Below, one piece after another: positions 1 to 64,000 of a stretch of 64,000 nt of DNA. Every line of letters begins with the position of its first letter. Positions within the stretch are counted from its first letter, which is position 1. The position numbers were made by a program, and so were the translations under genes. A model generated the notes under the pieces. It had not been told where the DNA came from. It saw only the letters and a list, made by a program, of their open reading frames with translations, and did not search any database. Source of the DNA: Leucobacter chironomi DSM 19883 (GTDB lineage: Bacteria; Actinomycetota; Actinomycetes; Actinomycetales; Microbacteriaceae); contig NZ_ATXU01000002.1 in assembly GCF_000421845.1 (NCBI RefSeq), positions 186,001 to 250,000 of the forward strand. The letters are read 5' to 3'.

Positions 1-1515
1 CGAGAACGGGATACGGCCGTCGTCGTTGGGGCGGAGCATGAGCGGCGCGTAGTCGTGGTAGCTGACCAGCTGCCAGCGCTCGTAATCCGTGACGGGCTTG
101 TGCACCTCGATGTACTCGCCACCGGGCAGACGCACGATGCGTCCCGACTCGTAGCCGTGCAGAGCGATCGCACGATCCTTCTTCTGCAGGCCGAGGCAGA
201 TGCGCTTCGTCACCACGTAGGCGAAGATCGGGCCGAGGATCAGCAGCGCCTGGAGCGCGTGGATCACACCCTCCATCGAGAGCTGGAAGTGGGTCGCCAT
301 GAGGTCCGAGCTGGCGCCGGCCCACATCACCGCGTAGAAGACCACGCCGGCGGCACCGATCGCGGTGCGGGTGGGGGCGTTGCGCGGGCGGTCCAGGATG
401 TGGTGCTCGCGCTTGTCGCCCGTGACCCACGCTTCGATGAAGGGGTAGGCGGCGACGATCACCAGGAAGAGACCGATGATGATCAGCGGAAGCAGCATGT
501 TCCACGACCAGGTGTAGCCGAACCACTCGGTTTCGAGCCCCGGAGGTACGAGACGGAGCATGCCATCGGCGAAGCCAATGTACCAGTCGGGCTGGGTGCC
601 CGCCGACACGGGGGAGGGATCGTAGGGGCCGTAGTTCCAGATCGGGTTGATGCCGACGAACGAGGCGATCAGCACGATCACGCCGAACACGATGAAGAAG
701 AAGCCGCCGGCCTTGGCCGCGTACACGGGGAGCACGGGGAAGCCGACCACGTTCTGCTGGGTCTTGCCCGGCCCGGGGTACTGCGTGTGCTTGTGGATGA
801 CCACGAACGCGAGGTGCAGCGCGACGAACAGGATGACCATCGCCGGGAGCACCATGATGTGCAGCATGTAGAGGCGGCCGACGATGTCGGTGCCGGGGAA
901 CTCGCCGCCGAAGAAGAAGTACGACAGGTAGGTGCCGATCACCGGGATGGCCTTGATGATGCCGTCGATGATGCGGAGACCGTTGCCCGAGAGCACGTCG
1001 TCGGGGAGCGAGTAACCGGTGAAGCCCTCGGCCATCGCGAGCACGAAGAGCACGAAGCCGATGACCCAGTTGAGTTCGCGCGGCTTGCGGAACGCGCCGG
1101 TGAAGAAGATGCGGAGCATGTGCAGGCCGATGGACGCGACGAACAGCAGCGCGGCCCAGTGGTGCACGTGACGCATGAGGAGGCCGCCGCGCACCGAGAA
1201 GGAGATGTCGAGGGTCGACGCCATAGCGGCCGACATCTCGACGCCCTTCATGGGCACGTAGGGGCCGGTGTAGTGGGTCTCGACCATGGTGGCCTGGAAG
1301 AACAGGGTGAGGAAGGTGCCCGACAGCAGGATCACGATGAAGCTGTAGAGGGCGACCTCGCCGAGCAGGAACGACCAGTGGTCCGGGAAGACCTTGCGGC
1401 CGAACTCCTTGACGGCGACGCCGATCTTGGTGCGCTCGTCGATGTAGTTCGCTGCGGCGGCGGTGAAGCGGCTGGAACCGCTCTGCGCGGGGGATTCAGT
1501 AACGGTGCTGCTCAC
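1..1515 (-). CDS. qcrB: Cytochrome bc1 complex cytochrome b subunit (3' partial)
   Basis: Cytochrome b of the actinobacterial menaquinol:cytochrome c reductase, the membrane subunit that holds both b hemes and oxidises menaquinol. The minus strand reads without a stop from a GTG whose bases overlap the qcrA stop (GTGA, 4-nt overlap). 505 codons lie in the window and the C-terminus is cut off by the edge. Visible hallmarks are the heme-ligand helix with RHVHHWAALLF, the GYSLPDDVLSGNG stretch, a second His pair region (HIMVLPAMVILFVALHL) and the Qo-site PDWYIGF segment, which carries the actinobacterial variant of the PEWY motif. Eight or more hydrophobic helices are evident. It is the last gene of ctaE-qcrC-qcrA-qcrB and is probably translationally coupled to qcrA. 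Identification is firm. Only the 3' end is missing, probably a few tens of codons. Confidence 0.96.
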   Translation of the reverse strand, partial: MSSTVTESPAQSGSSRFTAAAANYIDERTKIGVAVKEFGRKVFPDHWSFLLGEVALYSFIVILLSGTFLTLFFQATMVETHYTGPYVPMKGVEMSAAMASTLDISFSVRGGLLMRHVHHWAALLFVASIGLHMLRIFFTGAFRKPRELNWVIGFVLFVLAMAEGFTGYSLPDDVLSGNGLRIIDGIIKAIPVIGTYLSYFFFGGEFPGTDIVGRLYMLHIMVLPAMVILFVALHLAFVVIHKHTQYPGPGKTQQNVVGFPVLPVYAAKAGGFFFIVFGVIVLIASFVGINPIWNYGPYDPSPVSAGTQPDWYIGFADGMLRLVPPGLETEWFGYTWSWNMLLPLIIIGLFLVIVAAYPFIEAWVTGDKREHHILDRPRNAPTRTAIGAAGVVFYAVMWAGASSDLMATHFQLSMEGVIHALQALLILGPIFAYVVTKRICLGLQKKDRAIALHGYESGRIVRLPGGEYIEVHKPVTDYERWQLVSYHDYAPLMLRPNDDGRIPFS

Positions 1516-2627
1516 TTGAGGCGCTCCCAGAAGCTCGGGCCGACAGGTTCATGGAAATCGCTCTGCGCGACGAGGTAGCCCTCGTCGTCGACGGTGATCG
1601 GAAGCTGGGGCAGCGGGCGCTTGGCCGGGCCGAAGACGACCTTCGCGTGCTCCGAGACGTCGAACTGCGACTGGTGGCAAGGGCAGAGCAGGTGGTGGGT
1701 GTGCTGCTCGTAGAGCGCCACCGGGCAGCCCACGTGCGTGCAGACCTTCGAGTAGGCGATGATGCCGTCGTACGACCAGTTCTCGCGCTCCGGGAGCTCC
1801 TTGAGCTCGGACTGGTCGAGACGCATCAGCAGCACGATCGCCTTGGCCTTCGCGTCGAGCAGCGTCTCGCTGCCGCCGCGCTCGTCGAGGCTGAGGTTGT
1901 GGAAGTCCTCGTGGTTGAGCGTCTCCGGGATCACGTGGAACGCGGAGCCGATGGTGACCTCGCTGGCCTTGATCGGCACGCCGGAGGGGTCGCGGGCGAG
2001 ACGGACGCCCTTGTCCCACATGGTGTGCTTCAGCAGCTGCACGGGATCGCGATCCTGCGGAGCGAGGCTGCGGAGGAGGGTGATGCCGGGGAGCGGGAAC
2101 GCGATGAGCGCACCGATGAGGCTGTTGCGCACGAGCGAGCGACGGGAGAAGCCCGACTCCTCGTCGGCGAGGCGGAAGACCTCGGCCGAAGCCTCACGGG
2201 TCGGCTCGTCGCTGGGCACGGGGTGACGCACATCGATCGACTCGTGGTCGGCCATGATGGCCTTGCCCCAGTGGACCGCGCCGACGCCGACGGCGAGCAG
2301 TGCGAGAGCCATGCCGAGGCCCACGAACATGGTGTGCAGCCGGATCGCCATCATCTCGCCCGTTTCGATCGGGAAGAACATGTAGGCGAGGACGGCGCCG
2401 AGGCTGCCCGCGATCGAGATGTAGAAGAGCGTGTAGACGATGCGCTCGGCGCGCTTCTCCTTCTTCGGATCGAGATCCGTGACGCGCTTCCGGTGCGGGG
2501 GAAGGCCCGGATTCTGCACAGCATCGGCTACGACGACCGCGGTGCCTGCCGCAGCTTCGACCGAGCTGTGGCCCTGGGCGGCGACAACGGCGTCGGTGCC
2601 GCCGTTGTTCTTCGCTTCCTCTGCCAT
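1512..2627 (-). CDS. qcrA: Cytochrome bc1 complex Rieske iron-sulfur subunit
   Basis: Rieske protein of the bc1 complex, which passes electrons from menaquinol at the Qo site to the cytochrome c domains of QcrC. It is 371 aa from the ATG at 2627, preferred because AAGGAG lies 4-5 nt upstream. An in-frame start 8 codons earlier (2651) has no Shine-Dalgarno sequence. Three hydrophobic helices (about residues 63-85, 100-118 and 165-187) precede a C-terminal cluster-binding domain with CTHVGC (Cys296, His298) and CPCHQS (Cys315, His318). Three transmembrane segments instead of one is the usual actinobacterial form. The gene starts 47 nt after the qcrC stop and overlaps the qcrB start by 4 nt, so the three subunits are produced together. 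Confidence 0.96.
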   Translation of the reverse strand: MAEEAKNNGGTDAVVAAQGHSSVEAAAGTAVVVADAVQNPGLPPHRKRVTDLDPKKEKRAERIVYTLFYISIAGSLGAVLAYMFFPIETGEMMAIRLHTMFVGLGMALALLAVGVGAVHWGKAIMADHESIDVRHPVPSDEPTREASAEVFRLADEESGFSRRSLVRNSLIGALIAFPLPGITLLRSLAPQDRDPVQLLKHTMWDKGVRLARDPSGVPIKASEVTIGSAFHVIPETLNHEDFHNLSLDERGGSETLLDAKAKAIVLLMRLDQSELKELPERENWSYDGIIAYSKVCTHVGCPVALYEQHTHHLLCPCHQSQFDVSEHAKVVFGPAKRPLPQLPITVDDEGYLVAQSDFHEPVGPSFWERLK

Positions 2628-2673
2628 GTTGCTCCTTGACTCCTGACTCATGAACTCTATGTGCGCCGTCGAA

Positions 2674-3483
2674 CTAGTTCGACTTGGCGGTGACCCAGAC
2701 GGTGAGGCCGACGATCGCGCCCAGACCGATCACCCAGATGAAGAGGCCCTCGGCCACGGGGCCGATCGACCCGAGGGTCAGACCGCCGACGGCGGGCTGG
2801 TTCTCGATGTACTTCAGGTACGAGATGATGTCGGCCTTCTCCTGCGGCGAGATGTTCGCATCGCTGAAGACGGGCATGTTCTGCGGGCCGGTGACCATGG
2901 CCTCGTAGATGTGCGTCGCGGGAACGCCGGTCAGCTTCGGGGCGAACTTGCCCTGCGTGAGCGCACCGCCGGCCGCTGCCACGTTGTGGCACATGGCGCA
3001 GTTGATGCGGAACAGCTGGCCGCCGCGGGCGATGCCCTCGTCGTCGCTGTCGGCCTGGATGTAGCGGCTGTCGGGGAGGCCCGGCCCGGGGGCGAGCGAG
3101 GCGACGTAGGCCGCCATCTGCAGGGTCTGCTCCTCGGTGAACTGCTGCGGCTTGACCATGCCCTGCGGGCCCTGGAAGGCGAGCGGCATACGGCCGGTGC
3201 CGACCTGGAAGTTGACCGACGCGGCGCCCGCGCCGATCAGCGAGGGGCCGTCATCGGTGCCCTGGGCGTTGGCCCCGTGGCAGGTGGCGCAGTTGGCGCC
3301 GAACAGCTTCTCGCCCGCCTCGATGGTGGCGGGGGACTCGAGGTCGATCTCGGCGGTCGCGGAGGTCTGGCTGAAGCCGGTGTACGCGGCGCCGGTCACG
3401 AGCAGGCCGACCGCAACGAGAGCGGCGGTGGCAAGCGGATGCCGACGGCCGGACTTGCGAACGTTTTTCTTGGCGCGAGCCAT
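2674..3483 (-). CDS. qcrC: Cytochrome bc1 complex diheme cytochrome c subunit
   Basis: Diheme cytochrome c subunit of the actinobacterial bc1 complex, which hands electrons directly to the aa3 oxidase within a bcc-aa3 supercomplex. It is 269 aa with an N-terminal hydrophobic segment (about residues 17-37), heme-binding motifs CATCH (65-69) and CAMCH (162-166), and a C-terminal anchor (about 245-265). Two CxxCH motifs on one chain is the family signature and explains the absence of a separate soluble cytochrome c. AGGAG lies about 10 nt before the ATG. It lies between ctaE and qcrA on the same strand, so oxidase and bc1 subunits share one transcription unit. Confidence 0.97.
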   Translation of the reverse strand: MARAKKNVRKSGRRHPLATAALVAVGLLVTGAAYTGFSQTSATAEIDLESPATIEAGEKLFGANCATCHGANAQGTDDGPSLIGAGAASVNFQVGTGRMPLAFQGPQGMVKPQQFTEEQTLQMAAYVASLAPGPGLPDSRYIQADSDDEGIARGGQLFRINCAMCHNVAAAGGALTQGKFAPKLTGVPATHIYEAMVTGPQNMPVFSDANISPQEKADIISYLKYIENQPAVGGLTLGSIGPVAEGLFIWVIGLGAIVGLTVWVTAKSN

Positions 3484-3504
3484 GTTCTCGATTACTCCTG
3501 ACCC

Positions 3505-4119
3505 CTACTTGAGGACGTAGATGACGATGAAGAGGATGATCCACACGATGTCGACGAAGTGCCAGTAGTAGGACACGACGACCGCGGTGGTCTCCTCCTT
3601 GTGCGTGAAGTTCTTGACGGCGTAGATGCGGCCGATGACCAGCAGGAAGGCGACGAGGCCGAGCGCCACGTGGATGCCGTGGAAGCCGGTGGTCATGTAG
3701 AAGGCCGAGCCGTAGGGATCCGAGCTGAGCGTGATGCCCTCGGACACGAAGGTGGCGTACTCCCACACCTGGCCCGAGACGAAGATCGCGCCCATGAAGA
3801 AGGTGAGGAAGAACCACTCGACCGTGCCCCACTTCTTCGGGCTGGCGCCCGTCGCGCGGGGCTGCATGCGCTCCGCTGCGAACACGCCGGCCTGCGCGGT
3901 GAAGGACGAGGCCACCAGGATCAGGGTGTTGACCAGCGCGAAGGGGAAGTTGTGCAGCGCGGTCTTCTCGGCCCACAGCTCCGGGTTCATCGCGCGCAGC
4001 GTGAAGTAGATGGCGAAGAGGCCCGCGAAGAACATGACCTCGCTGCCGAGCCACACGATCGTGCCCACGGCGACGATATTGGGTCGCTTCACCGAGGGCA
4101 CGGCTGACTTGGTATTCAT
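3505..4119 (-). CDS. ctaE: Cytochrome c oxidase subunit III
   Basis: Subunit III of the aa3-type cytochrome c oxidase, an integral membrane protein with about five helices. The conserved helix [17 protein letters not shown] carries the characteristic glutamate, and the C-terminal helix [17 protein letters not shown] is typical. The reading frame also has a GTG at 4134, five codons upstream, but that codon sits only about 2 nt after the GGAGGG Shine-Dalgarno sequence. The ATG at 4119 (about 204 aa) is chosen, with low certainty on the exact start. It is the first gene of the respiratory operon. The 271-nt divergent gap to trpD should hold its promoter, and CATAAT (complement of 4141-4146) is a candidate -10. 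Confidence 0.93.
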
Positions 4120-4390
4120 AGTGGTCGTTGTCACCCCTCCATTATGGCTGAAAGTTTGGTGTGCGTTTTCACTCGGTCCCGGCGCGCCGAACTTTCTGCG
4201 AGTTTCCTGATCAGCCTACCGTGCTGGAGGGGGTGCGGCGTTCATTCCGAGGTCGTTCTTCATCAGATGAACTCGGCGTTCTCTGCTACGATCGTTGCCC
4301 CGTGCGGCGAGGAGGCCGGCGGATCGGCTGCGGACAGCGGCGCGTCGGGAACCGGGGGAGCGGTGGCGCGACCGCCGATAGGATTGCTCC

Positions 4391-5458
4391 ATGATCGACG
4401 AACGCACCTGGCCGACCGTGCTCACGACGCTCCTCGAGGGCGACGGTCTCAGTGTCTCGCAGGCGGAGTGGGCGATGTCCGGCTTCATGACGGGCGAGGC
4501 CTCCGGGGCGCAGATGGGGGCGTTCCTCGTGGCCCTGAGGGGGAAAGGGGTCACGGTCGACGAGATCGTGGGCTTCCGGGATGCCATCCTCGCCGAGGCT
4601 GCGCCCATCTCGCTGCCTGCCATGTCGCTCGACATCGTGGGTACCGGCGGCGACCGCTTCGGCACCGTCAACGTGTCGACGATGGCCTCCATCACCGCCG
4701 CAGCCGCGGGCGCGCCCGTCGTGAAGCACGGGAACAAGGCCGCGAGCAGCAAGTCCGGCTCCTCGGACGTGCTCACCGCGCTGGGCATCGGGCTCTCGCT
4801 CGACGCCGCGCAGCTGGCAGAGGTGTTCGAGCAGGCGGGGATCGCCTTCGTGCACGCCGCGCGCTTCCTGCCCGGGTTTCGGCACGTCGCGCCGGTGCGC
4901 TCCGACCTCGGCATCCCCACCGTGTTCAACTTCCTCGGACCGCTCTGCAACCCGGTGCGCCCGGAGGCGTCCGCGGTCGGCGTCGCCGATCCCGCAGCCG
5001 CACCGCTCATCGCGGGCGTGTTCCGCATCCGCGGCGCGTCGGCGCTCGTCTTCCGCGGCGATGACGGCCTCGACGAGCTCACCACCACCGGTCACTCCCG
5101 TCTCTGGGAGGTCACTCGTGGCGGACTCACCGAGCACGACATCGACCCGCGCGACCTCGGGATCGCCCGCGCCTCGATCGAGGATCTGCTCGGCGGCACG
5201 CCCGACGAGAACGCGAAGATCGTGCACCGAGTGCTCGCGGGGGAGCCCGGCCCGGTGCGTGACATCGTGCTGCTCAACGCCGCGGCGGGCCTCGTGGCCT
5301 TCGACCTGGCGAAATCGCCGGAGTCGGCCGAGCGTCCGCTGCTCGAGCGGCTCGACGAGAAGCTGCGGGTCGCGGCCGACACCATCGACTCCGGCAAGGC
5401 CTCCGAAAAGCTCGCGGCCTGGGTGCGGGCGACCGGCGAAGCCGGCACCGCCGCCTGA
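4391..5458 (+). CDS. trpD: Anthranilate phosphoribosyltransferase
   Basis: Joins anthranilate to PRPP in the second step of tryptophan synthesis. It is 355 aa. The PRPP-binding loop GTGGD is at residues 84-88, followed by NVSTM and the KHGN segment (112-115), all hallmarks of the family. Length is normal. The gene stands alone, divergent from the respiratory operon, with no other trp gene adjacent; trpF lies about 2.5 kb away on the opposite strand. No Trp-rich leader peptide or attenuator-like hairpin was found in the 271 nt upstream. The ATG is preceded by only a weak ribosome-binding site. Confidence 0.96.
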   Translation: MIDERTWPTVLTTLLEGDGLSVSQAEWAMSGFMTGEASGAQMGAFLVALRGKGVTVDEIVGFRDAILAEAAPISLPAMSLDIVGTGGDRFGTVNVSTMASITAAAAGAPVVKHGNKAASSKSGSSDVLTALGIGLSLDAAQLAEVFEQAGIAFVHAARFLPGFRHVAPVRSDLGIPTVFNFLGPLCNPVRPEASAVGVADPAAAPLIAGVFRIRGASALVFRGDDGLDELTTTGHSRLWEVTRGGLTEHDIDPRDLGIARASIEDLLGGTPDENAKIVHRVLAGEPGPVRDIVLLNAAAGLVAFDLAKSPESAERPLLERLDEKLRVAADTIDSGKASEKLAAWVRATGEAGTAA

Positions 5459-5604
5459 GACGGCGGGTCGTGCTCGGCTGGCCTGGCTCAGGATTCGGCT
5501 GACGCCGGTCAGGAGCCGTCTGAAGCGGGGGAGGAGCCGCGCTGCGTCAGGGCTCGGCTACGCGGGTGAGGAGGCACGCCGCACCGGGGACTCGCCGGCG
5601 CCGG

Positions 5605-6483
5605 TCAGGATCCGCTCGGTGCGTCCTTCGGGCGGTCCATGCGCGTGTACTTCGCGAAGAAGGGCATCGGATCGACGGGCTGGTCGTCGACCCTGATCGC
5701 GAGGTGCAGGTGCGGGCCGAACGACATGCCCGTGTTGCCCACCGATCCGGCCCGGTCGCCCATCGACACGACGTCGCCGACGCGATACGAGTGCGACTCC
5801 GTCTCCATGTGGCAGTAGCGGCTCGTGGCCGTGGTGCCGGCGAGCTCGTGCTCGACCTTGAGACCGAAACCGCAGCCGTCGCTCGCGAAGCCCGCCTCGA
5901 CGACCTTGCCGTCGGCGATGACCTGAATGGGGGTGCCTGCGGAGGCGGCGAAGTCCTGCGCGTCATGGAACTGCTCGACGGGGGCCGTGCGATATCCGAA
6001 GCCGTCGGTGAGGGTGACGCCCGAGGTGAAGGGGTAGTTGACGAGCGCCTGCGGCCGGAACGTGAAGGTCGAGGGCGAGCCGTCATCGGAGACGGAGGCG
6101 CTGATCTCGCTGAACGAGGTGGGCAGCTCGTCGAGCGACACCTCGGAGAACAGCTCCTGGCCGAGTACGACGCCTCCGGCGGGCGAACCCGCATCGGTGG
6201 GCGAGACGAGAGGGAGCGACACGGTGAGCACGAGACCGCAGACGCTCGCCGCCGCCGCGGCTGCGGCGATGCGGCGCCGCATCGGCACAGGGGGCGGGGG
6301 AGCGGTGGCCGTCGGCGGCTGGGCTGCGGGCACGTGCTCGACGAGCGGGAGGCGCACCGACCCCGTCTCGGTCGACGGTGCCTCGTGCTGCGTCGCGGCC
6401 TGCTGCGCTCTCAGCGATCTGCGCGACGGGTAGCCGGAGCCGACGGAGCCGCGGGGCTCGCTGAGATCGGGGGCGTCTGTCAT
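5605..6483 (-). CDS. Membrane-anchored M23 family metallopeptidase
   Basis: Probable cell-wall endopeptidase of the LytM/M23 family. The ATG at 6483 gives 292 aa. A longer frame from a TTG at 6528 has no better support. The cytoplasmic N-terminus is Pro/Ala-rich and is followed by one hydrophobic segment (about residues 70-93) acting as signal anchor. The C-terminal catalytic domain keeps the zinc ligands in HDAQD (His173, Asp177) and HLHL (His258, His260), so the enzyme should be active rather than a degenerate EnvC-type activator. It lies 60 nt downstream of the alpha/beta hydrolase gene on the same strand and may be the last gene of a trpF-led unit. The exact peptide bond cut is unknown. 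Confidence 0.9.
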   Translation of the reverse strand: MTDAPDLSEPRGSVGSGYPSRRSLRAQQAATQHEAPSTETGSVRLPLVEHVPAAQPPTATAPPPPVPMRRRIAAAAAAASVCGLVLTVSLPLVSPTDAGSPAGGVVLGQELFSEVSLDELPTSFSEISASVSDDGSPSTFTFRPQALVNYPFTSGVTLTDGFGYRTAPVEQFHDAQDFAASAGTPIQVIADGKVVEAGFASDGCGFGLKVEHELAGTTATSRYCHMETESHSYRVGDVVSMGDRAGSVGNTGMSFGPHLHLAIRVDDQPVDPMPFFAKYTRMDRPKDAPSGS

Positions 6484-6543
6484 TCGGGCTTTCGGGAGAG
6501 TCGTATGGGGCGGCCGGTGCCGCGGCAAAAGATAACGCTTAGG

Positions 6544-7404
6544 TTACAACGTCTGCGTGGGAAACGCCAGATCGGTCGCGTCGCCGGCCATCTGACGGGC
6601 GCTGTCGGCGCTGTCGGCGCCGATCCAGTCGAGCACGAGCTGCGCCACCGGCTGCCCCGAGCTGATGAGGGCCTCGTGGCCGCGATCCGGAATCTGCCGC
6701 ATCTCGCCGCGGGGGAGCAGGCCCGTGATCCGCACGGCCCAGCCTCGCGGGCAGACGCGATCCTGCGTGCCGCGGAGGACGAGCGCCGGCTGCGAGATGC
6801 GGGGCAGGCAGCGCTCGACGCGGTGCGCGAGCATCTGGCGGAGCTTCCGCATGAACCAGATCGGGCCTGCCTGGAGGTAGGTCTTCGTGGCGCGGGTCAC
6901 GACCGAGAACGGCTCGCCCTCTGCGAGATCCTGCACCATGCGGAACGCCTGCTTCGGCAGCGAGCGCTCGGCCGGGTTCACGGACGGCGCGATGAGCACG
7001 ACGCGCTTTACGAGCTCGGGGTGCCGGGCCGCGAGCTCGGCCACGATCTGCGCACCCATCGAGTGGCCCACGGCGATCAGCGGCGCCGCATGCTGCTCGC
7101 GCAAGGCGGCGGCGACGAGATCGGCGGTCGCGGGCATCGAGAGCGGATCGGCGGGCTCGGGGCAGTCGGCGAAACCGGGCAGGTCGATGGCGATCGCCTC
7201 GCAGGTGGTGCGGATCTCGGCGAGGAAGCGGTCGTACACGCTGTGCCCCATGCCGATGCCGTGCACCAGCAGCACGCGCGGCGCACCGGGTCTGCGCCAG
7301 CGGAAGACGTGGAGCTCGTGCGTGTCGGCTCGAAAGTCTGTGCGCTCCGGCGTGGGGAGCGGAGGGGGCTCGGGGGCGGCGCCTCTCGGCCGAAGCGCAC
7401 TCAT
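6544..7404 (-). CDS. Alpha/beta hydrolase
   Basis: Alpha/beta-fold hydrolase of 286 aa, substrate unknown. The oxyanion strand VLLVHGIG (about 44-51), the nucleophile elbow GHSMG with Ser115, an acid in GTQDRVCP and the catalytic His in DRGHEAL are all present, so the triad looks complete. Its start overlaps the trpF stop (ATGA), showing translational coupling to trpF. The N-terminal 25 residues are Pro-rich and without a signal peptide, so it is cytoplasmic. A related but clearly different hydrolase lies at 21988-22878. Confidence 0.85.
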   Translation of the reverse strand: MSALRPRGAAPEPPPLPTPERTDFRADTHELHVFRWRRPGAPRVLLVHGIGMGHSVYDRFLAEIRTTCEAIAIDLPGFADCPEPADPLSMPATADLVAAALREQHAAPLIAVGHSMGAQIVAELAARHPELVKRVVLIAPSVNPAERSLPKQAFRMVQDLAEGEPFSVVTRATKTYLQAGPIWFMRKLRQMLAHRVERCLPRISQPALVLRGTQDRVCPRGWAVRITGLLPRGEMRQIPDRGHEALISSGQPVAQLVLDWIGADSADSARQMAGDATDLAFPTQTL

Positions 7405-8009
7405 GCGCGCGCGGCCCGGATGAAGCGCGTGATGAGCTCGGGATCCTTCTCGCCGGGCGCCCGCTCGATCCCGCTCGAGACGTCCACTCCGCCGGGATGC
7501 ACCGACGCGACGGCCTCCGCGACATTGCCGGGATGCAGGCCGCCGGCCAGCAGCCAGCGGTCGCCGAGCTGCGCGCCGTCGATGAGCGACAGATCCCAGG
7601 CCTCGCCCGAGCCGGGGGAGGCGCCGTCGACGAGGAGGCGCTCCTCGCCGAACTCGCCGGCTCGCAGTCCCGGATGGCGGGACAGCGAGGTCGCACGCCA
7701 GATCCGAGGCAGGATCTCGCGTGCGGCGGCGAAATCGTCGGCTTCGTAGGCGCCGTGCAGCTGCAGCACGTCGAAGCCGAGCTCGCTCGCCGTCTCGGCG
7801 GCGGTCGTCGCGCTCATGCGGTTCACCACGAGCGCCACGTCGACCATGCGATCCGCATCGCGCGCCGCGGCGACCACCTCGGCGGCTTGAGCCGGCGTGG
7901 CGTGTCGCGGGCTGCGCGGACTCATGACCACGCCCAGCGCATCGGCGCCCGCCGCGATCGCGTGCGCCGCCATTCGCGCATCGCGCAGGCCGCAGATCTT
8001 CACGTACAT
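7401..8009 (-). CDS. trpF: Phosphoribosylanthranilate isomerase
   Basis: Converts phosphoribosylanthranilate to the carboxyphenylamino-deoxyribulose phosphate in tryptophan synthesis. It is 202 aa from the ATG at 8009, which begins MYVKICG as expected, with the catalytic Cys at residue 6. The reading frame is open further upstream, but that part is not homologous. The strand-plus-phosphate-binding segments LQLHGAY, LLAGGLHPGNV and GVDVSSGIE are typical of TrpF. The stop overlaps the next gene (alpha/beta hydrolase), and the start lies 46 nt after the DUF418 gene. A free-standing TrpF, separate from trpC and trpD, is normal in many actinobacteria. Confidence 0.94.
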   Translation of the reverse strand: MYVKICGLRDARMAAHAIAAGADALGVVMSPRSPRHATPAQAAEVVAAARDADRMVDVALVVNRMSATTAAETASELGFDVLQLHGAYEADDFAAAREILPRIWRATSLSRHPGLRAGEFGEERLLVDGASPGSGEAWDLSLIDGAQLGDRWLLAGGLHPGNVAEAVASVHPGGVDVSSGIERAPGEKDPELITRFIRAARA

Positions 8010-8055
8010 CGCTTCGTCTTTCCCGAGAGGTGCCACTGCCGTCAGAGTACCGGGT

Positions 8056-9351
8056 TCATCGGGGAAGCCGCAGTTCCTGTGCCGATGCCGGGGGAGCCGG
8101 GGGAGCAGGAGGGGAGGGCGCGGCGTCGAGCCGCGCATAGGTGAGCCGCCGCAGCAGCACCTCCGCAGGGCCGCGAGCGCCTCGTCGCTCCAACAGCACC
8201 GCGAGCAGCAGCGAGAGCAACCAGGCCGCCAGCGCGATCCCGAACGCCGCGGCCGTGCCGATCCGCGAACCCAGACCGAAACCCCACGCCGCGAGCAGGG
8301 GAGCGAACACCACCGACTGCAGCAGATAACTGCTCAGCGAACGCTTGCCCACCGCCGCCACCGCCCGCGACACCGGCCCCGCCCGGCCCTGCAGGCGCAG
8401 ACCGAGCATGCCGAAGAGCGCCGCATACGCCACGCCGCCCGCAGCGCCCGCGATCTGACCGAGCAGCGCCACCGCCCACGCGATCGACTCCAGCCCGGGC
8501 AGCAGACCGAGATAGGCCAGCGCGATCGGCGCCGCACCGAGCAGGCTCACGAGGACCCCCCACAACGCCACCGAGCCCAGGCTGATGCGCGATCCCGAAA
8601 CCTCGAGCCAGCGGTGCCGACCCGCCAGCCAGCCGAGCAGCGCGCACAGCGGCACCAGCAGTGACAGCACCGTCGCCGGCGTCGACACCAGCCACATGCC
8701 GATCCGTGCGAGCATCGCCCAGCCGTAGCTCTCCACGCCGTTCAGCAGGTCGGCGGTGCTGCCGAAACCGGTGCCCGTCATCAGCGCCTGCGATTCCGGC
8801 GGCAGCAGCGCGCTCATCAGCAGCGCCAGCCCGAGCATCGAAAGCGCCCCGAAGGCGATGAGCCCGAGCATCGCCCACACCGTGAACTTCAGTACACGGT
8901 CGGAGTGCCAGAACAGCGCGGCCGTGAGTGCGAGACCCGTCAAACCGTACGCGCCGAGAATGTCGCCCGCGAACAGCAGCGCCGCGTGCACGAAACCGAA
9001 CGCCAGCAGCCACCAGTGCCGCCGCCAGAACATGCGCCGCACCGCAAGCTGCGGCACGCCCCGCGCCTCACGGGCCCGAGCGAACTGCACCATGCCGTAC
9101 CCGAAGAGAAACGCGAACATCGGGTACACGCGCGCGTCGACGAACAGGATCGTCAGCGCGCCGAGCACCCGATCCAGCGCAGTGCCGTCAACCGGGTGCA
9201 CCGTATACGACGGCACCTCGTGACCCCACAGATACGCCGACACGTTCGCCACCGCGATGAGCAGCAGCATCCAGCCGCGCGCAAGATCAGGCGCCAGCGC
9301 GCGTGGCGCCGGCGCTGCACCGGGTGACGAAACGGAAACGGCGTGCGACAC
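8056..9351 (-). CDS. DUF418 domain-containing membrane protein
   Basis: Polytopic membrane protein of unknown function. The GTG at 9351 gives 431 aa and is chosen because AGGAGG lies exactly 6 nt upstream; the open frame extends far beyond it without other support. The N-terminal segment PDLARGWMLLLIAVANV resembles the start of actinobacterial DUF418 proteins. About ten hydrophobic helices follow, and the C-terminal half has the conserved KRSLSSYLLQS. The C-terminal tail is a Pro/Ala-rich cytoplasmic stretch. trpF follows on the same strand. Transcription presumably starts in the AT-rich palindrome region upstream. DUF418 proteins are often called transporters or acyltransferase-like, but the function is unproven. 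Confidence 0.8.
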   Translation of the reverse strand: MSHAVSVSSPGAAPAPRALAPDLARGWMLLLIAVANVSAYLWGHEVPSYTVHPVDGTALDRVLGALTILFVDARVYPMFAFLFGYGMVQFARAREARGVPQLAVRRMFWRRHWWLLAFGFVHAALLFAGDILGAYGLTGLALTAALFWHSDRVLKFTVWAMLGLIAFGALSMLGLALLMSALLPPESQALMTGTGFGSTADLLNGVESYGWAMLARIGMWLVSTPATVLSLLVPLCALLGWLAGRHRWLEVSGSRISLGSVALWGVLVSLLGAAPIALAYLGLLPGLESIAWAVALLGQIAGAAGGVAYAALFGMLGLRLQGRAGPVSRAVAAVGKRSLSSYLLQSVVFAPLLAAWGFGLGSRIGTAAAFGIALAAWLLSLLLAVLLERRGARGPAEVLLRRLTYARLDAAPSPPAPPAPPASAQELRLPR

Positions 9352-9474
9352 GCGAAACCTCCTGGGTGGGAACGGTGCCGAGTCGACGGCACATCCGAGA
9401 CCCAATGGTACGGGTGCGGGGGTGCGGTGCGAGGCGTGCGAGGACAGCACGCGTCCCCGTAAACTGACATAATA

Positions 9475-9521
9475 TTGATTATCATGCACTGGGCGTGGGC
9501 GCCCTCGTGCATGATAATCAA
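9475..9521. repeat. Perfect 15-bp inverted repeat with nested stem
   Basis: TTGATTATCATGCAC (9475-9489) is repeated exactly in reverse complement at 9507-9521. Inside the 17-nt loop, GGGCG (9491-9495) pairs with CGCCC (9500-9504), so the whole could fold as a 15 + 5 bp hairpin. It is strikingly AT-rich for this genome and lies about 125 nt upstream of the DUF418 gene, next to a TATTAT candidate -10 on the minus strand. It could be a repressor operator, an RNA hairpin or a relic of a small mobile element. Confidence 0.7.
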
Positions 9522-9547
9522 GCTGGAAATTAGGGGGCTTGAGGCGA

Positions 9548-9570
9548 GGGTTGGGTTGCGGGTTTTTGGG
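9548..9570 (+). other. G-quadruplex motif
   Basis: On the plus strand GGG-TT-GGG-TTGC-GGG-TTTTT-GGG fits the four-run rule with loops of 2, 4 and 5 nt. Further G runs flank it. It lies in the same non-coding stretch as the large palindrome. Confidence 0.5.
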
Positions 9571-9755
9571 TTGCGGTTTTTGGGGTGCGGGGCTGATTGC
9601 TGGGTGATTGAGGTGCGGATCGCGGGGTGCGCGCCTGGGCGACGTTGGGAGGCAGCTTCGACTTGGATCCGCGATGAATCGATCTGGATTGATCTTGATC
9701 CGCACCGCGCTGATCCGCACCGAATGAGCCTGACGCGCAGCCGCCGTGCGTTATG

Positions 9756-10541
9756 TCAGCTGCGCGGGGCGCTGAGCAGGAGCAGGGTTCGTGACGCGAG
9801 TGTTGCGGCGCCGATGCAGCCGAACTGACCGGCGCTCAGCAGGGTCGCCGGATTGCCGTTCCAGGCGGCGACCGCGCCGAGCACGAGCGCCGCGCCCACC
9901 ATGATCCAGCCCACCAGCACCAGGCCCACGGCGAGCGTGCGGCCGAGCACCACGCTCCCCCGTGAAGACACCGGGCGGATCAGGCACGCCAGGGCGAACG
10001 CCGCCGTGCCCAGCGCGATCCCGCCCAGCACGTCGCTCGGACGGTGCCAGCCGTAGGCCAGCAGCTGCCAGCCGACCGCCGAGAGCAGCACCGCTCCCGC
10101 GACCGTCACGAAACCGCGAATCGCAGACGGCACCGCCCAGACGAGCGCCGCGGTCACCACGGTGAACACGGTCATATGTCCGCTCGGGAACGTATTCGGT
10201 ACATCGAGGTCGAACAGCTGCGGCCGCGTCAACCAGACCTGCTTCAGCAGCTGCGACGACACGATCGCCAGCACCGGCACCACCGCGACGACGATCGCCC
10301 GCCTGATCCCGTGCGCGAACAGCGCGATCAGCGCCACCGCACCGAGCGCGATCGCCACCGACGGGATCGAGACCAGATTCAGCGGCGGAGGCGGGCTCGT
10401 GGTGAACTCCGCAGCGTCCAGCACCGTGTCCTCGGCCCGCTGCCCCAGTTCCAGCTGCACGCCGAGCACGTACGATCCCACGCCCACCGCGATCCAGAAG
10501 AACGCGAACCAGAGCGCCCGCCTGCGGCCTCCGACGATCAC
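9756..10541 (-). CDS. PAP2 superfamily phosphatase
   Basis: Membrane phosphatase of the PAP2 family, probably acting on a lipid phosphate or pyrophosphate at the outer face of the membrane. It is 261 aa from the GTG at 10541, which has GGGGGAG about 7 nt upstream; the open frame extends much further but without a usable start. Motifs are K100-x5-R106-P, PSGH at 119-122, and H166 with D170 in WHRPSDV. The first motif has one residue fewer than the canonical K-x6-RP. Six hydrophobic helices are visible. Neighbours give no pathway hint: a DUF418 gene downstream and an MFS transporter upstream, all on the minus strand. Confidence 0.85.
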   Translation of the reverse strand: MIVGGRRRALWFAFFWIAVGVGSYVLGVQLELGQRAEDTVLDAAEFTTSPPPPLNLVSIPSVAIALGAVALIALFAHGIRRAIVVAVVPVLAIVSSQLLKQVWLTRPQLFDLDVPNTFPSGHMTVFTVVTAALVWAVPSAIRGFVTVAGAVLLSAVGWQLLAYGWHRPSDVLGGIALGTAAFALACLIRPVSSRGSVVLGRTLAVGLVLVGWIMVGAALVLGAVAAWNGNPATLLSAGQFGCIGAATLASRTLLLLSAPRS

Positions 10542-10795
10542 GCGCGACTCCCCCGGCCGACCCGGCAGCCCTGGCTCCCCCGACTCCCCCGGCAGACCAG
10601 CCGTGACAGTCGTGCCGGTGCGACGAGACGCAGCGCCTCGCGCTCGGCGAACCGCGGTCCAGGAAGCCTCCGGAGCAAGAACGACCTCCAGATCAAGGGT
10701 GGCTGAGCGACTGCATTTCGCAACGGCTGTGCGATTGCGAGCCCCCAGACTATCCGCGCTCCCAGTGGCGGAGCTGGGAGCGCGGAGAGCGCGGA

Positions 10796-12028
10796 TCAGG
10801 CCTCGGCGGGCACTTCGCTCGTCGTCTCGGCCACCGGCTGCGGATCCGGCCGGCGCTCGCGCAGCGCGAAGGAGAGGCCGAATCCGACGACGAGCAGCGC
10901 CGCCATGATGACGAAGACGAGCCGCACATCCGAGGCGTCGGCGATCCTGCCGAGCAGCGGGCTCACGACACCGCCGAGCGACAGCGTGAGGCCCAGCGTC
11001 ACCCCGCTCGCGATGCCGATGCGGTTCGGGAGGTAGGAGTGCGAGAGGGTGATCTGCGCCGCGAACGGCAGGAACAGCGCCACTCCCAGCACCGCGGTGG
11101 CGGCGACGACCACGGCTGCGCTTGGGGCGAGCACGATCGCAGCGACCGCGACGGCGGCGATCAGGTAGCCCGCCCGCACCACGCGCAGGCGGCCGAAGCG
11201 GTCGGCCAGCCAGCCGCCGATGAGGGTGCCCGCGGCTCCGGCTGCGGGAAACACCGAGAGGGCGATCGAGGCGAAGGCGGTGCTGACATCGAAACGCTCG
11301 ATGGAGTACAGCGACACGAAGGTGGAGGTGCCCACGTACGCGACCGACCACATGGCGAGCACCACGGTCAAGCGTCCGAAAGCGCCCCAGTCGTCGGACT
11401 GCCGCGGGGTCGTGTGCTCGGAGACCGTCGCCGCGGACGTCGCCGCGGGGCGGGTGAACAGGCGACGCCACGAGACCGCCGCGTAGACGAGGCCCAGCAC
11501 GAGAGCCGGCACGATGAGCAGCGCTGTGCCGGAGAGGCCGAACCAGCCGACGGCCAGGATCACGCCCGCGGGAGCCAGTGCCACGCCGACGTTGCCGCCG
11601 ACCGAGAACAGGCTCATCGCCCGGCTCGTGCCGCGCCCGGCCTCGCGGGCTTCGACCGTGGCGGACGGGTGGTAGGCGGCGACGCCGATGCCCGAGATCG
11701 CCACGGCGATCCACACCAGCGGATAGGAGCCTGCGACGAGCCCGCTGACGGCGATGCCCGCGCCGGCGGCGAGCAGGCCCGCGAGGGTCATCCAGCGCAG
11801 CTGGAAGCGGTCGCTGAGGTAGCCGAAGACGGGTTGTGCGACGCTCGACAGCGCGGTCGCCGCGAGCGTGATCCCCGCGACGGCGGCGTAGCTGTACTGG
11901 GCGTGCAGCACGAAGAACGGCAGCAGGGCGGCGACGGCTCCGGTGTAGAAGTCGTTCGCGACGTGGGTGGCGGTGAGCGTCCAGAGCTGCAGTCGGCTCT
12001 GGGTGCGCGGGGTCGTCATGGCGGGCAT
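10796..12028 (-). CDS. MFS transporter, Fsr-like
   Basis: Major facilitator transporter of 410 aa from the ATG at 12028 (AGAGGA about 4 nt upstream; in-frame GTG at 12052 and ATG at 12016 are alternatives). Twelve hydrophobic segments, the motif-A loop GYLSDRFQLRW after helix 2 and its second-half equivalent GWLADRFGRLR are visible. Overall pattern (HVANDFYTG in helix 1, AAYHPSATVEARE around helix 4-5) is that of the fosmidomycin-resistance (Fsr) subgroup. It is divergent from the GntR/FadR regulator at 12248 with a 219-nt shared gap, so control by that regulator is likely. The natural substrate is unknown. Confidence 0.87.
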   Translation of the reverse strand: MPAMTTPRTQSRLQLWTLTATHVANDFYTGAVAALLPFFVLHAQYSYAAVAGITLAATALSSVAQPVFGYLSDRFQLRWMTLAGLLAAGAGIAVSGLVAGSYPLVWIAVAISGIGVAAYHPSATVEAREAGRGTSRAMSLFSVGGNVGVALAPAGVILAVGWFGLSGTALLIVPALVLGLVYAAVSWRRLFTRPAATSAATVSEHTTPRQSDDWGAFGRLTVVLAMWSVAYVGTSTFVSLYSIERFDVSTAFASIALSVFPAAGAAGTLIGGWLADRFGRLRVVRAGYLIAAVAVAAIVLAPSAAVVVAATAVLGVALFLPFAAQITLSHSYLPNRIGIASGVTLGLTLSLGGVVSPLLGRIADASDVRLVFVIMAALLVVGFGLSFALRERRPDPQPVAETTSEVPAEA

Positions 12029-12247
12029 GGGGTCCTCTCGGAGTCGCGGCACGGCGGATCGGCGCCCGCTCCTCCCCCGGAGGAACTCGAGCGCGGCCGG
12101 GTGCGGCGGCGTGGTGACGGCAGACGGAGGTGCTCCGCAGCAGGGGTGCCGGTCGGGCTAAGGCCTGCTGCGGCGGCGAAGGAGGAGCCGTGCGGTCATG
12201 GGATACACTGTACACGACTTCTCAGACAAGTAGACAGGTAGGGATCC

Positions 12248-12913
12248 ATGGTCCAGATCGTGCGCACCTCCCTGGCCGAGCAGGCCGCGGACATGCTCCT
12301 GGAGCGCGTGCGCGCCGGTGAGTGGGCGCTCGGCTCGAAGCTGCCGGGCGAGCACACCCTCGGTCCGCAGCTCGGCGTCGGACGGTCGACGGTGCGCGAA
12401 GCGATCCGCCGTCTCGCGGGTCAGGGGGTGCTCACCACGCGTCAGGGCGCGGGGGTGTTCGTCGCCGCGCTCGACGTCGTCGAAGACTGGGAGGGGCTGC
12501 TCCGCCGCGCCGACATCGTCGAGGTCATCGAGGCCCGCACCGCCATCGAGGCGGAGGCGGCGTTCCTCGCGGCTGAACGTCGCACCGCGGCGGATCTGCG
12601 CGCGATGCGACGCACCCTGTCCGAGCGCGACACCGCCTCGGGCATCGAGGCCCACGTCGACGCCGACGCCGGATTCCACCGTGCGGTCATCGTGGCCGCC
12701 CACAACTCGGTGCTGCTCGAGATGTTCGACCGCTTCGTGCCGCGGATCCGCGAGGCCATGATCGCGATGCTGCGCATCCGCGGCGACTACGGCGACCCGC
12801 GCGACCAGGACGCGCACGCGGTGATCGTCACGGCAATCGAGGCACAGGACGCCGCCGCTGCCGCATCCCTCGCCCGGGAGCACCTGCGCTCGCTCCGCGA
12901 AGCCATTCGTTGA
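12248..12913 (+). CDS. GntR/FadR-family transcriptional regulator
   Basis: 221-aa regulator. The N-terminal winged helix-turn-helix (LGSKLPGEHTLGPQLGVGRSTVREAIRRLAGQGVL, in pieces around residues 30-65) is the GntR signature. The C-terminal all-helical domain with repeated Asp/His positions (DADAGFHRAVIVAAHNSVL, FVPRIREAM, DAHAVIVTAIE) is an FCD domain that usually binds a metal and a small carboxylate ligand. AGGTAGGG precedes the ATG. It is divergent from the MFS gene and probably controls it and itself. The gap contains the AT-rich words ACTGTACACGA and AGACAAGTAGACA, possible operator material. The ligand is unknown. Confidence 0.9.
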   Translation: MVQIVRTSLAEQAADMLLERVRAGEWALGSKLPGEHTLGPQLGVGRSTVREAIRRLAGQGVLTTRQGAGVFVAALDVVEDWEGLLRRADIVEVIEARTAIEAEAAFLAAERRTAADLRAMRRTLSERDTASGIEAHVDADAGFHRAVIVAAHNSVLLEMFDRFVPRIREAMIAMLRIRGDYGDPRDQDAHAVIVTAIEAQDAAAAASLAREHLRSLREAIR

Positions 12914-12974
12914 ACGACGCGATCGCGCAACGGTTCCCGCCGAGTCGCTCCCTGCGCCGGAGATGCCGCCCCGC

Positions 12975-13382
12975 TCAGCGCGTGGCGTAGAAGGTGACGG
13001 CGGAGGCGGCGGCCACGTTCAGCGAGTCGACGCCGCCCATCATCGGAATCGTGACGCGCCGGTCGAGACGGCGGTCGACGCGGGGCGTGATGCCGTGCCC
13101 CTCGGTGCCGAACACGAGGGCGAGCTTCGGGTGATCCTCGGCGACGAGCTCGTCGAGGGTGATCGCGCCCTCCCCCAGCGTCATCCCCGCGACGACGTAT
13201 CCCGCGTCGGTGAGGGCGTCGAGGCCGGCGGGCCAGCGCTCGAAGCGCGTCCACGGCACCTGGAACACCGTTCCCATCGACACCCGCACCGAACGTCGGT
13301 AGAGCGGATCGGCGCAGTCGGGCGAGACGAGCACCGCGTCGACGCCCAGCGCGGCGGCCGAACGGAACACGGCCCCCACGTT
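12975..13382 (-). pseudogene. Displaced 3' half of trmH (SpoU methyltransferase)
   Basis: This fragment encodes the last ~135 residues of a SpoU/TrmH-type 2'-O-methyltransferase, beginning within motif 1 (NVGAVFRSAAALG) and ending with LVFGTEGHG, IPMMGGVDSLN and FYATR. It has no N-terminal domain, no ribosome-binding site and no start codon in context, so it is probably not translated alone. By eye it is about 80% identical to the C-terminal half of the intact trmH at 21074-21982, ungapped. It is best read as the original 3' end of that host gene, cut off by insertion of the defence island. Joining it to 21578 onward at the shared ACGTT would rebuild the gene in frame. Confidence 0.85.
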
Positions 13383-13390
13383 GATGTGGT
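13378..13390. repeat. Left island junction core (att-like)
   Basis: ACGTTGATGTGGT, inside the displaced trmH fragment. It matches the right junction core at 21573-21585 with two mismatches, and the five bases ACGTT are identical. To its left the sequence is host trmH; to its right homology to trmH stops. Confidence 0.6.
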
Positions 13391-13706
13391 GTCCGGCTAC
13401 GATCGGCTGCAAGGAAACCGCGCCTGACCAGGCACAACGGCATAAGCGCTTATCGCATGAGCAATTGGATAGATCATACCGATAGCGACGACTCTGGCTT
13501 TTGTATCGCAGTGAGTGAGGACGCCGAAGCGCCGAACTGCGATGAGATCGAGACGGCTCCGGCACTTGTCCAGGTGGCGTGCTGACGGGGATGCGGGCGG
13601 TCCTGCAATGTAGATTGGAACGTCGGACACACCGAGCGAGGTGGTGGTTTCGCCGAACGGTGCCACACTGCGAGATCGCCGAGCATTCGAGGAAGGAGGG
13701 GCATTG
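13391..13706. other. Non-coding left end of the island
   Basis: 316 nt without a supported gene between the left junction and the 101-aa ORF. It includes the perfect 12-bp palindrome ATAAGCGCTTAT at 13442-13453, the most AT-rich word here, which could be an operator or recombinase site. A promoter for the small plus-strand ORFs presumably lies here but no clear -35/-10 pair was found. Confidence 0.5.
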
Positions 13707-14012
13707 ATGATCAGCAGCCCGTTCAACACGAGCGCGTCCAACTTCGGCAACGCGGCGATGCAGACGGCCGACGTCCCGTGGGACACTCCTGTGAAGATGC
13801 GGCTGGGAGCCGACGGGCCCGGTGAGACCGGCGCGTACATCGAGGTCAGCACCACTCGTGGATTCGCCAAGCGGATCCCGATCGACGAGGCACGCTTGTC
13901 CGAGTGCCGGCAAGAGCAGGACGGTGCGGCCGGGATCGCGCTGTGCCAGCAACTCGTCGACGACCTGGCCGCGCGGATCAAGACGGCCGTGGCCGAAGCG
14001 GTGCGCGGTTGA
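13707..14012 (+). CDS. Hypothetical protein in island (101 aa)
   Basis: Not recognised. The ATG at 13707 is chosen because GGAGG lies 7 nt upstream; the frame is open to 13641. The protein is small, soluble and mildly acidic, with no signal peptide, no membrane helix and no obvious nucleic-acid motif. Its C-terminal third is helical (QLVDDLAARIKTAVAEAV). Two cysteines are not arranged as a metal site. It runs toward, and converges on, hsdR, and its stop overlaps the start of a still smaller ORF. Candidate roles are an accessory or regulatory gene of the island, or the surviving fragment of a larger mobile element, both guesses. Confidence 0.5.
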   Translation: MISSPFNTSASNFGNAAMQTADVPWDTPVKMRLGADGPGETGAYIEVSTTRGFAKRIPIDEARLSECRQEQDGAAGIALCQQLVDDLAARIKTAVAEAVRG

Positions 14013-14116
14013 ACGGCCAGGCCGAGATGCTCGAACATGCCGCACCCTTGCGTGCCTGGCTGAATGCGCAGATTGTGGCGCGTGAGCGGCTGTGCCGCCA
14101 GCGCCCTTCGTGCTGA
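14009..14116 (+). CDS. Very small ORF after the 101-aa gene
   Basis: 35 codons from a TTG that overlaps the preceding stop (TTGA), or 29 from the ATG at 14027-14029. It ends 3 nt before the convergent hsdR stop. The predicted product is a single amphipathic helix (LRAWLNAQIVARERL). The overlap suggests coupling to the 101-aa gene, but so short a frame may be chance or the truncated head of a lost gene. Confidence 0.25.
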   Translation: MNGQAEMLEHAAPLRAWLNAQIVARERLCRQRPSC

Positions 14117-14118
14117 CC

Positions 14119-17100
14119 TCAGTCCCCAGGCTCCCCACCCCCAGTGGCAAGTCCCCGGAACCGCTCGAAGAACCTGGAGAGCGCTTCGATGACCCGCTTC
14201 TTCTTGTCGCCATGGTTGGACTCGCGGTTGAACCGCGACACGGGTGGCAGGATGCGGGTGATCTCGGTGCCCGCTGTGCGCAGCTGGCCGTCCCGGAACG
14301 CGGCATCCACGAACGACCGCGTCTGCTCCAGCTTGAGCTTGTGCGTTTCGATGAGCTCTTGAAGCTCGGCCTCTCGCTTCGCGGCGATGTACGCCTGCCA
14401 CTGCTCATCGACCGCGCCCTGCAGCGACACCGACTCGACGAAGTCCTCGACGAGGTCGCGCTTGCTGCGCAGGGTCGGGCTCGCGTCGACGGCGCGGGTG
14501 ATCTCGGCGCGGACTTCCTTGTCGTCTCCGTCGCCTTTCTCGGCGCGGAGCTTCTCGACGAGCATGAGGATGTAGTCGACGTTGATCTCGACCTGCTTGA
14601 CGAGTTCGATCTCGAACACGACGTCGTCATTGATGACTTCTCTGCCGCCGTCGCGATCGCGCGTGTACTCGTCGCGTAGCCGCAGGTAGATGCTGGTGTA
14701 GTCCTGCCGCTGTCGCTCGGTGAGCGGATCGTTGCCGTCGAAGTCGTCGAACGATGTGAGGATGTTCTGCAGTCGCAGGATTGCGCCGAACAGCTGGATG
14801 AAGTCCTTCTGCGCCTGCTCCCCCACGATCTGCTGCCCGATCGGGAAGTGCGTGAGCAGTTCGGTGACCTTGTCGACGTACTCGCCGTAGTAGTCGCCGT
14901 ACGGTTTCAGCAGGACGATGCCCCGGGCGTCCTTGTTGCCGAACAGCTCCAGCGCGGCGTTCGTCTCTTCCTCGAGGTCGCGGAAGGCGACGATGTTGCC
15001 GTAGGTCTTCACCGAGTTGAGGATGCGGTTCGTGCGCGAGTACGCCTGGATCAGGCCGTGCGCGCGCAGGTTCTTGTCGACGAACAGCGTGTTCAGCGTC
15101 GTCGCGTCGAAGCCGGTGAGGAACATGTTCACCACGATGACCAGGTCGATCTCGCGGTTCTTCATCCGCTGCGACAGGTCCTTGTAGTAGTTCTGGAACC
15201 GGTCCGCGCTCGTGTCGTAGCTGGTCCCGAACATGTCGTTGTAGTCCTGGATCGCGTCTTCCAGGAACGAGCGCGCGTCACGGTCGAGCGCATCGGTGTC
15301 AAACGCTTCATCATCGAGGATTCCGTCGGCTTCGGCCTCGTTCGCACCGTAGCTGAAGATCAGCCCGATCTTCAGCCGCTTGTCCGGTGGCAGCTGCTCC
15401 ATCTGCAGCTGGAACTGGTTGTAGTAACGGCGTGCGGCGTCGATCGACGCGGTAGCGAACAGCGCGTTGAATCCGCGAACTAGTTTCCGCTCCTTGAGTG
15501 CCTCCGCCTGACGCCGGCCCCGCACCGAGTCGGCGACGTTCGTCACGACTCCGTGCTCGTAGCTGGATGAGCGCTTCGTCTTCTGATCGAAGTGCTCCAG
15601 TGTGTAGGCCACGACGTCCCGGATCCGACGCACGTCCAGGAGAGCCCGCTCACGGTCGATCGCTGACACCTGCGAGTCGTCGGGGTTCCCAACCTTGATG
15701 GTGTTGATGTAGTCGATCCGAAACGGCAGCACGTTCTTGTCCGTGATGGCGTCGACGATCGTGTACGTGTGCAACTTGTCGCCGAACGCCTGCTCGGTCG
15801 TGCGCAGCTGAGGGTTGCCACCGCTGCCGGCGTTCGCGGCGAAGATCGGCGTCCCAGTGAACCCGAACAGGTTGTACCGCTTGAACGCGCGTGTGATGTC
15901 GGTGTGCATGTCGCCGAACTGCGACCGGTGGCACTCATCAAAGATGATCACCGCGTGGCCCGAGAACACCTCGTGGCCCTTGTTCGCCTTGATGAACGTC
16001 GACAACTTCTGGATCGTCGTGATGATGATCCGCGCACCCCGGTCCTCAAGCTGCTTCTTCAATACCGCCGTGGACGTGTTCGAGTTCGCCGCACCCTTCT
16101 CGAACCGGTCGTACTCACGCATCGTCTGGTAGTCGAGGTCCTTGCGATCCACGACGAACAGCACCTTGTCCACACTCGGCATCTTCGATGCGAGCTGCGC
16201 GGCCTTGAACGAAGTGAGCGTCTTGCCTGAGCCGGTGGTGTGCCAGACGTATCCGCCAGCATCGAGTGTGCCGAGCGTCTTGTAGTTCGTCGAGATCTGG
16301 ATCTTCTGCAGGATCCGCTCAGTCGCGACGATCTGGTACGGCCGCATCACCAGCAGGTCCCGATCCGCGGTGAGCACGCAGTACTTCGTCAGGATGTTCA
16401 ACAGCGCGTGCTTCGCGAAGAACGTCTTCACGAACGCCGTCAGCTCGGTGATCGGCTTGTTGCTCGCGTCCGCCCACCAGCTGGTGAACTCGAACGAGTT
16501 ACTCGTCTTCCTGCCCTTGCCAGCACCGCCAGACTTCTTCTGCTCGGCCAAGTGCCGGTTGCGAGTGCTGTTGGAGTAGTACTTCGTCAGCGTGCCGTTG
16601 CTGATCACGAACAGCTGCACGTACTCGAACAGGCCCGAGCCCGCCCAGAAGCTGTCGCGCTGGTACCGGTTGATCTGGTTGAAGGCCTCGCGGATGTCGA
16701 CGCCGCGACGCTTCAGTTCGATGTGCACCATCGGCAGCCCGTTGACGAGCACGGTCACGTCGTAGCGATTGGCGTACTTCGCACCGCCATCGCCGGCAGA
16801 GCTCTCGCCGCGGGCGATCTCGTACTGATTGATGACCTGCAGCCGATTGTTGTGGATGTTCGTCTTGTCGATCAGCGCGATGTTCTTCGTCGTCCCGTCG
16901 TCGCGTCTGAGGATCTGAATGTGATCCTCCTGGACACGCACGGTCTTTTCGACGATGCCGTCGTTGGCACCTGCGATCTTCGTCGTGAAGAACTGCTCCC
17001 ACTCGGCATCCGAGAAAGTGATTCTGTTGACCCTCTCGAGTTGCGCTCGGAGGTTCGCTACCAGCTCCGCCTCCGACGTGATCGGCAGATAGTCGTACGC

Positions 17101-17253
17101 CTGCCCCTCAAGGAGTCGGATCATCTCCTTCTCGAGCCCAGACTCCGACTGATACGCATCAGCCTGCGACGGATCGTGAACATACTCAGCGACAACCGTA
17201 CTCTCCGACGAGACAGCGATCGGATCGTACGTGCGCGCTAGCGCATCGCTCAT
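14119..17253 (-). CDS. hsdR: Type I restriction-modification system, restriction subunit
   Basis: Motor and nuclease subunit of a type I system, 1044 aa. The N-terminal PD-(D/E)xK nuclease shows RYDVTV (Asp165) and HIELK (Glu179, Lys181). The SF2 helicase core has Walker A TTGSGKT at 339-345, the DECH box in IIFDECHRSQFGD, GFTGTP, and motif VI QAYSRTNR. A long helical C-terminus for binding the methylase core follows. Length and motif order match the EcoR124I (type IC) group. The ATG overlaps the hsdS stop by 4 nt, and it is last in hsdM-mrr-hsdS-hsdR. No inactivating change is visible, so the enzyme should cut unmodified DNA after translocation, given HsdM and HsdS. Confidence 0.96.
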   Translation of the reverse strand: MSDALARTYDPIAVSSESTVVAEYVHDPSQADAYQSESGLEKEMIRLLEGQAYDYLPITSEAELVANLRAQLERVNRITFSDAEWEQFFTTKIAGANDGIVEKTVRVQEDHIQILRRDDGTTKNIALIDKTNIHNNRLQVINQYEIARGESSAGDGGAKYANRYDVTVLVNGLPMVHIELKRRGVDIREAFNQINRYQRDSFWAGSGLFEYVQLFVISNGTLTKYYSNSTRNRHLAEQKKSGGAGKGRKTSNSFEFTSWWADASNKPITELTAFVKTFFAKHALLNILTKYCVLTADRDLLVMRPYQIVATERILQKIQISTNYKTLGTLDAGGYVWHTTGSGKTLTSFKAAQLASKMPSVDKVLFVVDRKDLDYQTMREYDRFEKGAANSNTSTAVLKKQLEDRGARIIITTIQKLSTFIKANKGHEVFSGHAVIIFDECHRSQFGDMHTDITRAFKRYNLFGFTGTPIFAANAGSGGNPQLRTTEQAFGDKLHTYTIVDAITDKNVLPFRIDYINTIKVGNPDDSQVSAIDRERALLDVRRIRDVVAYTLEHFDQKTKRSSSYEHGVVTNVADSVRGRRQAEALKERKLVRGFNALFATASIDAARRYYNQFQLQMEQLPPDKRLKIGLIFSYGANEAEADGILDDEAFDTDALDRDARSFLEDAIQDYNDMFGTSYDTSADRFQNYYKDLSQRMKNREIDLVIVVNMFLTGFDATTLNTLFVDKNLRAHGLIQAYSRTNRILNSVKTYGNIVAFRDLEEETNAALELFGNKDARGIVLLKPYGDYYGEYVDKVTELLTHFPIGQQIVGEQAQKDFIQLFGAILRLQNILTSFDDFDGNDPLTERQRQDYTSIYLRLRDEYTRDRDGGREVINDDVVFEIELVKQVEINVDYILMLVEKLRAEKGDGDDKEVRAEITRAVDASPTLRSKRDLVEDFVESVSLQGAVDEQWQAYIAAKREAELQELIETHKLKLEQTRSFVDAAFRDGQLRTAGTEITRILPPVSRFNRESNHGDKKKRVIEALSRFFERFRGLATGGGEPGD

Positions 17254-18488
17254 GCCGTCCGCTCCTTGAACGTCAGAAGCCGGTCACGATAATGCTCGTA
17301 CTGCTTGCGACGGGCAGCGAGCTCGGCCGGGAGACCGATACTGAGGTCGTTGACGAGGGCGTCAAATTCATCGAGCGCCGCAGCGATTCTCCGCTGCTCC
17401 GTCAAGCTGGGAAGCGGCACCTTCCAGGCGAAGAAAGACTTGGAGGAGACCGCCGCCATTGACCCATCCGTACGGACACACTGCTCTCGGATACGTTCAC
17501 TGTCCGCTCGGAGGACCTGGTACGCATAGCGAGCGTCCACGCCATCACCGACCACCAACGCGCGAATGTCTTGGTTGACCGTCGTATCGACATCAACAAA
17601 GCCGACAGGCAAAGTACGCCGCAGGATATTAGACCGCATCACCACCGGAATCGACGGGGCGGATACCACCTTCAGAGAGGTCTCCTGTATTGCTCGTGCA
17701 GTGACGCGCCCGCGAATCTCGTTCGTTGACTCATCACTCACATCCATGGAAGCAAGCCATGGGATATCCCCACCGTCCCAGTACGCCGCATTCTGCTTCG
17801 AGGGAGTCATGCCGCCAAGCCAGGAGCCGAGGTCGGCGAGACTCATGCGGGGCGCATCCACCTGGTCAAGCATCGCCTGCCGATAGTGGGTGTACTGGGC
17901 GCGCCGCGCTTCCAGCTCCGCTTCCAGCTCCGCTTCCAGCTCCGCTTCCAACTGGGTGAACTTATCCAATACTTGCACGATCTCGCGCTGGACCTCGAGA
18001 GGCGGCACCGGGATTCGGACAGTTGCCATCTGCTTTGCAGACACGTCGACAACCTTCGTGCCAGTCGCGAGTTTCCGCTTCTGTACGTAGAAGTCCGCCG
18101 AAGCAAACCAATACGCGAGGTACTTCGGCTCCTGATCGTGTTTGATCACCGTGGCGTGGCCACCGGTCACGATCGTCGCATCACCAAGCCAAGCCACTGC
18201 CTTGCCGACGTCGTCGATGTTCTCACTGGTGTTCGTAATGAGGATGTCGCCCGGGTCAGCCTTCGCGAGCTTTGCAGCTTTCTCTGGCGTTACATACGAC
18301 AGTGTCTCAGTCGCCCACACCCCGTAGCGGGTGTAGATCTGACCGTAGTGAATGGCACCGACACCGTACTCGACGAGGTCAGTCTTCGGCATGCCGTTTC
18401 CACGCACCAATGTCGCGAACTCTCCGAGCGGCATTCGCTCCACCCCATCTGGGCAAAGTTCCTGGATCAGGTCATCAATGCGGCTCAT
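17250..18488 (-). CDS. hsdS: Type I restriction-modification system, specificity subunit
   Basis: Specificity subunit, 412 aa, with two target-recognition domains (roughly residues 1-160 and 215-370), each followed by a conserved helical spacer (PPLEVQREIVQVLDKF and LTEQRRIAAALDEFDAL). Both halves end in an RR-x-QYxHYR-type helix (RRAQYTHYRQAML, RRKQYEHYRDRLL), the internal symmetry typical of HsdS. The central spacer carries tandem LEAE repeats at about 180-195, encoded by a 12-bp DNA repeat. In the EcoR124 family, gain or loss of one four-residue repeat changes the non-specific spacer length of the target, so this gene may switch specificity. It overlaps mrr upstream and hsdR downstream by 4 nt each. 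Confidence 0.95.
   Translation of the reverse strand: MSRIDDLIQELCPDGVERMPLGEFATLVRGNGMPKTDLVEYGVGAIHYGQIYTRYGVWATETLSYVTPEKAAKLAKADPGDILITNTSENIDDVGKAVAWLGDATIVTGGHATVIKHDQEPKYLAYWFASADFYVQKRKLATGTKVVDVSAKQMATVRIPVPPLEVQREIVQVLDKFTQLEAELEAELEAELEARRAQYTHYRQAMLDQVDAPRMSLADLGSWLGGMTPSKQNAAYWDGGDIPWLASMDVSDESTNEIRGRVTARAIQETSLKVVSAPSIPVVMRSNILRRTLPVGFVDVDTTVNQDIRALVVGDGVDARYAYQVLRADSERIREQCVRTDGSMAAVSSKSFFAWKVPLPSLTEQRRIAAALDEFDALVNDLSIGLPAELAARRKQYEHYRDRLLTFKERTA
17908..17943. repeat. 12-bp tandem repeat in hsdS (3 perfect units)
   Basis: Three exact copies of GCTTCCAGCTCC, then a degenerate fourth (17944-17955). On the coding strand each unit adds four residues (LEAE) to the central helical spacer of HsdS. 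Because 12 is a multiple of 3, copy-number change keeps the frame. Confidence 0.9.
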
Positions 18489-19411
18489 GCGAAGAAGTCC
18501 TCGTCGATCTCTATGACCTTGTAGGTCTCTTTCACTTGCACGCCGACGCCGTACCGGATCATGAGGCTGGTGAGGCGCTTGCCGTCGATCAGGATGATGC
18601 GGGTCGGCACATTCTCGGCGTAGGTACGCGCGCCGTCGGAGAACCGGCTGGTCGTGATGAAGACGCCGCTGTCGGCCTTGCCGCTGAGTGCTCCAACGAA
18701 CGCCTGGAGGTCGGGGCGTCCGACAGTGTTGCCGTCTTGGTAACGCTTGGCCTGGATGTAGACGCGGTTGAGGCCGAGGATGTCCTGGTCGATGACACCG
18801 TCTATGCCTCCGTCGTTGCTGAGCTGGGTGACGCTGCCGGCCCCGGTGGTGCCGCCGTAGCCCATTGACAGCAGGAGATCGACAACCGCCTGCTCGAAGA
18901 AGCCTGGTTCTTTGTCCTGCAGCCGAGTGAGCAGCTCGACCGCGATCTCGTCGTGGATTCGCTCGACGCCGCTCTGCACCTGCTCGGTAGGAGTCATCGA
19001 CGACTCTTCAGTCGGAGCGGTCGTTGCAGACTCGCTCGTCTTGCGGGTCGTGGTCGCCACGTACTCGCGGATCGGCGAGCTGGGATCTGCTCCGAGCGCC
19101 TTGATGTCACGTTCCTTGGCACCATTCGGAAACAGCTCGATGAGCTGCTTGCCGGCATCAGTGATCTGGTAGTGACCACGCTTTGGACGTCTGAGCGCGC
19201 CGACGTTCGTCAAGAACGAGACACCCCAGCCGATGCGGTTCTCATACTTGAGCGCGCTCCCGGACGGAAGCATCTCCTTCCTCTGCTCATCGGTGAGCTG
19301 CGCCTGATCAGCTACGAGAGGCTGAAACTCGCGCCAGTGGCGGATGATGCCATCGCTCATCACCTTGAGCGTCGGGATCATGAAGCCTTCCCAGTTGGGC
19401 ATGTCCGTCAT
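18485..19411 (-). CDS. Mrr-type restriction endonuclease within the hsd operon
   Basis: 308 aa. The N-terminal ~100 residues look like the winged-helix Mrr_N domain (SDGIIRHWREF, GWGVSFLTNVGALRRPKRGHYQIT), then a Ser/Thr-rich linker (about 120-145), then an Mrr catalytic domain with an upstream acidic residue (FFEQAV, Glu173), Asp204 in GGIDG and Gln220-Ala-Lys222 in YIQAKRY, the PD-(D/E)xK variant of this family. Mrr enzymes usually cut methylated DNA, so a role inside a type I operon is unusual. Its ends overlap hsdM and hsdS by 4 nt, so it is made with them. It may act as a methylation-dependent second line or as an accessory to the type I complex; neither is shown. Confidence 0.9.
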   Translation of the reverse strand: MTDMPNWEGFMIPTLKVMSDGIIRHWREFQPLVADQAQLTDEQRKEMLPSGSALKYENRIGWGVSFLTNVGALRRPKRGHYQITDAGKQLIELFPNGAKERDIKALGADPSSPIREYVATTTRKTSESATTAPTEESSMTPTEQVQSGVERIHDEIAVELLTRLQDKEPGFFEQAVVDLLLSMGYGGTTGAGSVTQLSNDGGIDGVIDQDILGLNRVYIQAKRYQDGNTVGRPDLQAFVGALSGKADSGVFITTSRFSDGARTYAENVPTRIILIDGKRLTSLMIRYGVGVQVKETYKVIEIDEDFFA

Positions 19412-20979
19412 GACCGCGCGCCCTCCAGATCCGCCACGATCTCGTCGATCGCCGTGCGGAGCTCAGCCTGGCGCGCCACGATGCGCGCGATCTCGGCGTT
19501 CAGCTCCGTGATGTCGACTTCCTCGCGAGTGTCCTCGGCCTCGACATACGACGACACCGCAATGTTGTAGTCGTTGGCGGCGATGTCCTCGTTGCTGACG
19601 ACGGTGGTGAAGTAGTCTTCAGGCTCGCGCGCCGTGAACGCTCCGAGGATCCTCGCCTGGTGCCCCTCGAGCAGCTTGTTCTTGTTGCCGACGCGCTTGA
19701 ACTCGGCCGACGCGTCAATGAACAGCACGTCGCTGGTCTTCTTCGACTTCTTCAGCACGAGGATGCAGGTCGCAATCGTCGTGCCGAAGAACAGGTCCGG
19801 CGGCAACTGGATCACGGCGTCGACGTAGTTGTTGTCGATGAGGTACTGGCGGATCTTCTTCTCCGCTCCCCCGCGGTACAGCACGCCGGGGAACTCAACG
19901 ATCGCGGCCGTGCCGTTGACGGCCAGCCAGCTGAGCATGTGCATCGTGAAGGCCAAGTCAGCCTTCGACTTCGGCGCGAGGACACCGGCCGGGGAGAACC
20001 GCTCGTCGTTGATCAGGAGCGGGTTCGCATCGCCCTCCCACTTGATCGAGTAGGGCGGGTTGGACACGATCGCCTCGAACGGCTCATCATCCCAGTGCGC
20101 CGGATCGATCAGCGTGTCGCCGTGCGCGAGGTTGAAGTCCGCGTAGTTAACGTCGTGCAGGAACATGTTGATCCGCGCGAGATTGTACGTGGTCAGATTG
20201 ATCTCCTGACCGTAGAAGCCCTGGCGGACGTTGTTCTTGCCGAGCACCTTGTCGAACTTCAGCAGCAGCGACCCGGAGCCCACCGCCGGGTCGTAGACCT
20301 TGTTGACCTGCTTCTTGCCGACCACCGTGATGCGCGCCAGCAGCTCCGAGACCTCCTGCGGCGTGTAGTACTCACCACCGGACTTGCCTGCGTTGGCCGC
20401 ATACATCTGCATCAGGTACTCGTAGGCGTCACCGAACAGGTCGATCGAGTTGTCCTCCCACCGCCCCAGCGGCAGGTCGCCGATCGCGTCGAGCAGCTTC
20501 ACCAGCTTCTGATTGCGCTTGGCGACCGTCGAGCCCAACTTGTTGCTGTTGACATCCAGATCATCGAACAGACCCTTGATGTCGTCCTCACTGTCTGTAC
20601 CCAGCGCCGACGCCTCGATGTTCTTGAAGACCCGCTCGAGCGTCTCGTTGAGATTCTCGTCGCCCGCGGCACGATCGCGCACATTGGCGAACAAGTCGGA
20701 CGGCAGGATATAGAACCCCTTCTCCGCGACAACCTCGTCGCGCGCGAACTCCGCGTCAGAATCCGCCGCCAGCCGGTAGTCGAACGACACCTCGCCCGCA
20801 TCGTGCTCGTTCTTGTTGAGGTACGCCGTGAGGTTCTCGGAAATGAAGCGATAGAAGAGCATTCCCAGCACGTAGGACTTGAAGTCCCACCCATCGACGC
20901 TGCCGCGCAGGTCATTGGCGATGCGCCAGATCGTCTTGTGCAACTCTGCTCGCTGCGCCTCTTTGGTCGTCGGTGCCAT
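19408..20979 (-). CDS. hsdM: Type I restriction-modification system, methyltransferase subunit
   Basis: Adenine-N6 methyltransferase subunit, 523 aa. The ATG at 20979 is preferred over an in-frame start at 21012 because GGAGGA lies 9 nt upstream. A helical HsdM_N domain (about 10-170) precedes the SAM-binding motif DPAVGSG (230-236) and the catalytic NPPY (307-310). The first motif has Val where many HsdM have Cys. It is the first gene of the island operon. Its promoter must lie within the ~95 nt between it and the trmH stop, which holds the AT-rich TATTACGATATCG. With HsdS it protects host DNA, so placing it first ensures modification precedes restriction. Confidence 0.96.
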   Translation of the reverse strand: MAPTTKEAQRAELHKTIWRIANDLRGSVDGWDFKSYVLGMLFYRFISENLTAYLNKNEHDAGEVSFDYRLAADSDAEFARDEVVAEKGFYILPSDLFANVRDRAAGDENLNETLERVFKNIEASALGTDSEDDIKGLFDDLDVNSNKLGSTVAKRNQKLVKLLDAIGDLPLGRWEDNSIDLFGDAYEYLMQMYAANAGKSGGEYYTPQEVSELLARITVVGKKQVNKVYDPAVGSGSLLLKFDKVLGKNNVRQGFYGQEINLTTYNLARINMFLHDVNYADFNLAHGDTLIDPAHWDDEPFEAIVSNPPYSIKWEGDANPLLINDERFSPAGVLAPKSKADLAFTMHMLSWLAVNGTAAIVEFPGVLYRGGAEKKIRQYLIDNNYVDAVIQLPPDLFFGTTIATCILVLKKSKKTSDVLFIDASAEFKRVGNKNKLLEGHQARILGAFTAREPEDYFTTVVSNEDIAANDYNIAVSSYVEAEDTREEVDITELNAEIARIVARQAELRTAIDEIVADLEGARS

Positions 20980-21073
20980 GGGTCGTGCTCCTCCGCGCCA
21001 CTGCGCAATCACGGTGTTGGGTTGTTTGCTATTACGATATCGGGTGCCACTGACACTCGGGCTTCCCGCATCA

Positions 21074-21982
21074 TCACCGCGTCGCGTAGAACGCCACGGC
21101 GGCGGCTGCCGTCACGTTCAACGAGTCGACTCCGCCCATCATCGGGATCGTGACCCGGCGGTCGAGCAGTGCGTCCGTCTCCGCGGTGATGCCGTGGCCT
21201 TCGGTGCCGAACACGAGAGCGAGCTTCTCGTGATCTTCGGCCACCAGCTCGTCGAGGGTGATCGCGCCTTCCCCCAACGTCATGCCGGCCAGGACATAGC
21301 CAGCCGCCTTGAGCTCCGCAATGCCCTTTGTCCAATCGGGGATCCGTGTCCACGGCACTTGGAAGACCGTGCCCATCGAGACCCGTACCGAGCGCCGGTA
21401 CAGCGGGTCAGCGCAGGTCGGAGACACCAGCACCGCATCGAGGCCCAAGGCGGCTGCATTACGGAAGGCGCTGCCGACGTTGGTATGGTCAACGAGCCCC
21501 TCCAGCACCGCGATCCGACTGCGTCTGCGAGGCTCGGCGGCGGGTTCCGGATCGGCTAGTTTGGGACCACACACGTTCGTGTGGTCGGTGAGGCCCTCCA
21601 GTACCGCGACACGGGAGCGGGGCTGCGCCGACGTTGCGGGTGCGCGCAGCAGCTCGGCCGGGTCGAGCAGCGTCGGCCGGTGCATCGAGGCGAGCGCGCC
21701 GCGGTGCATGTGGAAGCCGGTGAGCGCTTCGAGCTGCTGCGACTCCCCCACGAAGACGGGCACGTCCGGGTGGTCGGCGAGCAGCGGCTCCACCCGGGGC
21801 AGCCACTCTTCGAGCAGCAGCACCGAGCGCGGGCGGTGGCCGGCCCGCAGCGCCCGCTCGATCACCTTCGGCGACTCGGCGAGGTACAGGCCCTCCTCGG
21901 GTTCGAGCACCCGCCGCAGCGCGACGTCGGTCAGCCGGGTGTAGTCGGCGAGCTCGGGCGCCGCGAGGTCGTCGATGCGCAT
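21074..21982 (-). CDS. TrmH/SpoU RNA 2'-O-methyltransferase, chimeric
   Basis: 302-aa RNA ribose methyltransferase of the SpoU (SPOUT) family. The host-derived N-terminal half (1-137) carries the substrate-binding domain and reads ...SRVAVLEGLTDHTNV. After it come 17 foreign residues and then a second copy, SRIAVLEGLVDHTNV (155-169), leading into a full SPOUT domain with NVGSAFRNAAALG, LVFGTEGHG (256-264) and IPMMGGVDSLN. The chimera thus has 32 extra residues (96 nt, in frame) at the start of the catalytic domain. All three SPOUT motifs are intact, so activity is likely. The substrate (tRNA or rRNA) is not determined. The hydrolase stop lies 5 nt upstream. Confidence 0.9.
   Translation of the reverse strand: MRIDDLAAPELADYTRLTDVALRRVLEPEEGLYLAESPKVIERALRAGHRPRSVLLLEEWLPRVEPLLADHPDVPVFVGESQQLEALTGFHMHRGALASMHRPTLLDPAELLRAPATSAQPRSRVAVLEGLTDHTNVCGPKLADPEPAAEPRRRSRIAVLEGLVDHTNVGSAFRNAAALGLDAVLVSPTCADPLYRRSVRVSMGTVFQVPWTRIPDWTKGIAELKAAGYVLAGMTLGEGAITLDELVAEDHEKLALVFGTEGHGITAETDALLDRRVTIPMMGGVDSLNVTAAAAVAFYATR
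21566..21585. repeat. Right island junction: inverted repeat around the core
   Basis: ACCACACACGTTCGTGTGGT: perfect 7-bp arms ACCACAC (21566-21572) and GTGTGGT (21579-21585) around ACGTTC. The right arm is host trmH, the left arm is island sequence. The arrangement looks like a recombinase-binding site formed at the junction. A further related copy of the core, ACGTTGGTATGGT, lies at 21477-21489 in the island-borne trmH half. Confidence 0.6.
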
Positions 21983-21987
21983 GATCC

Positions 21988-22878
21988 TCACGCTGCGGCC
22001 TCCTGCTCCCGAAGCTGCGTCTCGGCGAGGAAGCCCGACACGAAGGCCACGGCATCGTCGACCGCTTCGTAGTGCACGAGGTGGCCGGTGCCGGGGATGA
22101 TCCGCAGCCTCGAGCCGGGGATGCGGCGGTGCAGCTCGAGCTGCTTCGAGAGCGGCGTGATGTCGTCGCGCTCCCCCGCGATGAGCAGGGTCGGCATGGT
22201 GAAGGCGCGCGCGAACTCGGGCACGGTGTGGGAGACCGAGGCTCGGAAGGCCTGCAGCAGGGTCGTCGGATCCGAGAAGGTGCTGAAGTAGGCGTCGTGC
22301 TGGCCGTGGATCCAGCCGCGCAGCTCGGGGTCGCCCGTCTTCGCCATGACCTTGCTCATCACGCGCACGATCACCGGGTTGCCGAGCAGGCGGCGCGCGG
22401 CGCGCGGCGGCAGTAGATCGGCGGCCCGATAGTAGCCGATGGCGAGCTGCGTGAGCGCCGCCTGCGGCCCTTCCAGCGCGGGTGCCGAGATCGGATTGAC
22501 GAGGATCAGCCGGCTCGGCTGCAGGCCCCCGGCGATCGACGCGGCGACCACGAGCGATCCGAAGGAGTGGCCGAGCACGGCGAAGCCGTCGGGTGCGGCC
22601 GCCGCGGCGAAGGCGCGCAGCCACTCGCCGTACAGTTCGATGTCGTGCTCGCGCCCCGGGATCGCGGGCGTCTCCCCGAAGCCGGGCAGGTCGGGCACGA
22701 TGGCGCGCACGCCGGGCAGCGCTTCCGCGAGGCCCTGTGCGACGCCCTGGAGGCCGTGGTGGTCGCCGCGGAAGCCGTGCACGAGCAGCAGCGGGGCCCC
22801 GTCGGGGTCGCCGTACTGCCAGGCGCGGGTGTCGATGCCGAGCGTGGGCACGCGCAGAAGGGTCGGGGAAACGGTCAC
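21988..22878 (-). CDS. Alpha/beta hydrolase
   Basis: 296 aa, cytoplasmic. The alpha/beta-hydrolase landmarks are the oxyanion strand LLLVHGFRGDHHG, nucleophile elbow GHSFG with Ser105, an acid in GERDDITP and His in GTGHLVHYE. The extended cap (residues ~135-210) is helical, as in lipase-like or haloalkane-dehalogenase-like members. It lies directly upstream of trmH (5-nt gap), and the pair was probably one transcription unit before the island arrived; the insertion lies downstream of this gene. Substrate unknown. Confidence 0.86.
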   Translation of the reverse strand: MTVSPTLLRVPTLGIDTRAWQYGDPDGAPLLLVHGFRGDHHGLQGVAQGLAEALPGVRAIVPDLPGFGETPAIPGREHDIELYGEWLRAFAAAAAPDGFAVLGHSFGSLVVAASIAGGLQPSRLILVNPISAPALEGPQAALTQLAIGYYRAADLLPPRAARRLLGNPVIVRVMSKVMAKTGDPELRGWIHGQHDAYFSTFSDPTTLLQAFRASVSHTVPEFARAFTMPTLLIAGERDDITPLSKQLELHRRIPGSRLRIIPGTGHLVHYEAVDDAVAFVSGFLAETQLREQEAAA

Positions 22879-22976
22879 GCACCGATGCTACCCGCGCCCC
22901 GCTGGCAGCGCCCTGCGGGCGCGGACGGCGGGTGTCGGCGGTGCTCGATAGCATCGTGGGGAACGAAAGGATCCCC

Positions 22977-23675
22977 GTGACCCAAGAACTCCCCCTCTGG
23001 GCGGCGAATCTCGCGGTGTTCGACACCGAGACGACTGGCATCGACACCGCCCATGCCCGCATCGTGAGCGCCACGATCGCCCTGCTCGGTCCGTCCGGGG
23101 AGGTGCAGGAGCGCTACGACTGGCTGCTCGACCCCGGCGTCGAGATTCCCGAGCCGGCGGTGCGCGTGCACGGGATCACCAACGAGATCGCCCGCGCGAG
23201 CGGCATCGCCGCGGCCGTCGGCGTGCAGCAGATCGTGACGCGGCTGCTCGAGATGATCGAGCGCGGCTTCCCCGTCGTCGCCTACAACGCGCCCTTCGAT
23301 CTCAGCCTGCTGGCGTCGGAGGCGGTGCGTCACGGCGTGGCCTGGCCGAACGACCCCTCCCCCGTCGTCGACCCGCTGATCCTCGACAAGCAGTTCGATC
23401 GCTACCGCAAGGGCAAGCGCACGCTCGAAGCGGTCGCGGCGCACCACGGCGTCGAGATCGGCAACGCGCACGACGCCGGCGACGACGCGATCGCCGCGGG
23501 GCGGGTGCTGCAGCGCATCGCCCGCAAATACGCCGACGTGATCCCGGGCGAGCTCGACGAGCTGCACCGCGCCCAGATCGTGTGGGCGGCGACGCAGGCC
23601 GAGAGCTTCCAGGAGTACATGCGCCGGGTGCGCGATCCCTCGTTCGTCGCCGACGGACGCTGGCCGGTGCGCTGA
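22977..23675 (+). CDS. DnaQ-like 3'-5' exonuclease
   Basis: 232 aa from a GTG with AAGGA 6 nt upstream. DEDDh exonuclease motifs are complete: DTETTG (Exo I, about 19-24), YNAPFD (Exo II) and HDAGDD (Exo III, His and Asp). The HGITNE segment after Exo I is typical of the DNA polymerase III epsilon family. It lacks the C-terminal polymerase-binding tail of true epsilon and stands alone on the plus strand, so it is probably a free-standing exonuclease used in repair or RNA/DNA trimming rather than the replicative proofreader. The rpmE2 terminator lies immediately downstream. Confidence 0.9.
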   Translation: MTQELPLWAANLAVFDTETTGIDTAHARIVSATIALLGPSGEVQERYDWLLDPGVEIPEPAVRVHGITNEIARASGIAAAVGVQQIVTRLLEMIERGFPVVAYNAPFDLSLLASEAVRHGVAWPNDPSPVVDPLILDKQFDRYRKGKRTLEAVAAHHGVEIGNAHDAGDDAIAAGRVLQRIARKYADVIPGELDELHRAQIVWAATQAESFQEYMRRVRDPSFVADGRWPVR

Positions 23676-23689
23676 TGCGCGGGCACAAA

Positions 23690-23718
23690 AAATGGCGGAG
23701 GCAATGCCTCCGCCATTT
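23690..23718 (-). terminator. Rho-independent terminator of rpmE2
   Basis: 13-bp perfect stem (23690-23702 with 23706-23718, AAATGGCGGAGGC) and 3-nt loop, with a T tract after it on the minus strand (complement of the A run at 23686-23692). It ends rpmE2 transcripts; on the plus strand it could also stop the exonuclease message. Confidence 0.9.
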
Positions 23719-23733
23719 CTGTGGGTTCGTGCC

Positions 23734-23982
23734 TTAGGCGCCGAAGCCCTTGAAGCGCTGGTTGAACTTCTCGACGCGGCCGGCCGAGTCCATGATGCGC
23801 TGCTTGCCCGTGTAGAACGGGTGCGAGGCGCTGGAGATCTCGACGTCGATGACGGGGTAGGTGGCGCCGTCGAGCTCGATGGTCTTCTCGCTGGTGAGCG
23901 TCGAACGCGTGAGGAACGTCTCTCCCGAGGCGAGGTCGCGGAAGACGATTGCGTTGTACTCGGGGTGGATTTCGGTCTTCAT
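23734..23982 (-). CDS. rpmE2: 50S ribosomal protein L31, type B
   Basis: 82-aa bL31 of the zinc-free type B class: MKTEIHPEY start, [24 protein letters not shown] core, no CxxC zinc ligands. Type B copies usually replace the zinc-binding L31 under zinc limitation, but in many Microbacteriaceae they are the only copy; the window cannot tell which applies. AAGGA lies about 6 nt before the ATG, an RNA hairpin lies in the presumed leader, and a strong terminator follows. No Zur-like palindrome was found upstream. It is transcribed alone, with the ABC ATPase gene upstream on the same strand. Confidence 0.97.
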
Positions 23983-24008
23983 GAGTGTTCCTTATGTTGC
24001 CTTGGAGT

Positions 24009-24028
24009 GGGTGTGTAACAGCACACCC
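24009..24028 (-). ncRNA. Candidate leader hairpin upstream of rpmE2
   Basis: GGGTGTG (24009-24015) pairs perfectly with CACACCC (24022-24028) across a 6-nt loop, 27 nt upstream of the rpmE2 start on its own strand. A published class of actinobacterial L31 leader RNAs is thought to mediate autoregulation. I cannot verify its consensus here, so this is only a candidate. Confidence 0.35.
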
Positions 24029-24118
24029 TGAGGTCTTGGGATTGGCGGATCGCTCCGCACCAAGGATCTAGTTTACCAGAACGCGCCAGAATGCGGGCCG
24101 CGCATCCGGGCGTGGCGC

Positions 24119-24904
24119 TTACGGCTTGGCGACGGCGGCATAGCGGCCGTTCGAGACGCTGAGCTCGAACGGCATGCCGAAGGTGGCCTCGAGGTTCGCC
24201 GCGGTGAGCGTTTCGGCGATGGGGCCGGCCGCCTGCGCCCGGCCGTCGCGCAACAGCAGCGCGTGGGTGAACCCGGGCGGCACCTCCTCGACGTGGTGGG
24301 TGACCATGATCATCGCGGGCGAGTGGGGCGACTGGGCGAAGCCGGAGAGCATCTGGAGCAGTCGCTCGCGCGCGCCGAGGTCGAGGCTCGCGCTCGGCTC
24401 GTCGAGCAGCAGCATCTCGGGGTCGGTCATGACGGCGCGGGCGATGAGCGCGCGCTTGCGCTCCCCGTCGCTCAGGGTGCCGTAGGCGCGGTCGACGTAG
24501 TCGGCGAGGTCCCACTCGGCGAGGATGCGCTCGGCCTGCCGCACGTCGACGTCGTCGTACTGCTCGTTCCAGCGGCCCTCGACGCCGTACGCGGCGGTGA
24601 GCACGATGTCGCGCACGGTCTCGGAGGCGGGGAGGCGGCGCCCCGTGGCCGAGGAGACGAAGCCGATGCGGTTGCGCAGTTCGAAGATGTCGACGCGTCC
24701 GAGTCGCTGGTCGAGCACCTCCACGGAGCCGGTGGTCGGGTAGTCGTTCGCGGTCGCGAGCTTCATGAGCGTGGTCTTGCCGGCGCCGTTCGGGCCGAGG
24801 ATGACCCATCGCTCCGAGTCCTCGACCGCCCAGTCGATCCCGTCGAGGATCGGGCGGCGGTCGCGCACGTAGGTGACATCGGTGAATCGGAGCACGTTGA
24901 CCAT
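24119..24904 (-). CDS. ABC transporter ATP-binding protein
   Basis: 261-aa single-domain ABC ATPase. Walker A GPNGAGKTT (about 38-46), signature TLSDGERKRALIARA (LSDGE instead of LSGGQ), Walker B MLLLDEP and the switch His in MVTHHVEE are present. No membrane partner lies nearby. The family of solitary ATPases with LSDGERKR (YlmA/ModF-like) fits, and its transported substrate, if any, is unknown. It is divergent from serB (24-nt gap), so the two genes may share a compact promoter region. Confidence 0.88.
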   Translation of the reverse strand: MVNVLRFTDVTYVRDRRPILDGIDWAVEDSERWVILGPNGAGKTTLMKLATANDYPTTGSVEVLDQRLGRVDIFELRNRIGFVSSATGRRLPASETVRDIVLTAAYGVEGRWNEQYDDVDVRQAERILAEWDLADYVDRAYGTLSDGERKRALIARAVMTDPEMLLLDEPSASLDLGARERLLQMLSGFAQSPHSPAMIMVTHHVEEVPPGFTHALLLRDGRAQAAGPIAETLTAANLEATFGMPFELSVSNGRYAAVAKP

Positions 24905-24928
24905 AGGCTCAAGCCTAGACTGGATCGC

Positions 24929-25567
24929 ATGACCCTTTCACCGCTTGTTGTGCTCGATTGCGACTCCACCACCATTCAGGACGAGGTGATCGAGTTGCTG
25001 GCCGATGCGGCGGGCAGCCGTGAGCGGGTGGCCGAGGTCACGGAGCGCGCCATGCGGGGAGAGCTCGACTTCGCCGAGAGCCTCGCCGAGCGCGTCGCGA
25101 CGCTGGAGGGCACTCCTGAGGCGGTGTTCGGAGAGGCCTACGGGCGGGTGCGCCTCTCCCCCGGCATCCGAGAGCTGATCGCGGCGGTGCACGAGCGCGG
25201 CGGCAAGGTCGGCGTTGTCTCAGGCGGCTTCCACGAGGTGCTCGACCCGATCGCCGAAGATCTCGGGCTCGACTTCTGGCGCGCGAACCGGCTCGAGGTC
25301 GCCGACGGTCGCCTGACGGGGCGCACGGTGGGGCCGGTGGTCGACGCGGCGGCGAAGGCGGCGGCGCTGCGTGAGTGGGCCGAGGCGAGCGGCATCCCGC
25401 TCACGGCGACCGTGGCGATCGGCGACGGCGCGAACGATCTGGAGATGATGGGCGTCGCGGCGATCGGTGTCGGCTACAACGCGAAGCCGGTGGTGCAGGA
25501 TCGCGCCGACGTCTCGATCACCGACGACCTGGCGCGCGCGATCCCGCTGCTCGACCGCCTGGCCTGA
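24929..25567 (+). CDS. serB: Phosphoserine phosphatase
   Basis: HAD-family phosphatase of 212 aa that makes L-serine from phosphoserine. Motif I DCDSTT (about 9-14) has the nucleophilic Asp, motif II is SGGF, and GDGANDLEM supplies the metal-binding aspartates. Compared with two-domain actinobacterial SerB proteins it lacks the N-terminal ACT domains and is the short catalytic form. The ATG follows a 24-nt gap from the divergent ABC ATPase. A large perfect palindrome separates it from the convergent fabG. Other serine genes are not in the window. Confidence 0.93.
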   Translation: MTLSPLVVLDCDSTTIQDEVIELLADAAGSRERVAEVTERAMRGELDFAESLAERVATLEGTPEAVFGEAYGRVRLSPGIRELIAAVHERGGKVGVVSGGFHEVLDPIAEDLGLDFWRANRLEVADGRLTGRTVGPVVDAAAKAAALREWAEASGIPLTATVAIGDGANDLEMMGVAAIGVGYNAKPVVQDRADVSITDDLARAIPLLDRLA

Positions 25568-25590
25568 TCCGGGCGTCGCGGAACACGAAA

Positions 25591-25634
25591 GACGGAGGGC
25601 CTGCCGGTTCGATCGAACCGGCAGGCCCTCCGTC
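25591..25634. terminator. Bidirectional terminator between serB and fabG
   Basis: A 44-nt perfect palindrome (22-bp arms, GACGGAGGGCCTGCCGG at the outer part) between two convergent genes. There is no long T run on either side, but length and position strongly suggest transcription termination for both. Confidence 0.85.
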
Positions 25635-25657
25635 TGTGCTGTGCGAGGGCCGGTAGC

Positions 25658-26368
25658 TCAGTGGCCCATACCGAGGCCGCCGTCGACGGGGATGACGGCG
25701 CCCGAGATGTAGGCGGCGTCGTCGCCCGCGAGGAACGATGCGGCGCCCGCGATCTCGGCGACCTGGCCGAAGCGGTTCGCGGGGATGTTCGAGAGGTACT
25801 GCTGCTGCTGCTCCTCGGGCAGCGAGGCGGTCATGTCGGTCTCGACGAAGCCCGGCGCGATGACGTTGGCGGTGATGTTGCGGGCACCGAGCTCGCGGGT
25901 GAGCGAGCGGGCGAAGCCCACGAGGGCCGCCTTCGAGGAGGAGTAGTTGATCTGGCCGGGCGATCCGTACAGGCCGACGACGGAGGAGATGAGGATCACG
26001 CGGCCGAAGCGGCCCTTGAGGAGGCCCTTCGCCGCGCGCTTCACCACGCGGAAGGTGCCGGTGAGGTTCGTGTCGATGACGGAGGTGAACTCCTCCTCGG
26101 ACATGCGCAGCAGCAGGGTGTCGCGCGTGATGCCCGCGTTCGCGACGACCACCTCGACCGGCCCGAGCTGCGCCTCGATCTCGGTGAAGGCCGCGTCGAT
26201 GGAGGCCGCGTCGGTCATCTCGGCGCGCACCGTGAGCGAGCCCTCGGGCCCCTCGCCCGAGCGGGCGGTGACGGCGACGCGGTGGCCGTCGGCGATCATG
26301 CGTTCGGCGATCGCGTAGCCGATGCCGCGGTTGCCGCCGGTGACGAGTACGGTGCGCGAGGTGCTCAT
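25658..26368 (-). CDS. fabG: 3-oxoacyl-ACP reductase (FabG-like SDR)
   Basis: Short-chain dehydrogenase/reductase of 236 aa. The NAD(P)-binding TGGNRGIG (about 11-18), NAG (VANAGIT), catalytic Ser in ILISSVVG and Tyr-x-x-x-Lys in NYSSSK are all present. The pattern is that of mycobacterial MabA/FabG, which reduces 3-oxoacyl-ACP in fatty-acid elongation. GGAAGGA precedes the ATG at 26368 by about 5 nt. It stands alone, convergent with serB. InhA-like enoyl reductase is not adjacent, so the assignment to fatty-acid synthesis rests on sequence pattern alone. Confidence 0.88.
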   Translation of the reverse strand: MSTSRTVLVTGGNRGIGYAIAERMIADGHRVAVTARSGEGPEGSLTVRAEMTDAASIDAAFTEIEAQLGPVEVVVANAGITRDTLLLRMSEEEFTSVIDTNLTGTFRVVKRAAKGLLKGRFGRVILISSVVGLYGSPGQINYSSSKAALVGFARSLTRELGARNITANVIAPGFVETDMTASLPEEQQQQYLSNIPANRFGQVAEIAGAASFLAGDDAAYISGAVIPVDGGLGMGH

Positions 26369-26464
26369 GGGGGTCCTTCCGTCAAAACTGGCCCCCAGCC
26401 TATTGCATGTGAGCGCAGTCCCAGCGGGACGGCGTAGGCTGGTGCGGTACTGAGGAAAGGGCGC

Positions 26465-26869
26465 ATGGCGAAGAGCTACAGTGTGACATCGGCGGGGGTG
26501 AATCCGGCCGAGGATCGCGCGCACCGCATGCGCATGTACTTCGTCGCGATGAGCCTGCGCGTGGCGTGCGTGACCTCGCTGTTCTGGGTGCGCGGCTGGT
26601 GGGTGCTGCTCGCGGCCGCGGGTGCGGTGTTCCTGCCGTGGTTCGCGGTGATGGTGGGCAACGCGGTCGCTCATGACGGCGGGCAGGCCCCCGACGCGCC
26701 CGAGCCGTTGATGCTGGAGGGTGCGGCCCCGGAGGCGCCGATCGACGCCCCGGCCGAGACGCTGCTCGTCGTCGACGTCGAGCCGGAGCGCCGAGCGGCT
26801 GCTCCCGCTGATCCGAGTGCGGATCCTGGCCGCCCCGGCGCGGGCGACTCCCCCGGTGGCGCCGCGTGA
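26465..26869 (+). CDS. DUF3099 family membrane protein
   Basis: 134 aa, function unknown. The N-terminus (SYSVTSAGVNPAEDRAHRMRMYFVAM) and two adjacent hydrophobic helices (about 28-45 and 47-66) are characteristic of the actinobacterial DUF3099 family. A Pro/Ala/Glu-rich cytoplasmic tail of about 65 residues follows. AGGAAAGG precedes the ATG. It overlaps the next small gene (GTGA) and heads a plus-strand set with the small Cys protein and SURF1. Confidence 0.85.
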   Translation: MAKSYSVTSAGVNPAEDRAHRMRMYFVAMSLRVACVTSLFWVRGWWVLLAAAGAVFLPWFAVMVGNAVAHDGGQAPDAPEPLMLEGAAPEAPIDAPAETLLVVDVEPERRAAAPADPSADPGRPGAGDSPGGAA

Positions 26870-27111
26870 CCGCCGGAATGCCGGCCGGCCTGATGCTCGG
26901 AGGCGCCCCCGCGCATCGCTTCGAGTGCTCCCGTGCGGGCTGCCGAGACGAAGCGGTGTGGGCGATCCTGTGGCGCAACCCGAAGATCCACGCCGCCGAC
27001 CGTCGCAAGACCTGGCTCGCCTGCGAGGCGCACGTCGAGACGCTGCGCGACTTTCTCGCGGCGCGCGATTTTCCTCTCGAGACGCGGGCGGTGGGTGAGC
27101 TCGATGACTGA
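26866..27111 (+). CDS. Small Cys/His protein upstream of SURF1
   Basis: 81 aa, unknown function. Pattern ECSRAGC...ACEAH with two close cysteines and a later Cys-x-x-His suggests a small zinc site, and the middle WAILWRNPKIHAADRRKTWLAC is strongly conserved-looking. Homologues in Microbacteriaceae are often mislabelled acetone carboxylase because of an old propagation error; that activity is not credible here. The GTG overlaps the DUF3099 stop, and its end overlaps the SURF1 start by 8 nt, so the three are co-translated. The association with SURF1 hints at cytochrome oxidase assembly, as inference only. Confidence 0.75.
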   Translation: MTAGMPAGLMLGGAPAHRFECSRAGCRDEAVWAILWRNPKIHAADRRKTWLACEAHVETLRDFLAARDFPLETRAVGELDD

Positions 27112-27973
27112 TGGCGCACCGGTGGGCTGGAGCTTCCTGCGCTCGAGCCGGTGGATCGGCTACTTCGCGATGCTCGCGATCTTCTCGATCGCGTGCGTGT
27201 TCCTCGGCAACTGGCAGTTCGACCGCCGCGCCGAGGCGCGCGCCGAGATCGACCGCATCGACGCGAACTACGACGCTCCGGCGACGCCGCTCGCAGAGGA
27301 GCTACCGAACCCCGCAGCCTTCGACGAAGACGCGCAGAAGTGGCGCACGGTCGAGGCGGTGGGCGAGTACGTGGGAGACCCCTACCTCGCTCGCAACCGT
27401 CCGGGGCGCGAGGGCGTCGGCTCGAACCTGATCCAGGCGCTCCGCACGGAAGACGGTCGCGTGTTCTTCGTGGATCGCGGCTGGGTGCCGATCGACGGCC
27501 ACGAGGCTGAGACCGGCGGCATCGCGGCCGAGGAGCTGCCCGATCCGCCGAGCGGTGAGGTGCGGGTGGAGGCGCGTCTGCGCGCTTCGGAGCCGTCGAT
27601 CCCGGGCCGCACCTCCGCGGGTCGCACAGTGGCGAGCATCGAACTCCCCGAGCTGGCGCGTCTGACGGACACCGAGGGCGAGGCCTACACGGGCGCCTAC
27701 GGCATGCTCGTGACGGAGACGCCGGCCGGCGAGCACGGGGTGCTGCCGCAGAAGCCCGAGCGCGACGAGGGACCGCACCTCTCCTACGCCCTGCAGTGGT
27801 ACGTGTTCATCGGCATCGCCTGCATCGGCGTGGCATACGCAGCGCGCCGCGAGTACCGCGGGCTGAACCCGGACAGCAGCGCGGTGCGGGAGCAGGATCG
27901 CCGCAGCGCCGAGCGCCGGCGGCGCCGCGGGCCGAGCGACGCCGAGGAGGAGGACGCCCTCATCGGCGGCTGA
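27104..27973 (+). CDS. SURF1 family cytochrome oxidase assembly protein
   Basis: 289 aa. The SURF1 layout is clear: an N-terminal transmembrane helix (about 17-34) followed by LGNWQFDRR, a periplasmic domain with NRPGREG and FFVDRGWVP, and a second helix near residues 225-243 (WYVFIGIACIGVAYAA). The C-terminal ~40 residues are a charged cytoplasmic tail rich in Arg. SURF1 proteins help insert heme a into cytochrome c oxidase subunit I, fitting ctaE and ctaA/ctaB elsewhere in the window. The start overlaps the preceding small gene. Confidence 0.92.
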   Translation: MTDGAPVGWSFLRSSRWIGYFAMLAIFSIACVFLGNWQFDRRAEARAEIDRIDANYDAPATPLAEELPNPAAFDEDAQKWRTVEAVGEYVGDPYLARNRPGREGVGSNLIQALRTEDGRVFFVDRGWVPIDGHEAETGGIAAEELPDPPSGEVRVEARLRASEPSIPGRTSAGRTVASIELPELARLTDTEGEAYTGAYGMLVTETPAGEHGVLPQKPERDEGPHLSYALQWYVFIGIACIGVAYAARREYRGLNPDSSAVREQDRRSAERRRRRGPSDAEEEDALIGG

Positions 27974-28001
27974 CACTCCGCGAGTCGGGATATCCTGGAG
28001 T

Positions 28002-28946
28002 GTGGTTTCAGTGATTTCTTCCCGACGCTTCGCGGCCCTCCGCGCGATGGGCGCCGTCAAGATGGGCACCGTCGCGATGGGCGCCGTCGCTCTGGGCGCG
28101 GTCGCGCTGCTCACCGGCTGCGCCGCCCCCATCGACCCGAGCGCGGCGCGCGAGTCCCTCACGGAGGTGGCCGAGGATTCGACGCCTCCCGAGGCGGCTG
28201 ATCTGTACGATGCCGAGCTGCACCCGGATCCGATCGTGGATCCGCGCGACTGCTCCCCGGTGCTCGTGATCACGGTGCGCGGCACGGGCGAGCCCTCGAA
28301 GGGACAGCTCCTCTCGCCGGTCGCCCGGGCGATCTCGAAGGCGAAGCCCCGACAGGTCGACGTGCTCGACCTCGACTACCCCGCCGACGGCGATGTGAAC
28401 GAGGGCGGCACGCTGGGGGCGCGCATGCTCATCGACACCCTCAACGTGCAGGCCGAGGCCTGCCCCGAGCAGCGCTTCGTGCTGCTCGGCTACTCCCAGG
28501 GCGCGCTCGTGATCGGCGACGCGCTGTCGGCGCCGGAGGCCCGCCTCGTGGGCGGCACCGTGGGCGCCGTGTCGGAGCAGGCCGCGGAGCAGGTGCTCGC
28601 GATCGTCTTCTACGGCGATCCGCGCTTCGTCGGCGGGGAGGGCTTCAACGAGGGCAGCTTCGATTCCGCCGTCAGCGGGCTGCTCCCCCGCCCCCTCGGC
28701 AGCCTCGACGCGTTCGCCGACCGCCTGCGCGACTACTGCGTCGCGCGCGATTTCATCTGCCAGAGCGGCAGCCTCGATCTCGACGAGTCGGGCCACGTCG
28801 AGTACTTCGACAACGGCATGCAGCAGGATGGCGCGGCGTTCGCCGTCGACAGGCTCGACGCGCTCGACGGGCGCGATCGTTCGGCCGGTGAGGGCGGCGA
28901 CGGCGGCGACGGTGTCGAGACGCCGGAAGCGGATCCCGCGCCGTGA
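28002..28946 (+). CDS. Cutinase-like lipoprotein
   Basis: 314-aa secreted alpha/beta hydrolase of the cutinase/Culp family. The N-terminal signal peptide ends in the lipobox LLTGC with Cys40. The nucleophile elbow is GYSQG (Ser164), with probable acid Asp249 and His264. Disulfide-type cysteines occur at DCSP, EACPE, DYCV and FICQ, as in mycobacterial cutinase-like esterases. The signal peptide is built from four 15-bp repeats. A Gly/Asp/Glu-rich tail follows the catalytic domain. Start is a GTG with GGAGT upstream. It lies 28 nt after SURF1 but seems functionally unrelated. Likely esterase or phospholipase; substrate unknown. Confidence 0.87.
   Translation: MVSVISSRRFAALRAMGAVKMGTVAMGAVALGAVALLTGCAAPIDPSAARESLTEVAEDSTPPEAADLYDAELHPDPIVDPRDCSPVLVITVRGTGEPSKGQLLSPVARAISKAKPRQVDVLDLDYPADGDVNEGGTLGARMLIDTLNVQAEACPEQRFVLLGYSQGALVIGDALSAPEARLVGGTVGAVSEQAAEQVLAIVFYGDPRFVGGEGFNEGSFDSAVSGLLPRPLGSLDAFADRLRDYCVARDFICQSGSLDLDESGHVEYFDNGMQQDGAAFAVDRLDALDGRDRSAGEGGDGGDGVETPEADPAP
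28047..28106 (+). repeat. Four 15-bp tandem repeats in a signal peptide
   Basis: ATGGGCGCCGTCAAG and three variants in tandem, coding for (M/L)G(A/T)V(K/A) units that form the hydrophobic core of the cutinase-like lipoprotein's signal peptide. Each unit also offers an in-frame ATG except the last. Confidence 0.8.
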
Positions 28947-29087
28947 TTCGCGGATCCGGTTGCCCGCAGGCGCAGGGGCGTTGACCCCGGGCGCTCCGTT
29001 GCGCACCGGGCGTTTCGGCCGCTGGGGCGGCCGACCTAGTCTCGAAGCGTGCGCCCGCACCGTGGCGGGTGCCGTGAGGAGGCGACC

Positions 29088-29579
29088 GTGTCGAGGCAAT
29101 CAGTACGACCACCTGTTCGTGAAGCACATGCCCGTCTGCGGACCCGACGACTTCAACAACGAGGGCGAGGCCGCCGAGCTCGAGCCGCCGAAGAACCTCG
29201 GTGAGCCGAACTGGCTCGTGCACGCGGGGCTCGTGCCCGACGCCAAGATCAACATGACCCACATCTGGATCCACGAGACCGAGGTGCCCGAACTGTGGGT
29301 CGTGCCGCACGTGCACGACTACGACGAGATCCTCATCTGGACGGGCGGCGATCCCGACAACCCGCACGACCTCGGGCCGAGATCTACATGGACATCGCGG
29401 GCGAGCGCCACACGATCACCACCTCGGGCTGTGTGTACATCCCCGCGGGCGTGGAGCACTGCCCGCTCGGCTTCACCCGGGTGGACCGCCCCTTCCGCTT
29501 CAGCGCGCTCTCGCTGGTCCCGCACTACGTGTCGGACCGCGAGGAGCGGGCGGTGGAGCGGGCCGGCGGGGCCGGCTGA
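29088..29579 (+). pseudogene. Cupin-like protein gene with two compensating frameshifts
   Basis: The translation in pieces gives a protein starting MSR-NQYDHLFVKHMPVCGPDD, with HVHDYDEILIWTGG, then EIYMDIAGERHTI, CVYIPAGVEHCP and HYVSDREER, a single-domain cupin-like fold. GAGGAG lies about 6 nt before the GTG at 29088. One base appears inserted near 29095 (before AATCAGTAC) and one lost near 29374 (CTCGGGCCGAG). The two shifts cancel, so start and stop are 492 nt apart, in frame (163 aa). Either the gene is broken or these are sequencing errors. The middle ~93 codons are out of frame. Function unknown. Confidence 0.75.
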
Positions 29580-29615
29580 TCCGCCGCCCCGCCCGGGAAC
29601 CGCGAGGCGCGCCGC

Positions 29616-31214
29616 TCAGGCGAGCTCGATGAGGTCGAGGTACTCCTTCGACCAGTGATCCTCAGTGGCCTCGGGCATGATGAGCACCCGCTCGGGGTTC
29701 AGAGCCTCGACGGCCCCCGGGTCGTGGGAGACGAGGATCACCGCGCCCGTGAAGTGCGCGAGCGCGTCCAGGATCTCCGCGCGGCTGGCGGGGTCGAGGT
29801 TGTTCGTGGGCTCGTCGAGCAGCAGCACGTTCGCGCTGGACACCACGAGCATGGCGAGCGCGAGACGGGTCTTCTCGCCACCGGAGAGCACCCCGGCGGG
29901 CTTAAGCACGTCGTCACCGGTGAAGAGGAAGGAACCCAGCACCCTGCGCGCCTCGGTCTCGGTGAGGTGCTGCGATACCGACACCATGTTCTGCAGCACG
30001 CTCGCGCGCACATCGAGCGTCTCGTGCTCCTGCGCGTAGTAGCCGACCCTGAGACCGTGACCGGCGATGATCTCGCCCGTGTCGGGCTCATCGACCTGCG
30101 CGAGAAGACGCAGCAGCGTAGTCTTGCCCGCACCGTTGAGGCCCAGCACCACCACCTTCGAGCCGCGGTCGACCGCGAGATCGACGCCCGCGAAGATCTC
30201 GAGCGAGCCGAACGACTTCGAGAGCCCCTGCGCCATGATCGGGGTCTTGCCGCAGGGCGCCGGATCCGGGAAGCGCAGCTTCGCCACGCGATCCACCTGG
30301 CGTTCGTCTTCGAGACCCGACAGCATCTTCTCGGCGCGCGCCACCATCTGGTGCGCGGCGGCCGCCTTCGACGCCTTCGCACCGAACTTCGCGGCCTGAT
30401 CCTTGAGCGCCGACGCCTTCTTCTCGACGTTCGCGCGTTCCTTGCGGCGGCGCTCCTCATCAGCGGCGCGCTGTCGCAGGTACAGCTTCCAGTTCATGTT
30501 GTAGACGTCGATGACCTGGCGGTTCGCATCGAGGTAGAAGACCCTGTTGACGGTCTCCCCCACGAGGTCGATGTCGTGGGAGATGATGATGCAGCCGCCC
30601 TTGTAGTTCTTGAGGAACTCGCGCAGCCACACGATCGAGTCGGCGTCGAGGTGGTTGGTCGGCTCGTCGAGGATCATCGTGTCGGCGTCGCTGAACAGGA
30701 TGCGCGCGAGCTCGATGCGGCGGCGCTGACCGCCGGAGAGCGTTTTCAGGGGCTGATCGAGCACCCTGTCGGGCAAGCCGAGGTTGTGCGAGATCGAGGC
30801 GGCCTCCGACTCGGCTGCGTAACCGCCGAGCGCATGGAAGCGGTCGGTGAGATTGCCGAAGCGCTTCATCGCCTTCTCAGCGACTACGGGGTCTTCGGAG
30901 GCCATGTCCTCGGTAGCCTGGGCGATGTTCTTCGTGAGCGTGCCGAGGCCGCGGGCGTCGAGGATGCGATGCCGCGCGATCTGCTCGGGGTCGCCGGTGC
31001 GCGGATCCTGCGGCAGGAAGCCGAGCTCGCCGGACACGGTGACCTTGCCCTCCGCGGGCTGCAGCTCACCGGAGAGGGTGCGGGTGAGCGTGGTCTTGCC
31101 CGCGCCGTTGCGCCCCACGAGGCCGATCTTGTCGCCCGGATTCACGCGGAAAGTGACGCCCTCCATGAGGCGTCGGGCGCCGACGTCGATCGCGAGGTCT
31201 TCGACGGTGATCAT
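29616..31214 (-). CDS. ABC-F family ATPase
   Basis: 532 aa with two ABC domains and no membrane segment: GRNGAGKTT / LSGGQRRRIELARIL / MILDEPTNHLD in the first and GLNGAGKTT / LSGGEKTRLALAML / LLLDEPTNNLD in the second, joined by a charged helical linker (about 245-300) rich in Lys, Arg and Ala. This is the ABC-F layout of ribosome-associated translation factors, some of which protect against ribosome-targeting antibiotics. The linker is of ordinary length, so a housekeeping role is at least as likely as resistance. It stands alone on the minus strand. Confidence 0.92.
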   Translation of the reverse strand: MITVEDLAIDVGARRLMEGVTFRVNPGDKIGLVGRNGAGKTTLTRTLSGELQPAEGKVTVSGELGFLPQDPRTGDPEQIARHRILDARGLGTLTKNIAQATEDMASEDPVVAEKAMKRFGNLTDRFHALGGYAAESEAASISHNLGLPDRVLDQPLKTLSGGQRRRIELARILFSDADTMILDEPTNHLDADSIVWLREFLKNYKGGCIIISHDIDLVGETVNRVFYLDANRQVIDVYNMNWKLYLRQRAADEERRRKERANVEKKASALKDQAAKFGAKASKAAAAHQMVARAEKMLSGLEDERQVDRVAKLRFPDPAPCGKTPIMAQGLSKSFGSLEIFAGVDLAVDRGSKVVVLGLNGAGKTTLLRLLAQVDEPDTGEIIAGHGLRVGYYAQEHETLDVRASVLQNMVSVSQHLTETEARRVLGSFLFTGDDVLKPAGVLSGGEKTRLALAMLVVSSANVLLLDEPTNNLDPASRAEILDALAHFTGAVILVSHDPGAVEALNPERVLIMPEATEDHWSKEYLDLIELA

Positions 31215-31299
31215 GCTGGGAGGCTCCTTGGACTGACCGGCGGGGCCGGCTGGCGGGTGGACAACCTCACTAGTCTACTCGGCGGGAGCAGCGGAAGGC

Positions 31300-32019
31300 T
31301 CAGACGGTGGTCAGGCGCAGCGCGGCGTCGTCGGCCCAGAGCACGGTCTCGGCCCGGCCGGCGAGGTGCGCTGCGGGCGGCAGCGGCTCCGATCCGCCGA
31401 GCACGGCCCGCACCGCCTCGGCCTTGCCCTCCCCCGCCGCGAGCAGCCAGGAGTGATCGGCGCGGTTCAGCGCCGGCAGCGACAGGGTGACCCGCTCGGC
31501 CGGCGGTTTCGGCGAGTCGCGCACCGGCAGCGCGGCCGCCTCGTCGGCGCCCTGCAGCAGTTCGGAGCGGCCCGGGAAGAGCGAGGCGACGTGGCCGTCC
31601 TCCCCCACACCGCTGAGCACCACGTCGACGCGAGGCACCCGCGCGACCACGTCGGCGTACGCGGCGGCGGCCTCGTCGAGGGTGGCCCCGGAGTCGGAGG
31701 CGGAGACGCGGTGCACGAGCGTCGTGTCGGTCTCCACGGCGGCGAACAGAGACTCATCGGCCAGCACATCGTTGCGGTCTGCGTGCCCGGCCGGCGCCCA
31801 GCGCTCATCGCCCCACAGGAAGCGCACCCGGCTCCAGTCGACGGTGTCGCGGTCGGGGTGGTCGCGCACGGCGAGCAGCACCTGGGCGCCGGACCGCCCG
31901 CCGGTGAGCACGATGCAGGGCACCGCGCCCGAGCGTTGCCGCTCGCGGCACACCGCGATGAGCCCGCTCGCGACCGCCTCGCCCAGCGCGGGCAGGTCGA
32001 GAACGCGCTCGACGCGCAT
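31300..32019 (-). CDS. pgl: 6-phosphogluconolactonase
   Basis: 239 aa. Hydrolyses 6-phosphogluconolactone in the oxidative pentose phosphate pathway. VLTGGRSG, RFLWGDERWAP (the WGDER motif) and GVGEDGHVASLFPG are the family hallmarks. The start codon shares a base with the gnd stop (TGATG), so it is coupled to it. It is the last gene of zwf-opcA-gnd-pgl, giving the complete oxidative branch in one operon. Confidence 0.95.
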   Translation of the reverse strand: MRVERVLDLPALGEAVASGLIAVCRERQRSGAVPCIVLTGGRSGAQVLLAVRDHPDRDTVDWSRVRFLWGDERWAPAGHADRNDVLADESLFAAVETDTTLVHRVSASDSGATLDEAAAAYADVVARVPRVDVVLSGVGEDGHVASLFPGRSELLQGADEAAALPVRDSPKPPAERVTLSLPALNRADHSWLLAAGEGKAEAVRAVLGGSEPLPPAAHLAGRAETVLWADDAALRLTTV

Positions 32020-33473
32020 CAGAGCTGCACCTCGCTGCGGTCGCCCGACCAGAGCGTGTGGAAGGTGCCCGCCCGGTCGACGCGGCGGTAGCTGTGCGCG
32101 CCGAAGAAGTCGCGCTGCCCCTGGATGAGGGCGGCGGGCAGCCGTTCGGCGCGCAGCCCGTCGTAGTAGGCCAGCGACGAGGAGAACGCGGGGGCGGGAA
32201 TGCCTGCGGCGGTCGCGGCGATCACCACGCGCCGCCAGGCGGCCTGCCCGCGGCTCAGCGCCTCGGCGAAGTAGGGCGCCGACATGAGCAGCGGCAGCTC
32301 GGGCTGTTCGGCGTAGGCCTCGGCGATGCGCCCGAGGAACTGCGCGCGGATGATGCAGCCCGCCCGCCAGATGCGCGAGACCGCGCCGAGGTCGATGCGC
32401 CAGTCGTACTCGGCGGCGCCGGCGCGGATCTCGTCGAAGCCCTGGGAGTAGGCGACGATCTTCGAGGCGTAGAGCGCCTGGCGCACGTCCTCGATGAAGG
32501 CCGCCTCGTCGTCGGGGGCGAATGCCTCGTCGGGTCCCGGCAGCTGCGCTGCTGCGGCGCGCTGCTCGGGGTGCGAGGAGAGCGACCGGGCGAAGGTGGC
32601 CTCGGCGATCCCGGAGACGGGCACACCGAGCGACAGCGCCGTCTGCACGGTCCAGGCGCCGGTGCCCTTCGCGCCGGCCTGGTCGAGGATCACGTCGACG
32701 AGCGGCCGGCCGGTGTCGGCGTCCATCTGCCGCAGCACCTCGGCGGTGATCTCGATGAGATAAGACTCGAGTTCGCCGCGGTTCCACTCGGCGAAGACGT
32801 CGGCGATCTCGGCCGGGCTCTTCCCGGTGCCGCGGCGAATCAGGTCGTAGGCCTCGGCGATCAGCTGCATATCCGCATACTCGATGCCGTTGTGCACCAT
32901 CTTCACGAAGTGGCCGGCGCCGTCGTGGCCGATGTGGGTGACGCAGGGCTCGCCGTCGGCGACGGCGGCGATGGAGGTGAGGATCGGGCCGAGCGTCGTC
33001 CAGGCCTCATCGGATCCGCCCGGCATGATGCTGGGCCCCAGGAGAGCCCCCTCCTCGCCGCCCGAGATGCCGGCGCCGACGAAGTTGATACCGGTCTCGC
33101 GCACGGCCCGCTCGCGGCGGATCGTGTCGGGGAAGAACGCGTTGCCGCCGTCGACGATGATGTCGCCCGGCTCGAACACCTCGACCAGCGCGTCGATCAC
33201 GGCGTCGGTCGCGGCGCCGGCCTGGACCATGATGATGGCGGTGCGCGGCCGGGCGAGGCTCGCCGCGAACTGATCGAAGGTGCGCGCGGGCACGAAGCCG
33301 GCCTCGGGATGCTCGGCGACGAGGGCGTCGGTGCGCTCGGGGCTGCGGTTGAGCACCGCCACCGTGTTGCCCTCGCGACTCGCCAGGTTGCGGGCGAGGT
33401 TCGCCCCCATGACGGCGAGGCCGACGACCCCGATGTTCGCTGCTGCTTCGGTCACGGCTGCTGCTTCGGTCAC
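32019..33473 (-). CDS. gnd: 6-phosphogluconate dehydrogenase (decarboxylating)
   Basis: 484 aa. Oxidises 6-phosphogluconate to ribulose 5-phosphate with NADP. GLAVMGANLARNLA is the nucleotide-binding start, FVGAGISGGEEGA and KMVHNGIEYADMQ (catalytic Lys and His-Asn) follow, and the C-terminal tail HSYRRVDRAGTFHT is typical of the long dimeric class. The first GTG (33473) overlaps the opcA stop; a second GTG six codons on (33455) lies in an exact tandem duplicate of the first 18 nt, so either may be used. GGAG lies 8 nt before the first. It sits between opcA and pgl, a position it does not hold in many relatives. Confidence 0.95.
   Translation of the reverse strand: MTEAAAVTEAAANIGVVGLAVMGANLARNLASREGNTVAVLNRSPERTDALVAEHPEAGFVPARTFDQFAASLARPRTAIIMVQAGAATDAVIDALVEVFEPGDIIVDGGNAFFPDTIRRERAVRETGINFVGAGISGGEEGALLGPSIMPGGSDEAWTTLGPILTSIAAVADGEPCVTHIGHDGAGHFVKMVHNGIEYADMQLIAEAYDLIRRGTGKSPAEIADVFAEWNRGELESYLIEITAEVLRQMDADTGRPLVDVILDQAGAKGTGAWTVQTALSLGVPVSGIAEATFARSLSSHPEQRAAAAQLPGPDEAFAPDDEAAFIEDVRQALYASKIVAYSQGFDEIRAGAAEYDWRIDLGAVSRIWRAGCIIRAQFLGRIAEAYAEQPELPLLMSAPYFAEALSRGQAAWRRVVIAATAAGIPAPAFSSSLAYYDGLRAERLPAALIQGQRDFFGAHSYRRVDRAGTFHTLWSGDRSEVQL
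33438..33473 (-). repeat. 18-bp tandem duplication at the gnd start codon
   Basis: GTGACCGAAGCAGCAGC occurs twice in a row (33473-33456 and 33455-33438), differing only in the last base of the unit. Each copy supplies a GTG start and the residues VTEAAA. Confidence 0.85.
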
Positions 33474-34402
33474 GACTGTGGCTCCGTTCGATCGTTGGCT
33501 TCGAGCTGCTGCATCACACGGCCGTACATCTCGTCCTCGTCGAGGATTCGGAGTTCTTCGGCCAGGCACTCGCGCAGGGTGCGGCGCGGCAGCGAGATCT
33601 CGTGCAGGGGCTGGCCCGGCTGCCGCAGCACGGCCCGCGCAGGGGCGACCCGCTCCAGCACGGCGTCGCCGGAAGCCCGGCGCAGCGTGACCGAGCGCAC
33701 CCCTTCCACCACCGGGGCCCCGCTGTGCAGGCGATACTCGGTGGGCACCTGCAGCATGAGTCCGAGCCAGGCGGCGAGCAGCCGGGTGGAGGGCGAGTCG
33801 ACGCCGCCGACCACTTCGACCGCGGTGACGGGGTCGAAGGGCGGCTGGTCGAGGATCGCCGCGAGGTACTCGCGCCACCGGGTGAGGCGGGTCCACGCGA
33901 GGTCGGTGTCGCCCGCGGCGTATCCCGTGGTGCGGGCGGCGAACGCCTCGGCCGAGGAGTCGGCGCTGTCGGTGATGCGGCGCTGCGCGATGCGGCCGAG
34001 CGGGTGCGATCCGGGCCGTTCAGGGGCTTCGCCGGGCCACCACACCACCACGGGCGCGTCAGGCAGCAGCAGTCCGGTGACGAGGCTCTCGATGCCGCTG
34101 CAGACCTCGCCGTAGGCGCGCAGCACCACGACGTCGCTGGCTCCGGCATCGGCTCCGACGCGGATCTCGGCGTCGAGGCGGGGCGAGGCGGCGTCGGGGT
34201 CTGCGACGATCACGATGACGCGCATGGGGTGCTCGCTCGAGGCGTGGTTCGCCGCCTCCACCACGGTCTCGTCGATGGGCTCGGAGGTGGCGATGATGAG
34301 CGTCAGCACGCGGCCCAGTGCGGAGACCCCGCCCTCGAGTCGCATCGCCACGAGGCGGCGGGCGACGGCGCTCACAGTCGTGTTGGGGAGCTGCTCGATC
34401 AC
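33470..34402 (-). CDS. opcA: Glucose-6-phosphate dehydrogenase assembly protein
   Basis: 310 aa from a GTG overlapping the zwf stop (GTGA). OpcA is an actinobacterial and cyanobacterial partner that promotes assembly or redox activation of glucose-6-phosphate dehydrogenase. The frame begins VIEQLPNTTVSAVARRLV, with PVVVWWPGEAP and the C-terminal HEISLPRRTLRECLAEELRILDEDEMY segment typical of the family. The upstream open frame (to 34537) is antisense-like extension over zwf and is not used. Coupled on both sides, to zwf and gnd. Confidence 0.94.
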   Translation of the reverse strand: MIEQLPNTTVSAVARRLVAMRLEGGVSALGRVLTLIIATSEPIDETVVEAANHASSEHPMRVIVIVADPDAASPRLDAEIRVGADAGASDVVVLRAYGEVCSGIESLVTGLLLPDAPVVVWWPGEAPERPGSHPLGRIAQRRITDSADSSAEAFAARTTGYAAGDTDLAWTRLTRWREYLAAILDQPPFDPVTAVEVVGGVDSPSTRLLAAWLGLMLQVPTEYRLHSGAPVVEGVRSVTLRRASGDAVLERVAPARAVLRQPGQPLHEISLPRRTLRECLAEELRILDEDEMYGRVMQQLEANDRTEPQS

Positions 34403-35928
34403 GGGCGCCTCCAACTCCGGCCGTCGCGGGCCAGCAGGTCGTTCGCCGAGTCGGGCCCCCAGGATCCGGGGGTGTACTGCTCCGGGGCGCGGCTCTGAGC
34501 CGCCCAGAACTCCTCGATGGGGTCGAGGATGCGCCACGACAGCTCCACTTCGGCCTGTCGCGGGAAGAGCGGCGCGTCGCCGAGCAGCACGTCGAGGATC
34601 AGGCGCTCGTAGGCCTCCGGGCTCGCCTCGGTGAAGGCGTGGCCGTAGCCGAAGTCCATGGTGACGTCGCGCACGCGCGTGCCGGTGCCCGGCACCTTCG
34701 CGTCGAAGCGCATCGTGATGCCCTCGTCGGGCTGGACGCGGATGACGAGCGCATTCGAGCCCTGGTCGTTGCCGTGCGCCTTCGCGAACAGCTCCCCCGC
34801 TTCGCGTCGGAACACCACGGCGATCTCGGTCACGCGCCGCCCCAGTCGCTTGCCGGTGCGCAGGTAGAACGGCACGTCCGACCAGCGGCGGGTGTTGACG
34901 AACAGCTTCATCGCCGCGTACGTCTCGGTGCGGGACGAGGGGTCCATGCCTTCCTCTTCGAGGAAGCCGCGCACCAGCTCTCCGCCCTGCCAGCCGCCGG
35001 CGTACTGGCCGCGCGCGGTCGCCGTGGCGAGGTCGGCTGGCAGCCTCACAGCCTCGAGCACCTTCTCCTTCTCGGCGCGCAGGTGGTCGGCGCTGAGCGA
35101 GATCGGCTCCTCCATCGCGGTGAGCGCGAGCAGCTGCAGCAGGTGGTTCTGGATCACGTCGCGGGCGGCGCCCACGCCGTCGTAGTAGCCGGCGCGGCCG
35201 CCCACGCCGATGTCTTCGGCCATCGTGATCTGCACGTGATCGACGTAGTTGCGGTTCCAGATCGGCTCGTACATCGAGTTCGCGAACCGCAGCGAGAGGA
35301 TGTTCTGCACCGTCTCCTTGCCGAGGTAGTGGTCGATGCGGAAGATCGAGTCGGCGGGGAACGCCGATTCCAGGGTCTCGTTGAGTTCGCGCGCCGACTG
35401 CAGGTCCTGCCCGAAAGGCTTCTCGATGATCACGCGGCGCCAGCGCTGGTCGTCGACGGTGCGGTCGACGAGGCCGGAGCTGCTGAGGTGGTGGGCGACC
35501 TCGGGGAACGACTTCGGCGGGATCGACAGGTAGAACGCGTGGTTGCCCATGGTGCCGCGTTCGCGGTCGAGCGCGTCGACGGTCTCGCGCAGGCGCGTGT
35601 AGGCATCGGGGTCGTCGAAGCGTCCCTGCACGAAGCGGATCCCCTGGGCGAGCTGTCGCCAGGTCGCTTCGCGGAAGGGGGTGCGCGCGTACTTGCGCAC
35701 GGCGTCGTGCACGATCTCGGCGAAGTCGCGGTCGGCCCAGTCGCGGCGGCTGAAACCGACGAGCGCGAAGCCGGGCGGCAGCAGGCCGCGGTTCGCCAGG
35801 TCGTAGACGGCCGGCATCAGCTTCTTGCGCGACAGGTCGCCGGTGACCCCGAAAATGACGAGCGCGCTCGGCCCGGCGATCCGACTGAGTCGGGGATCGC
35901 CGGGCGAGCGCAGAGGGTTGTGGGGCAC
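34399..35928 (-). CDS. zwf: Glucose-6-phosphate 1-dehydrogenase
   Basis: 509 aa, full length. Commits glucose 6-phosphate to the pentose phosphate pathway and supplies NADPH. IFGVTGDLSRKKLMPA is the cofactor-binding start, VIIEKPFGQDL and RIDHYLGKETVQN hold the substrate-binding Lys and catalytic His. The GTG start has no strong Shine-Dalgarno sequence. It is the first gene of zwf-opcA-gnd-pgl and follows the sufT-like gene by only 12 nt, so it may also be read through from the suf operon. Confidence 0.97.
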   Translation of the reverse strand: MPHNPLRSPGDPRLSRIAGPSALVIFGVTGDLSRKKLMPAVYDLANRGLLPPGFALVGFSRRDWADRDFAEIVHDAVRKYARTPFREATWRQLAQGIRFVQGRFDDPDAYTRLRETVDALDRERGTMGNHAFYLSIPPKSFPEVAHHLSSSGLVDRTVDDQRWRRVIIEKPFGQDLQSARELNETLESAFPADSIFRIDHYLGKETVQNILSLRFANSMYEPIWNRNYVDHVQITMAEDIGVGGRAGYYDGVGAARDVIQNHLLQLLALTAMEEPISLSADHLRAEKEKVLEAVRLPADLATATARGQYAGGWQGGELVRGFLEEEGMDPSSRTETYAAMKLFVNTRRWSDVPFYLRTGKRLGRRVTEIAVVFRREAGELFAKAHGNDQGSNALVIRVQPDEGITMRFDAKVPGTGTRVRDVTMDFGYGHAFTEASPEAYERLILDVLLGDAPLFPRQAEVELSWRILDPIEEFWAAQSRAPEQYTPGSWGPDSANDLLARDGRSWRRP

Positions 35929-35940
35929 GGTGTCAGGGGC

Positions 35941-36300
35941 CTAGATCGCGAACCCCAGCGCCCTCATCATGTCGCGGCCGTCATCGGTGATGCGCTCGGG
36001 CGTCCACGGCGGCATCCACACCCAGTTGATGCGGAAGGCCGCCACGAGCCCGTCGAGCGCTTCGGCGATGTCGTTCTCGATCACGTCGGTCAGCGGGCAG
36101 CCGGCGCTCGTGAGCGTCATGCTGATGACCAGCGCGTCGTGCTCCTCGTCGTAGGCCAGATCGTAGATCAGGCCGAGGTCGACGATGTTGACGCCGAGCT
36201 CGGGGTCCGACACGTTCTTGAGCGCCTCGGTGGCCTGCTCGCGGAACTCCGGGTCGATCGACTTCGGGGCCGTCGTGGTGTCCGTGGTTTCGTCGCTCAT
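35941..36300 (-). CDS. sufT: MIP18/SufT-like iron-sulfur assembly protein
   Basis: 119 aa of the DUF59/MIP18 family, which helps mature Fe-S proteins. Key features are VSDPELGVNIVDLGLIYD and the Cys in TSAGCPLTD, then WTPERITDDGRDMMRALG. In actinobacteria the gene ends the suf operon, as here, 17 nt after sufC. The name SufT is by family and position. The N-terminal 15 residues are a Thr/Asp-rich extension. Confidence 0.9.
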   Translation of the reverse strand: MSDETTDTTTAPKSIDPEFREQATEALKNVSDPELGVNIVDLGLIYDLAYDEEHDALVISMTLTSAGCPLTDVIENDIAEALDGLVAAFRINWVWMPPWTPERITDDGRDMMRALGFAI

Positions 36301-36317
36301 ACGACCAGCCTACGCGC

Positions 36318-37072
<755 letters not shown>

Positions 37073-37076
<4 letters not shown>

Positions 37077-37405
37077 TGTTCAATCTCTTTCGTAACGTTG
37101 GGGTCGATGTACACGTCGCCGTCTTCGATCTCGACCACGTAGACGGGAACCGGCTCGTAGGCCGGAAGGTTCTGCGGGTAGCCGGTGCGCAGCGAGAACG
37201 CCGAACCGTGCGCCCAGCACTCGAGGGTGTCGTCCTCGACGAAACCCTCGGCGAGGCTGATCTGACCGTGGGTGCAGGTGTCGCCGATGGCGTGCACCTC
37301 GCCCTGGCCGTCGAGCACGAGAGCGATCGGCACGTCGTCGACGACCACGCGGGTCGCCTGATCCTGCACCAGCTCGCTCAGCGCGGCTACCTTGTGGCGC
37401 GCCAT
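37073..37405 (-). CDS. Rieske-type ferredoxin in the suf operon
   Basis: 110-aa Rieske [2Fe-2S] protein. Cluster ligands are in CTHGQ and CWAHGS (two Cys, two His), and the fold is that of small dioxygenase ferredoxins such as HcaC. The ATG overlaps the sufD stop (TAATG) and the end overlaps the sufC start, so it is tightly coupled. In actinobacterial suf operons this gene commonly sits between sufD and sufC and may supply electrons for cluster assembly; that role is inference. Confidence 0.93.
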
Positions 37406-38583
37406 TATGCGAGCACGCTCTGCTGCAGCTCTGCCTCGATCGCCTCCTGCAGCCGCGACTCGACCTGCTCGTTGCCGATGCGCTGGATGACCTCGAAGAG
37501 GAAGCCGCGCACCACGAGCTTGCGGGCGTCGTCCTCGGAGATGCCGCGGCTCTGCAGGTAGAAGATGTGCTCCTCGTCGAAGCGGCCGGTGGTGGAGGCG
37601 TGGCCCGCACCCTCGATGTCGCCGGTCTCGATCTCGAGGTTCGGGATCGAGTCGGCGCGCGTGCCCTCGGTGAGGGTGAGGTTGCGGTTCTCCTCGTAGC
37701 TGTCGGTGCCCTCGGCGATGCGGCGGATCAGGACGTCGCCGATCCACACCGCGTGCGCGCCCTCGCCCTGCAGTGCGCCCTTGTAGGCGACGCGGCTGCG
37801 GGTGCGGGGGGCGTTGTGGTCGATGTAGACCTGGTGCTCGAGGTGCTGGCCGGCGTCGGCGAAGTAGGCGCCGTAGCTCTCGCCGTTGGCGCCCTGCCCG
37901 TCGAGGTGGATCGAGGGGTTGAGGCGCACGACGCCGCCGCCGAGGGAGACGACGATGTGCTGGAGGTTGCCGTCGCGGCCCACGGTCGCGTTGTGGCTGG
38001 CGAGGTGGATCGCGTCGTCGGCCCACTCCTGGATGGAGACGACCGTGAGGTTCGCGCCGTCGCCGACCACGATCTCGACGTTCTCGGTGAGGTTCGCGTC
38101 GCCCGAGTTCTCGAGGATCACGAGCGCGTTCGCGTTGGGGGCCGCCTCGATGATCGTGTGCGCCGCGGTCGGGTTCTGGGTGAGCGCGGTGCGGTCGACG
38201 GTCACGGTCTGGCGCTCTTCGCTGGTGACGAGGATGCGCAGGGCGGTGCCCGCCTGGCCCCAGGCGTTCGCCGCGGCCTGATCCTCGGGGATGCCGGCGC
38301 GACCCACGAGCTCCGAGTCCATCGGAATGCGGGTGACCTCGACGCCGGGGGCGTCGGAGACGACCGGGGCGGAGGTGCCGGCTTCGAGCGGGCCGCCGAT
38401 GAGTGCCTTCACCGAGGCGATCGGGGTGAACTTCCAGTTCACCTCACGGCCGGTGACCTCGGGGAAGTCGGCCAGCTGCGTCGACTTGAAGCGCTCCGAG
38501 CGGGTCTGCACCGGTGCGCGGTTCTCCCAGTCGCCGTCGCTGTGGGCCTTGAATCCGTGCTGTTCTGTCTGCAGGGTGGACAT
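37405..38583 (-). CDS. sufD: Fe-S cluster assembly protein SufD
   Basis: 392-aa scaffold subunit with the right-handed beta-helix core of the SufB/SufD family: repeated short strands (VVSLGGGVVRLNPS, YADAGQHLEHQVYIDHNAP) and the conserved C-terminal FYLQSRGISEDDARKLVVRGF. It pairs with SufB and SufC. The sufB stop lies 2 nt before its start. No unusual feature. Confidence 0.95.
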   Translation of the reverse strand: MSTLQTEQHGFKAHSDGDWENRAPVQTRSERFKSTQLADFPEVTGREVNWKFTPIASVKALIGGPLEAGTSAPVVSDAPGVEVTRIPMDSELVGRAGIPEDQAAANAWGQAGTALRILVTSEERQTVTVDRTALTQNPTAAHTIIEAAPNANALVILENSGDANLTENVEIVVGDGANLTVVSIQEWADDAIHLASHNATVGRDGNLQHIVVSLGGGVVRLNPSIHLDGQGANGESYGAYFADAGQHLEHQVYIDHNAPRTRSRVAYKGALQGEGAHAVWIGDVLIRRIAEGTDSYEENRNLTLTEGTRADSIPNLEIETGDIEGAGHASTTGRFDEEHIFYLQSRGISEDDARKLVVRGFLFEVIQRIGNEQVESRLQEAIEAELQQSVLA

Positions 38584-38585
38584 CT

Positions 38586-40004
38586 TTAACCGACGGATCC
38601 TTCCATGCTCATCTCGATGAGCTTATTCAGTTCGAGCGCGTACTCCATGGGCAGCTCGCGTGCGATGGGCTCGATGAAGCCGCGCACGATCATGGCCATC
38701 GCCTCCTCCTCGGAGAGCCCGCGGCTCATGAGGTAGAAGAGCTGGTCCTCGCTGACGCGGGTGACGGTCGCCTCGTGCGCGAGGGTGGCGTCGTCGGTGC
38801 GGATGTCGATCGCGGGGTAGGTGTCGCTGCGCGAGATCGTGTCGACGAGCAGGGCGTCGCAGACCACCGAGTTGGCGGCGTGGTGGGCGTTCGCCTCCAC
38901 GCGCACCTCGCCGCGGTAGCCGGTGCGGCCGCCGCCGCGCGCGATCGACTTCGAGAGGATCGACGACTTGGTGTGCGGCGCGAGGTGGATCATCTTGGCG
39001 CCCGCGTCCTGGTGTTGGCCGGGGCCGGCGAACGCGACCGAGAGGGTCTCGCCCTTGGCGTGCTCGCCGGTCAGGTAGATCGACGGGTACTTCATGGTGA
39101 CCTTGGAGCCGATGTTGCCGTCGACCCACTCCATGGTGGCGCCCTCTTCCGCGATCGCGCGCTTGGTCACCAGGTTGTAGACGTTCGTGGACCAGTTCTG
39201 GATCGTCGTGTAGCGCACGCGGGCGTTCTTCTTCACGATGATCTCGACGACGGCCGAGTGCAGCGAGTCGCTCTGGTAGATCGGAGCGGTGCAGCCCTCG
39301 ATGTAGTGGACGTAGCTGTCCTCGTCGGCGATGATGAGCGTGCGCTCGAACTGGCCCATGTTCTCCGTGTTGATGCGGAAGTAGGCCTGCAGCGGGATCT
39401 CGACGTGCACGCCCTTCGGCACGTACACGAAGGAGCCGCCCGACCAGACGGCCGTGTTGAGGGCGGCGAACTTGTTGTCGCCCGACGGGATCACCGTGCC
39501 GAAGTACTGCTCGAAGATCTCCGGGTGCTCGCGCAGCGCGGTGTCGGTGTCGAGGAACAGCACGCCCTGGGCCTCCAGGTCCTCGCGGATCTGGTGGTAG
39601 ACGACCTCGGACTCGTACTGCGCGGCGACGCCGGCGACGAGGCGCTGGCGCTCTGCCTCGGGGATGCCGAGCCGCTCGTAGGTCTCCTTGATCTCCTCCG
39701 GCAGCTCCTCCCAGGTGGTGGCCTGCTTCTCGGTGGAGCGCACGAAGTACTTGATGTTGTCGAAGTCGATCTCCGAGAGGTCGGCGCCCCACGCGGGCAT
39801 CGGCTTCCGGTCGAAGATCTGCAGCGCCTTGAGGCGCCGCTGCAGCATCCACTCGGGCTCGTTCTTCAGCGCCGAGATCTCGCGCACGACCTGCTCACTG
39901 AGGCCGCGCTTCGCCGTAGCGCCCGCCTCGTCGCTGTCGTGCCAGCCGAACTCGTACTGGCCCAAGCCTTCGAGCTCGGGTCGGTCGATCAACACCTCTG
40001 GCAT
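38586..40004 (-). CDS. sufB: Fe-S cluster assembly protein SufB
   Basis: 472-aa scaffold protein on which Fe-S clusters form. The ATG at 40004 has GGGAG about 6 nt upstream. The N-terminal [12 protein letters not shown], central beta-helix ([21 protein letters not shown] in pieces), GCTAP with the candidate cluster Cys, and the C-terminal [21 protein letters not shown] are typical. First gene of sufB-sufD-ferredoxin-sufC-sufT. There is no SufR regulator gene in the 250-nt gap upstream, where it is divergent from ctaA. Confidence 0.97.
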
Positions 40005-40254
40005 GATCACTCCCTCAATTCTTCGTCTCGCCGAGCTCAGACCGCGTGAGCGTGCGAAGCGAATCGAGCGCACAGGTCTGGCTCTGCAGCGGTGCAGTAG
40101 TCTGGGCTTCGGACGGAGCCGATCCGGTGCTGTGCACCTGACCACGGCTCGCCGTACGCAACCACAGCTTCCCATTCTACAGGTTTCGGCCCAAAACGGG
40201 CGGGGACTCGCCCACGGCGAAACCGTGCGCGGGAAGCGCCCGAGAGGAGCTTCG

Positions 40255-41244
40255 TTGTCCACCCCGAGCAGTTCGATCGCCACTTCCGCATCCGGGTCAC
40301 GCGGGAAGGACTTCGGCGTCGTCGGAGGCGCCGCCCGGCCGTCGGGGCTGCTGCGCTTCGCGGCCTGGGTCTCGTTCGTGCTCAACGTGGTCATCATCGG
40401 CACGGGCGGCGCGGTGCGTCTGACGGGTTCGGGCCTCGGCTGCAGCGAGTGGCCGCTCTGCACCCCGGAGTCGCTCACCCCCACCCCGGAGCTGGGCATC
40501 CACGGCCTCATCGAGTTCGGCAACCGCACGATCAGCGGCCCGATCCTGATCTTCGCCGTGCTCGTGGTCGTGCTGAGCTGGCGGCTGCACCTCAAGCTGC
40601 AGCGACGGCTGCGACGCGATCTCGCGGTGCTGTCGACGCTGGTGCTGGGCCTCGTGCTGCTGCAGGCGGTGGTGGGCGGCGTCATCGTGTGGCTGCACCT
40701 GAACGCCAACCTCGTCGGGTTCCACTACGTCGTGTCGCTGCTGCTCGTGTGCCTCACCGCCGCCTACCTCGTGCGCATGTACGAGTCGCCGCTGCCTCGC
40801 GAGCTCGCGGTGCCGCGATCGTTCGCGATCCTCACCCACGTCACCACCTTCGTCATGGCGATCAGCATCTTCGTGGGCGTGCTCACCACCGGCGCCGGCC
40901 CGCATTCGGGCGACGACCGGGTCGTGCGCGACGGCTTCGACGCCTCGCTGCTGGCGCACGTGCACGCCTGGCCGGGCTACGCCGCGCTGGCGCTGACCGT
41001 GGTGCTCGTGGTCTGGGCGACGGTGCAGCGCCTGCGGCCGCGCGCCTGGGGCTTCGTGCTGCTGGGCGTGCTGCTCGTGCAGATCCTGGTGGGCGTCTAC
41101 CAGGCGCGCAACGGCCTGCCGCCGTTCGCGGTCGGCGTGCACATGGTGCTCGCCTCGCTCACGGCTGCGTCGATGACCGTGGTGGTGCTGCGGCTCAAGC
41201 GGCCCCGCGGTCGAGTGGAGGAAATCCCGGCAGAAGCCGTGTGA
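40255..41244 (+). CDS. ctaA: Heme A synthase
   Basis: 329 aa from a TTG with AGGAG 5 nt upstream; the frame is open further but unsupported. Converts heme O to heme A for cytochrome oxidase. Eight hydrophobic helices and the conserved histidines in [22 protein letters not shown] and VHMVLA (heme ligands) are visible. Divergent from sufB. ctaB, which makes the heme O substrate, lies about 1.2 kb away on the opposite strand, separated by the repeat-flanked nuclease gene. Confidence 0.94.
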
Positions 41245-41251
41245 AACGCCG

Positions 41252-41275
41252 GAAGTTTCTCCACTCGGTGGGGGT
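41252..41275. repeat. Left 24-bp direct repeat flanking the nuclease-like gene
   Basis: GAAGTTTCTCCACTCGG followed by TGGGGGT. Repeated at 42369-42392 with two differences. The core CTCCACTCG (41259-41267) also pairs with CGAGTGGAG (41212-41220) at the end of ctaA, so this copy can form a terminator-like stem. Confidence 0.7.
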
Positions 41276-41285
41276 ATCGGTGGGG

Positions 41286-42260
41286 CTATGCAGAGCGTTC
41301 GTCGAGGAGGCGGGCTAAGTCGGGGCGGATTCGCCGTTCCGGGCGTCCGCAGAAGGCGAGCATGCGCTTCCCCGCCTCATGCAGAGACGGCAGCAGGTCT
41401 TCGCTATACAGCACCATGATCCGCCACTGCGCATCTCGCGCTTCCTGATGTTTGCGCGCGTCCCGCTTGCGCTGCGCGAGCGAGTCGAGGTGCTGTCTCC
41501 CGTCGAACTCATACAGGGTGAGCATCTCCTCATCCGCCGCGTCGAAGCGCCCGATCCACTGCCCTGCGACGGTGTGCAGCTCGTGCTGCAGCAGCAGTTC
41601 CCCTCCCCCGGCGCGAACGTAGGCGAGCCGCATCAGCGTTTCCATCCGTGAGTCTGCACCGACGCGGGCGAGCGCGGCGGCCTCGCGAAAACGCACCACG
41701 CCGCGGCCTGTCGCCGTCGCCGCGAACTCCCGCAGCTGCTGAGGCTGCACCTGCAGAAACGCATCGTATCTGTGAGGGTTGCGTCGCAGCAGATGATCGA
41801 GCGCCACCACGAGCTCGGGAAACGGGAGCTGCAGCGCGCACTGCAGCACGGCTTCGAGCGGTTGCGAGACCGGGATGCGCTCCTCGTGGCCGGGCACCGC
41901 GCAGAAGTAGCCCTGCCGGCTGAGGTGGCGATGCCCGGTCACCTCGGCGCATTCGATGCGGCCCGCCTCGCGCGGGCGGGACACATCGACCTTGGCGGAA
42001 GCCGGCACCCTGATCGGGCAGTCGAACAGGGCCAGCGCTGTGGCGTGGCTGAAGCGCTCCTGGGGGCGCAGTCTCGGCAGGTACTGCAGCGCTCGACCCG
42101 CCAGTGTGTCGGCGAGCGGCGTTGCGGATCTCACCCCGGGAAACGGGCTGTGCCAGCGCGGATGGTCGAAGGTGTCCTTCCCGTAGCCGAATCGGACGGC
42201 ATCGCGCACCAGGAACGCGCGACCCCTGCGGGTCGGGTCGGCGGGCGTCTCGAAGTCCAT
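41286..42260 (-). CDS. DUF559/Vsr-like putative nuclease
   Basis: 324 aa. The C-terminal domain (about 200-300) resembles very short patch repair/DUF559 nucleases: RMETLMRLA, RFDAAD (Asp240), LTLYEFDGRQH (Glu251, Asp253, His257) and a basic helix KRDARKHQEARDAQW before IMVLYSEDL. The N-terminal ~190 residues look like the variable part seen in actinobacterial proteins of this group, sometimes annotated near AbiEi-like antitoxins; a helix-turn-helix is not obvious. It stands alone between ctaA and ctaB, flanked by 24-bp direct repeats, suggesting a movable cargo gene. Start ATG has only weak ribosome-binding context. Biological role unknown. Confidence 0.72.
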   Translation of the reverse strand: MDFETPADPTRRGRAFLVRDAVRFGYGKDTFDHPRWHSPFPGVRSATPLADTLAGRALQYLPRLRPQERFSHATALALFDCPIRVPASAKVDVSRPREAGRIECAEVTGHRHLSRQGYFCAVPGHEERIPVSQPLEAVLQCALQLPFPELVVALDHLLRRNPHRYDAFLQVQPQQLREFAATATGRGVVRFREAAALARVGADSRMETLMRLAYVRAGGGELLLQHELHTVAGQWIGRFDAADEEMLTLYEFDGRQHLDSLAQRKRDARKHQEARDAQWRIMVLYSEDLLPSLHEAGKRMLAFCGRPERRIRPDLARLLDERSA

Positions 42261-42368
42261 GCCCTCATTCTGCAGACCTCACACCCTCGCCCCTGCGTTA
42301 TCCACAGAACCCCGTACGCGCTCGCGGTCGAAAGGAGAAAATCTCGGCGGAACGCAGGTGAGCCGGCT

Positions 42369-42392
42369 GAAATTTCTCCACTCGGCGGGGGT
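42369..42392. repeat. Right 24-bp direct repeat flanking the nuclease-like gene
   Basis: GAAATTTCTCCACTCGG followed by CGGGGGT, matching 41252-41275 with two differences. TTTCTCC here (42373-42379) pairs with GGAGAAA at 42334-42340, again giving a stem. Confidence 0.7.
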
Positions 42393-42401
42393 GCGCGGGA
42401 A

Positions 42402-43340
42402 TCAGAAGGGCAGCAGCGGATCGATCGCGATCGCGAGGGAGAGCACCGAGAGGTAGGTGATCGAGCCGTGGAAGACCTGCATCGGCTTGCCCTCGTGGCC
42501 GCGGATGGCGCTGCCGTAGAGACGGTGCGCCTGCACGATGAAGTAGCCGCCCGAGAGCAGTGCGACGACCGTGTAGAGCCAGCCGATGCCGGGCGCCGGG
42601 ATGAGCAGCAGGCTCGACGCGACGGTCGCCCAGGTGTAGAGGATCACCTGCAGGCCGACGGTGGCGCGGCCCCGCACCACTCCGAGCATGGGGACGCCGG
42701 CCGCGGCGTAGTCGTCGCGGTAGCGCATCGACAGCGGCCAGTAGTGCGCCGGAGTCCAGAGGAAGATGATGGCGAAGAAGACCCACGCGGGCCAGTCGAG
42801 CGAACCGGTGACCGCGGCCCAGCCGATGAGCACGGGGAAGCAGCCCGCGATGCCGCCCCAGATGATGTTCTGCTCGCTGCGGCCCTTGAGCCACATCGTG
42901 TAGACGACCACGTAGGTGAAGATGGCGGCGGCGCCGAGCACCGCGGACAGCCAGTTGGTGGTCGCCCAGAGCCACGCGATCGACACGACGCCGAGCACCC
43001 AGGCGAACACGAGCGCGTTGCGGTCGGAGATCTCACCGGTCACGAGTGGGCGGTTCTTGGTGCGCTGCATGAGGCGGTCGGCCTCGCGGTCGATGTAGCA
43101 GTTGAAGGCGCCCGCCGATCCGGCGCTCATCGCACCGCCGATCAGCGTCGCGAGCACCAGCCAGAGGTTGGGCAGCCCCTGCTCGGCCAGGATCATGGCC
43201 GGCACCGTCACCACCAGCAGCAGCTCCATGACGCGCGGCTTCGTGAGTGCGACGTAGTTCTTGACGACGCGTCCGAAGGAGCGGCGGGGCTGCTCGGATC
43301 GCGCGGGGGTCTGCGACTGGGCTGAGATCTCGGTGGACAT
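42402..43340 (-). CDS. ctaB: Protoheme IX farnesyltransferase (heme O synthase)
   Basis: 312 aa from the ATG at 43340 (a GTG one codon earlier is possible). UbiA-family prenyltransferase that adds farnesyl to heme B. ALTKPRV, the first Asp-rich motif [15 protein letters not shown] and nine or so helices identify it, and the loop [13 protein letters not shown] is the second motif. Divergent from tkt with an 83-nt gap. Works with CtaA and supplies the aa3 oxidase served by ctaE and SURF1. Confidence 0.95.
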
Positions 43341-43423
43341 CACCCTCTATGCTACCCCGGCTGCCGTAGGATTGTTGAGGTGTGCGCGAACGCGCTCGGA
43401 TTCTTCCCGTCGAAAGGTGACTC

Positions 43424-45520
43424 TTGGGAAACGAACTGCAGTGGGACGAGCTCGATGATCTCGCGGTGAACACCGCGCGGGTGCTGGCGGCTGACGCGGT
43501 CGAGAAGGTGGGCAACGGCCACCCGGGCACCGCCATCAGCCTGGCGCCCCTCGCCTATCTGCTGCATCAGCGGGTGATGCGCCACGACCCCGCCGACGCC
43601 GAGTGGATCGGCCGCGACCGCTTCATCCTGTCGGTGGGCCACTCCTCCCTCACCCAGTACGTGCAGCTCTACATGGGCGGCTACGGGCTGGAGCTCGAGG
43701 ATCTGCAGGCGCTGCGCACCTGGGGTTCGAAGACCCCCGGGCACCCCGAGTACGGCCACACCGCCGGCGTTGAGATCACCACGGGCCCCCTCGGCCAGGG
43801 CCTCGCCTCTGCCGTGGGCTTCGCCTACGCGGCCCGCTACGAGCGCGGCCTCTTCGATCCCGAGGCCGCGCCCGGCACCAGCCCTTTCGACCACTTCGTC
43901 TACGTCGTCGCCGGCGACGGCGACCTGCAGGAGGGCGTGACCGCCGAGGCTTCGAGCCTCGCCGGTCACCAGGAGCTCGGCAACCTCATCGCCGTCTACG
44001 ACTCCAACCAGATCTCGATCGAGGACGACACCGACATCTCCTTCTCCGAGGACGTCGCGCAGCGCTACGAATCGTACGGCTGGCAGGTCATCGAGGTCGA
44101 CTGGAAGAAGACGGGCGAGTACGTCGAAGACCTCGTCGAGTTGAACGCCGCGATCGAGGCGGCGAAGGCCGAGACGGGCAAGCCCAGTCTCATCATCCTG
44201 AAGACGATCATCGGCTGGCCCTCCCCCGGCAAGCAGAACACGGGCGGCATCCACGGCTCGAAGCTGGGCGGCGAGGAGCTCGCGGGCCTGAAGCGCGCGC
44301 TCGGCTTCGATCCCGAGCAGCACTTCGCGGTCGCCCCCGAGGTGATCGCGCACACCCGCAAGGCTGTGGATCGCGGCGCGGAGAAGCGCGCCGAGTGGCA
44401 GCGCTCCTTCGACGCGTGGGCGGCGGCCAACCCCGAGCGCAAGGCGCTGCTGGATCGTCTCGAAGCCGCCGAGCTGCCCGAGGGCGCGTTCGAGGCGCTG
44501 CCGGTCTTCGAGCCCGGGGAGAGCGTCGCGACGCGCTCCGCGAGCGGCAAGGTGCTCGCCGCGCTCGGGCCGATCATGCCCGAGCTGTGGGGCGGATCCG
44601 CGGATCTCGCCGGTTCGAACAACACCACGATCCCCGGCGCCCCCTCGTTCGTGCCGAGCCGCCGGTCCACCTCGGCGTGGCAGGGCGACCCCTACGGCCG
44701 CGTGCTGCACTTCGGCATCCGCGAGCACGCGATGGCGGCGATCCTCAACGGCATCCAGCTGCACGGCAAGACGCGCAGCTACGGCGGCACCTTCCTGCAG
44801 TTCGCCGACTACATGCGCCCCGCCGTGCGGCTCGCGGCGCTCATGAACGTGCCGAGCATCTTCGTGTGGACGCACGACTCCATCGCCCTCGGCGAGGACG
44901 GCCCCACCCACCAGCCGATCGAGCATCTCGCCTCGCTGCGCGCGATCCCGAACCTGGCGATGGTGCGCCCGGCCGACGCGAACGAGACCGCGATCGCCTG
45001 GCACGAGGTGCTGAGCCGCCACGCCGGCCCGACCGGCCTCGCCCTCACCCGCCAGAATGTGCCCGTGCTGCCCCGCGGCGGCGAGTTCGCGTCGCCGGAG
45101 GAGGCCGCAGACGGTGTGCGCCGCGGCGCCTACGTGCTGGCCGACTCCCCCACCGCTTCGGTCGACGTGCTGCTCATCGCGACCGGCTCCGAGGTGCAGC
45201 TGGCGGTCGAGGCCCGCGAGCGGCTCGCCGCCGACGGCGTCGGTGCGCGCGTGGTGAGCGCCCCCTGCCTGGAGTGGTTCGCCGAGCAGAGCGCCGAGTA
45301 CCGCGAGAGCGTGCTGCCGGCGTCGGTCGCCGCGCGCGTCAGCGTCGAGGCGGGTCTCGCGCTCGGCTGGGAGCGCTACGTCGGCGATCGCGGCCGCTCG
45401 GTGTCGATCGAGCACTTCGGCGCCTCCGCCGACTACGAGACCCTGTTCCGCGAGTTCGGTATCACGACGGAGGCCGTCGTGGACGCGGCCAGGGAGAGCC
45501 TCGCAGAGGTCGCGCGATGA
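43424..45520 (+). CDS. tkt: Transketolase
   Basis: 698 aa, full length, from a TTG with AAAGG about 6 nt upstream. Thiamine-diphosphate enzyme of the non-oxidative pentose phosphate pathway. [37 protein letters not shown] (ThDP-binding GDG) and [13 protein letters not shown] / [20 protein letters not shown] segment ([17 protein letters not shown]) are clear. Overlaps tal by 4 nt, heading tkt-tal-pgi. Confidence 0.97.
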
Positions 45521-46617
45521 GCGAGTCGACCCGCGCCCTCAGCCGAGCCGGCGTCAGCATCTGGCTCGACGATCTGTCGCGCTCGCGGCTCGACAGCGGT
45601 GAGCTGCGGGCACTGATCGCGAGCCACGACGTGGTCGGGGTGACCACCAACCCGACGATCTTCGCCGGTGCGATCGGCGGCGGTATCGGCTACGGCGAGC
45701 GGATCGCGGCGTGCGCCGCACGCGGTCTCGACGTCGCGGCCACCATCGTCGAGCTCACGACCGCCGACGTCGCCGACGCCTGCGATGTCTTCGCCGAGGT
45801 GTACGCCGAGTCGGGCGGGCGCGACGGCCGCGTGTCCATCGAGGTGGAGCCGGGCCTCGCCCGCGATACCGCGGGAACCGTGGCGCAGGCGCGCGAGCTG
45901 TGGGCCAGGGTCGACCGCCCGAACGCGATGATCAAGATCCCGGCGACGATCGAAGGCCTGGAGGCCATCACCGAGACCGTCGCCGCTGGCATCAGCGTGA
46001 ACGTGACGCTCATCTTCAGCCTGGAGCGCTACCGCCAGGTCATCAACGCCTACCTCACCGGGCTCGAGCGCGCCCGCGCCGCCGGCCACGATCTGTCGGG
46101 CATCCACTCGGTCGCGTCGTTCTTCGTGTCGCGCGTCGACACCGAGATCGACGCCCGCCTGCTCGCGGTGGGCACGGCGGATGCCCGCGCCCTCACCGGC
46201 CAGTCCGGTGTGGCGAACGCGCGTCTCGCCTACGAGGTGTTCGAGCAGGCCTTCACCACCGAGCGGGCCCGCCTGCTGCTCGACCTCGGGGCGAACGCGC
46301 AGCGGCCGCTCTGGGCGTCGACCGGTGTGAAGGATCCGTCGCTGCGCGACACCCTGTACGTCGAGGAGCTCGTCGCCCCGCAGACTGTCAACACGATGCC
46401 GGAGGCGACGCTGAACGCCTTCGCCGACCACGGCGAGGTGCGCGGCGAGACCGTCACCTCCGAGTACCTGGAGTCGAACCAGCTGCTCAACGCGATCGAC
46501 GCGCAGGGCATCGACTACGCGGAGGTCACCGAGAAGCTCGAACTGGAGGGGCTGCAGAAGTTCGAGGCCTCGTGGGACGAGCTCTGCGGCACCGTGGCGC
46601 GGGCGCTGACGGCGTAG
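45517..46617 (+). CDS. tal: Transaldolase
   Basis: 366 aa. Starts at the ATG overlapping the tkt stop (ATGA). WLDDLSR, TTNPTIF (substrate region), [17 protein letters not shown] with the Schiff-base Lys and [11 protein letters not shown] are typical of the long actinobacterial transaldolase. Followed by pgi after 32 nt. Confidence 0.96.
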
Positions 46618-46649
46618 GGACCGCGCGGGCTTGGAAGAGGGTGCACACC

Positions 46650-48218
46650 ATGGTTGAGATCGGGATCGCGTTCGGCGACGACGTCGCGCAGGCGAACGGA
46701 GAGCGGGCCGGCGAACTCGTCGACGCGCTCGTGCGGGATCGCGCGGCGAGCCGGCTGTTCGCGCACGACGCCGGCCTGTGGGGCGCCGAAGCCGAGGCCG
46801 AGGCCTCGATCCGGCTGGGGTGGACCGACTTCGCTCCCGCGGCTGAGCTGCTGATCCCCGGCATCGAGTCGCTGCGCGAGGAGTTCGCGCGTGACGGCGT
46901 CGACCGGATCGTGCTGTGCGGCATGGGCGGATCGAGCCTCGCTCCCGCCGTGCTCGCTCGCTGGGCGGGCGTCGAGCTGACGATGATCGACTCGACCCAT
47001 CCGGCGGTCTTGGCGCGGGCGCTGTCCGGCGATCTCGCCCGCACGGCGGTCGTGGTGAGTTCGAAGTCGGGCAGCACCATCGAGACCCGCAGCCACCTCG
47101 CGACCTTCGAGCGGGCGTTCCGCGAGGCGGGCATCGATCCGGCCTCGCGCGTGGTGATCGTCACCGATCCCGGCTCCCCCCTCGACGAGGAGTCGCGCGC
47201 GGTGGGCCGGCGCGTGTTCAACGCCGACCCGGAGGTCGGCGGGCGCTTCTCGGCGCTCACGGCTTTCGGCCTCGTGCCCTCCGGCCTCGCCGGCGTCGAT
47301 CTCCGGCGTCTCGTGGACGAGGCGGAGACGGTGCGCGCGACGCTTGCGCGCGACGACGCCGCGAACCCGGCGGTGCGTCTCGCGGCGGCGATCGCCGCGG
47401 GCCTGCCGCAGCGCTTCGTGCTCGTGGTGGGCGAGGCCGCGAACGCCCGCTGGGGGCTCGGCAGCTGGATCGAGCAGCTCGTCGCCGAATCGACCGGCAA
47501 GGAGGGGCACGGCGTGCTGCCGATCGCGCTGCACCCTGAGGCCCCCGAGTTTCGCGAGGTGCCGCCGCAGGCGGTGGTGGTGAACGTGGCCGACGGTTCG
47601 GTGCAGCCCGGCTCCCCCGACCGCGGCATCGTCGTCGCCGCGCCGCTGGGCGCGCAGCTGCTGCTGTGGGAGACCGCCACGGCGCTGCTCGGGCGGCTCA
47701 TGGGCATCGACCCCTTCGATCAGCCCGATGTCGAAGCGGCGAAGGTCGCGGCGCGCGCCGCGCTCGCCGAGGCCGACGGCTCGGCGCCGCCGGCTCCGAC
47801 TGCGCCGCCGACCGCCGAGATCCTGCGCCGTCTGCGGGAGTCCGTTCCCGCCGGCGGCTACCTCGCGATCCAGGCCTACGTCGATCCGCAGGGCGAGATC
47901 GCGGAGGCTCTGAGCGAACTGCGCGACCGTCTCGCCTCGCAGCTCGGCGTGCCCACCTCCCTCGGCTTCGGTCCGAGCTACCTGCACTCCGTCGGGCAGC
48001 TCCACAAGGGCGGGCCGGCGCTCGGCGCGTTCCTGCAGATCGGAGACACCGGCGCCCCGGAGGTGCCGATCCCCGGTTCTGAGGGCTTCGGAGTGCTCAT
48101 CGCAGCGCAGGCCCGCGGCGACCGGGAGGTGCTCGCGGAGCGGGGCCGGCCGGTTATCGCGGTGACGCTCGCCGCCGACGACCGCTCCGTCATCGACGCG
48201 CTGCTCGCCGCGCTCTGA
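46650..48218 (+). CDS. pgi: Glucose-6-phosphate isomerase
   Basis: 522 aa from an ATG with AGAGGG 8 nt upstream. The sugar-isomerase domains show CGMGGSSLAP, SSKSGSTIET and GKEGHGVLP, and the C-terminal GQLHKGGP. This is the short actinobacterial Pgi-like form found next to tal, where the chain differs from E. coli Pgi in length and catalytic-loop details. It closes tkt-tal-pgi before a strong terminator. In many relatives zwf-opcA-pgl would come next; here they lie about 11 kb away. Confidence 0.9.
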   Translation: MVEIGIAFGDDVAQANGERAGELVDALVRDRAASRLFAHDAGLWGAEAEAEASIRLGWTDFAPAAELLIPGIESLREEFARDGVDRIVLCGMGGSSLAPAVLARWAGVELTMIDSTHPAVLARALSGDLARTAVVVSSKSGSTIETRSHLATFERAFREAGIDPASRVVIVTDPGSPLDEESRAVGRRVFNADPEVGGRFSALTAFGLVPSGLAGVDLRRLVDEAETVRATLARDDAANPAVRLAAAIAAGLPQRFVLVVGEAANARWGLGSWIEQLVAESTGKEGHGVLPIALHPEAPEFREVPPQAVVVNVADGSVQPGSPDRGIVVAAPLGAQLLLWETATALLGRLMGIDPFDQPDVEAAKVAARAALAEADGSAPPAPTAPPTAEILRRLRESVPAGGYLAIQAYVDPQGEIAEALSELRDRLASQLGVPTSLGFGPSYLHSVGQLHKGGPALGAFLQIGDTGAPEVPIPGSEGFGVLIAAQARGDREVLAERGRPVIAVTLAADDRSVIDALLAAL

Positions 48219-48240
48219 GCGCCCGCGCACGACGAATACG

Positions 48241-48274
48241 ACGAAGCCCCGGTCCGAGTGGACCGGGGCTTCGT
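48241..48274. terminator. Terminator between pgi and rbpA
   Basis: 15-bp perfect stem ACGAAGCCCCGGTCC (48241-48255) with 48260-48274, 4-nt loop GAGT. It lies between convergent genes and may serve both. No marked T tract. Confidence 0.85.
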
Positions 48275-48294
48275 CGTTGAACGAGGTGCGAGCG

Positions 48295-48657
48295 CTACAC
48301 CGACTTCGCGGTGCCGCGACGGGCGCGCAGCTTCTGCAGCGCCGCCTCGAGCAGTTCGTCGGCCTCCTCGGGCGTGCGGCGCTCCTTCACGTAGGCGAGG
48401 TGCGTCTTGTACGGCTCGTTCTTGAGGAGCTGCGGCGGGTTCTCGCGGTCGCGCCCGGCCGGGAGGCCGGTCGTGGGCGAGTCGATCTGCTCGGGGATCT
48501 CGTCGGTGGAGACGTCGGCCGCGAAATAGCGGATCGTCTCGTTGCCGAGCGCATCCCAGTAGGAGATCTGAATACGTTCGGCGCGCGCTCCGTGGTCCTT
48601 CTCCCCCATGGGGCCGGATCCGACGCGGGCGCCGCGAATGGCGTTACTGCCTGGCAA
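48295..48657 (-). CDS. rbpA: RNA polymerase-binding protein RbpA
   Basis: 120 aa from a TTG with AAGG about 7 nt upstream. RbpA is an actinobacterial factor that binds group I/II sigma factors and stabilises the open complex. The N-terminal arm (SNAIRGARVGSGPMGE), the beta-barrel core lacking zinc ligands (ISYWDALGNETIRYFAADV) and the C-terminal helix (KTHLAYVKERRTPEEADELLEAALQKLR) fit. Stands between pgi and secG. Confidence 0.95.
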   Translation of the reverse strand: MPGSNAIRGARVGSGPMGEKDHGARAERIQISYWDALGNETIRYFAADVSTDEIPEQIDSPTTGLPAGRDRENPPQLLKNEPYKTHLAYVKERRTPEEADELLEAALQKLRARRGTAKSV

Positions 48658-48741
48658 TGGATACCTTTCTGCTACAGAACTGCGAAGATCGGGGCGCCGT
48701 GCATTCTCGACGAGACACCGGCTCCGTCTGGGGTCCGAGGA

Positions 48742-48990
48742 TCAGACCACCGAGAAGCGGGCAAGCAGCCCGAGACCCACGATCGACGCGACCCACACCA
48801 GCGATACGACGACGGTGATGCGGTTGAGGTTGCGCTCAGCGACGCCCGACGAGCCGAGGCTCGAGGTCACGCCGCCGCCGAACATGTCGGAGAGGCCTCC
48901 GCCGCGGCCCTTGTGCAGCAGGATGAACAGGGTGAGCAGCAGGCTCGTGATCACGAGGATGACGATCAGGGCGATCTTGAGGATGAGCAC
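48742..48990 (-). CDS. secG: Preprotein translocase subunit SecG
   Basis: 82 aa from the GTG at 48990, preferred because AAAGG is 8 nt upstream; the GTG at 48999 is too close to it. Two hydrophobic helices (about 3-23 and 57-77) flank the conserved HKGRGGGLSDMFGGG. Part of the SecYEG channel. Downstream of tpiA in the usual actinobacterial order pgk-tpiA-secG. Confidence 0.93.
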   Translation of the reverse strand: MLILKIALIVILVITSLLLTLFILLHKGRGGGLSDMFGGGVTSSLGSSGVAERNLNRITVVVSLVWVASIVGLGLLARFSVV

Positions 48991-49086
48991 GCAGGTCACC
49001 TTTCAGGGGTTGAGGGCGCGGGAGGCCGACGTCTAGTATACCGCTCGCGAGCTGGGCGCCGGGTGCGGCGCACCCGGCGCCGGCGC

Positions 49087-49884
49087 TCAGGAGCCGGTGA
49101 CGTGCTTCTTGAACTGGATGATGCGGGTGAACTCGTCAGACTTCAGGCTCGCCCCGCCGACGAGCGCGCCGTCGACGTCGGGCTGGCGCATGAAGCCGGC
49201 CACGTTCTGGCTCGACACGGATCCGCCGTAGAGCACGCGCGTGGCGTCGGCGCGTTCGTCGCCGCAGAGTTCGCGCAGCGACTCGCGGATGGCCTTCGCG
49301 ACCTCCTGAGCCTGCTCGGGGGTGGCGGCCTGGCCGCTGCCGATCGCCCAGACGGGCTCGTAGGCGATCACGAACTCGGCGTCGCGGGGCAGCGGTGCGA
49401 GGGCGGCCGCCAGCTGGGCCAGCGGAATCGCCGCGGCGCCGTGCTGCTCGAGGTCTTCGGCGGTCTCGCCGACGCAGATCATCGGCACCATGCCGGCGCG
49501 GTGGGCGGCGAGGGCCTTCCTGCCCACGAGCTCGTCGCTCTCGCCGTGGCCATGCCGACGTTCGGAGTGGCCCACGAGCACGTAGTGCACGTCGAGCTTG
49601 CCGAGCATCTGGGCCGAGACGTCGCCGGTGTAGGCGCCGGCCTCGTGCGGCGAGACGTCCTGGGCGCCGAGCACAAGCGACAGCTTGTCGGCCGCGACCA
49701 GGGTCTGCACGGAGCGCAGGTCGGTGAACGGCGGGAACACCGCCACCTCCGTGCTGCTGTAGTCGTGCTTGACGTCCTTGAGCGCCCAGGAGACCTTCTG
49801 CACCAGGGCGATGGCCTGGAGGTGATCCAGGTTCATCTTCCAGTTGCCGGCGATGAGCGGGGTGCGCTGAGCGTTCGCGGTCAC
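49087..49884 (-). CDS. tpiA: Triose-phosphate isomerase
   Basis: 265 aa. GNWKMN with the active-site Lys, VGHSERR with catalytic His, and [11 protein letters not shown] with the catalytic Glu are complete. Its GTG overlaps the pgk stop by 4 nt. Links the glycolytic triose pool to Pgk and the pentose phosphate genes nearby. Confidence 0.97.
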
Positions 49885-51083
49885 GCGAGCACCTCCAGTC
49901 CGGGAAGCGGCTTGCCTTCGAGGAATTCGAGGCTCGCACCGCCGCCAGTCGAGATGTGGCCGAACTGGTCGTCCGAGAATCCGAGGGCGCGCACCGCGGC
50001 GGCCGAGTCGCCGCCGCCGACGACGGTGAAGCCGTCGTTCTCGGTGAGCGCCTTCGCGACGGCGCGGGTGCCCGCTGCGAAGGCCTCCATCTCGAAGACG
50101 CCCATGGGGCCGTTCCAGAAAACGGTCGCGGATTCGGCGATCACCTCGGCGAACGCGGCGGCGGAGTCGGGGCCGATGTCGAGGCCGATGCCGGCGTCGC
50201 CGAAGCTCGACGACTCGATGGCGTCGGCGGGCACGACCTCGTGGGCGGCGTCGGCCGCGAAGGCCTCCGCCACGACCACGTCGGTGGGCAGCACGATCCG
50301 CACACCGCGCTTCTCGGCCTCGGCGAGGTAGCCGCGGACGGTGTCGAGCTGATCCTGCTCCAGCAGGCTCGCCGCGACGGCGTGGCCCTGGGCCGCGAGG
50401 AAGGTGAACAGCATGCCGCCGCCGACGAGCAGCGTGTCGACGCGCTCGAGGAGGTGGGAGATGACCCCGAGCTTGTCGGAGACCTTCGAACCGCCGAGCA
50501 CCACCGTGTAGGGGCGCGCCGGGTCGACGGTGAGGCGCTGCAGCACCTCGAGCTCGGCCGCGACGAGACGCCCGGCAGCGCTCGGCAGCACCTCGGCGAG
50601 GTCGGTCACGCTCGCCTGGCGGCGATGCACCACGCCGAAGCCGTCGGACACGAAGGCGTCGCCGAGCTCAGCGATCCGCTCGGCGAAGGCGCGCCGTTCG
50701 GCGTCGTCCTTGCTGGTCTCCCCCGCGTTGAAGCGCAGGTTCTCGAGCAGCACGACGTCGCCGTCGTCGAGTGCGGCGACCGCCGCCGACGCGTGGGCGC
50801 CGACAGTCTCGTCGACGAACTCGACGGGGGCGCCGAGCAGCTCCGACATGCGCACCGCCACGGGCTTCAGCGAGTAGCGGGCTTCGGGTTCGCCCTTCGG
50901 CCGGCCGAGGTGGCTGATGAGGACGACTTTCGCCCCCGCATCGCGGAGTTCGCGGATCGTGGAGAGCGAGGCGCGGATCCGGCCGTCATCGGTGATGACG
51001 CCGTCGGACAGCGGAACGTTCAGATCGCAGCGGACGATGACGGTGCGGGAGCGCAGGTCTCCCAGTGATTCGATGGTGCGCAT
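49881..51083 (-). CDS. pgk: Phosphoglycerate kinase
   Basis: 400 aa. [11 protein letters not shown] and SHLGRPKG in the N-domain, [26 protein letters not shown] and the nucleotide-binding [13 protein letters not shown] are present. In many relatives gap precedes pgk; here sodA lies 12 nt upstream on the same strand and no gap gene is in the window. Confidence 0.97.
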
Positions 51084-51095
51084 GCCGGGCGGGGC

Positions 51096-51713
51096 TCAGA
51101 TCAGGCCGGGGGTCTGCGAGCGGGCGGCCTCGAAGCGGCGGGCCACATCCTGCCAGTTGGCGATGTTCCAGAACGCCTTCACGTAGTCGGCGCGCACGTT
51201 GAGGTAGTCGAGGTAGTAGGCGTGCTCCCACACGTCGAGCATGAGCAGCGGCACGGTGCCCGCGGGCAGGTTGCCCTGCTGGTCGAAGAGCTGCACGATG
51301 TTGGGGCGCTGGCCCAGCGCATCCCACGCGAGCACGGCCCAGCCGGAGCCCTGCACGCCCAGCGCGGTGGCCGTGAAGTGGGCCTGGAACTTCTCGAACG
51401 AGCCGAAGAACTCGTCGATCGCGGCGGAAAGCTCACCCTCGGGGCGCTCCCCGCCCTCGGGCGAGAGGTTGTTCCAGAAGATGGTGTGGTTGACGTGACC
51501 GCCGAGGTTGAAGGCGAGATCCTTCTCCAGCTTGTTGACGGCGGCGAGGTTCTCGGCGTCGCGGGCCTCGGCCAGCTGCTCGAGGGCGGTGTTCGCACCG
51601 GTCACGTAGGCCTGGTGGTGCTTGTCGTGGTGCAACTGCATGATCTTGCCGCTGATGTGCGGCTCGAGCGCGGCGTAATCGTAGGGAAGCTCGGGGAGTG
51701 AATAGGCGGCCAT
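51096..51713 (-). CDS. sodA: Superoxide dismutase (Mn/Fe)
   Basis: 205 aa from the ATG at 51713 (GGAG 6 nt upstream; an in-frame start four codons earlier is unlikely). Metal ligands fit His in HHDKHHQ, His in NHTIFWNNL and Asp/His in [18 protein letters not shown] with the downstream Gln/Gly region suggests the Mn-type, but metal cannot be fixed by eye. Upstream of pgk with a 12-nt gap, so it may be co-transcribed with pgk-tpiA. Confidence 0.95.
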
Positions 51714-51829
51714 GAGGCGCTCCAATCTCTGCGTTCGACAGTTGACGGTTCAAGTCTAGGGCTCCGGCGCCCGGAAATGGCGGAGAATCGATCCGGGCCG
51801 GAGGGGGTTGACGCGCCGAGGCGCGTCGG

Positions 51830-52810
51830 TCACATCGAGTCGAGCTCTTCCGGCAGGCTGGCCTCGGTGCCGGGGATCCCGCGGGCCTCGGCCTCCTTGT
51901 CGGCCATCGCGAGCAGACGTCGGATGCGACCCGCGACGGCGTCCTTCGTGAGTGGCGGATCGGCGCGGGTGCCGAGGTCGTCGAGGCTCGCCTCGCGGTG
52001 CGCGAGGCGCAGTTGCCCCGCGTAGTGCAGGTGCTCCGGCACGCCCTCGCCGAGGATCTCGAGCGCTCGTTCGACACGGGCGCATGCCGCGACGGAGGCC
52101 TGGGCCGAGCGTCGCAGGTTGGCGTCGTCAAAGTTCACGAGCCGGTTCGCGGTGGCGCGGGTCTCCCGGGCACGGCGCAGTTCGTCCCACGCGGAGCGCG
52201 CCTGCTGCGCGCCCATCGCGCCGAGCATCTCGCCGATGGCCTCGCTGTCGCGGATCATGACCTTGTTCTGGCCGCGGATCTCGCGGCTCTTCGCCTCGAT
52301 CCCGATGCGGCTCGCAGCGCCCACGAGCGCCATCGTCACCTCGCTGGTGGGGCACACGATCTCGAGGGAGGCGGATCGGCCGGGCGCGGTGATGCCGCCG
52401 CGGGCGAGGAACGCGCCGCGCCAGATCGCCGCGAGCTCGGCCTGAGCGCCGGTCGTGAGGCGGTTCGGCAGGCCGCGGATCTGGCGGCGCCGCTGGTCGA
52501 GCAGGCCGAGTTGACGGGCGAGCGTCTCGCCGTCGAGCACGCGCACGAGGAACTGGGGGGCGCCGGGCCGGGTGCTCGACGGCGGCAGCTGCTTCGCCTC
52601 CGAGCGCACGCCGTAGAGCTCGGCGAGATCCTTGCGCACCCGCTGCACGATCTGCGGGGTGTGCAGTTCGGCTTCGAGTGCGATGCGACCCGAGATCGTG
52701 TGCAGGCCGCCCGCGAGACGCAGAATCGTGGCGACCTCGGCGACGCGCTCACCGGTGCGCTGCACCGGGAACCGTACGAGTTCGCTCTTCACCTCGGGAG
52801 TAGACAGCAC
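51830..52810 (-). CDS. whiA: DNA-binding protein WhiA
   Basis: 326 aa from a GTG. WhiA is a sporulation/cell-division regulator conserved in Gram-positive bacteria; here it probably has a general role. N-terminal LAGLIDADG-like domain and C-terminal helix-turn-helix with [23 protein letters not shown] are visible. Typical downstream partner of rapZ (YvcJ) and uvrC. Confidence 0.95.
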
Positions 52811-52862
52811 GAATCAGATCCTTTCGGAGAATGAGGGTTGAGGGGGCGCTGCGACGCGCGGG

Positions 52863-53741
52863 CTACTCGCGGCCGAGGTCGCGGTGGCGCAGGCTGACGC
52901 TCACACCCGGCAGGCCGGCGAGGCGGTCGGCGAGCTCGCGGGCCGTCGCGACCGAGCGGTGCTTGCCGCCGGTACACCCTACCGCGAGTGAGGCGTGCCG
53001 CTTGTTCTCCCGCTGGAAACCGGCCAGCACGGGGGCGAGGGCGGCGACGTAGTGGTCGAGGAACTGGTCGGCGCCGTCGCGGCTCAGCACGTAGTCCTTC
53101 ACCTCGGGGTCGACGCCCGTCAGGGGGCGCAGCTCGGGGATCCAGAAGGGGTTGGGCAGGAAGCGCATGTCCACCATGAGGTCGACGTCGGTGGGGGCGC
53201 CGTACTTGAAGCCGAAGCTCAGCACGGAGAGCTGCAGGCCGGGCGTGTTGTCGTCGGAGAAGAGATCCCGGGTGGCGGTCGAGAGGTCGTGCACGTTGTA
53301 GCGGGAGGTGTCGATCACCACGTCGCTGGAGGCGCGCAGCTCCTGCAGGCGCTCGCGTTCGAGGCGGATGCCTTCGAGCAGGCTGCCGGCCTCCCCCTGC
53401 AGCGGGTGCGGGCGGCGCACCGACTCGTAGCGGCGCACGAGGATCTCGTCGGTCGCGTCGAGGAAGACGACGCGCACGGTCGCCGACTCGCGCAGCTCGT
53501 CGATGACGTCCTGAATCTCGGCGAAGAGGTCGCGTCCGCGCACGTCGACCACGGCGACGATGCGCGGCAGCGCCCCGCCGGAGCGGTCGGCCATGTCGGC
53601 GAGGGTCTTCAGCATCGAGAGGGGCAGGTTGTCGACGACGTACCAGCCCAGGTCTTCGAGCGTGTTCGCGACCGTGCTGCGCCCGGCCCCGGACATGCCC
53701 GTGACGATGAGGATTTCCTGTCCGGATACCTGCTCGTTCAC
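52863..53741 (-). CDS. rapZ: RapZ/YvcJ family nucleotide-binding protein
   Basis: 292 aa. P-loop TGMSGAGRST at about 14-23, and C-terminal GFKYGAPTDVDLMVDMRFLPNP with CTGGKHRSV (the conserved Cys/His motif). In actinobacteria this NTPase is coupled to whiA and uvrC; the RNA-adaptor role of E. coli RapZ is not assured. GTG start overlaps the uvrC stop. Confidence 0.94.
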   Translation of the reverse strand: MNEQVSGQEILIVTGMSGAGRSTVANTLEDLGWYVVDNLPLSMLKTLADMADRSGGALPRIVAVVDVRGRDLFAEIQDVIDELRESATVRVVFLDATDEILVRRYESVRRPHPLQGEAGSLLEGIRLERERLQELRASSDVVIDTSRYNVHDLSTATRDLFSDDNTPGLQLSVLSFGFKYGAPTDVDLMVDMRFLPNPFWIPELRPLTGVDPEVKDYVLSRDGADQFLDHYVAALAPVLAGFQRENKRHASLAVGCTGGKHRSVATARELADRLAGLPGVSVSLRHRDLGRE

Positions 53742-55764
53742 GCCGTGTTCCCCTCGTCTGGCGCTCCCTGGGGCGCGCCCGCTGATGCCTCATCGTTCGG
53801 TGCCTCAAGTTTAGCCGCAGCCGGTGAGCCCGGTTCTGCAGCTGCCGACTCGGGCGCCGGCTCGGCTGCGGGCTCGGTCGCCGCGCTGTCGGAGGAGGCG
53901 AGGTGGGCGAGGATCTGCTCGGCGAGTTTCGGCCCGAGGCCGGGGGCGGACGCGAGTTCGTCGTGCGAGGCGGCGCGCAACCTGGTGACGGAGCCGAAGT
54001 GCTTGAGCAGCCCCTGCACGCGCTTCGGACCGAGGCCGGGGATCTCGGAGAGGCGGCTGGCGATCGAGGTGCTGCGGCGCTGCCGCTGGAAGGTGATGGC
54101 GAAGCGGTGGGCCTCGTCGCGCACGCGCTGCACGAGGAACAGCGCCTCGCTCGTGCGCGGCAGGATGACGGGGAACGGGTCGTGCGGCAGCCAGATCTCT
54201 TCGAGGCGCTTCGCGATCCCGCACAGCGCGACGTCGGTGATCCCGGCGGCGTCGAGTGCGCGCGCCGCGGCCCGCACCTGGGGTTCGCCGCCGTCGACGA
54301 TGAGGAGCTGGGGCCGGTCGCGGTAGACGCCGCTGGGCTGCTCCCCGGCTTCGCGGGCGGCGTTGAGCTGCGCAGCCCGGCGGGAGACGACCTGGTGGAT
54401 CGAGTCGGTGTCGTCGCTGGTCTGCTCGATGCGGTACTTGCGGTAGGCGCCCTTCGCGGGCAGCCCGTCTTCGAAGACCACCAGCGATGCGACGACGCCG
54501 GTGCCCTGCAGATGCGACACGTCGATGCACTCGATGCGCAGCGGGGGCTCGTCCATGCCGAGGGCCTGCTGCAGCTCGGCGAGGGCGTCGGTGCGGGCCG
54601 TGAGATCCGCCGCCCGCTTGAGCTTGTGCCTGATGAGGTTCTCCCCCGCGTTCAGCACGGCGCGATCCATGAGCTGCGCCTTGTCGCCCCGTTCGGGCAC
54701 TCGCACCCGGACCCGCCCGCGGCGGGGCCGCTGCGCGCTCAGGGCCTCTTCGAGCGCGGGGGTGTTCTCGGGCAGCAGCGGCACGAGGATCTCGGGCGGG
54801 GGCTCCCGTTCGCCGTCGTAGGCCGACTGGATCACCTGCTCCAGCAGCTTCGCCGGTGAGCCGTCGAGTTCGACGTCGACGATCCAGCTGCGCTCTCCGC
54901 GGATGCGGCCCTCACGGATGATGAACTGGTGCGCGGCCGCGGCGAGCTCGTCGCTGCGCAGGCCGAACACGTCGAGATTCACGTCGAGCTTCGAGCCGGT
55001 GCCGAGCACGACGGCGTTCTTCTCCATGACGTGTTCGACGGCCTGCGCCTGGTCCCGCATCCGGGCGGCGTCCTCGTACCGCTGCTCGGCCGCGGCGTCG
55101 CGCATCGCGCGCTGCAGTTCGCGCAGATGCCGGGTGTCGCCGCCGGCGAGGAAGGCCACGAGCTCGTTCACGCGCTCGCGGTGCGCTTCGACGGTGATGA
55201 GGTGGGAGCAGGGGCCGTGGCAGCGGCCGATCTGCCCGGCGAGGCAGGGACGGCCGCTCTGCATCGCGCGCTTGTAGTCGGCGTCGTTGCAGGTGCGGAT
55301 CGGGAAGGCCCGCTGCAGCAGCTGCGTGGTCTCGCGCAGCGCCCACACCTTCGGGTACGGGCCGAAGTAGCGGGCGCCTCGGATCCGCTCGTTGCGCGTG
55401 ATGATGAGCCGCGGCGCCTCCTCGCGCAGTGTGACGGCGAGGTAGGGGTAGGTCTTGTCGTCCTTGAACTGCACGTTGAAGGGCGGCTTGAACTCGGTGA
55501 TCCAGGTGTGTTCGAGCACGAGTGACTCGGTGTCGGTCGCGACCACCGTCCAGTCGACCTTCGCCGCGAGCGTCAGCATGGTGCGGGTGCGCGGCATCAG
55601 CGAGTGCAGCGGCTGGAAGTAGTTGGAGAGTCGCGCGCGGAGGTTCTTCGCCTTGCCGATGTAGAGCACGCGCCCGTGCCTGTCGCTGAACCGGTAGACG
55701 CCGGGGCTGGTGGGGATCTCGCCCTGGGCCGGCCGGAACGCGGCGCGGTTGTCGACGGGCTGGA

Positions 55765-55768
<4 letters not shown>
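53738..55768 (-). CDS. uvrC: Excinuclease ABC subunit C
   Basis: 676 aa from a TTG that overlaps the uvrA stop (TTGA). GIY-YIG nuclease domain at the N-terminus ([26 protein letters not shown] in two pieces), UVR domain, RNase H-like C-terminal nuclease with [11 protein letters not shown] and DGG, and tandem helix-hairpin-helix ([17 protein letters not shown]). A 45-residue Ala/Pro/Glu tail is an odd but harmless extension. Makes the dual incision in nucleotide excision repair with UvrA and UvrB. Confidence 0.96.
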
Positions 55769-58722
<2,954 letters not shown>

Positions 58723-58753
58723 TGATCCATCCTATGCCGCGGGGGCTGAAAAT

Positions 58754-58769
58754 TCGAACGTGTGTACGA
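58754..58769. promoter_or_regulatory. LexA-type SOS box upstream of uvrA
   Basis: TCGAACGTGTGTACGA differs from the actinobacterial consensus TCGAAC-N4-GTTCGA at one base (A for T). It lies 32-47 nt upstream of uvrA and about 88 nt upstream of the divergent RES-system antitoxin gene. Consensus is from established knowledge; binding is inferred. Confidence 0.75.
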
Positions 58770-58856
58770 GTGGTCTCGGTGATTTCGCCGCGGGCGCACT
58801 TCCCCATCCCGGGTCCTTTCGGGTATTATTGACGCAAGTAGACAAAAGGAGTCGCC

Positions 58857-59504
58857 ATGTCGATCGCCCAGCTCCCCGCCCGCGGTCCGCGCGAGGGCCG
58901 AGACGATCGCGGCGGCGCCGCGCAGCCGCGTCGCGATCGCCTCACCGCGCTCATCACCCAGCTCGAAGACGAGCACCTCGACATCGCCGAAGAGCTCCTC
59001 GCCGACATCCTCGCGCACCAGCGCGCCGATGTGCGCGCGCTGACGGGCGCCGAGACCGCGGTGCTCGAACGGCTCGGCGTGACCGAGGCCGAGATGCAGC
59101 AGCCCAGCTCGCTGCCCGCCACGCGGCGCAGCCGGCTGTGGGAGCGGCAGCAGGCCGAGCGCGGCCTCACCGTCGGCGAGGCCGCCGAGATGATCGGAGT
59201 CACCCCGGCCCGGGTGCGGCAGCGCTGCGCGGCGCGCACACTGCTCGCCCAGCGCCGGAGCGACGGCTGGCACCTGCCCTCGTTCCAGTTCCTCGACGGG
59301 CGAGAACTGCCCGGCTGGTCGGGGGTCGCTCCCGCGATCCCGGCGGGCACCCCGCTCCCCCTCGTCGAACGGGTGCTCACCTCCCCCGCGATGCGCCTGC
59401 GGGTCGACGGCGAAGAGCTCGCGCCGTTCGAGTGGCTGGCCCAGGGAGGGGATCCGGCCCTCGCCGCGGCCGCCGTCGACGACGCGCTGAACCGGCTGCC
59501 GTGA
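58857..59504 (+). CDS. Putative Xre/MbcA-type antitoxin of a RES module
   Basis: 215 aa. Helical N-terminus ([24 protein letters not shown]), a helix-turn-helix at about 104-128 ([20 protein letters not shown]), and a C-terminal segment ending [20 protein letters not shown] that resembles the toxin-binding P-x-W-L-x-x-G-x-P tail of MbcA/ParS-type antitoxins. AAAGGAG precedes the ATG. Its stop overlaps the next gene's GTG, the usual antitoxin-first order. Function is inferred from the partner. It is longer than typical Xre antitoxins. Confidence 0.7.
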
Positions 59505-60259
59505 GCGAGCAGCTGCCGGCGCCGGATCCGGCCCGCTTCCCCGAGCTCGACGCCGACCCGGGCTGGGTGCTGAGCGTGCCGACTGGAACACTGATCGCGC
59601 GCATCTTCCGCGCTGGCGGTGCCCACCCCGTCGCGTGGCACGAGTTCCGCACCTTCGGGCCGCTCGACGGGCGCTTCGACCCCCACCCGCTGCCCGTGGG
59701 CGAGCACGAGGGCGTCGGAGTGCTGTACGGCGTGCTCGAAGCCGAAGCCGAAGCCGAAGCCGAAGCCGAAGCCGGGCGGGTCGGCGAGGCTGTCGGCGGT
59801 CCGGCGAGGTCCGGAGCGAGCGCCGTCTCGGGGCCGCCGCGGGGCGCGGTCGGCGGAGCCTTCGCCGCCGCCCTGCTGGAAGTGTTCCAGGCGCAGCGCA
59901 TGATCCGCCTGCGCGACGGCTCCCCCACTCTCGCGGCGTTCGAGGCGACGCGGCCGCTGCGCCTGCTCGACCTCTCGGACAGCGATTGGATCACGGTCGC
60001 CGGCGGCAATGCGGCGATCTCCTCCGGTGATCGCGAGCGGTCCCGTGCGTGGGCGCGCGCGATCGCGCAGCGCTACCCCGAGCTCGACGGCGTGGTGTCC
60101 GCGTCGTCGCTCGTGCCCGATGCGCGGGTGGTCGCACTCTGGGCGGGCGCCGCCGACGCGCTTCCCAGGCATCCGGCGGCGCTGCTGCCCCTCGGCCGGG
60201 ATGAACTCATCGGCGTCATCGACCGGATCGCGGAGCGCTACGGTTATCTCGTGCTGTGA
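59501..60259 (+). CDS. Putative RES-domain toxin
   Basis: 252 aa from the GTG overlapping the antitoxin stop. RES-domain pattern: ARIFRA with Arg34, GVLYGVLE with Tyr76, AALLEVF with Glu127, and [26 protein letters not shown]...DGVVSASS downstream. RES toxins, such as MbcT, degrade NAD+. Between Tyr76 and Glu127 is a low-complexity insert with six Glu-Ala repeats and a Gly/Ser-rich loop, making this member longer than usual. Activity is not proven. The GAAGCC microsatellite encodes the insert start. Confidence 0.7.
59738..59773 (+). repeat. (GAAGCC)6 microsatellite in the RES gene
   Basis: Six perfect hexanucleotide units coding for Glu-Ala x6 (residues 80-91). Copy-number changes keep frame and alter the insert length between two putative active-site residues. 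Confidence 0.9.
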
Positions 60260-60461
60260 TGCAGGCTCGGCGCGATGAATGTCAGTGGTCTGGGGCAGGG
60301 GGCCGACAGGCCTCCCCGATCCCGGTCGCTCCCGGTGCTGGCTCGCACGTGCGCGAGCAGCCGCCCGAGGGATGTCGGTGAAATCTGGCGCCGGTCGCTG
60401 ACGCCGTGCGCGTCCGATTCGTTCTATCGGCCCGCGCGGTGCGGCGCGTACGCTGGCCCCT

Positions 60462-60872
60462 ATGACCCTGAAATTCGACTTCATCGCCATCGTCACGGCC
60501 GACCTGCCGGCCTCGCTCGCGTTCTACCGCGCTCTCGGGGTGGACATCCCCGCAGGCCAGGAAGATGCACCTCATGCGGAGGCCGCTTTGCCGGGCGGGA
60601 TGACGCTCGCCTGGGATCCGGTCTCGACGATTCAGAGCTTCATGCCCGATTTCGAACTTCCCGCGCCCGGCGGCGGTCGGATCGGCTTCGCCTGCCGCGC
60701 GGAAAGCCCCGCTGAGGTCGACCGCGCTTACGCCGAACTCGTGGACCGGTATCCGGAGGCTGCGCACACCGCACCCTGGGATGCACCCTGGGGCCAGCGC
60801 TACGCGACCGTGCTCGACCCCGACGGCAACTCGATCGACCTCTACGCGCCGCTCCCCTCAGACCCCGCCTGA
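60462..60872 (+). CDS. VOC family (glyoxalase-like) protein
   Basis: 136 aa. The vicinal-oxygen-chelate fold is seen in IAIVTADLPASLAFYRALG at the N-terminus and GQRYATVLDPDGNSIDLYAPL at the C-terminus. No substrate can be named; metal-ligand positions are partly replaced (no His in the first strand), so it may be a binding protein rather than an enzyme. Alone on the plus strand, convergent with the AraC gene. Confidence 0.8.
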   Translation: MTLKFDFIAIVTADLPASLAFYRALGVDIPAGQEDAPHAEAALPGGMTLAWDPVSTIQSFMPDFELPAPGGGRIGFACRAESPAEVDRAYAELVDRYPEAAHTAPWDAPWGQRYATVLDPDGNSIDLYAPLPSDPA

Positions 60873-60956
60873 GCCCGTCGGCCCCCGCCCTCGGGCATTG
60901 ACCCGCGAATGGTCGCAGCGTCCGAACCGTGCCGCACCCGCCTGACCGCACGCGAC

Positions 60957-61712
60957 CTAAGCCGGTACCGTCACTCTCGGGGCTGCTGAGGCGGAGGTCG
61001 CGGTGGGCGGCGCCGGCGTCGAGGTCGCGGTGAGACGTGCGGGAGTACTGCCGATGATGCGTGCGAAATCTCGGGTCATGTGCGACTGGTCGGCGTAGCC
61101 CGCGCGCTGAGCGACCTCCGCGGGAAGCGCGCCGCCCACGAGCATGCCGCGGGCGCGTTCCGCACGCAGCACGCCGCGCAGAGCGGCATAGCCGTAACCG
61201 AACGACTGCTGCATGCGTCGCCGCAGCTGACGCTCCGAGTAGCCGAGTCGCGCAGCGAGCCGAGGAAGCGGCTCACCGCGCGATGCGGCTGCGCTGACGA
61301 TCGCTGTCCACCGCAGATCAGCGATATCCGGGTCGAGGTCGAGGGCGCCCGCCACCGCGCCGGCTGCCTCGTGCAGGTTTCGAGCCCGGATCGGCGCGCG
61401 CAGCGCTCGCTCCCCGCGACCGGAGAGCGAGGCCGAGAGCAGATCCCGGGCGGGAAGGATGCGATCCCGCACCTCGGCGGCCTCGGCGTCGAGCAAGACG
61501 CCCGCGAAACCGGGCGTGAACCGCAGCCCCACTGTCGGACCCTGGCGGCTCCCCTGCGCGACGAGCCACCGTGTCGACGGGCCGGCCAGGATCAGTTCGT
61601 CATCGCGCAGGATGAGATCCGCGCAGCCGTCTGCCGGAATGATGGTCGCGTGCTCGCTCGGGCTGGCCATCCACAGGACGCCGAGGCCGGGGATGGCGAC
61701 TTCGCGATACAC
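60957..61712 (-). CDS. AraC-family transcriptional regulator
   Basis: 251 aa. C-terminal double helix-turn-helix (RLAARLGYSERQLRRRMQQSFGYG... VAQRAGYADQSHMTRDFARIIGSTPARL in parts) is the AraC signature; the N-terminal domain (IIPADGCADLILRDDELIL) is the DUF6597-like cupin type. A Thr/Pro/Ala tail of ~25 residues follows. Neighbouring VOC gene is a possible target, but they converge. Confidence 0.87.
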   Translation of the reverse strand: MYREVAIPGLGVLWMASPSEHATIIPADGCADLILRDDELILAGPSTRWLVAQGSRQGPTVGLRFTPGFAGVLLDAEAAEVRDRILPARDLLSASLSGRGERALRAPIRARNLHEAAGAVAGALDLDPDIADLRWTAIVSAAASRGEPLPRLAARLGYSERQLRRRMQQSFGYGYAALRGVLRAERARGMLVGGALPAEVAQRAGYADQSHMTRDFARIIGSTPARLTATSTPAPPTATSASAAPRVTVPA

Positions 61713-61775
61713 GGCGGCTCCGATCCGGGGCTGGGCTCGATGGGCGGGCGAGACGGGCTTGGGGGTGGGGTGTTC

Positions 61776-63866
61776 CTACAGGTGCCCCGCCGCGTCCATG
61801 CTGCGCAGCTCGCGCTTGAGCTCGGCGACCTCGTCGCGCAGACGCGCCGCGAGCTCGAACTTGAGCTCTTCTGCGGCGACGAGCATCTGATCCGTGAGGT
61901 CGGAGATGAGCTCTTCGAGCTTCGCCGCTCCCTCGGCGCCGATCGCGCCGGCGCGCGACGCGGCCTTGCCCTTCGCGCGCTGCGCGGAGCCGCCCTTGCG
62001 CTGAGCGTGGGCGCCCGTGCGCGAGAGCACATCCTCGGTGTCGGCGGCCTCGCGCGCGAGCATCTCGGTGATGTCGCCGATCTTCTTGCGCAGCGGCTGC
62101 GGGTCGATGCCGCGTTCGGCGTTGTAGGCTTGCTGGATCTCACGCCGGCGGTTGGTCTCGTCGATCGCCTCGCGCATGGAGCGGGTGACGGTGTCGGCGT
62201 ACATGTGCACCTGGCCCGACACGTTTCGGGCGGCGCGGCCGATCGTCTGGATGAGCGAGGTGGAGGAGCGCAGGAAGCCCTCCTTGTCGGCGTCGAGGAT
62301 CGCCACGAGCGAAACCTCGGGGAGGTCGAGGCCCTCGCGCAACAGGTTGATGCCGACCAGTACGTCGTAGACGCCCGCGCGCAGCTCGGTGAGCAGTTCG
62401 ACGCGGCGCAGCGTGTCGACATCGGAGTGCAGGTAGCGCACCCGGATGCCGGCCTCCTCCATGAAGGTGGTGAGCTGCTCGGCCATCTTCTTCGTGAGGG
62501 TGGTGACGAGCACGCGCTCGTCGCGCTCGGCGCGCACTCGCACCTCTTCGAGGAGGTCGTCGATCTGGCCCTGGGAGGGCTTGACCACGATCTCCGGGTC
62601 GATGAGACCGGTGGGACGGATGATCTGCTCGACGACGCCGTCGGCGCGATCCATCTCGTAGCGGCCGGGGGTGGCCGAAAGGTACACGGTCTGGCCGACG
62701 CGCTCCTTGAACTCGTCGAACTTCAGCGGCCGGTTGTCGAGCGCGCTCGGCAGACGGAAACCGTGGTCCACGAGCGTGCGCTTGCGGGATGCGTCGCCCT
62801 CGAACATGGCACCGATCTGCGGCACGGTCACGTGCGACTCGTCGATCACCACGAGGAAGTCGTCGGGGAAGTAGTCGAGCAGGCAGTGCGGGGCCTCCCC
62901 CGGCTGGCGGCCGTCGATGTGGCGCGAGTAGTTCTCGATGCCCGAGCAGAAGCCGATCTGCTCCATCATCTCGAGGTCGAAGGTGGTGCGCATGCGCAGG
63001 CGCTGCTCTTCGACCAGCTTGTTCTGCTGCTTGAGCTCGCGGGTGCGACCGTCGAGCTCCTCGGCGATCGTGTCCATGGCGCGGTTCATCACATTGCGGC
63101 TCGCGACGTAGTGCGAGCCGGGGAAGACGGATACCGTCTCGACCTGCTTGATCACGTCGCCGGTGACCGGGTGGAGATAGTAGAGCGCCTCGATCTCGTC
63201 GCCGAAGAACTCGATGCGGATCGCCAGCTCCTCGTACATGGGGATAATTTCGACGGTGTCGCCGCGCACCCGGAAGTTGCCGCGCACGAACTCGATGTCG
63301 TTGCGTTGATACTGCATATCGACGAAGCGCCGCAGCAGCACATCGCGATCGAGCGTGTCGCCCACCACGAGCGGCACCATCGCCTCGTAGTACTCTTCCG
63401 GCTTGCCGAGGCCGTAGATGCACGAGACGGTGGAGACGACCACTACGTCGCGGCGGGAGAGCAGCGCGTTGGTGGTGGAGTGGCGCAGGCGCTCGACCTC
63501 GGAGTTGATCGAGGAGTCTTTCTCGATGAAGGTGTCGGTCTGCGGCACGTAGGCCTCGGGCTGGTAGTAGTCGTAGTAGCTCACGAAATATTCGACGGCG
63601 TTGTGGGGCATGAGCTCTTTGAACTCGTTCGCCAGCTGCGCCGCGAGGGTCTTGTTGTGGGCCAGGATGAGAGTGGGGCGCTGCACCTGCTCGATGAGCC
63701 AGGCGGTCGTGGCGGACTTGCCGGTGCCGGTGGCGCCGAGCAGCACGATGTCGGTCTCGCCCGCGTTGATGCGCCCGGCCAGCTCTTCGATGGCCGCCGG
63801 CTGATCGCCGCTGGGCTCGTACTCGCTGACCACTTCGAAGGGGCGAACGCTGCGCGTGGGTTCCAT
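61776..63866 (-). CDS. uvrB: Excinuclease ABC subunit B
   Basis: 696 aa from the ATG at 63866 (a frame opening 10 codons earlier is unsupported). Helicase-like damage-loading subunit: Walker A GATGTGKS (about 44-51), beta-hairpin [26 protein letters not shown] and the C-terminal UVR domain ([22 protein letters not shown]). No LexA-like box was seen in the 72 nt upstream. Completes the UvrABC set in this window. Confidence 0.97.
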
Positions 63867-63938
63867 GATTCCGAGGGTACTCGGCACCACTGACATTCTC
63901 GCGTCGGTTCGCGGGAGGCGGATGCCGGACCTGGCGCC

Positions 63939-64000
63939 TCAGGCCGCGTCGAAGCTCGCGGGCAGCGGCAGATTGCCCACGCCGGTCACCCGCACCGCGT
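63939..64000 (-). CDS. 3' end of an unidentified gene (partial)
   Basis: The minus strand is open into the right edge and ends AVRVTGVGNLPLPASFDAA-stop. Twenty codons only; not enough to identify it. It lies 72 nt upstream of uvrB on the same strand. In relatives coaE often precedes uvrB, but the tail cannot confirm this. Confidence 0.45.
   Translation of the reverse strand, partial: AVRVTGVGNLPLPASFDAA

Follow-up and report, generated by a model that had tools for sequence, protein, structure and literature searches.

A probable site-specific integrative island that splits a TrmH-family methyltransferase gene and brings its own SPOUT half

How does an island of restriction genes come to lie in the middle of a methyltransferase gene whose reading frame stays open? 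Our study addresses this question in a 64 kb stretch of DNA from Leucobacter chironomi DSM 19883, which was analysed as a whole and is referred to here as the window. A preliminary description had claimed that a TrmH-family gene is cut after its N-terminal half, and this is what we find: there is an exact junction in the codons for DHTNV and a second SPOUT half at 12975-13382. The intervening island measures 8.2 kb and carries hsdM, mrr, hsdS and hsdR, all assigned by Pfam. This cargo matches the families of type I restriction-modification systems with an Mrr-type gene, and, the carrier aside, nothing unusual was noticed in it. The features of the locus are as follows.

12975..13382, minus strand: SPOUT half displaced from the previous gene, placed in the element clade by sequence and trees
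13377..13382, minus strand: right junction core AACGTG, at an identity step against two other genera
13641..14012, plus strand: small ORF without a Pfam family, kept open in each of the island's three copies
14119..17253, minus strand: hsdR, type I restriction subunit
17250..18488, minus strand: hsdS, specificity subunit, its variable part differing among the island's three copies
18485..19411, minus strand: mrr-type restriction endonuclease (Mrr_N, Mrr_cat)
19408..21012, minus strand: hsdM, type I methyltransferase
21074..21526, minus strand: element-borne SPOUT domain (PF00588) with its own motif copy and stop, 100% identical in genome G356 and 99% in G157
21527..21571, minus strand: element-borne linker of 15 codons; model confidence is low at residues 118-139
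21560..21568, minus strand: left arm of the element, GGTCCCAAA, kept as G..C.AAA in eight element types
21572..21577, minus strand: left junction core AACGTG, at an identity step against two other genera
21572..21982, minus strand: N-terminal half of the host TrmH-family gene (137 codons, the last of them encoding DHTNV), which shares 85% identity with a Leucobacter relative

The reading frame of the chimera runs unbroken on the minus strand from the host N-half through the linker into the element SPOUT domain, as far as 21074; the displaced half begins directly after ...HHINV and has no N-half. The two SPOUT halves of the window are 81% identical over 137 amino acids; an earlier estimate by eye of about 80% holds, as does the in-frame fusion. 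That reading overlooked the seam in the fusion, where the 15-codon linker intervenes and the strand and motif are duplicated (RSRVAVLEGLTDHTNV and RSRIAVLEGLVDHTNV). Linker length varies among elements, from 15 residues in the window to 66 in genome G303. The predicted structure of the chimera has the element copy of the strand as the first strand of the domain, and the SPOUT domain and fold are evident from the PF00588 match and from the presence of RlmR, AviRb and YsgA among the best structure matches of the methyltransferase. Taken with the few synonymous and non-synonymous differences, the structure model suggests that the chimera keeps its methyltransferase function.

The point of entry is the 6-bp core AACGTG inside the codons of the DHTNV motif. 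When the DNA is compared in 50-base bins with the same island in two other genera, identity is 98-100% just inside the cores, 84-90% in bins that straddle a core and 48-90% outside. The sequence ACCACANNAACGTG, with one mismatch allowed, occurs within the 64 kb only at the two junctions, against an expectation of 0.14. The left arm is invariant at five positions across eight element types, and the linker beyond the arm is not conserved. Inverted arms around the core score 52, where shuffled sequences average 39.8 and 6 of 5000 reach that score, which is a modest signal; the window's own arms match at 3 of 17 positions at the shared offset and at 10 of 17 one base away.

An empty site and other cargo between the same two halves were both looked for, as the preliminary description had proposed, and both were found. 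The native-type C-half adjoins the N-half in 48 of 54 genomes of the genus, where it is 53-58% identical to the window's element half, and uninterrupted native-type genes were read in detail in two relatives. An intact, unrelated second copy in relatives, named there as a refuting observation, was not seen. Two other genera (G356 and G157) carry this island too, bounded by the same ends and each time adjoining that host's own displaced half, and the N-halves of these genera are only 55-62% identical to that of the window. Different islands lie at the same motif in Leucobacter sp. wl10, Citricoccus, Glutamicibacter, Brevibacterium, Pseudarthrobacter, Sinomonas and one further genus; the suggestion that the TrmH-family gene is a site of repeated entry is supported. 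Displaced halves are full-length or nearly so in six of the 12 named genomes queried; Leucobacter G051 and some other relatives hold an element-type half without a linker or a displaced half. The description of the cargo as defence genes applies to Brevibacterium, Glutamicibacter, G303 and the island type of the window; the element genes of wl10 and Citricoccus were not classed as defence.

The origin of the two halves was traced with trees whose rows were hand-picked from the fetched loci (69 N-halves and 82 C-halves); the halves are short and the method quick, and 30 of 66 inner branches of the N tree and 30 of 76 of the C tree are open. The window N-half groups with Leucobacter (SH-aLRT 98), and the element-borne C-halves form one clade across genera (SH-aLRT 99). 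N-halves track the genus where the tree can tell. Five displaced halves group with their own kin, those of Glutamicibacter and Citricoccus receive no placement, and those of the window, G157 and Sinomonas fall inside the element clade. The distal half had been taken for the original 3' half of the gene; it is the displaced half, but not the ancestral half of the genus. Because the gene that was entered already held an element-type half, the window shows a second-generation insertion.

From this analysis, we propose that the window island is very probably a site-specific integrative element that enters the AACGT core, brings a SPOUT half and displaces the previous 3' half. The portion of this proposal drawn from sequence comparison comprises the exact junctions, the shared core, the left arm, the uninterrupted relatives, the island in three genera and the clade of halves. 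In our model, a circular form with the SPOUT half just beyond its attachment site would recombine with the AACGT core in the DHTNV codons, and a single crossover would leave the host N-half, linker and element SPOUT half at one end and the previous 3' half at the other. The strand and motif contributed by the host would become part of a flexible linker, the complete catalytic domain would be kept, and the gene should stay functional. A serine integrase probably performs this step; wl10 encodes one at the right end, and in the phages Kamino and Sitrop one lies next to the half. Such an enzyme acting in trans may have moved the window island, or the island may have lost its own.

The window island yielded no integrase to Pfam, across the neighbourhood of the five larger genes and the small ORF, or when its six frames were compared with the wl10 integrase and the small resolvase homologue, and family searches for resolvases (12 genomes) and tyrosine integrases (11 genomes) found none in the window, G356 or G157 islands. 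With no integrase of its own found, the island acts like a site-specific integrative element, though perhaps not an autonomous one. The small ORF at 13641-14012 was considered as a recombinase and is not so called; it has no Pfam family. An inverted repeat at the left junction first suggested a tyrosine recombinase, an idea abandoned after the tyrosine-integrase family search and the finding in Leucobacter sp. wl10 of a large serine integrase at the island's right end, adjoining the junction. Serine resolvases are recognized by the catalytic serine of RVST and by the DRLGR motif. Six other right ends encode a resolvase homologue that lacks both features in every case, with glycine (four) or threonine (two) at the position of the serine; PF00239 matches both of the two that were scanned. 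The wl10-type integrase is rare: none was found at E 1e-60 in 398 genomes of the family, a search without a known positive, and 396 genomes of the order gave three distant matches at 33%, none adjoining a SPOUT half. There was none in viral contigs, the best match in phages was 37%, and plasmids held distant matches only.

These observations allow a more specific reading, which we put forward tentatively and hold to be possible rather than probable: the islands could be an integrase-less family of site-specific defence carriers, in which a serine integrase acting in trans recognises the ends, a dead serine-resolvase homologue at the right junction helps or controls the reaction, and each insertion swaps the host catalytic domain for that of the element. 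If so, RNA methylation in the cell would depend on a domain encoded by the element, and the gene would be broken if the element were lost by any route but exact excision.

The Streptomyces phages Kamino and Sitrop raise another explanation, in which the islands are prophage remnants of the Kamino kind that have lost their phage genes and are no longer mobile. Both phages resemble the window island in carrying a SPOUT half with a second motif copy and no N-half, divergent from a serine integrase (the Kamino half begins with codons for NNVGA), and the absence of an integrase from the window island would fit such decay. They differ from it in being whole phages, and the Kamino half lies outside the element clade; the Kamino and wl10 integrases share only 23% identity over 211 amino acids, and no phage structural gene was noticed in the window island. 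A nearly identical island with the same ends in three genera would moreover point to movement without an integrase gene, or loss of the integrase before the spread, and we regard this origin as unlikely. The part of PMC11536984 that was available names no integration site for Kamino or Sitrop. Among 37 phage records with a match, L232 and four unverified faecal scaffolds were dropped as phage-borne halves, as they encode both halves.

Homologous recombination would require no site-specific recombinase at all: a circle or plasmid with part of a related methyltransferase gene would enter through one crossover within the conserved motif. This would account for a window island that lacks a recombinase, and an element half of the G051 type, without linker or displaced half, could arise by such an exchange. 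We find it improbable as the source of the island, given that the identity steps fall at the same core in three genera despite N-halves that are only 55-62% identical, that a linker and a duplicated motif are unlike the product of exchange in a shared stretch, that the left arm is conserved and the linker beyond it is not, and that wl10 has an integrase at the right end. Simple paralogy, with two related methyltransferase genes flanking a restriction island by chance, could appeal to the further TrmH-family genes present in the genomes (matches near E 1e-15), but is scarcely credible when the distal copy begins at the core with no N-half before it, the same split holds other cargo in other genera, and relatives have one uninterrupted gene at this place.

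The proposed site-specific element points to an integration site that is common to many actinobacterial genera and lies where a housekeeping gene is most conserved, a site that islands enter again and again, in tandem and between genera, with the frame kept. A SPOUT half that lacks an N-half and starts at NVG provides a simple search handle for islands of this kind, several of them with defence genes, and the chimeras constitute a natural domain-swap set in an RNA methyltransferase. The question of what integrates elements that have no recombinase, or none beyond a resolvase homologue without the serine, has thereby become testable.

Related targets are known. SCC elements integrate at the very 3' end of rlmH, an RNA-methyltransferase gene, and elements at icd replace the 3' part of an enzyme gene without a linker; the window island shares the type of target with the former and the 3'-part replacement with the latter, but differs in its mid-gene position and its linker. 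The attB-29 prophage site of Mycobacterium abscessus likewise lies in a methyltransferase gene, the SpoU-like tRNA methyltransferase gene MAB_3702, but at its sixth codon rather than mid-gene, and in the available portion of the report its authors call reconstitution of MAB_3702 expression unclear (PMC10654092). No published account of the TrmH-family site was found in the literature searched, outside which most subscription papers lie, and it is not named in the accessible parts of PMC10654092, PMC6109161, PMC11536984 and PMC10656467. Integrating elements that rebuild a coding gene already have precedents, those at icd and rlmH among them. Bifidobacterium prophages enter dnaJ2, a conserved coding gene of their actinobacterial host, and the gene is reconstructed (PMC6109161, as far as its available text goes). 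According to the same text, those prophages use a tyrosine integrase and 35-bp att sites at the 3' end of the gene, whereas the window island sits mid-gene and brings a whole catalytic domain, a linker, a duplicated strand and defence cargo.

Site-specific integration of an element into a TrmH-family methyltransferase gene, with replacement of the catalytic half, is well supported by our analysis. The gene is cut at an AACGTG core within the codons of its DHTNV motif, and in the window the parts are arranged as follows:

21982 to 21572, minus strand: host N-terminal half (N-half) of the chimeric gene, 137 codons, ending in ...RSRVAVLEGLTDHTNV
beyond 21572, same reading frame: continuation via CGPKLADPEPAAEPR to RRSRIAVLEGLVDHTNVGSAFRN..., then a complete SPOUT domain (PF00588), end 21074
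after the chimera: hsdM, mrr, hsdS and hsdR, then a small ORF in the opposite orientation
13382 (start, at NVGAVFRS) to 12975, minus strand: second SPOUT half, the displaced half

The frame is open from 21982 to 21074, in agreement with the preliminary description, which had the SPOUT domain of the island joined in frame to the host N-half and about 80% like the host's own; the measured identity between element and displaced halves is 81% over 137 residues. AACGTG is present at both junctions, and a 14-base pattern around it, with at most one mismatch, occurs twice in the window against 0.14 expected. The G+C content is 58-64% across the restriction genes; in the surrounding DNA it is mostly 64-74%. 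The stretch from the displaced half to a PAP2-like gene (10796-12913) encodes a FadR-type regulator and an MFS-like transporter; given that this phosphatase-like gene directly follows the native half or the cargo in Leucobacter sp. wl10 and Leucobacter G051, these two genes may be older cargo.

Most genomes of the genus have an empty site: N-half and a native-type catalytic half (C-half), 53-58% identical to the C-half of the window, are adjacent in 48 of 54 genomes, and the uninterrupted gene was read directly in two relatives (G022 and G049). Five genomes hold an element-type C-half (the window genome, wl10, G039, G048 and G051), and the incomplete genome G045 gave weak matches only. In G016 (C1:1899313-1900094) the two halves of the gene lie in separate open frames, possibly through a frameshift or assembly error. 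The element-type half of G051 is followed by a biosynthesis-like cluster (L039:10217-17978; adenylate-forming, epimerase, glycosyltransferase and P450-like genes), and no displaced half was found in this locus.

Eight of 398 family genomes hold a C-half scoring above 240 bits to that of the window. It is 100% identical in G356 (genus g73) and 99% in G157 (genus g85), both of which carry the window-type island with a displaced half at its far end. In 50-base bins, identity to the window rises at the left core from 48-90% to 98-100%, a level kept for several bins, and falls at the right core from 98-100% to 60-88%; bins containing a core show 84-90%. The variable part of hsdS (window 17250-18488, loci L072 and L073) is unlike among the three otherwise similar islands, and in that of G356 a transposase-like gene (L072:4680-5720) separates mrr from hsdS. 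Compared with L072 and L073, the island of the window (13382-21577) is 98-100% identical at its ends and about 73-98% in parts of hsdR, as if the ends had been exchanged more recently. Among 28 genomes searched in genera g73, g85, g20 and g21, the element-type half stands behind a linker in G356, G157, G303 and G073 and without one in G343; native-type halves alone are listed in 23.

Different islands occupy the same motif. That of G303 (genus g20) holds two hsdM genes, hsdS, hsdR and a PDC-S15-like gene; its linker is 66 residues long, and a displaced half is present. In wl10 (NZ_KZ984008.1) the chimera is on one contig and a native-type half, 90% identical to the genus type, on another, where the gene for a 596-aa large serine integrase starts 70 bases from the junction of that half; we infer that the two contigs join. 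In 12 named genomes, drawn from 79 loci, the displaced half is full-length or nearly so in six (Citricoccus CH26A, Glutamicibacter nicotianae, Brevibacterium CCUG 69071, Pseudarthrobacter siccitolerans, Sinomonas mesophila, where it holds one stop, and wl10), a fragment in two (Jiangella asiatica and a Dermabacter MAG) and absent in four; with the window, G356, G157 and G303 included, ten genomes of nine genera have a displaced half. Other cargo between the same halves was found in G303, Glutamicibacter, Brevibacterium, Citricoccus and others. The view that this cargo serves defence holds in part: PADLOC identifies type I restriction-modification in the G303 and Glutamicibacter islands and AbiL-like and ATPase-type genes in that of Brevibacterium, but the genes of the wl10 element and of the 36.5-kb Citricoccus element (L186 and L187), the latter including large genes, were not classed as defence. 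In Sinomonas and Pseudarthrobacter two elements lie in tandem, and it is the right end of the first element, not an N-half, to which the second half is joined. Each genome's SPOUT halves are identical to one another in these tandems (L190, L191 and L192), and close to a right end there is a similar oxidoreductase-like gene.

The two halves of the chimeras have different affinities. Every half identified as element-borne in bacteria falls in one clade of the C-half tree (82 rows; clade of 30 rows, SH-aLRT 99), while the N-half tree (69 rows) places the window, wl10, G039 and G051 in a Leucobacter set (98) and Brevibacterium with its own genus (100). G303 lies in a nine-row set (97) with g20 rows closest; G157 and Sinomonas are nearest their own genus without a star, G356 is equidistant from g21 and g73 rows, G073 has no resolved position, and the tree held no genus-mate row for Citricoccus, Glutamicibacter or Jiangella. 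Among the displaced halves, starred sets unite those of wl10 and of Brevibacterium with rows of their own genus (100), and a starred set (99) of rows from g73 and g20 takes in those of G356 and G303. The Pseudarthrobacter displaced half has rows of its family as nearest neighbours, unstarred, and those from Glutamicibacter and Citricoccus sit on long branches without placement. In Sinomonas the displaced half and the genome's own element half share 98% identity. The original 3' half had been assigned to 12975-13382; a displaced half does lie there, but it is sister to that of G157 (96) within the element clade, and the window therefore represents a second round of insertion: the gene that was entered carried an element-type half beforehand. 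The clade also includes halves of genes for which no displaced half was found (among them Arthrobacter, Micropruina, Brachybacterium, Microbacterium elymi, and Leucobacter G039, G048 and G051); these may be scars of old insertions or native forms.

Eight element types share G..C.AAA at fixed spacing in the left arm after the core, with a linker that varies further on; shared descent may explain part of this likeness. The right arms show a modest likeness to the inverted left arms: over the eight types the best dyad scores 52, a value that 6 of 5000 shuffles also attained (mean of the shuffles 39.8), but the window's own arms give only 3/17 matches at the shared offset and 10/17 one base away.

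A serine integrase is the likely enzyme in wl10, and we infer one for the other elements. Searches for resolvase-family (12 genomes) and tyrosine-integrase-family (11 genomes) proteins gave no match inside the window, G356 and G157 islands; one further resolvase-family gene lies 127 kb away in the window genome. Whether the window-type island was moved by action in trans is about evenly balanced. In G303, Glutamicibacter and Brevibacterium a gene for a resolvase homologue points away from the right core at a distance of 145-201 bases, and 93 of 396 order genomes match these three (E 1e-12). Of the 30 loci kept from this search (proteins read for 15), the best three (233-336 bits; families f7, f12 and f18, which may include families of the named genera) adjoin a SPOUT half and the other 27 do not. 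All six homologues beside a displaced SPOUT half (L074:10462-11130, L123:19703-20371, L188:2370-2951 and loci L198-L200) are without the RVST serine and the DRLGR motif, whereas the eight next-best (L201-L208) keep both, which ties the serine-less branch to the site. In Streptomyces phages Kamino and Sitrop a SPOUT half is divergent from a serine integrase; the Kamino half, which has two codons and then AACAACGTGGGCGCG, lies outside the element clade, and the integrases of Kamino and wl10 share 23% identity over 211 aa.

Coding genes reconstructed by elements include rlmH and icd. Integrating elements that rebuild dnaJ2 are described in PMC6109161, and a methyltransferase-gene integration site at codon six in M. 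abscessus in PMC10654092. Unlike these cases, the present site is mid-gene in a conserved motif, the linker carries a duplicated strand, one clade of halves spans many genera, and some islands are without an integrase.

A structure model of the chimera has a mean pLDDT of 86.4, falling below 50 at residues 118-139, the host copy of the strand and motif; the first SPOUT-domain strand (155-160) is supplied in the model by the element copy. Its best matches to solved structures, over nearly the full length, include RlmR of Thermus, AviRb and YsgA. By this predicted fold the target gene encodes a TrmH-family member of the rRNA 2'-O-methyltransferase kind; given these matches, the name trmH in the preliminary description is a loose one. 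The element halves of the window and G157 differ at 16 nucleotides (13 synonymous, 3 non-synonymous), which is compatible with constraint on this half; G356 is too close to the window to judge (2 and 2), and G356 versus G157 gives 11 and 3. Sequence and model together suggest that the chimera is likely to be functional.
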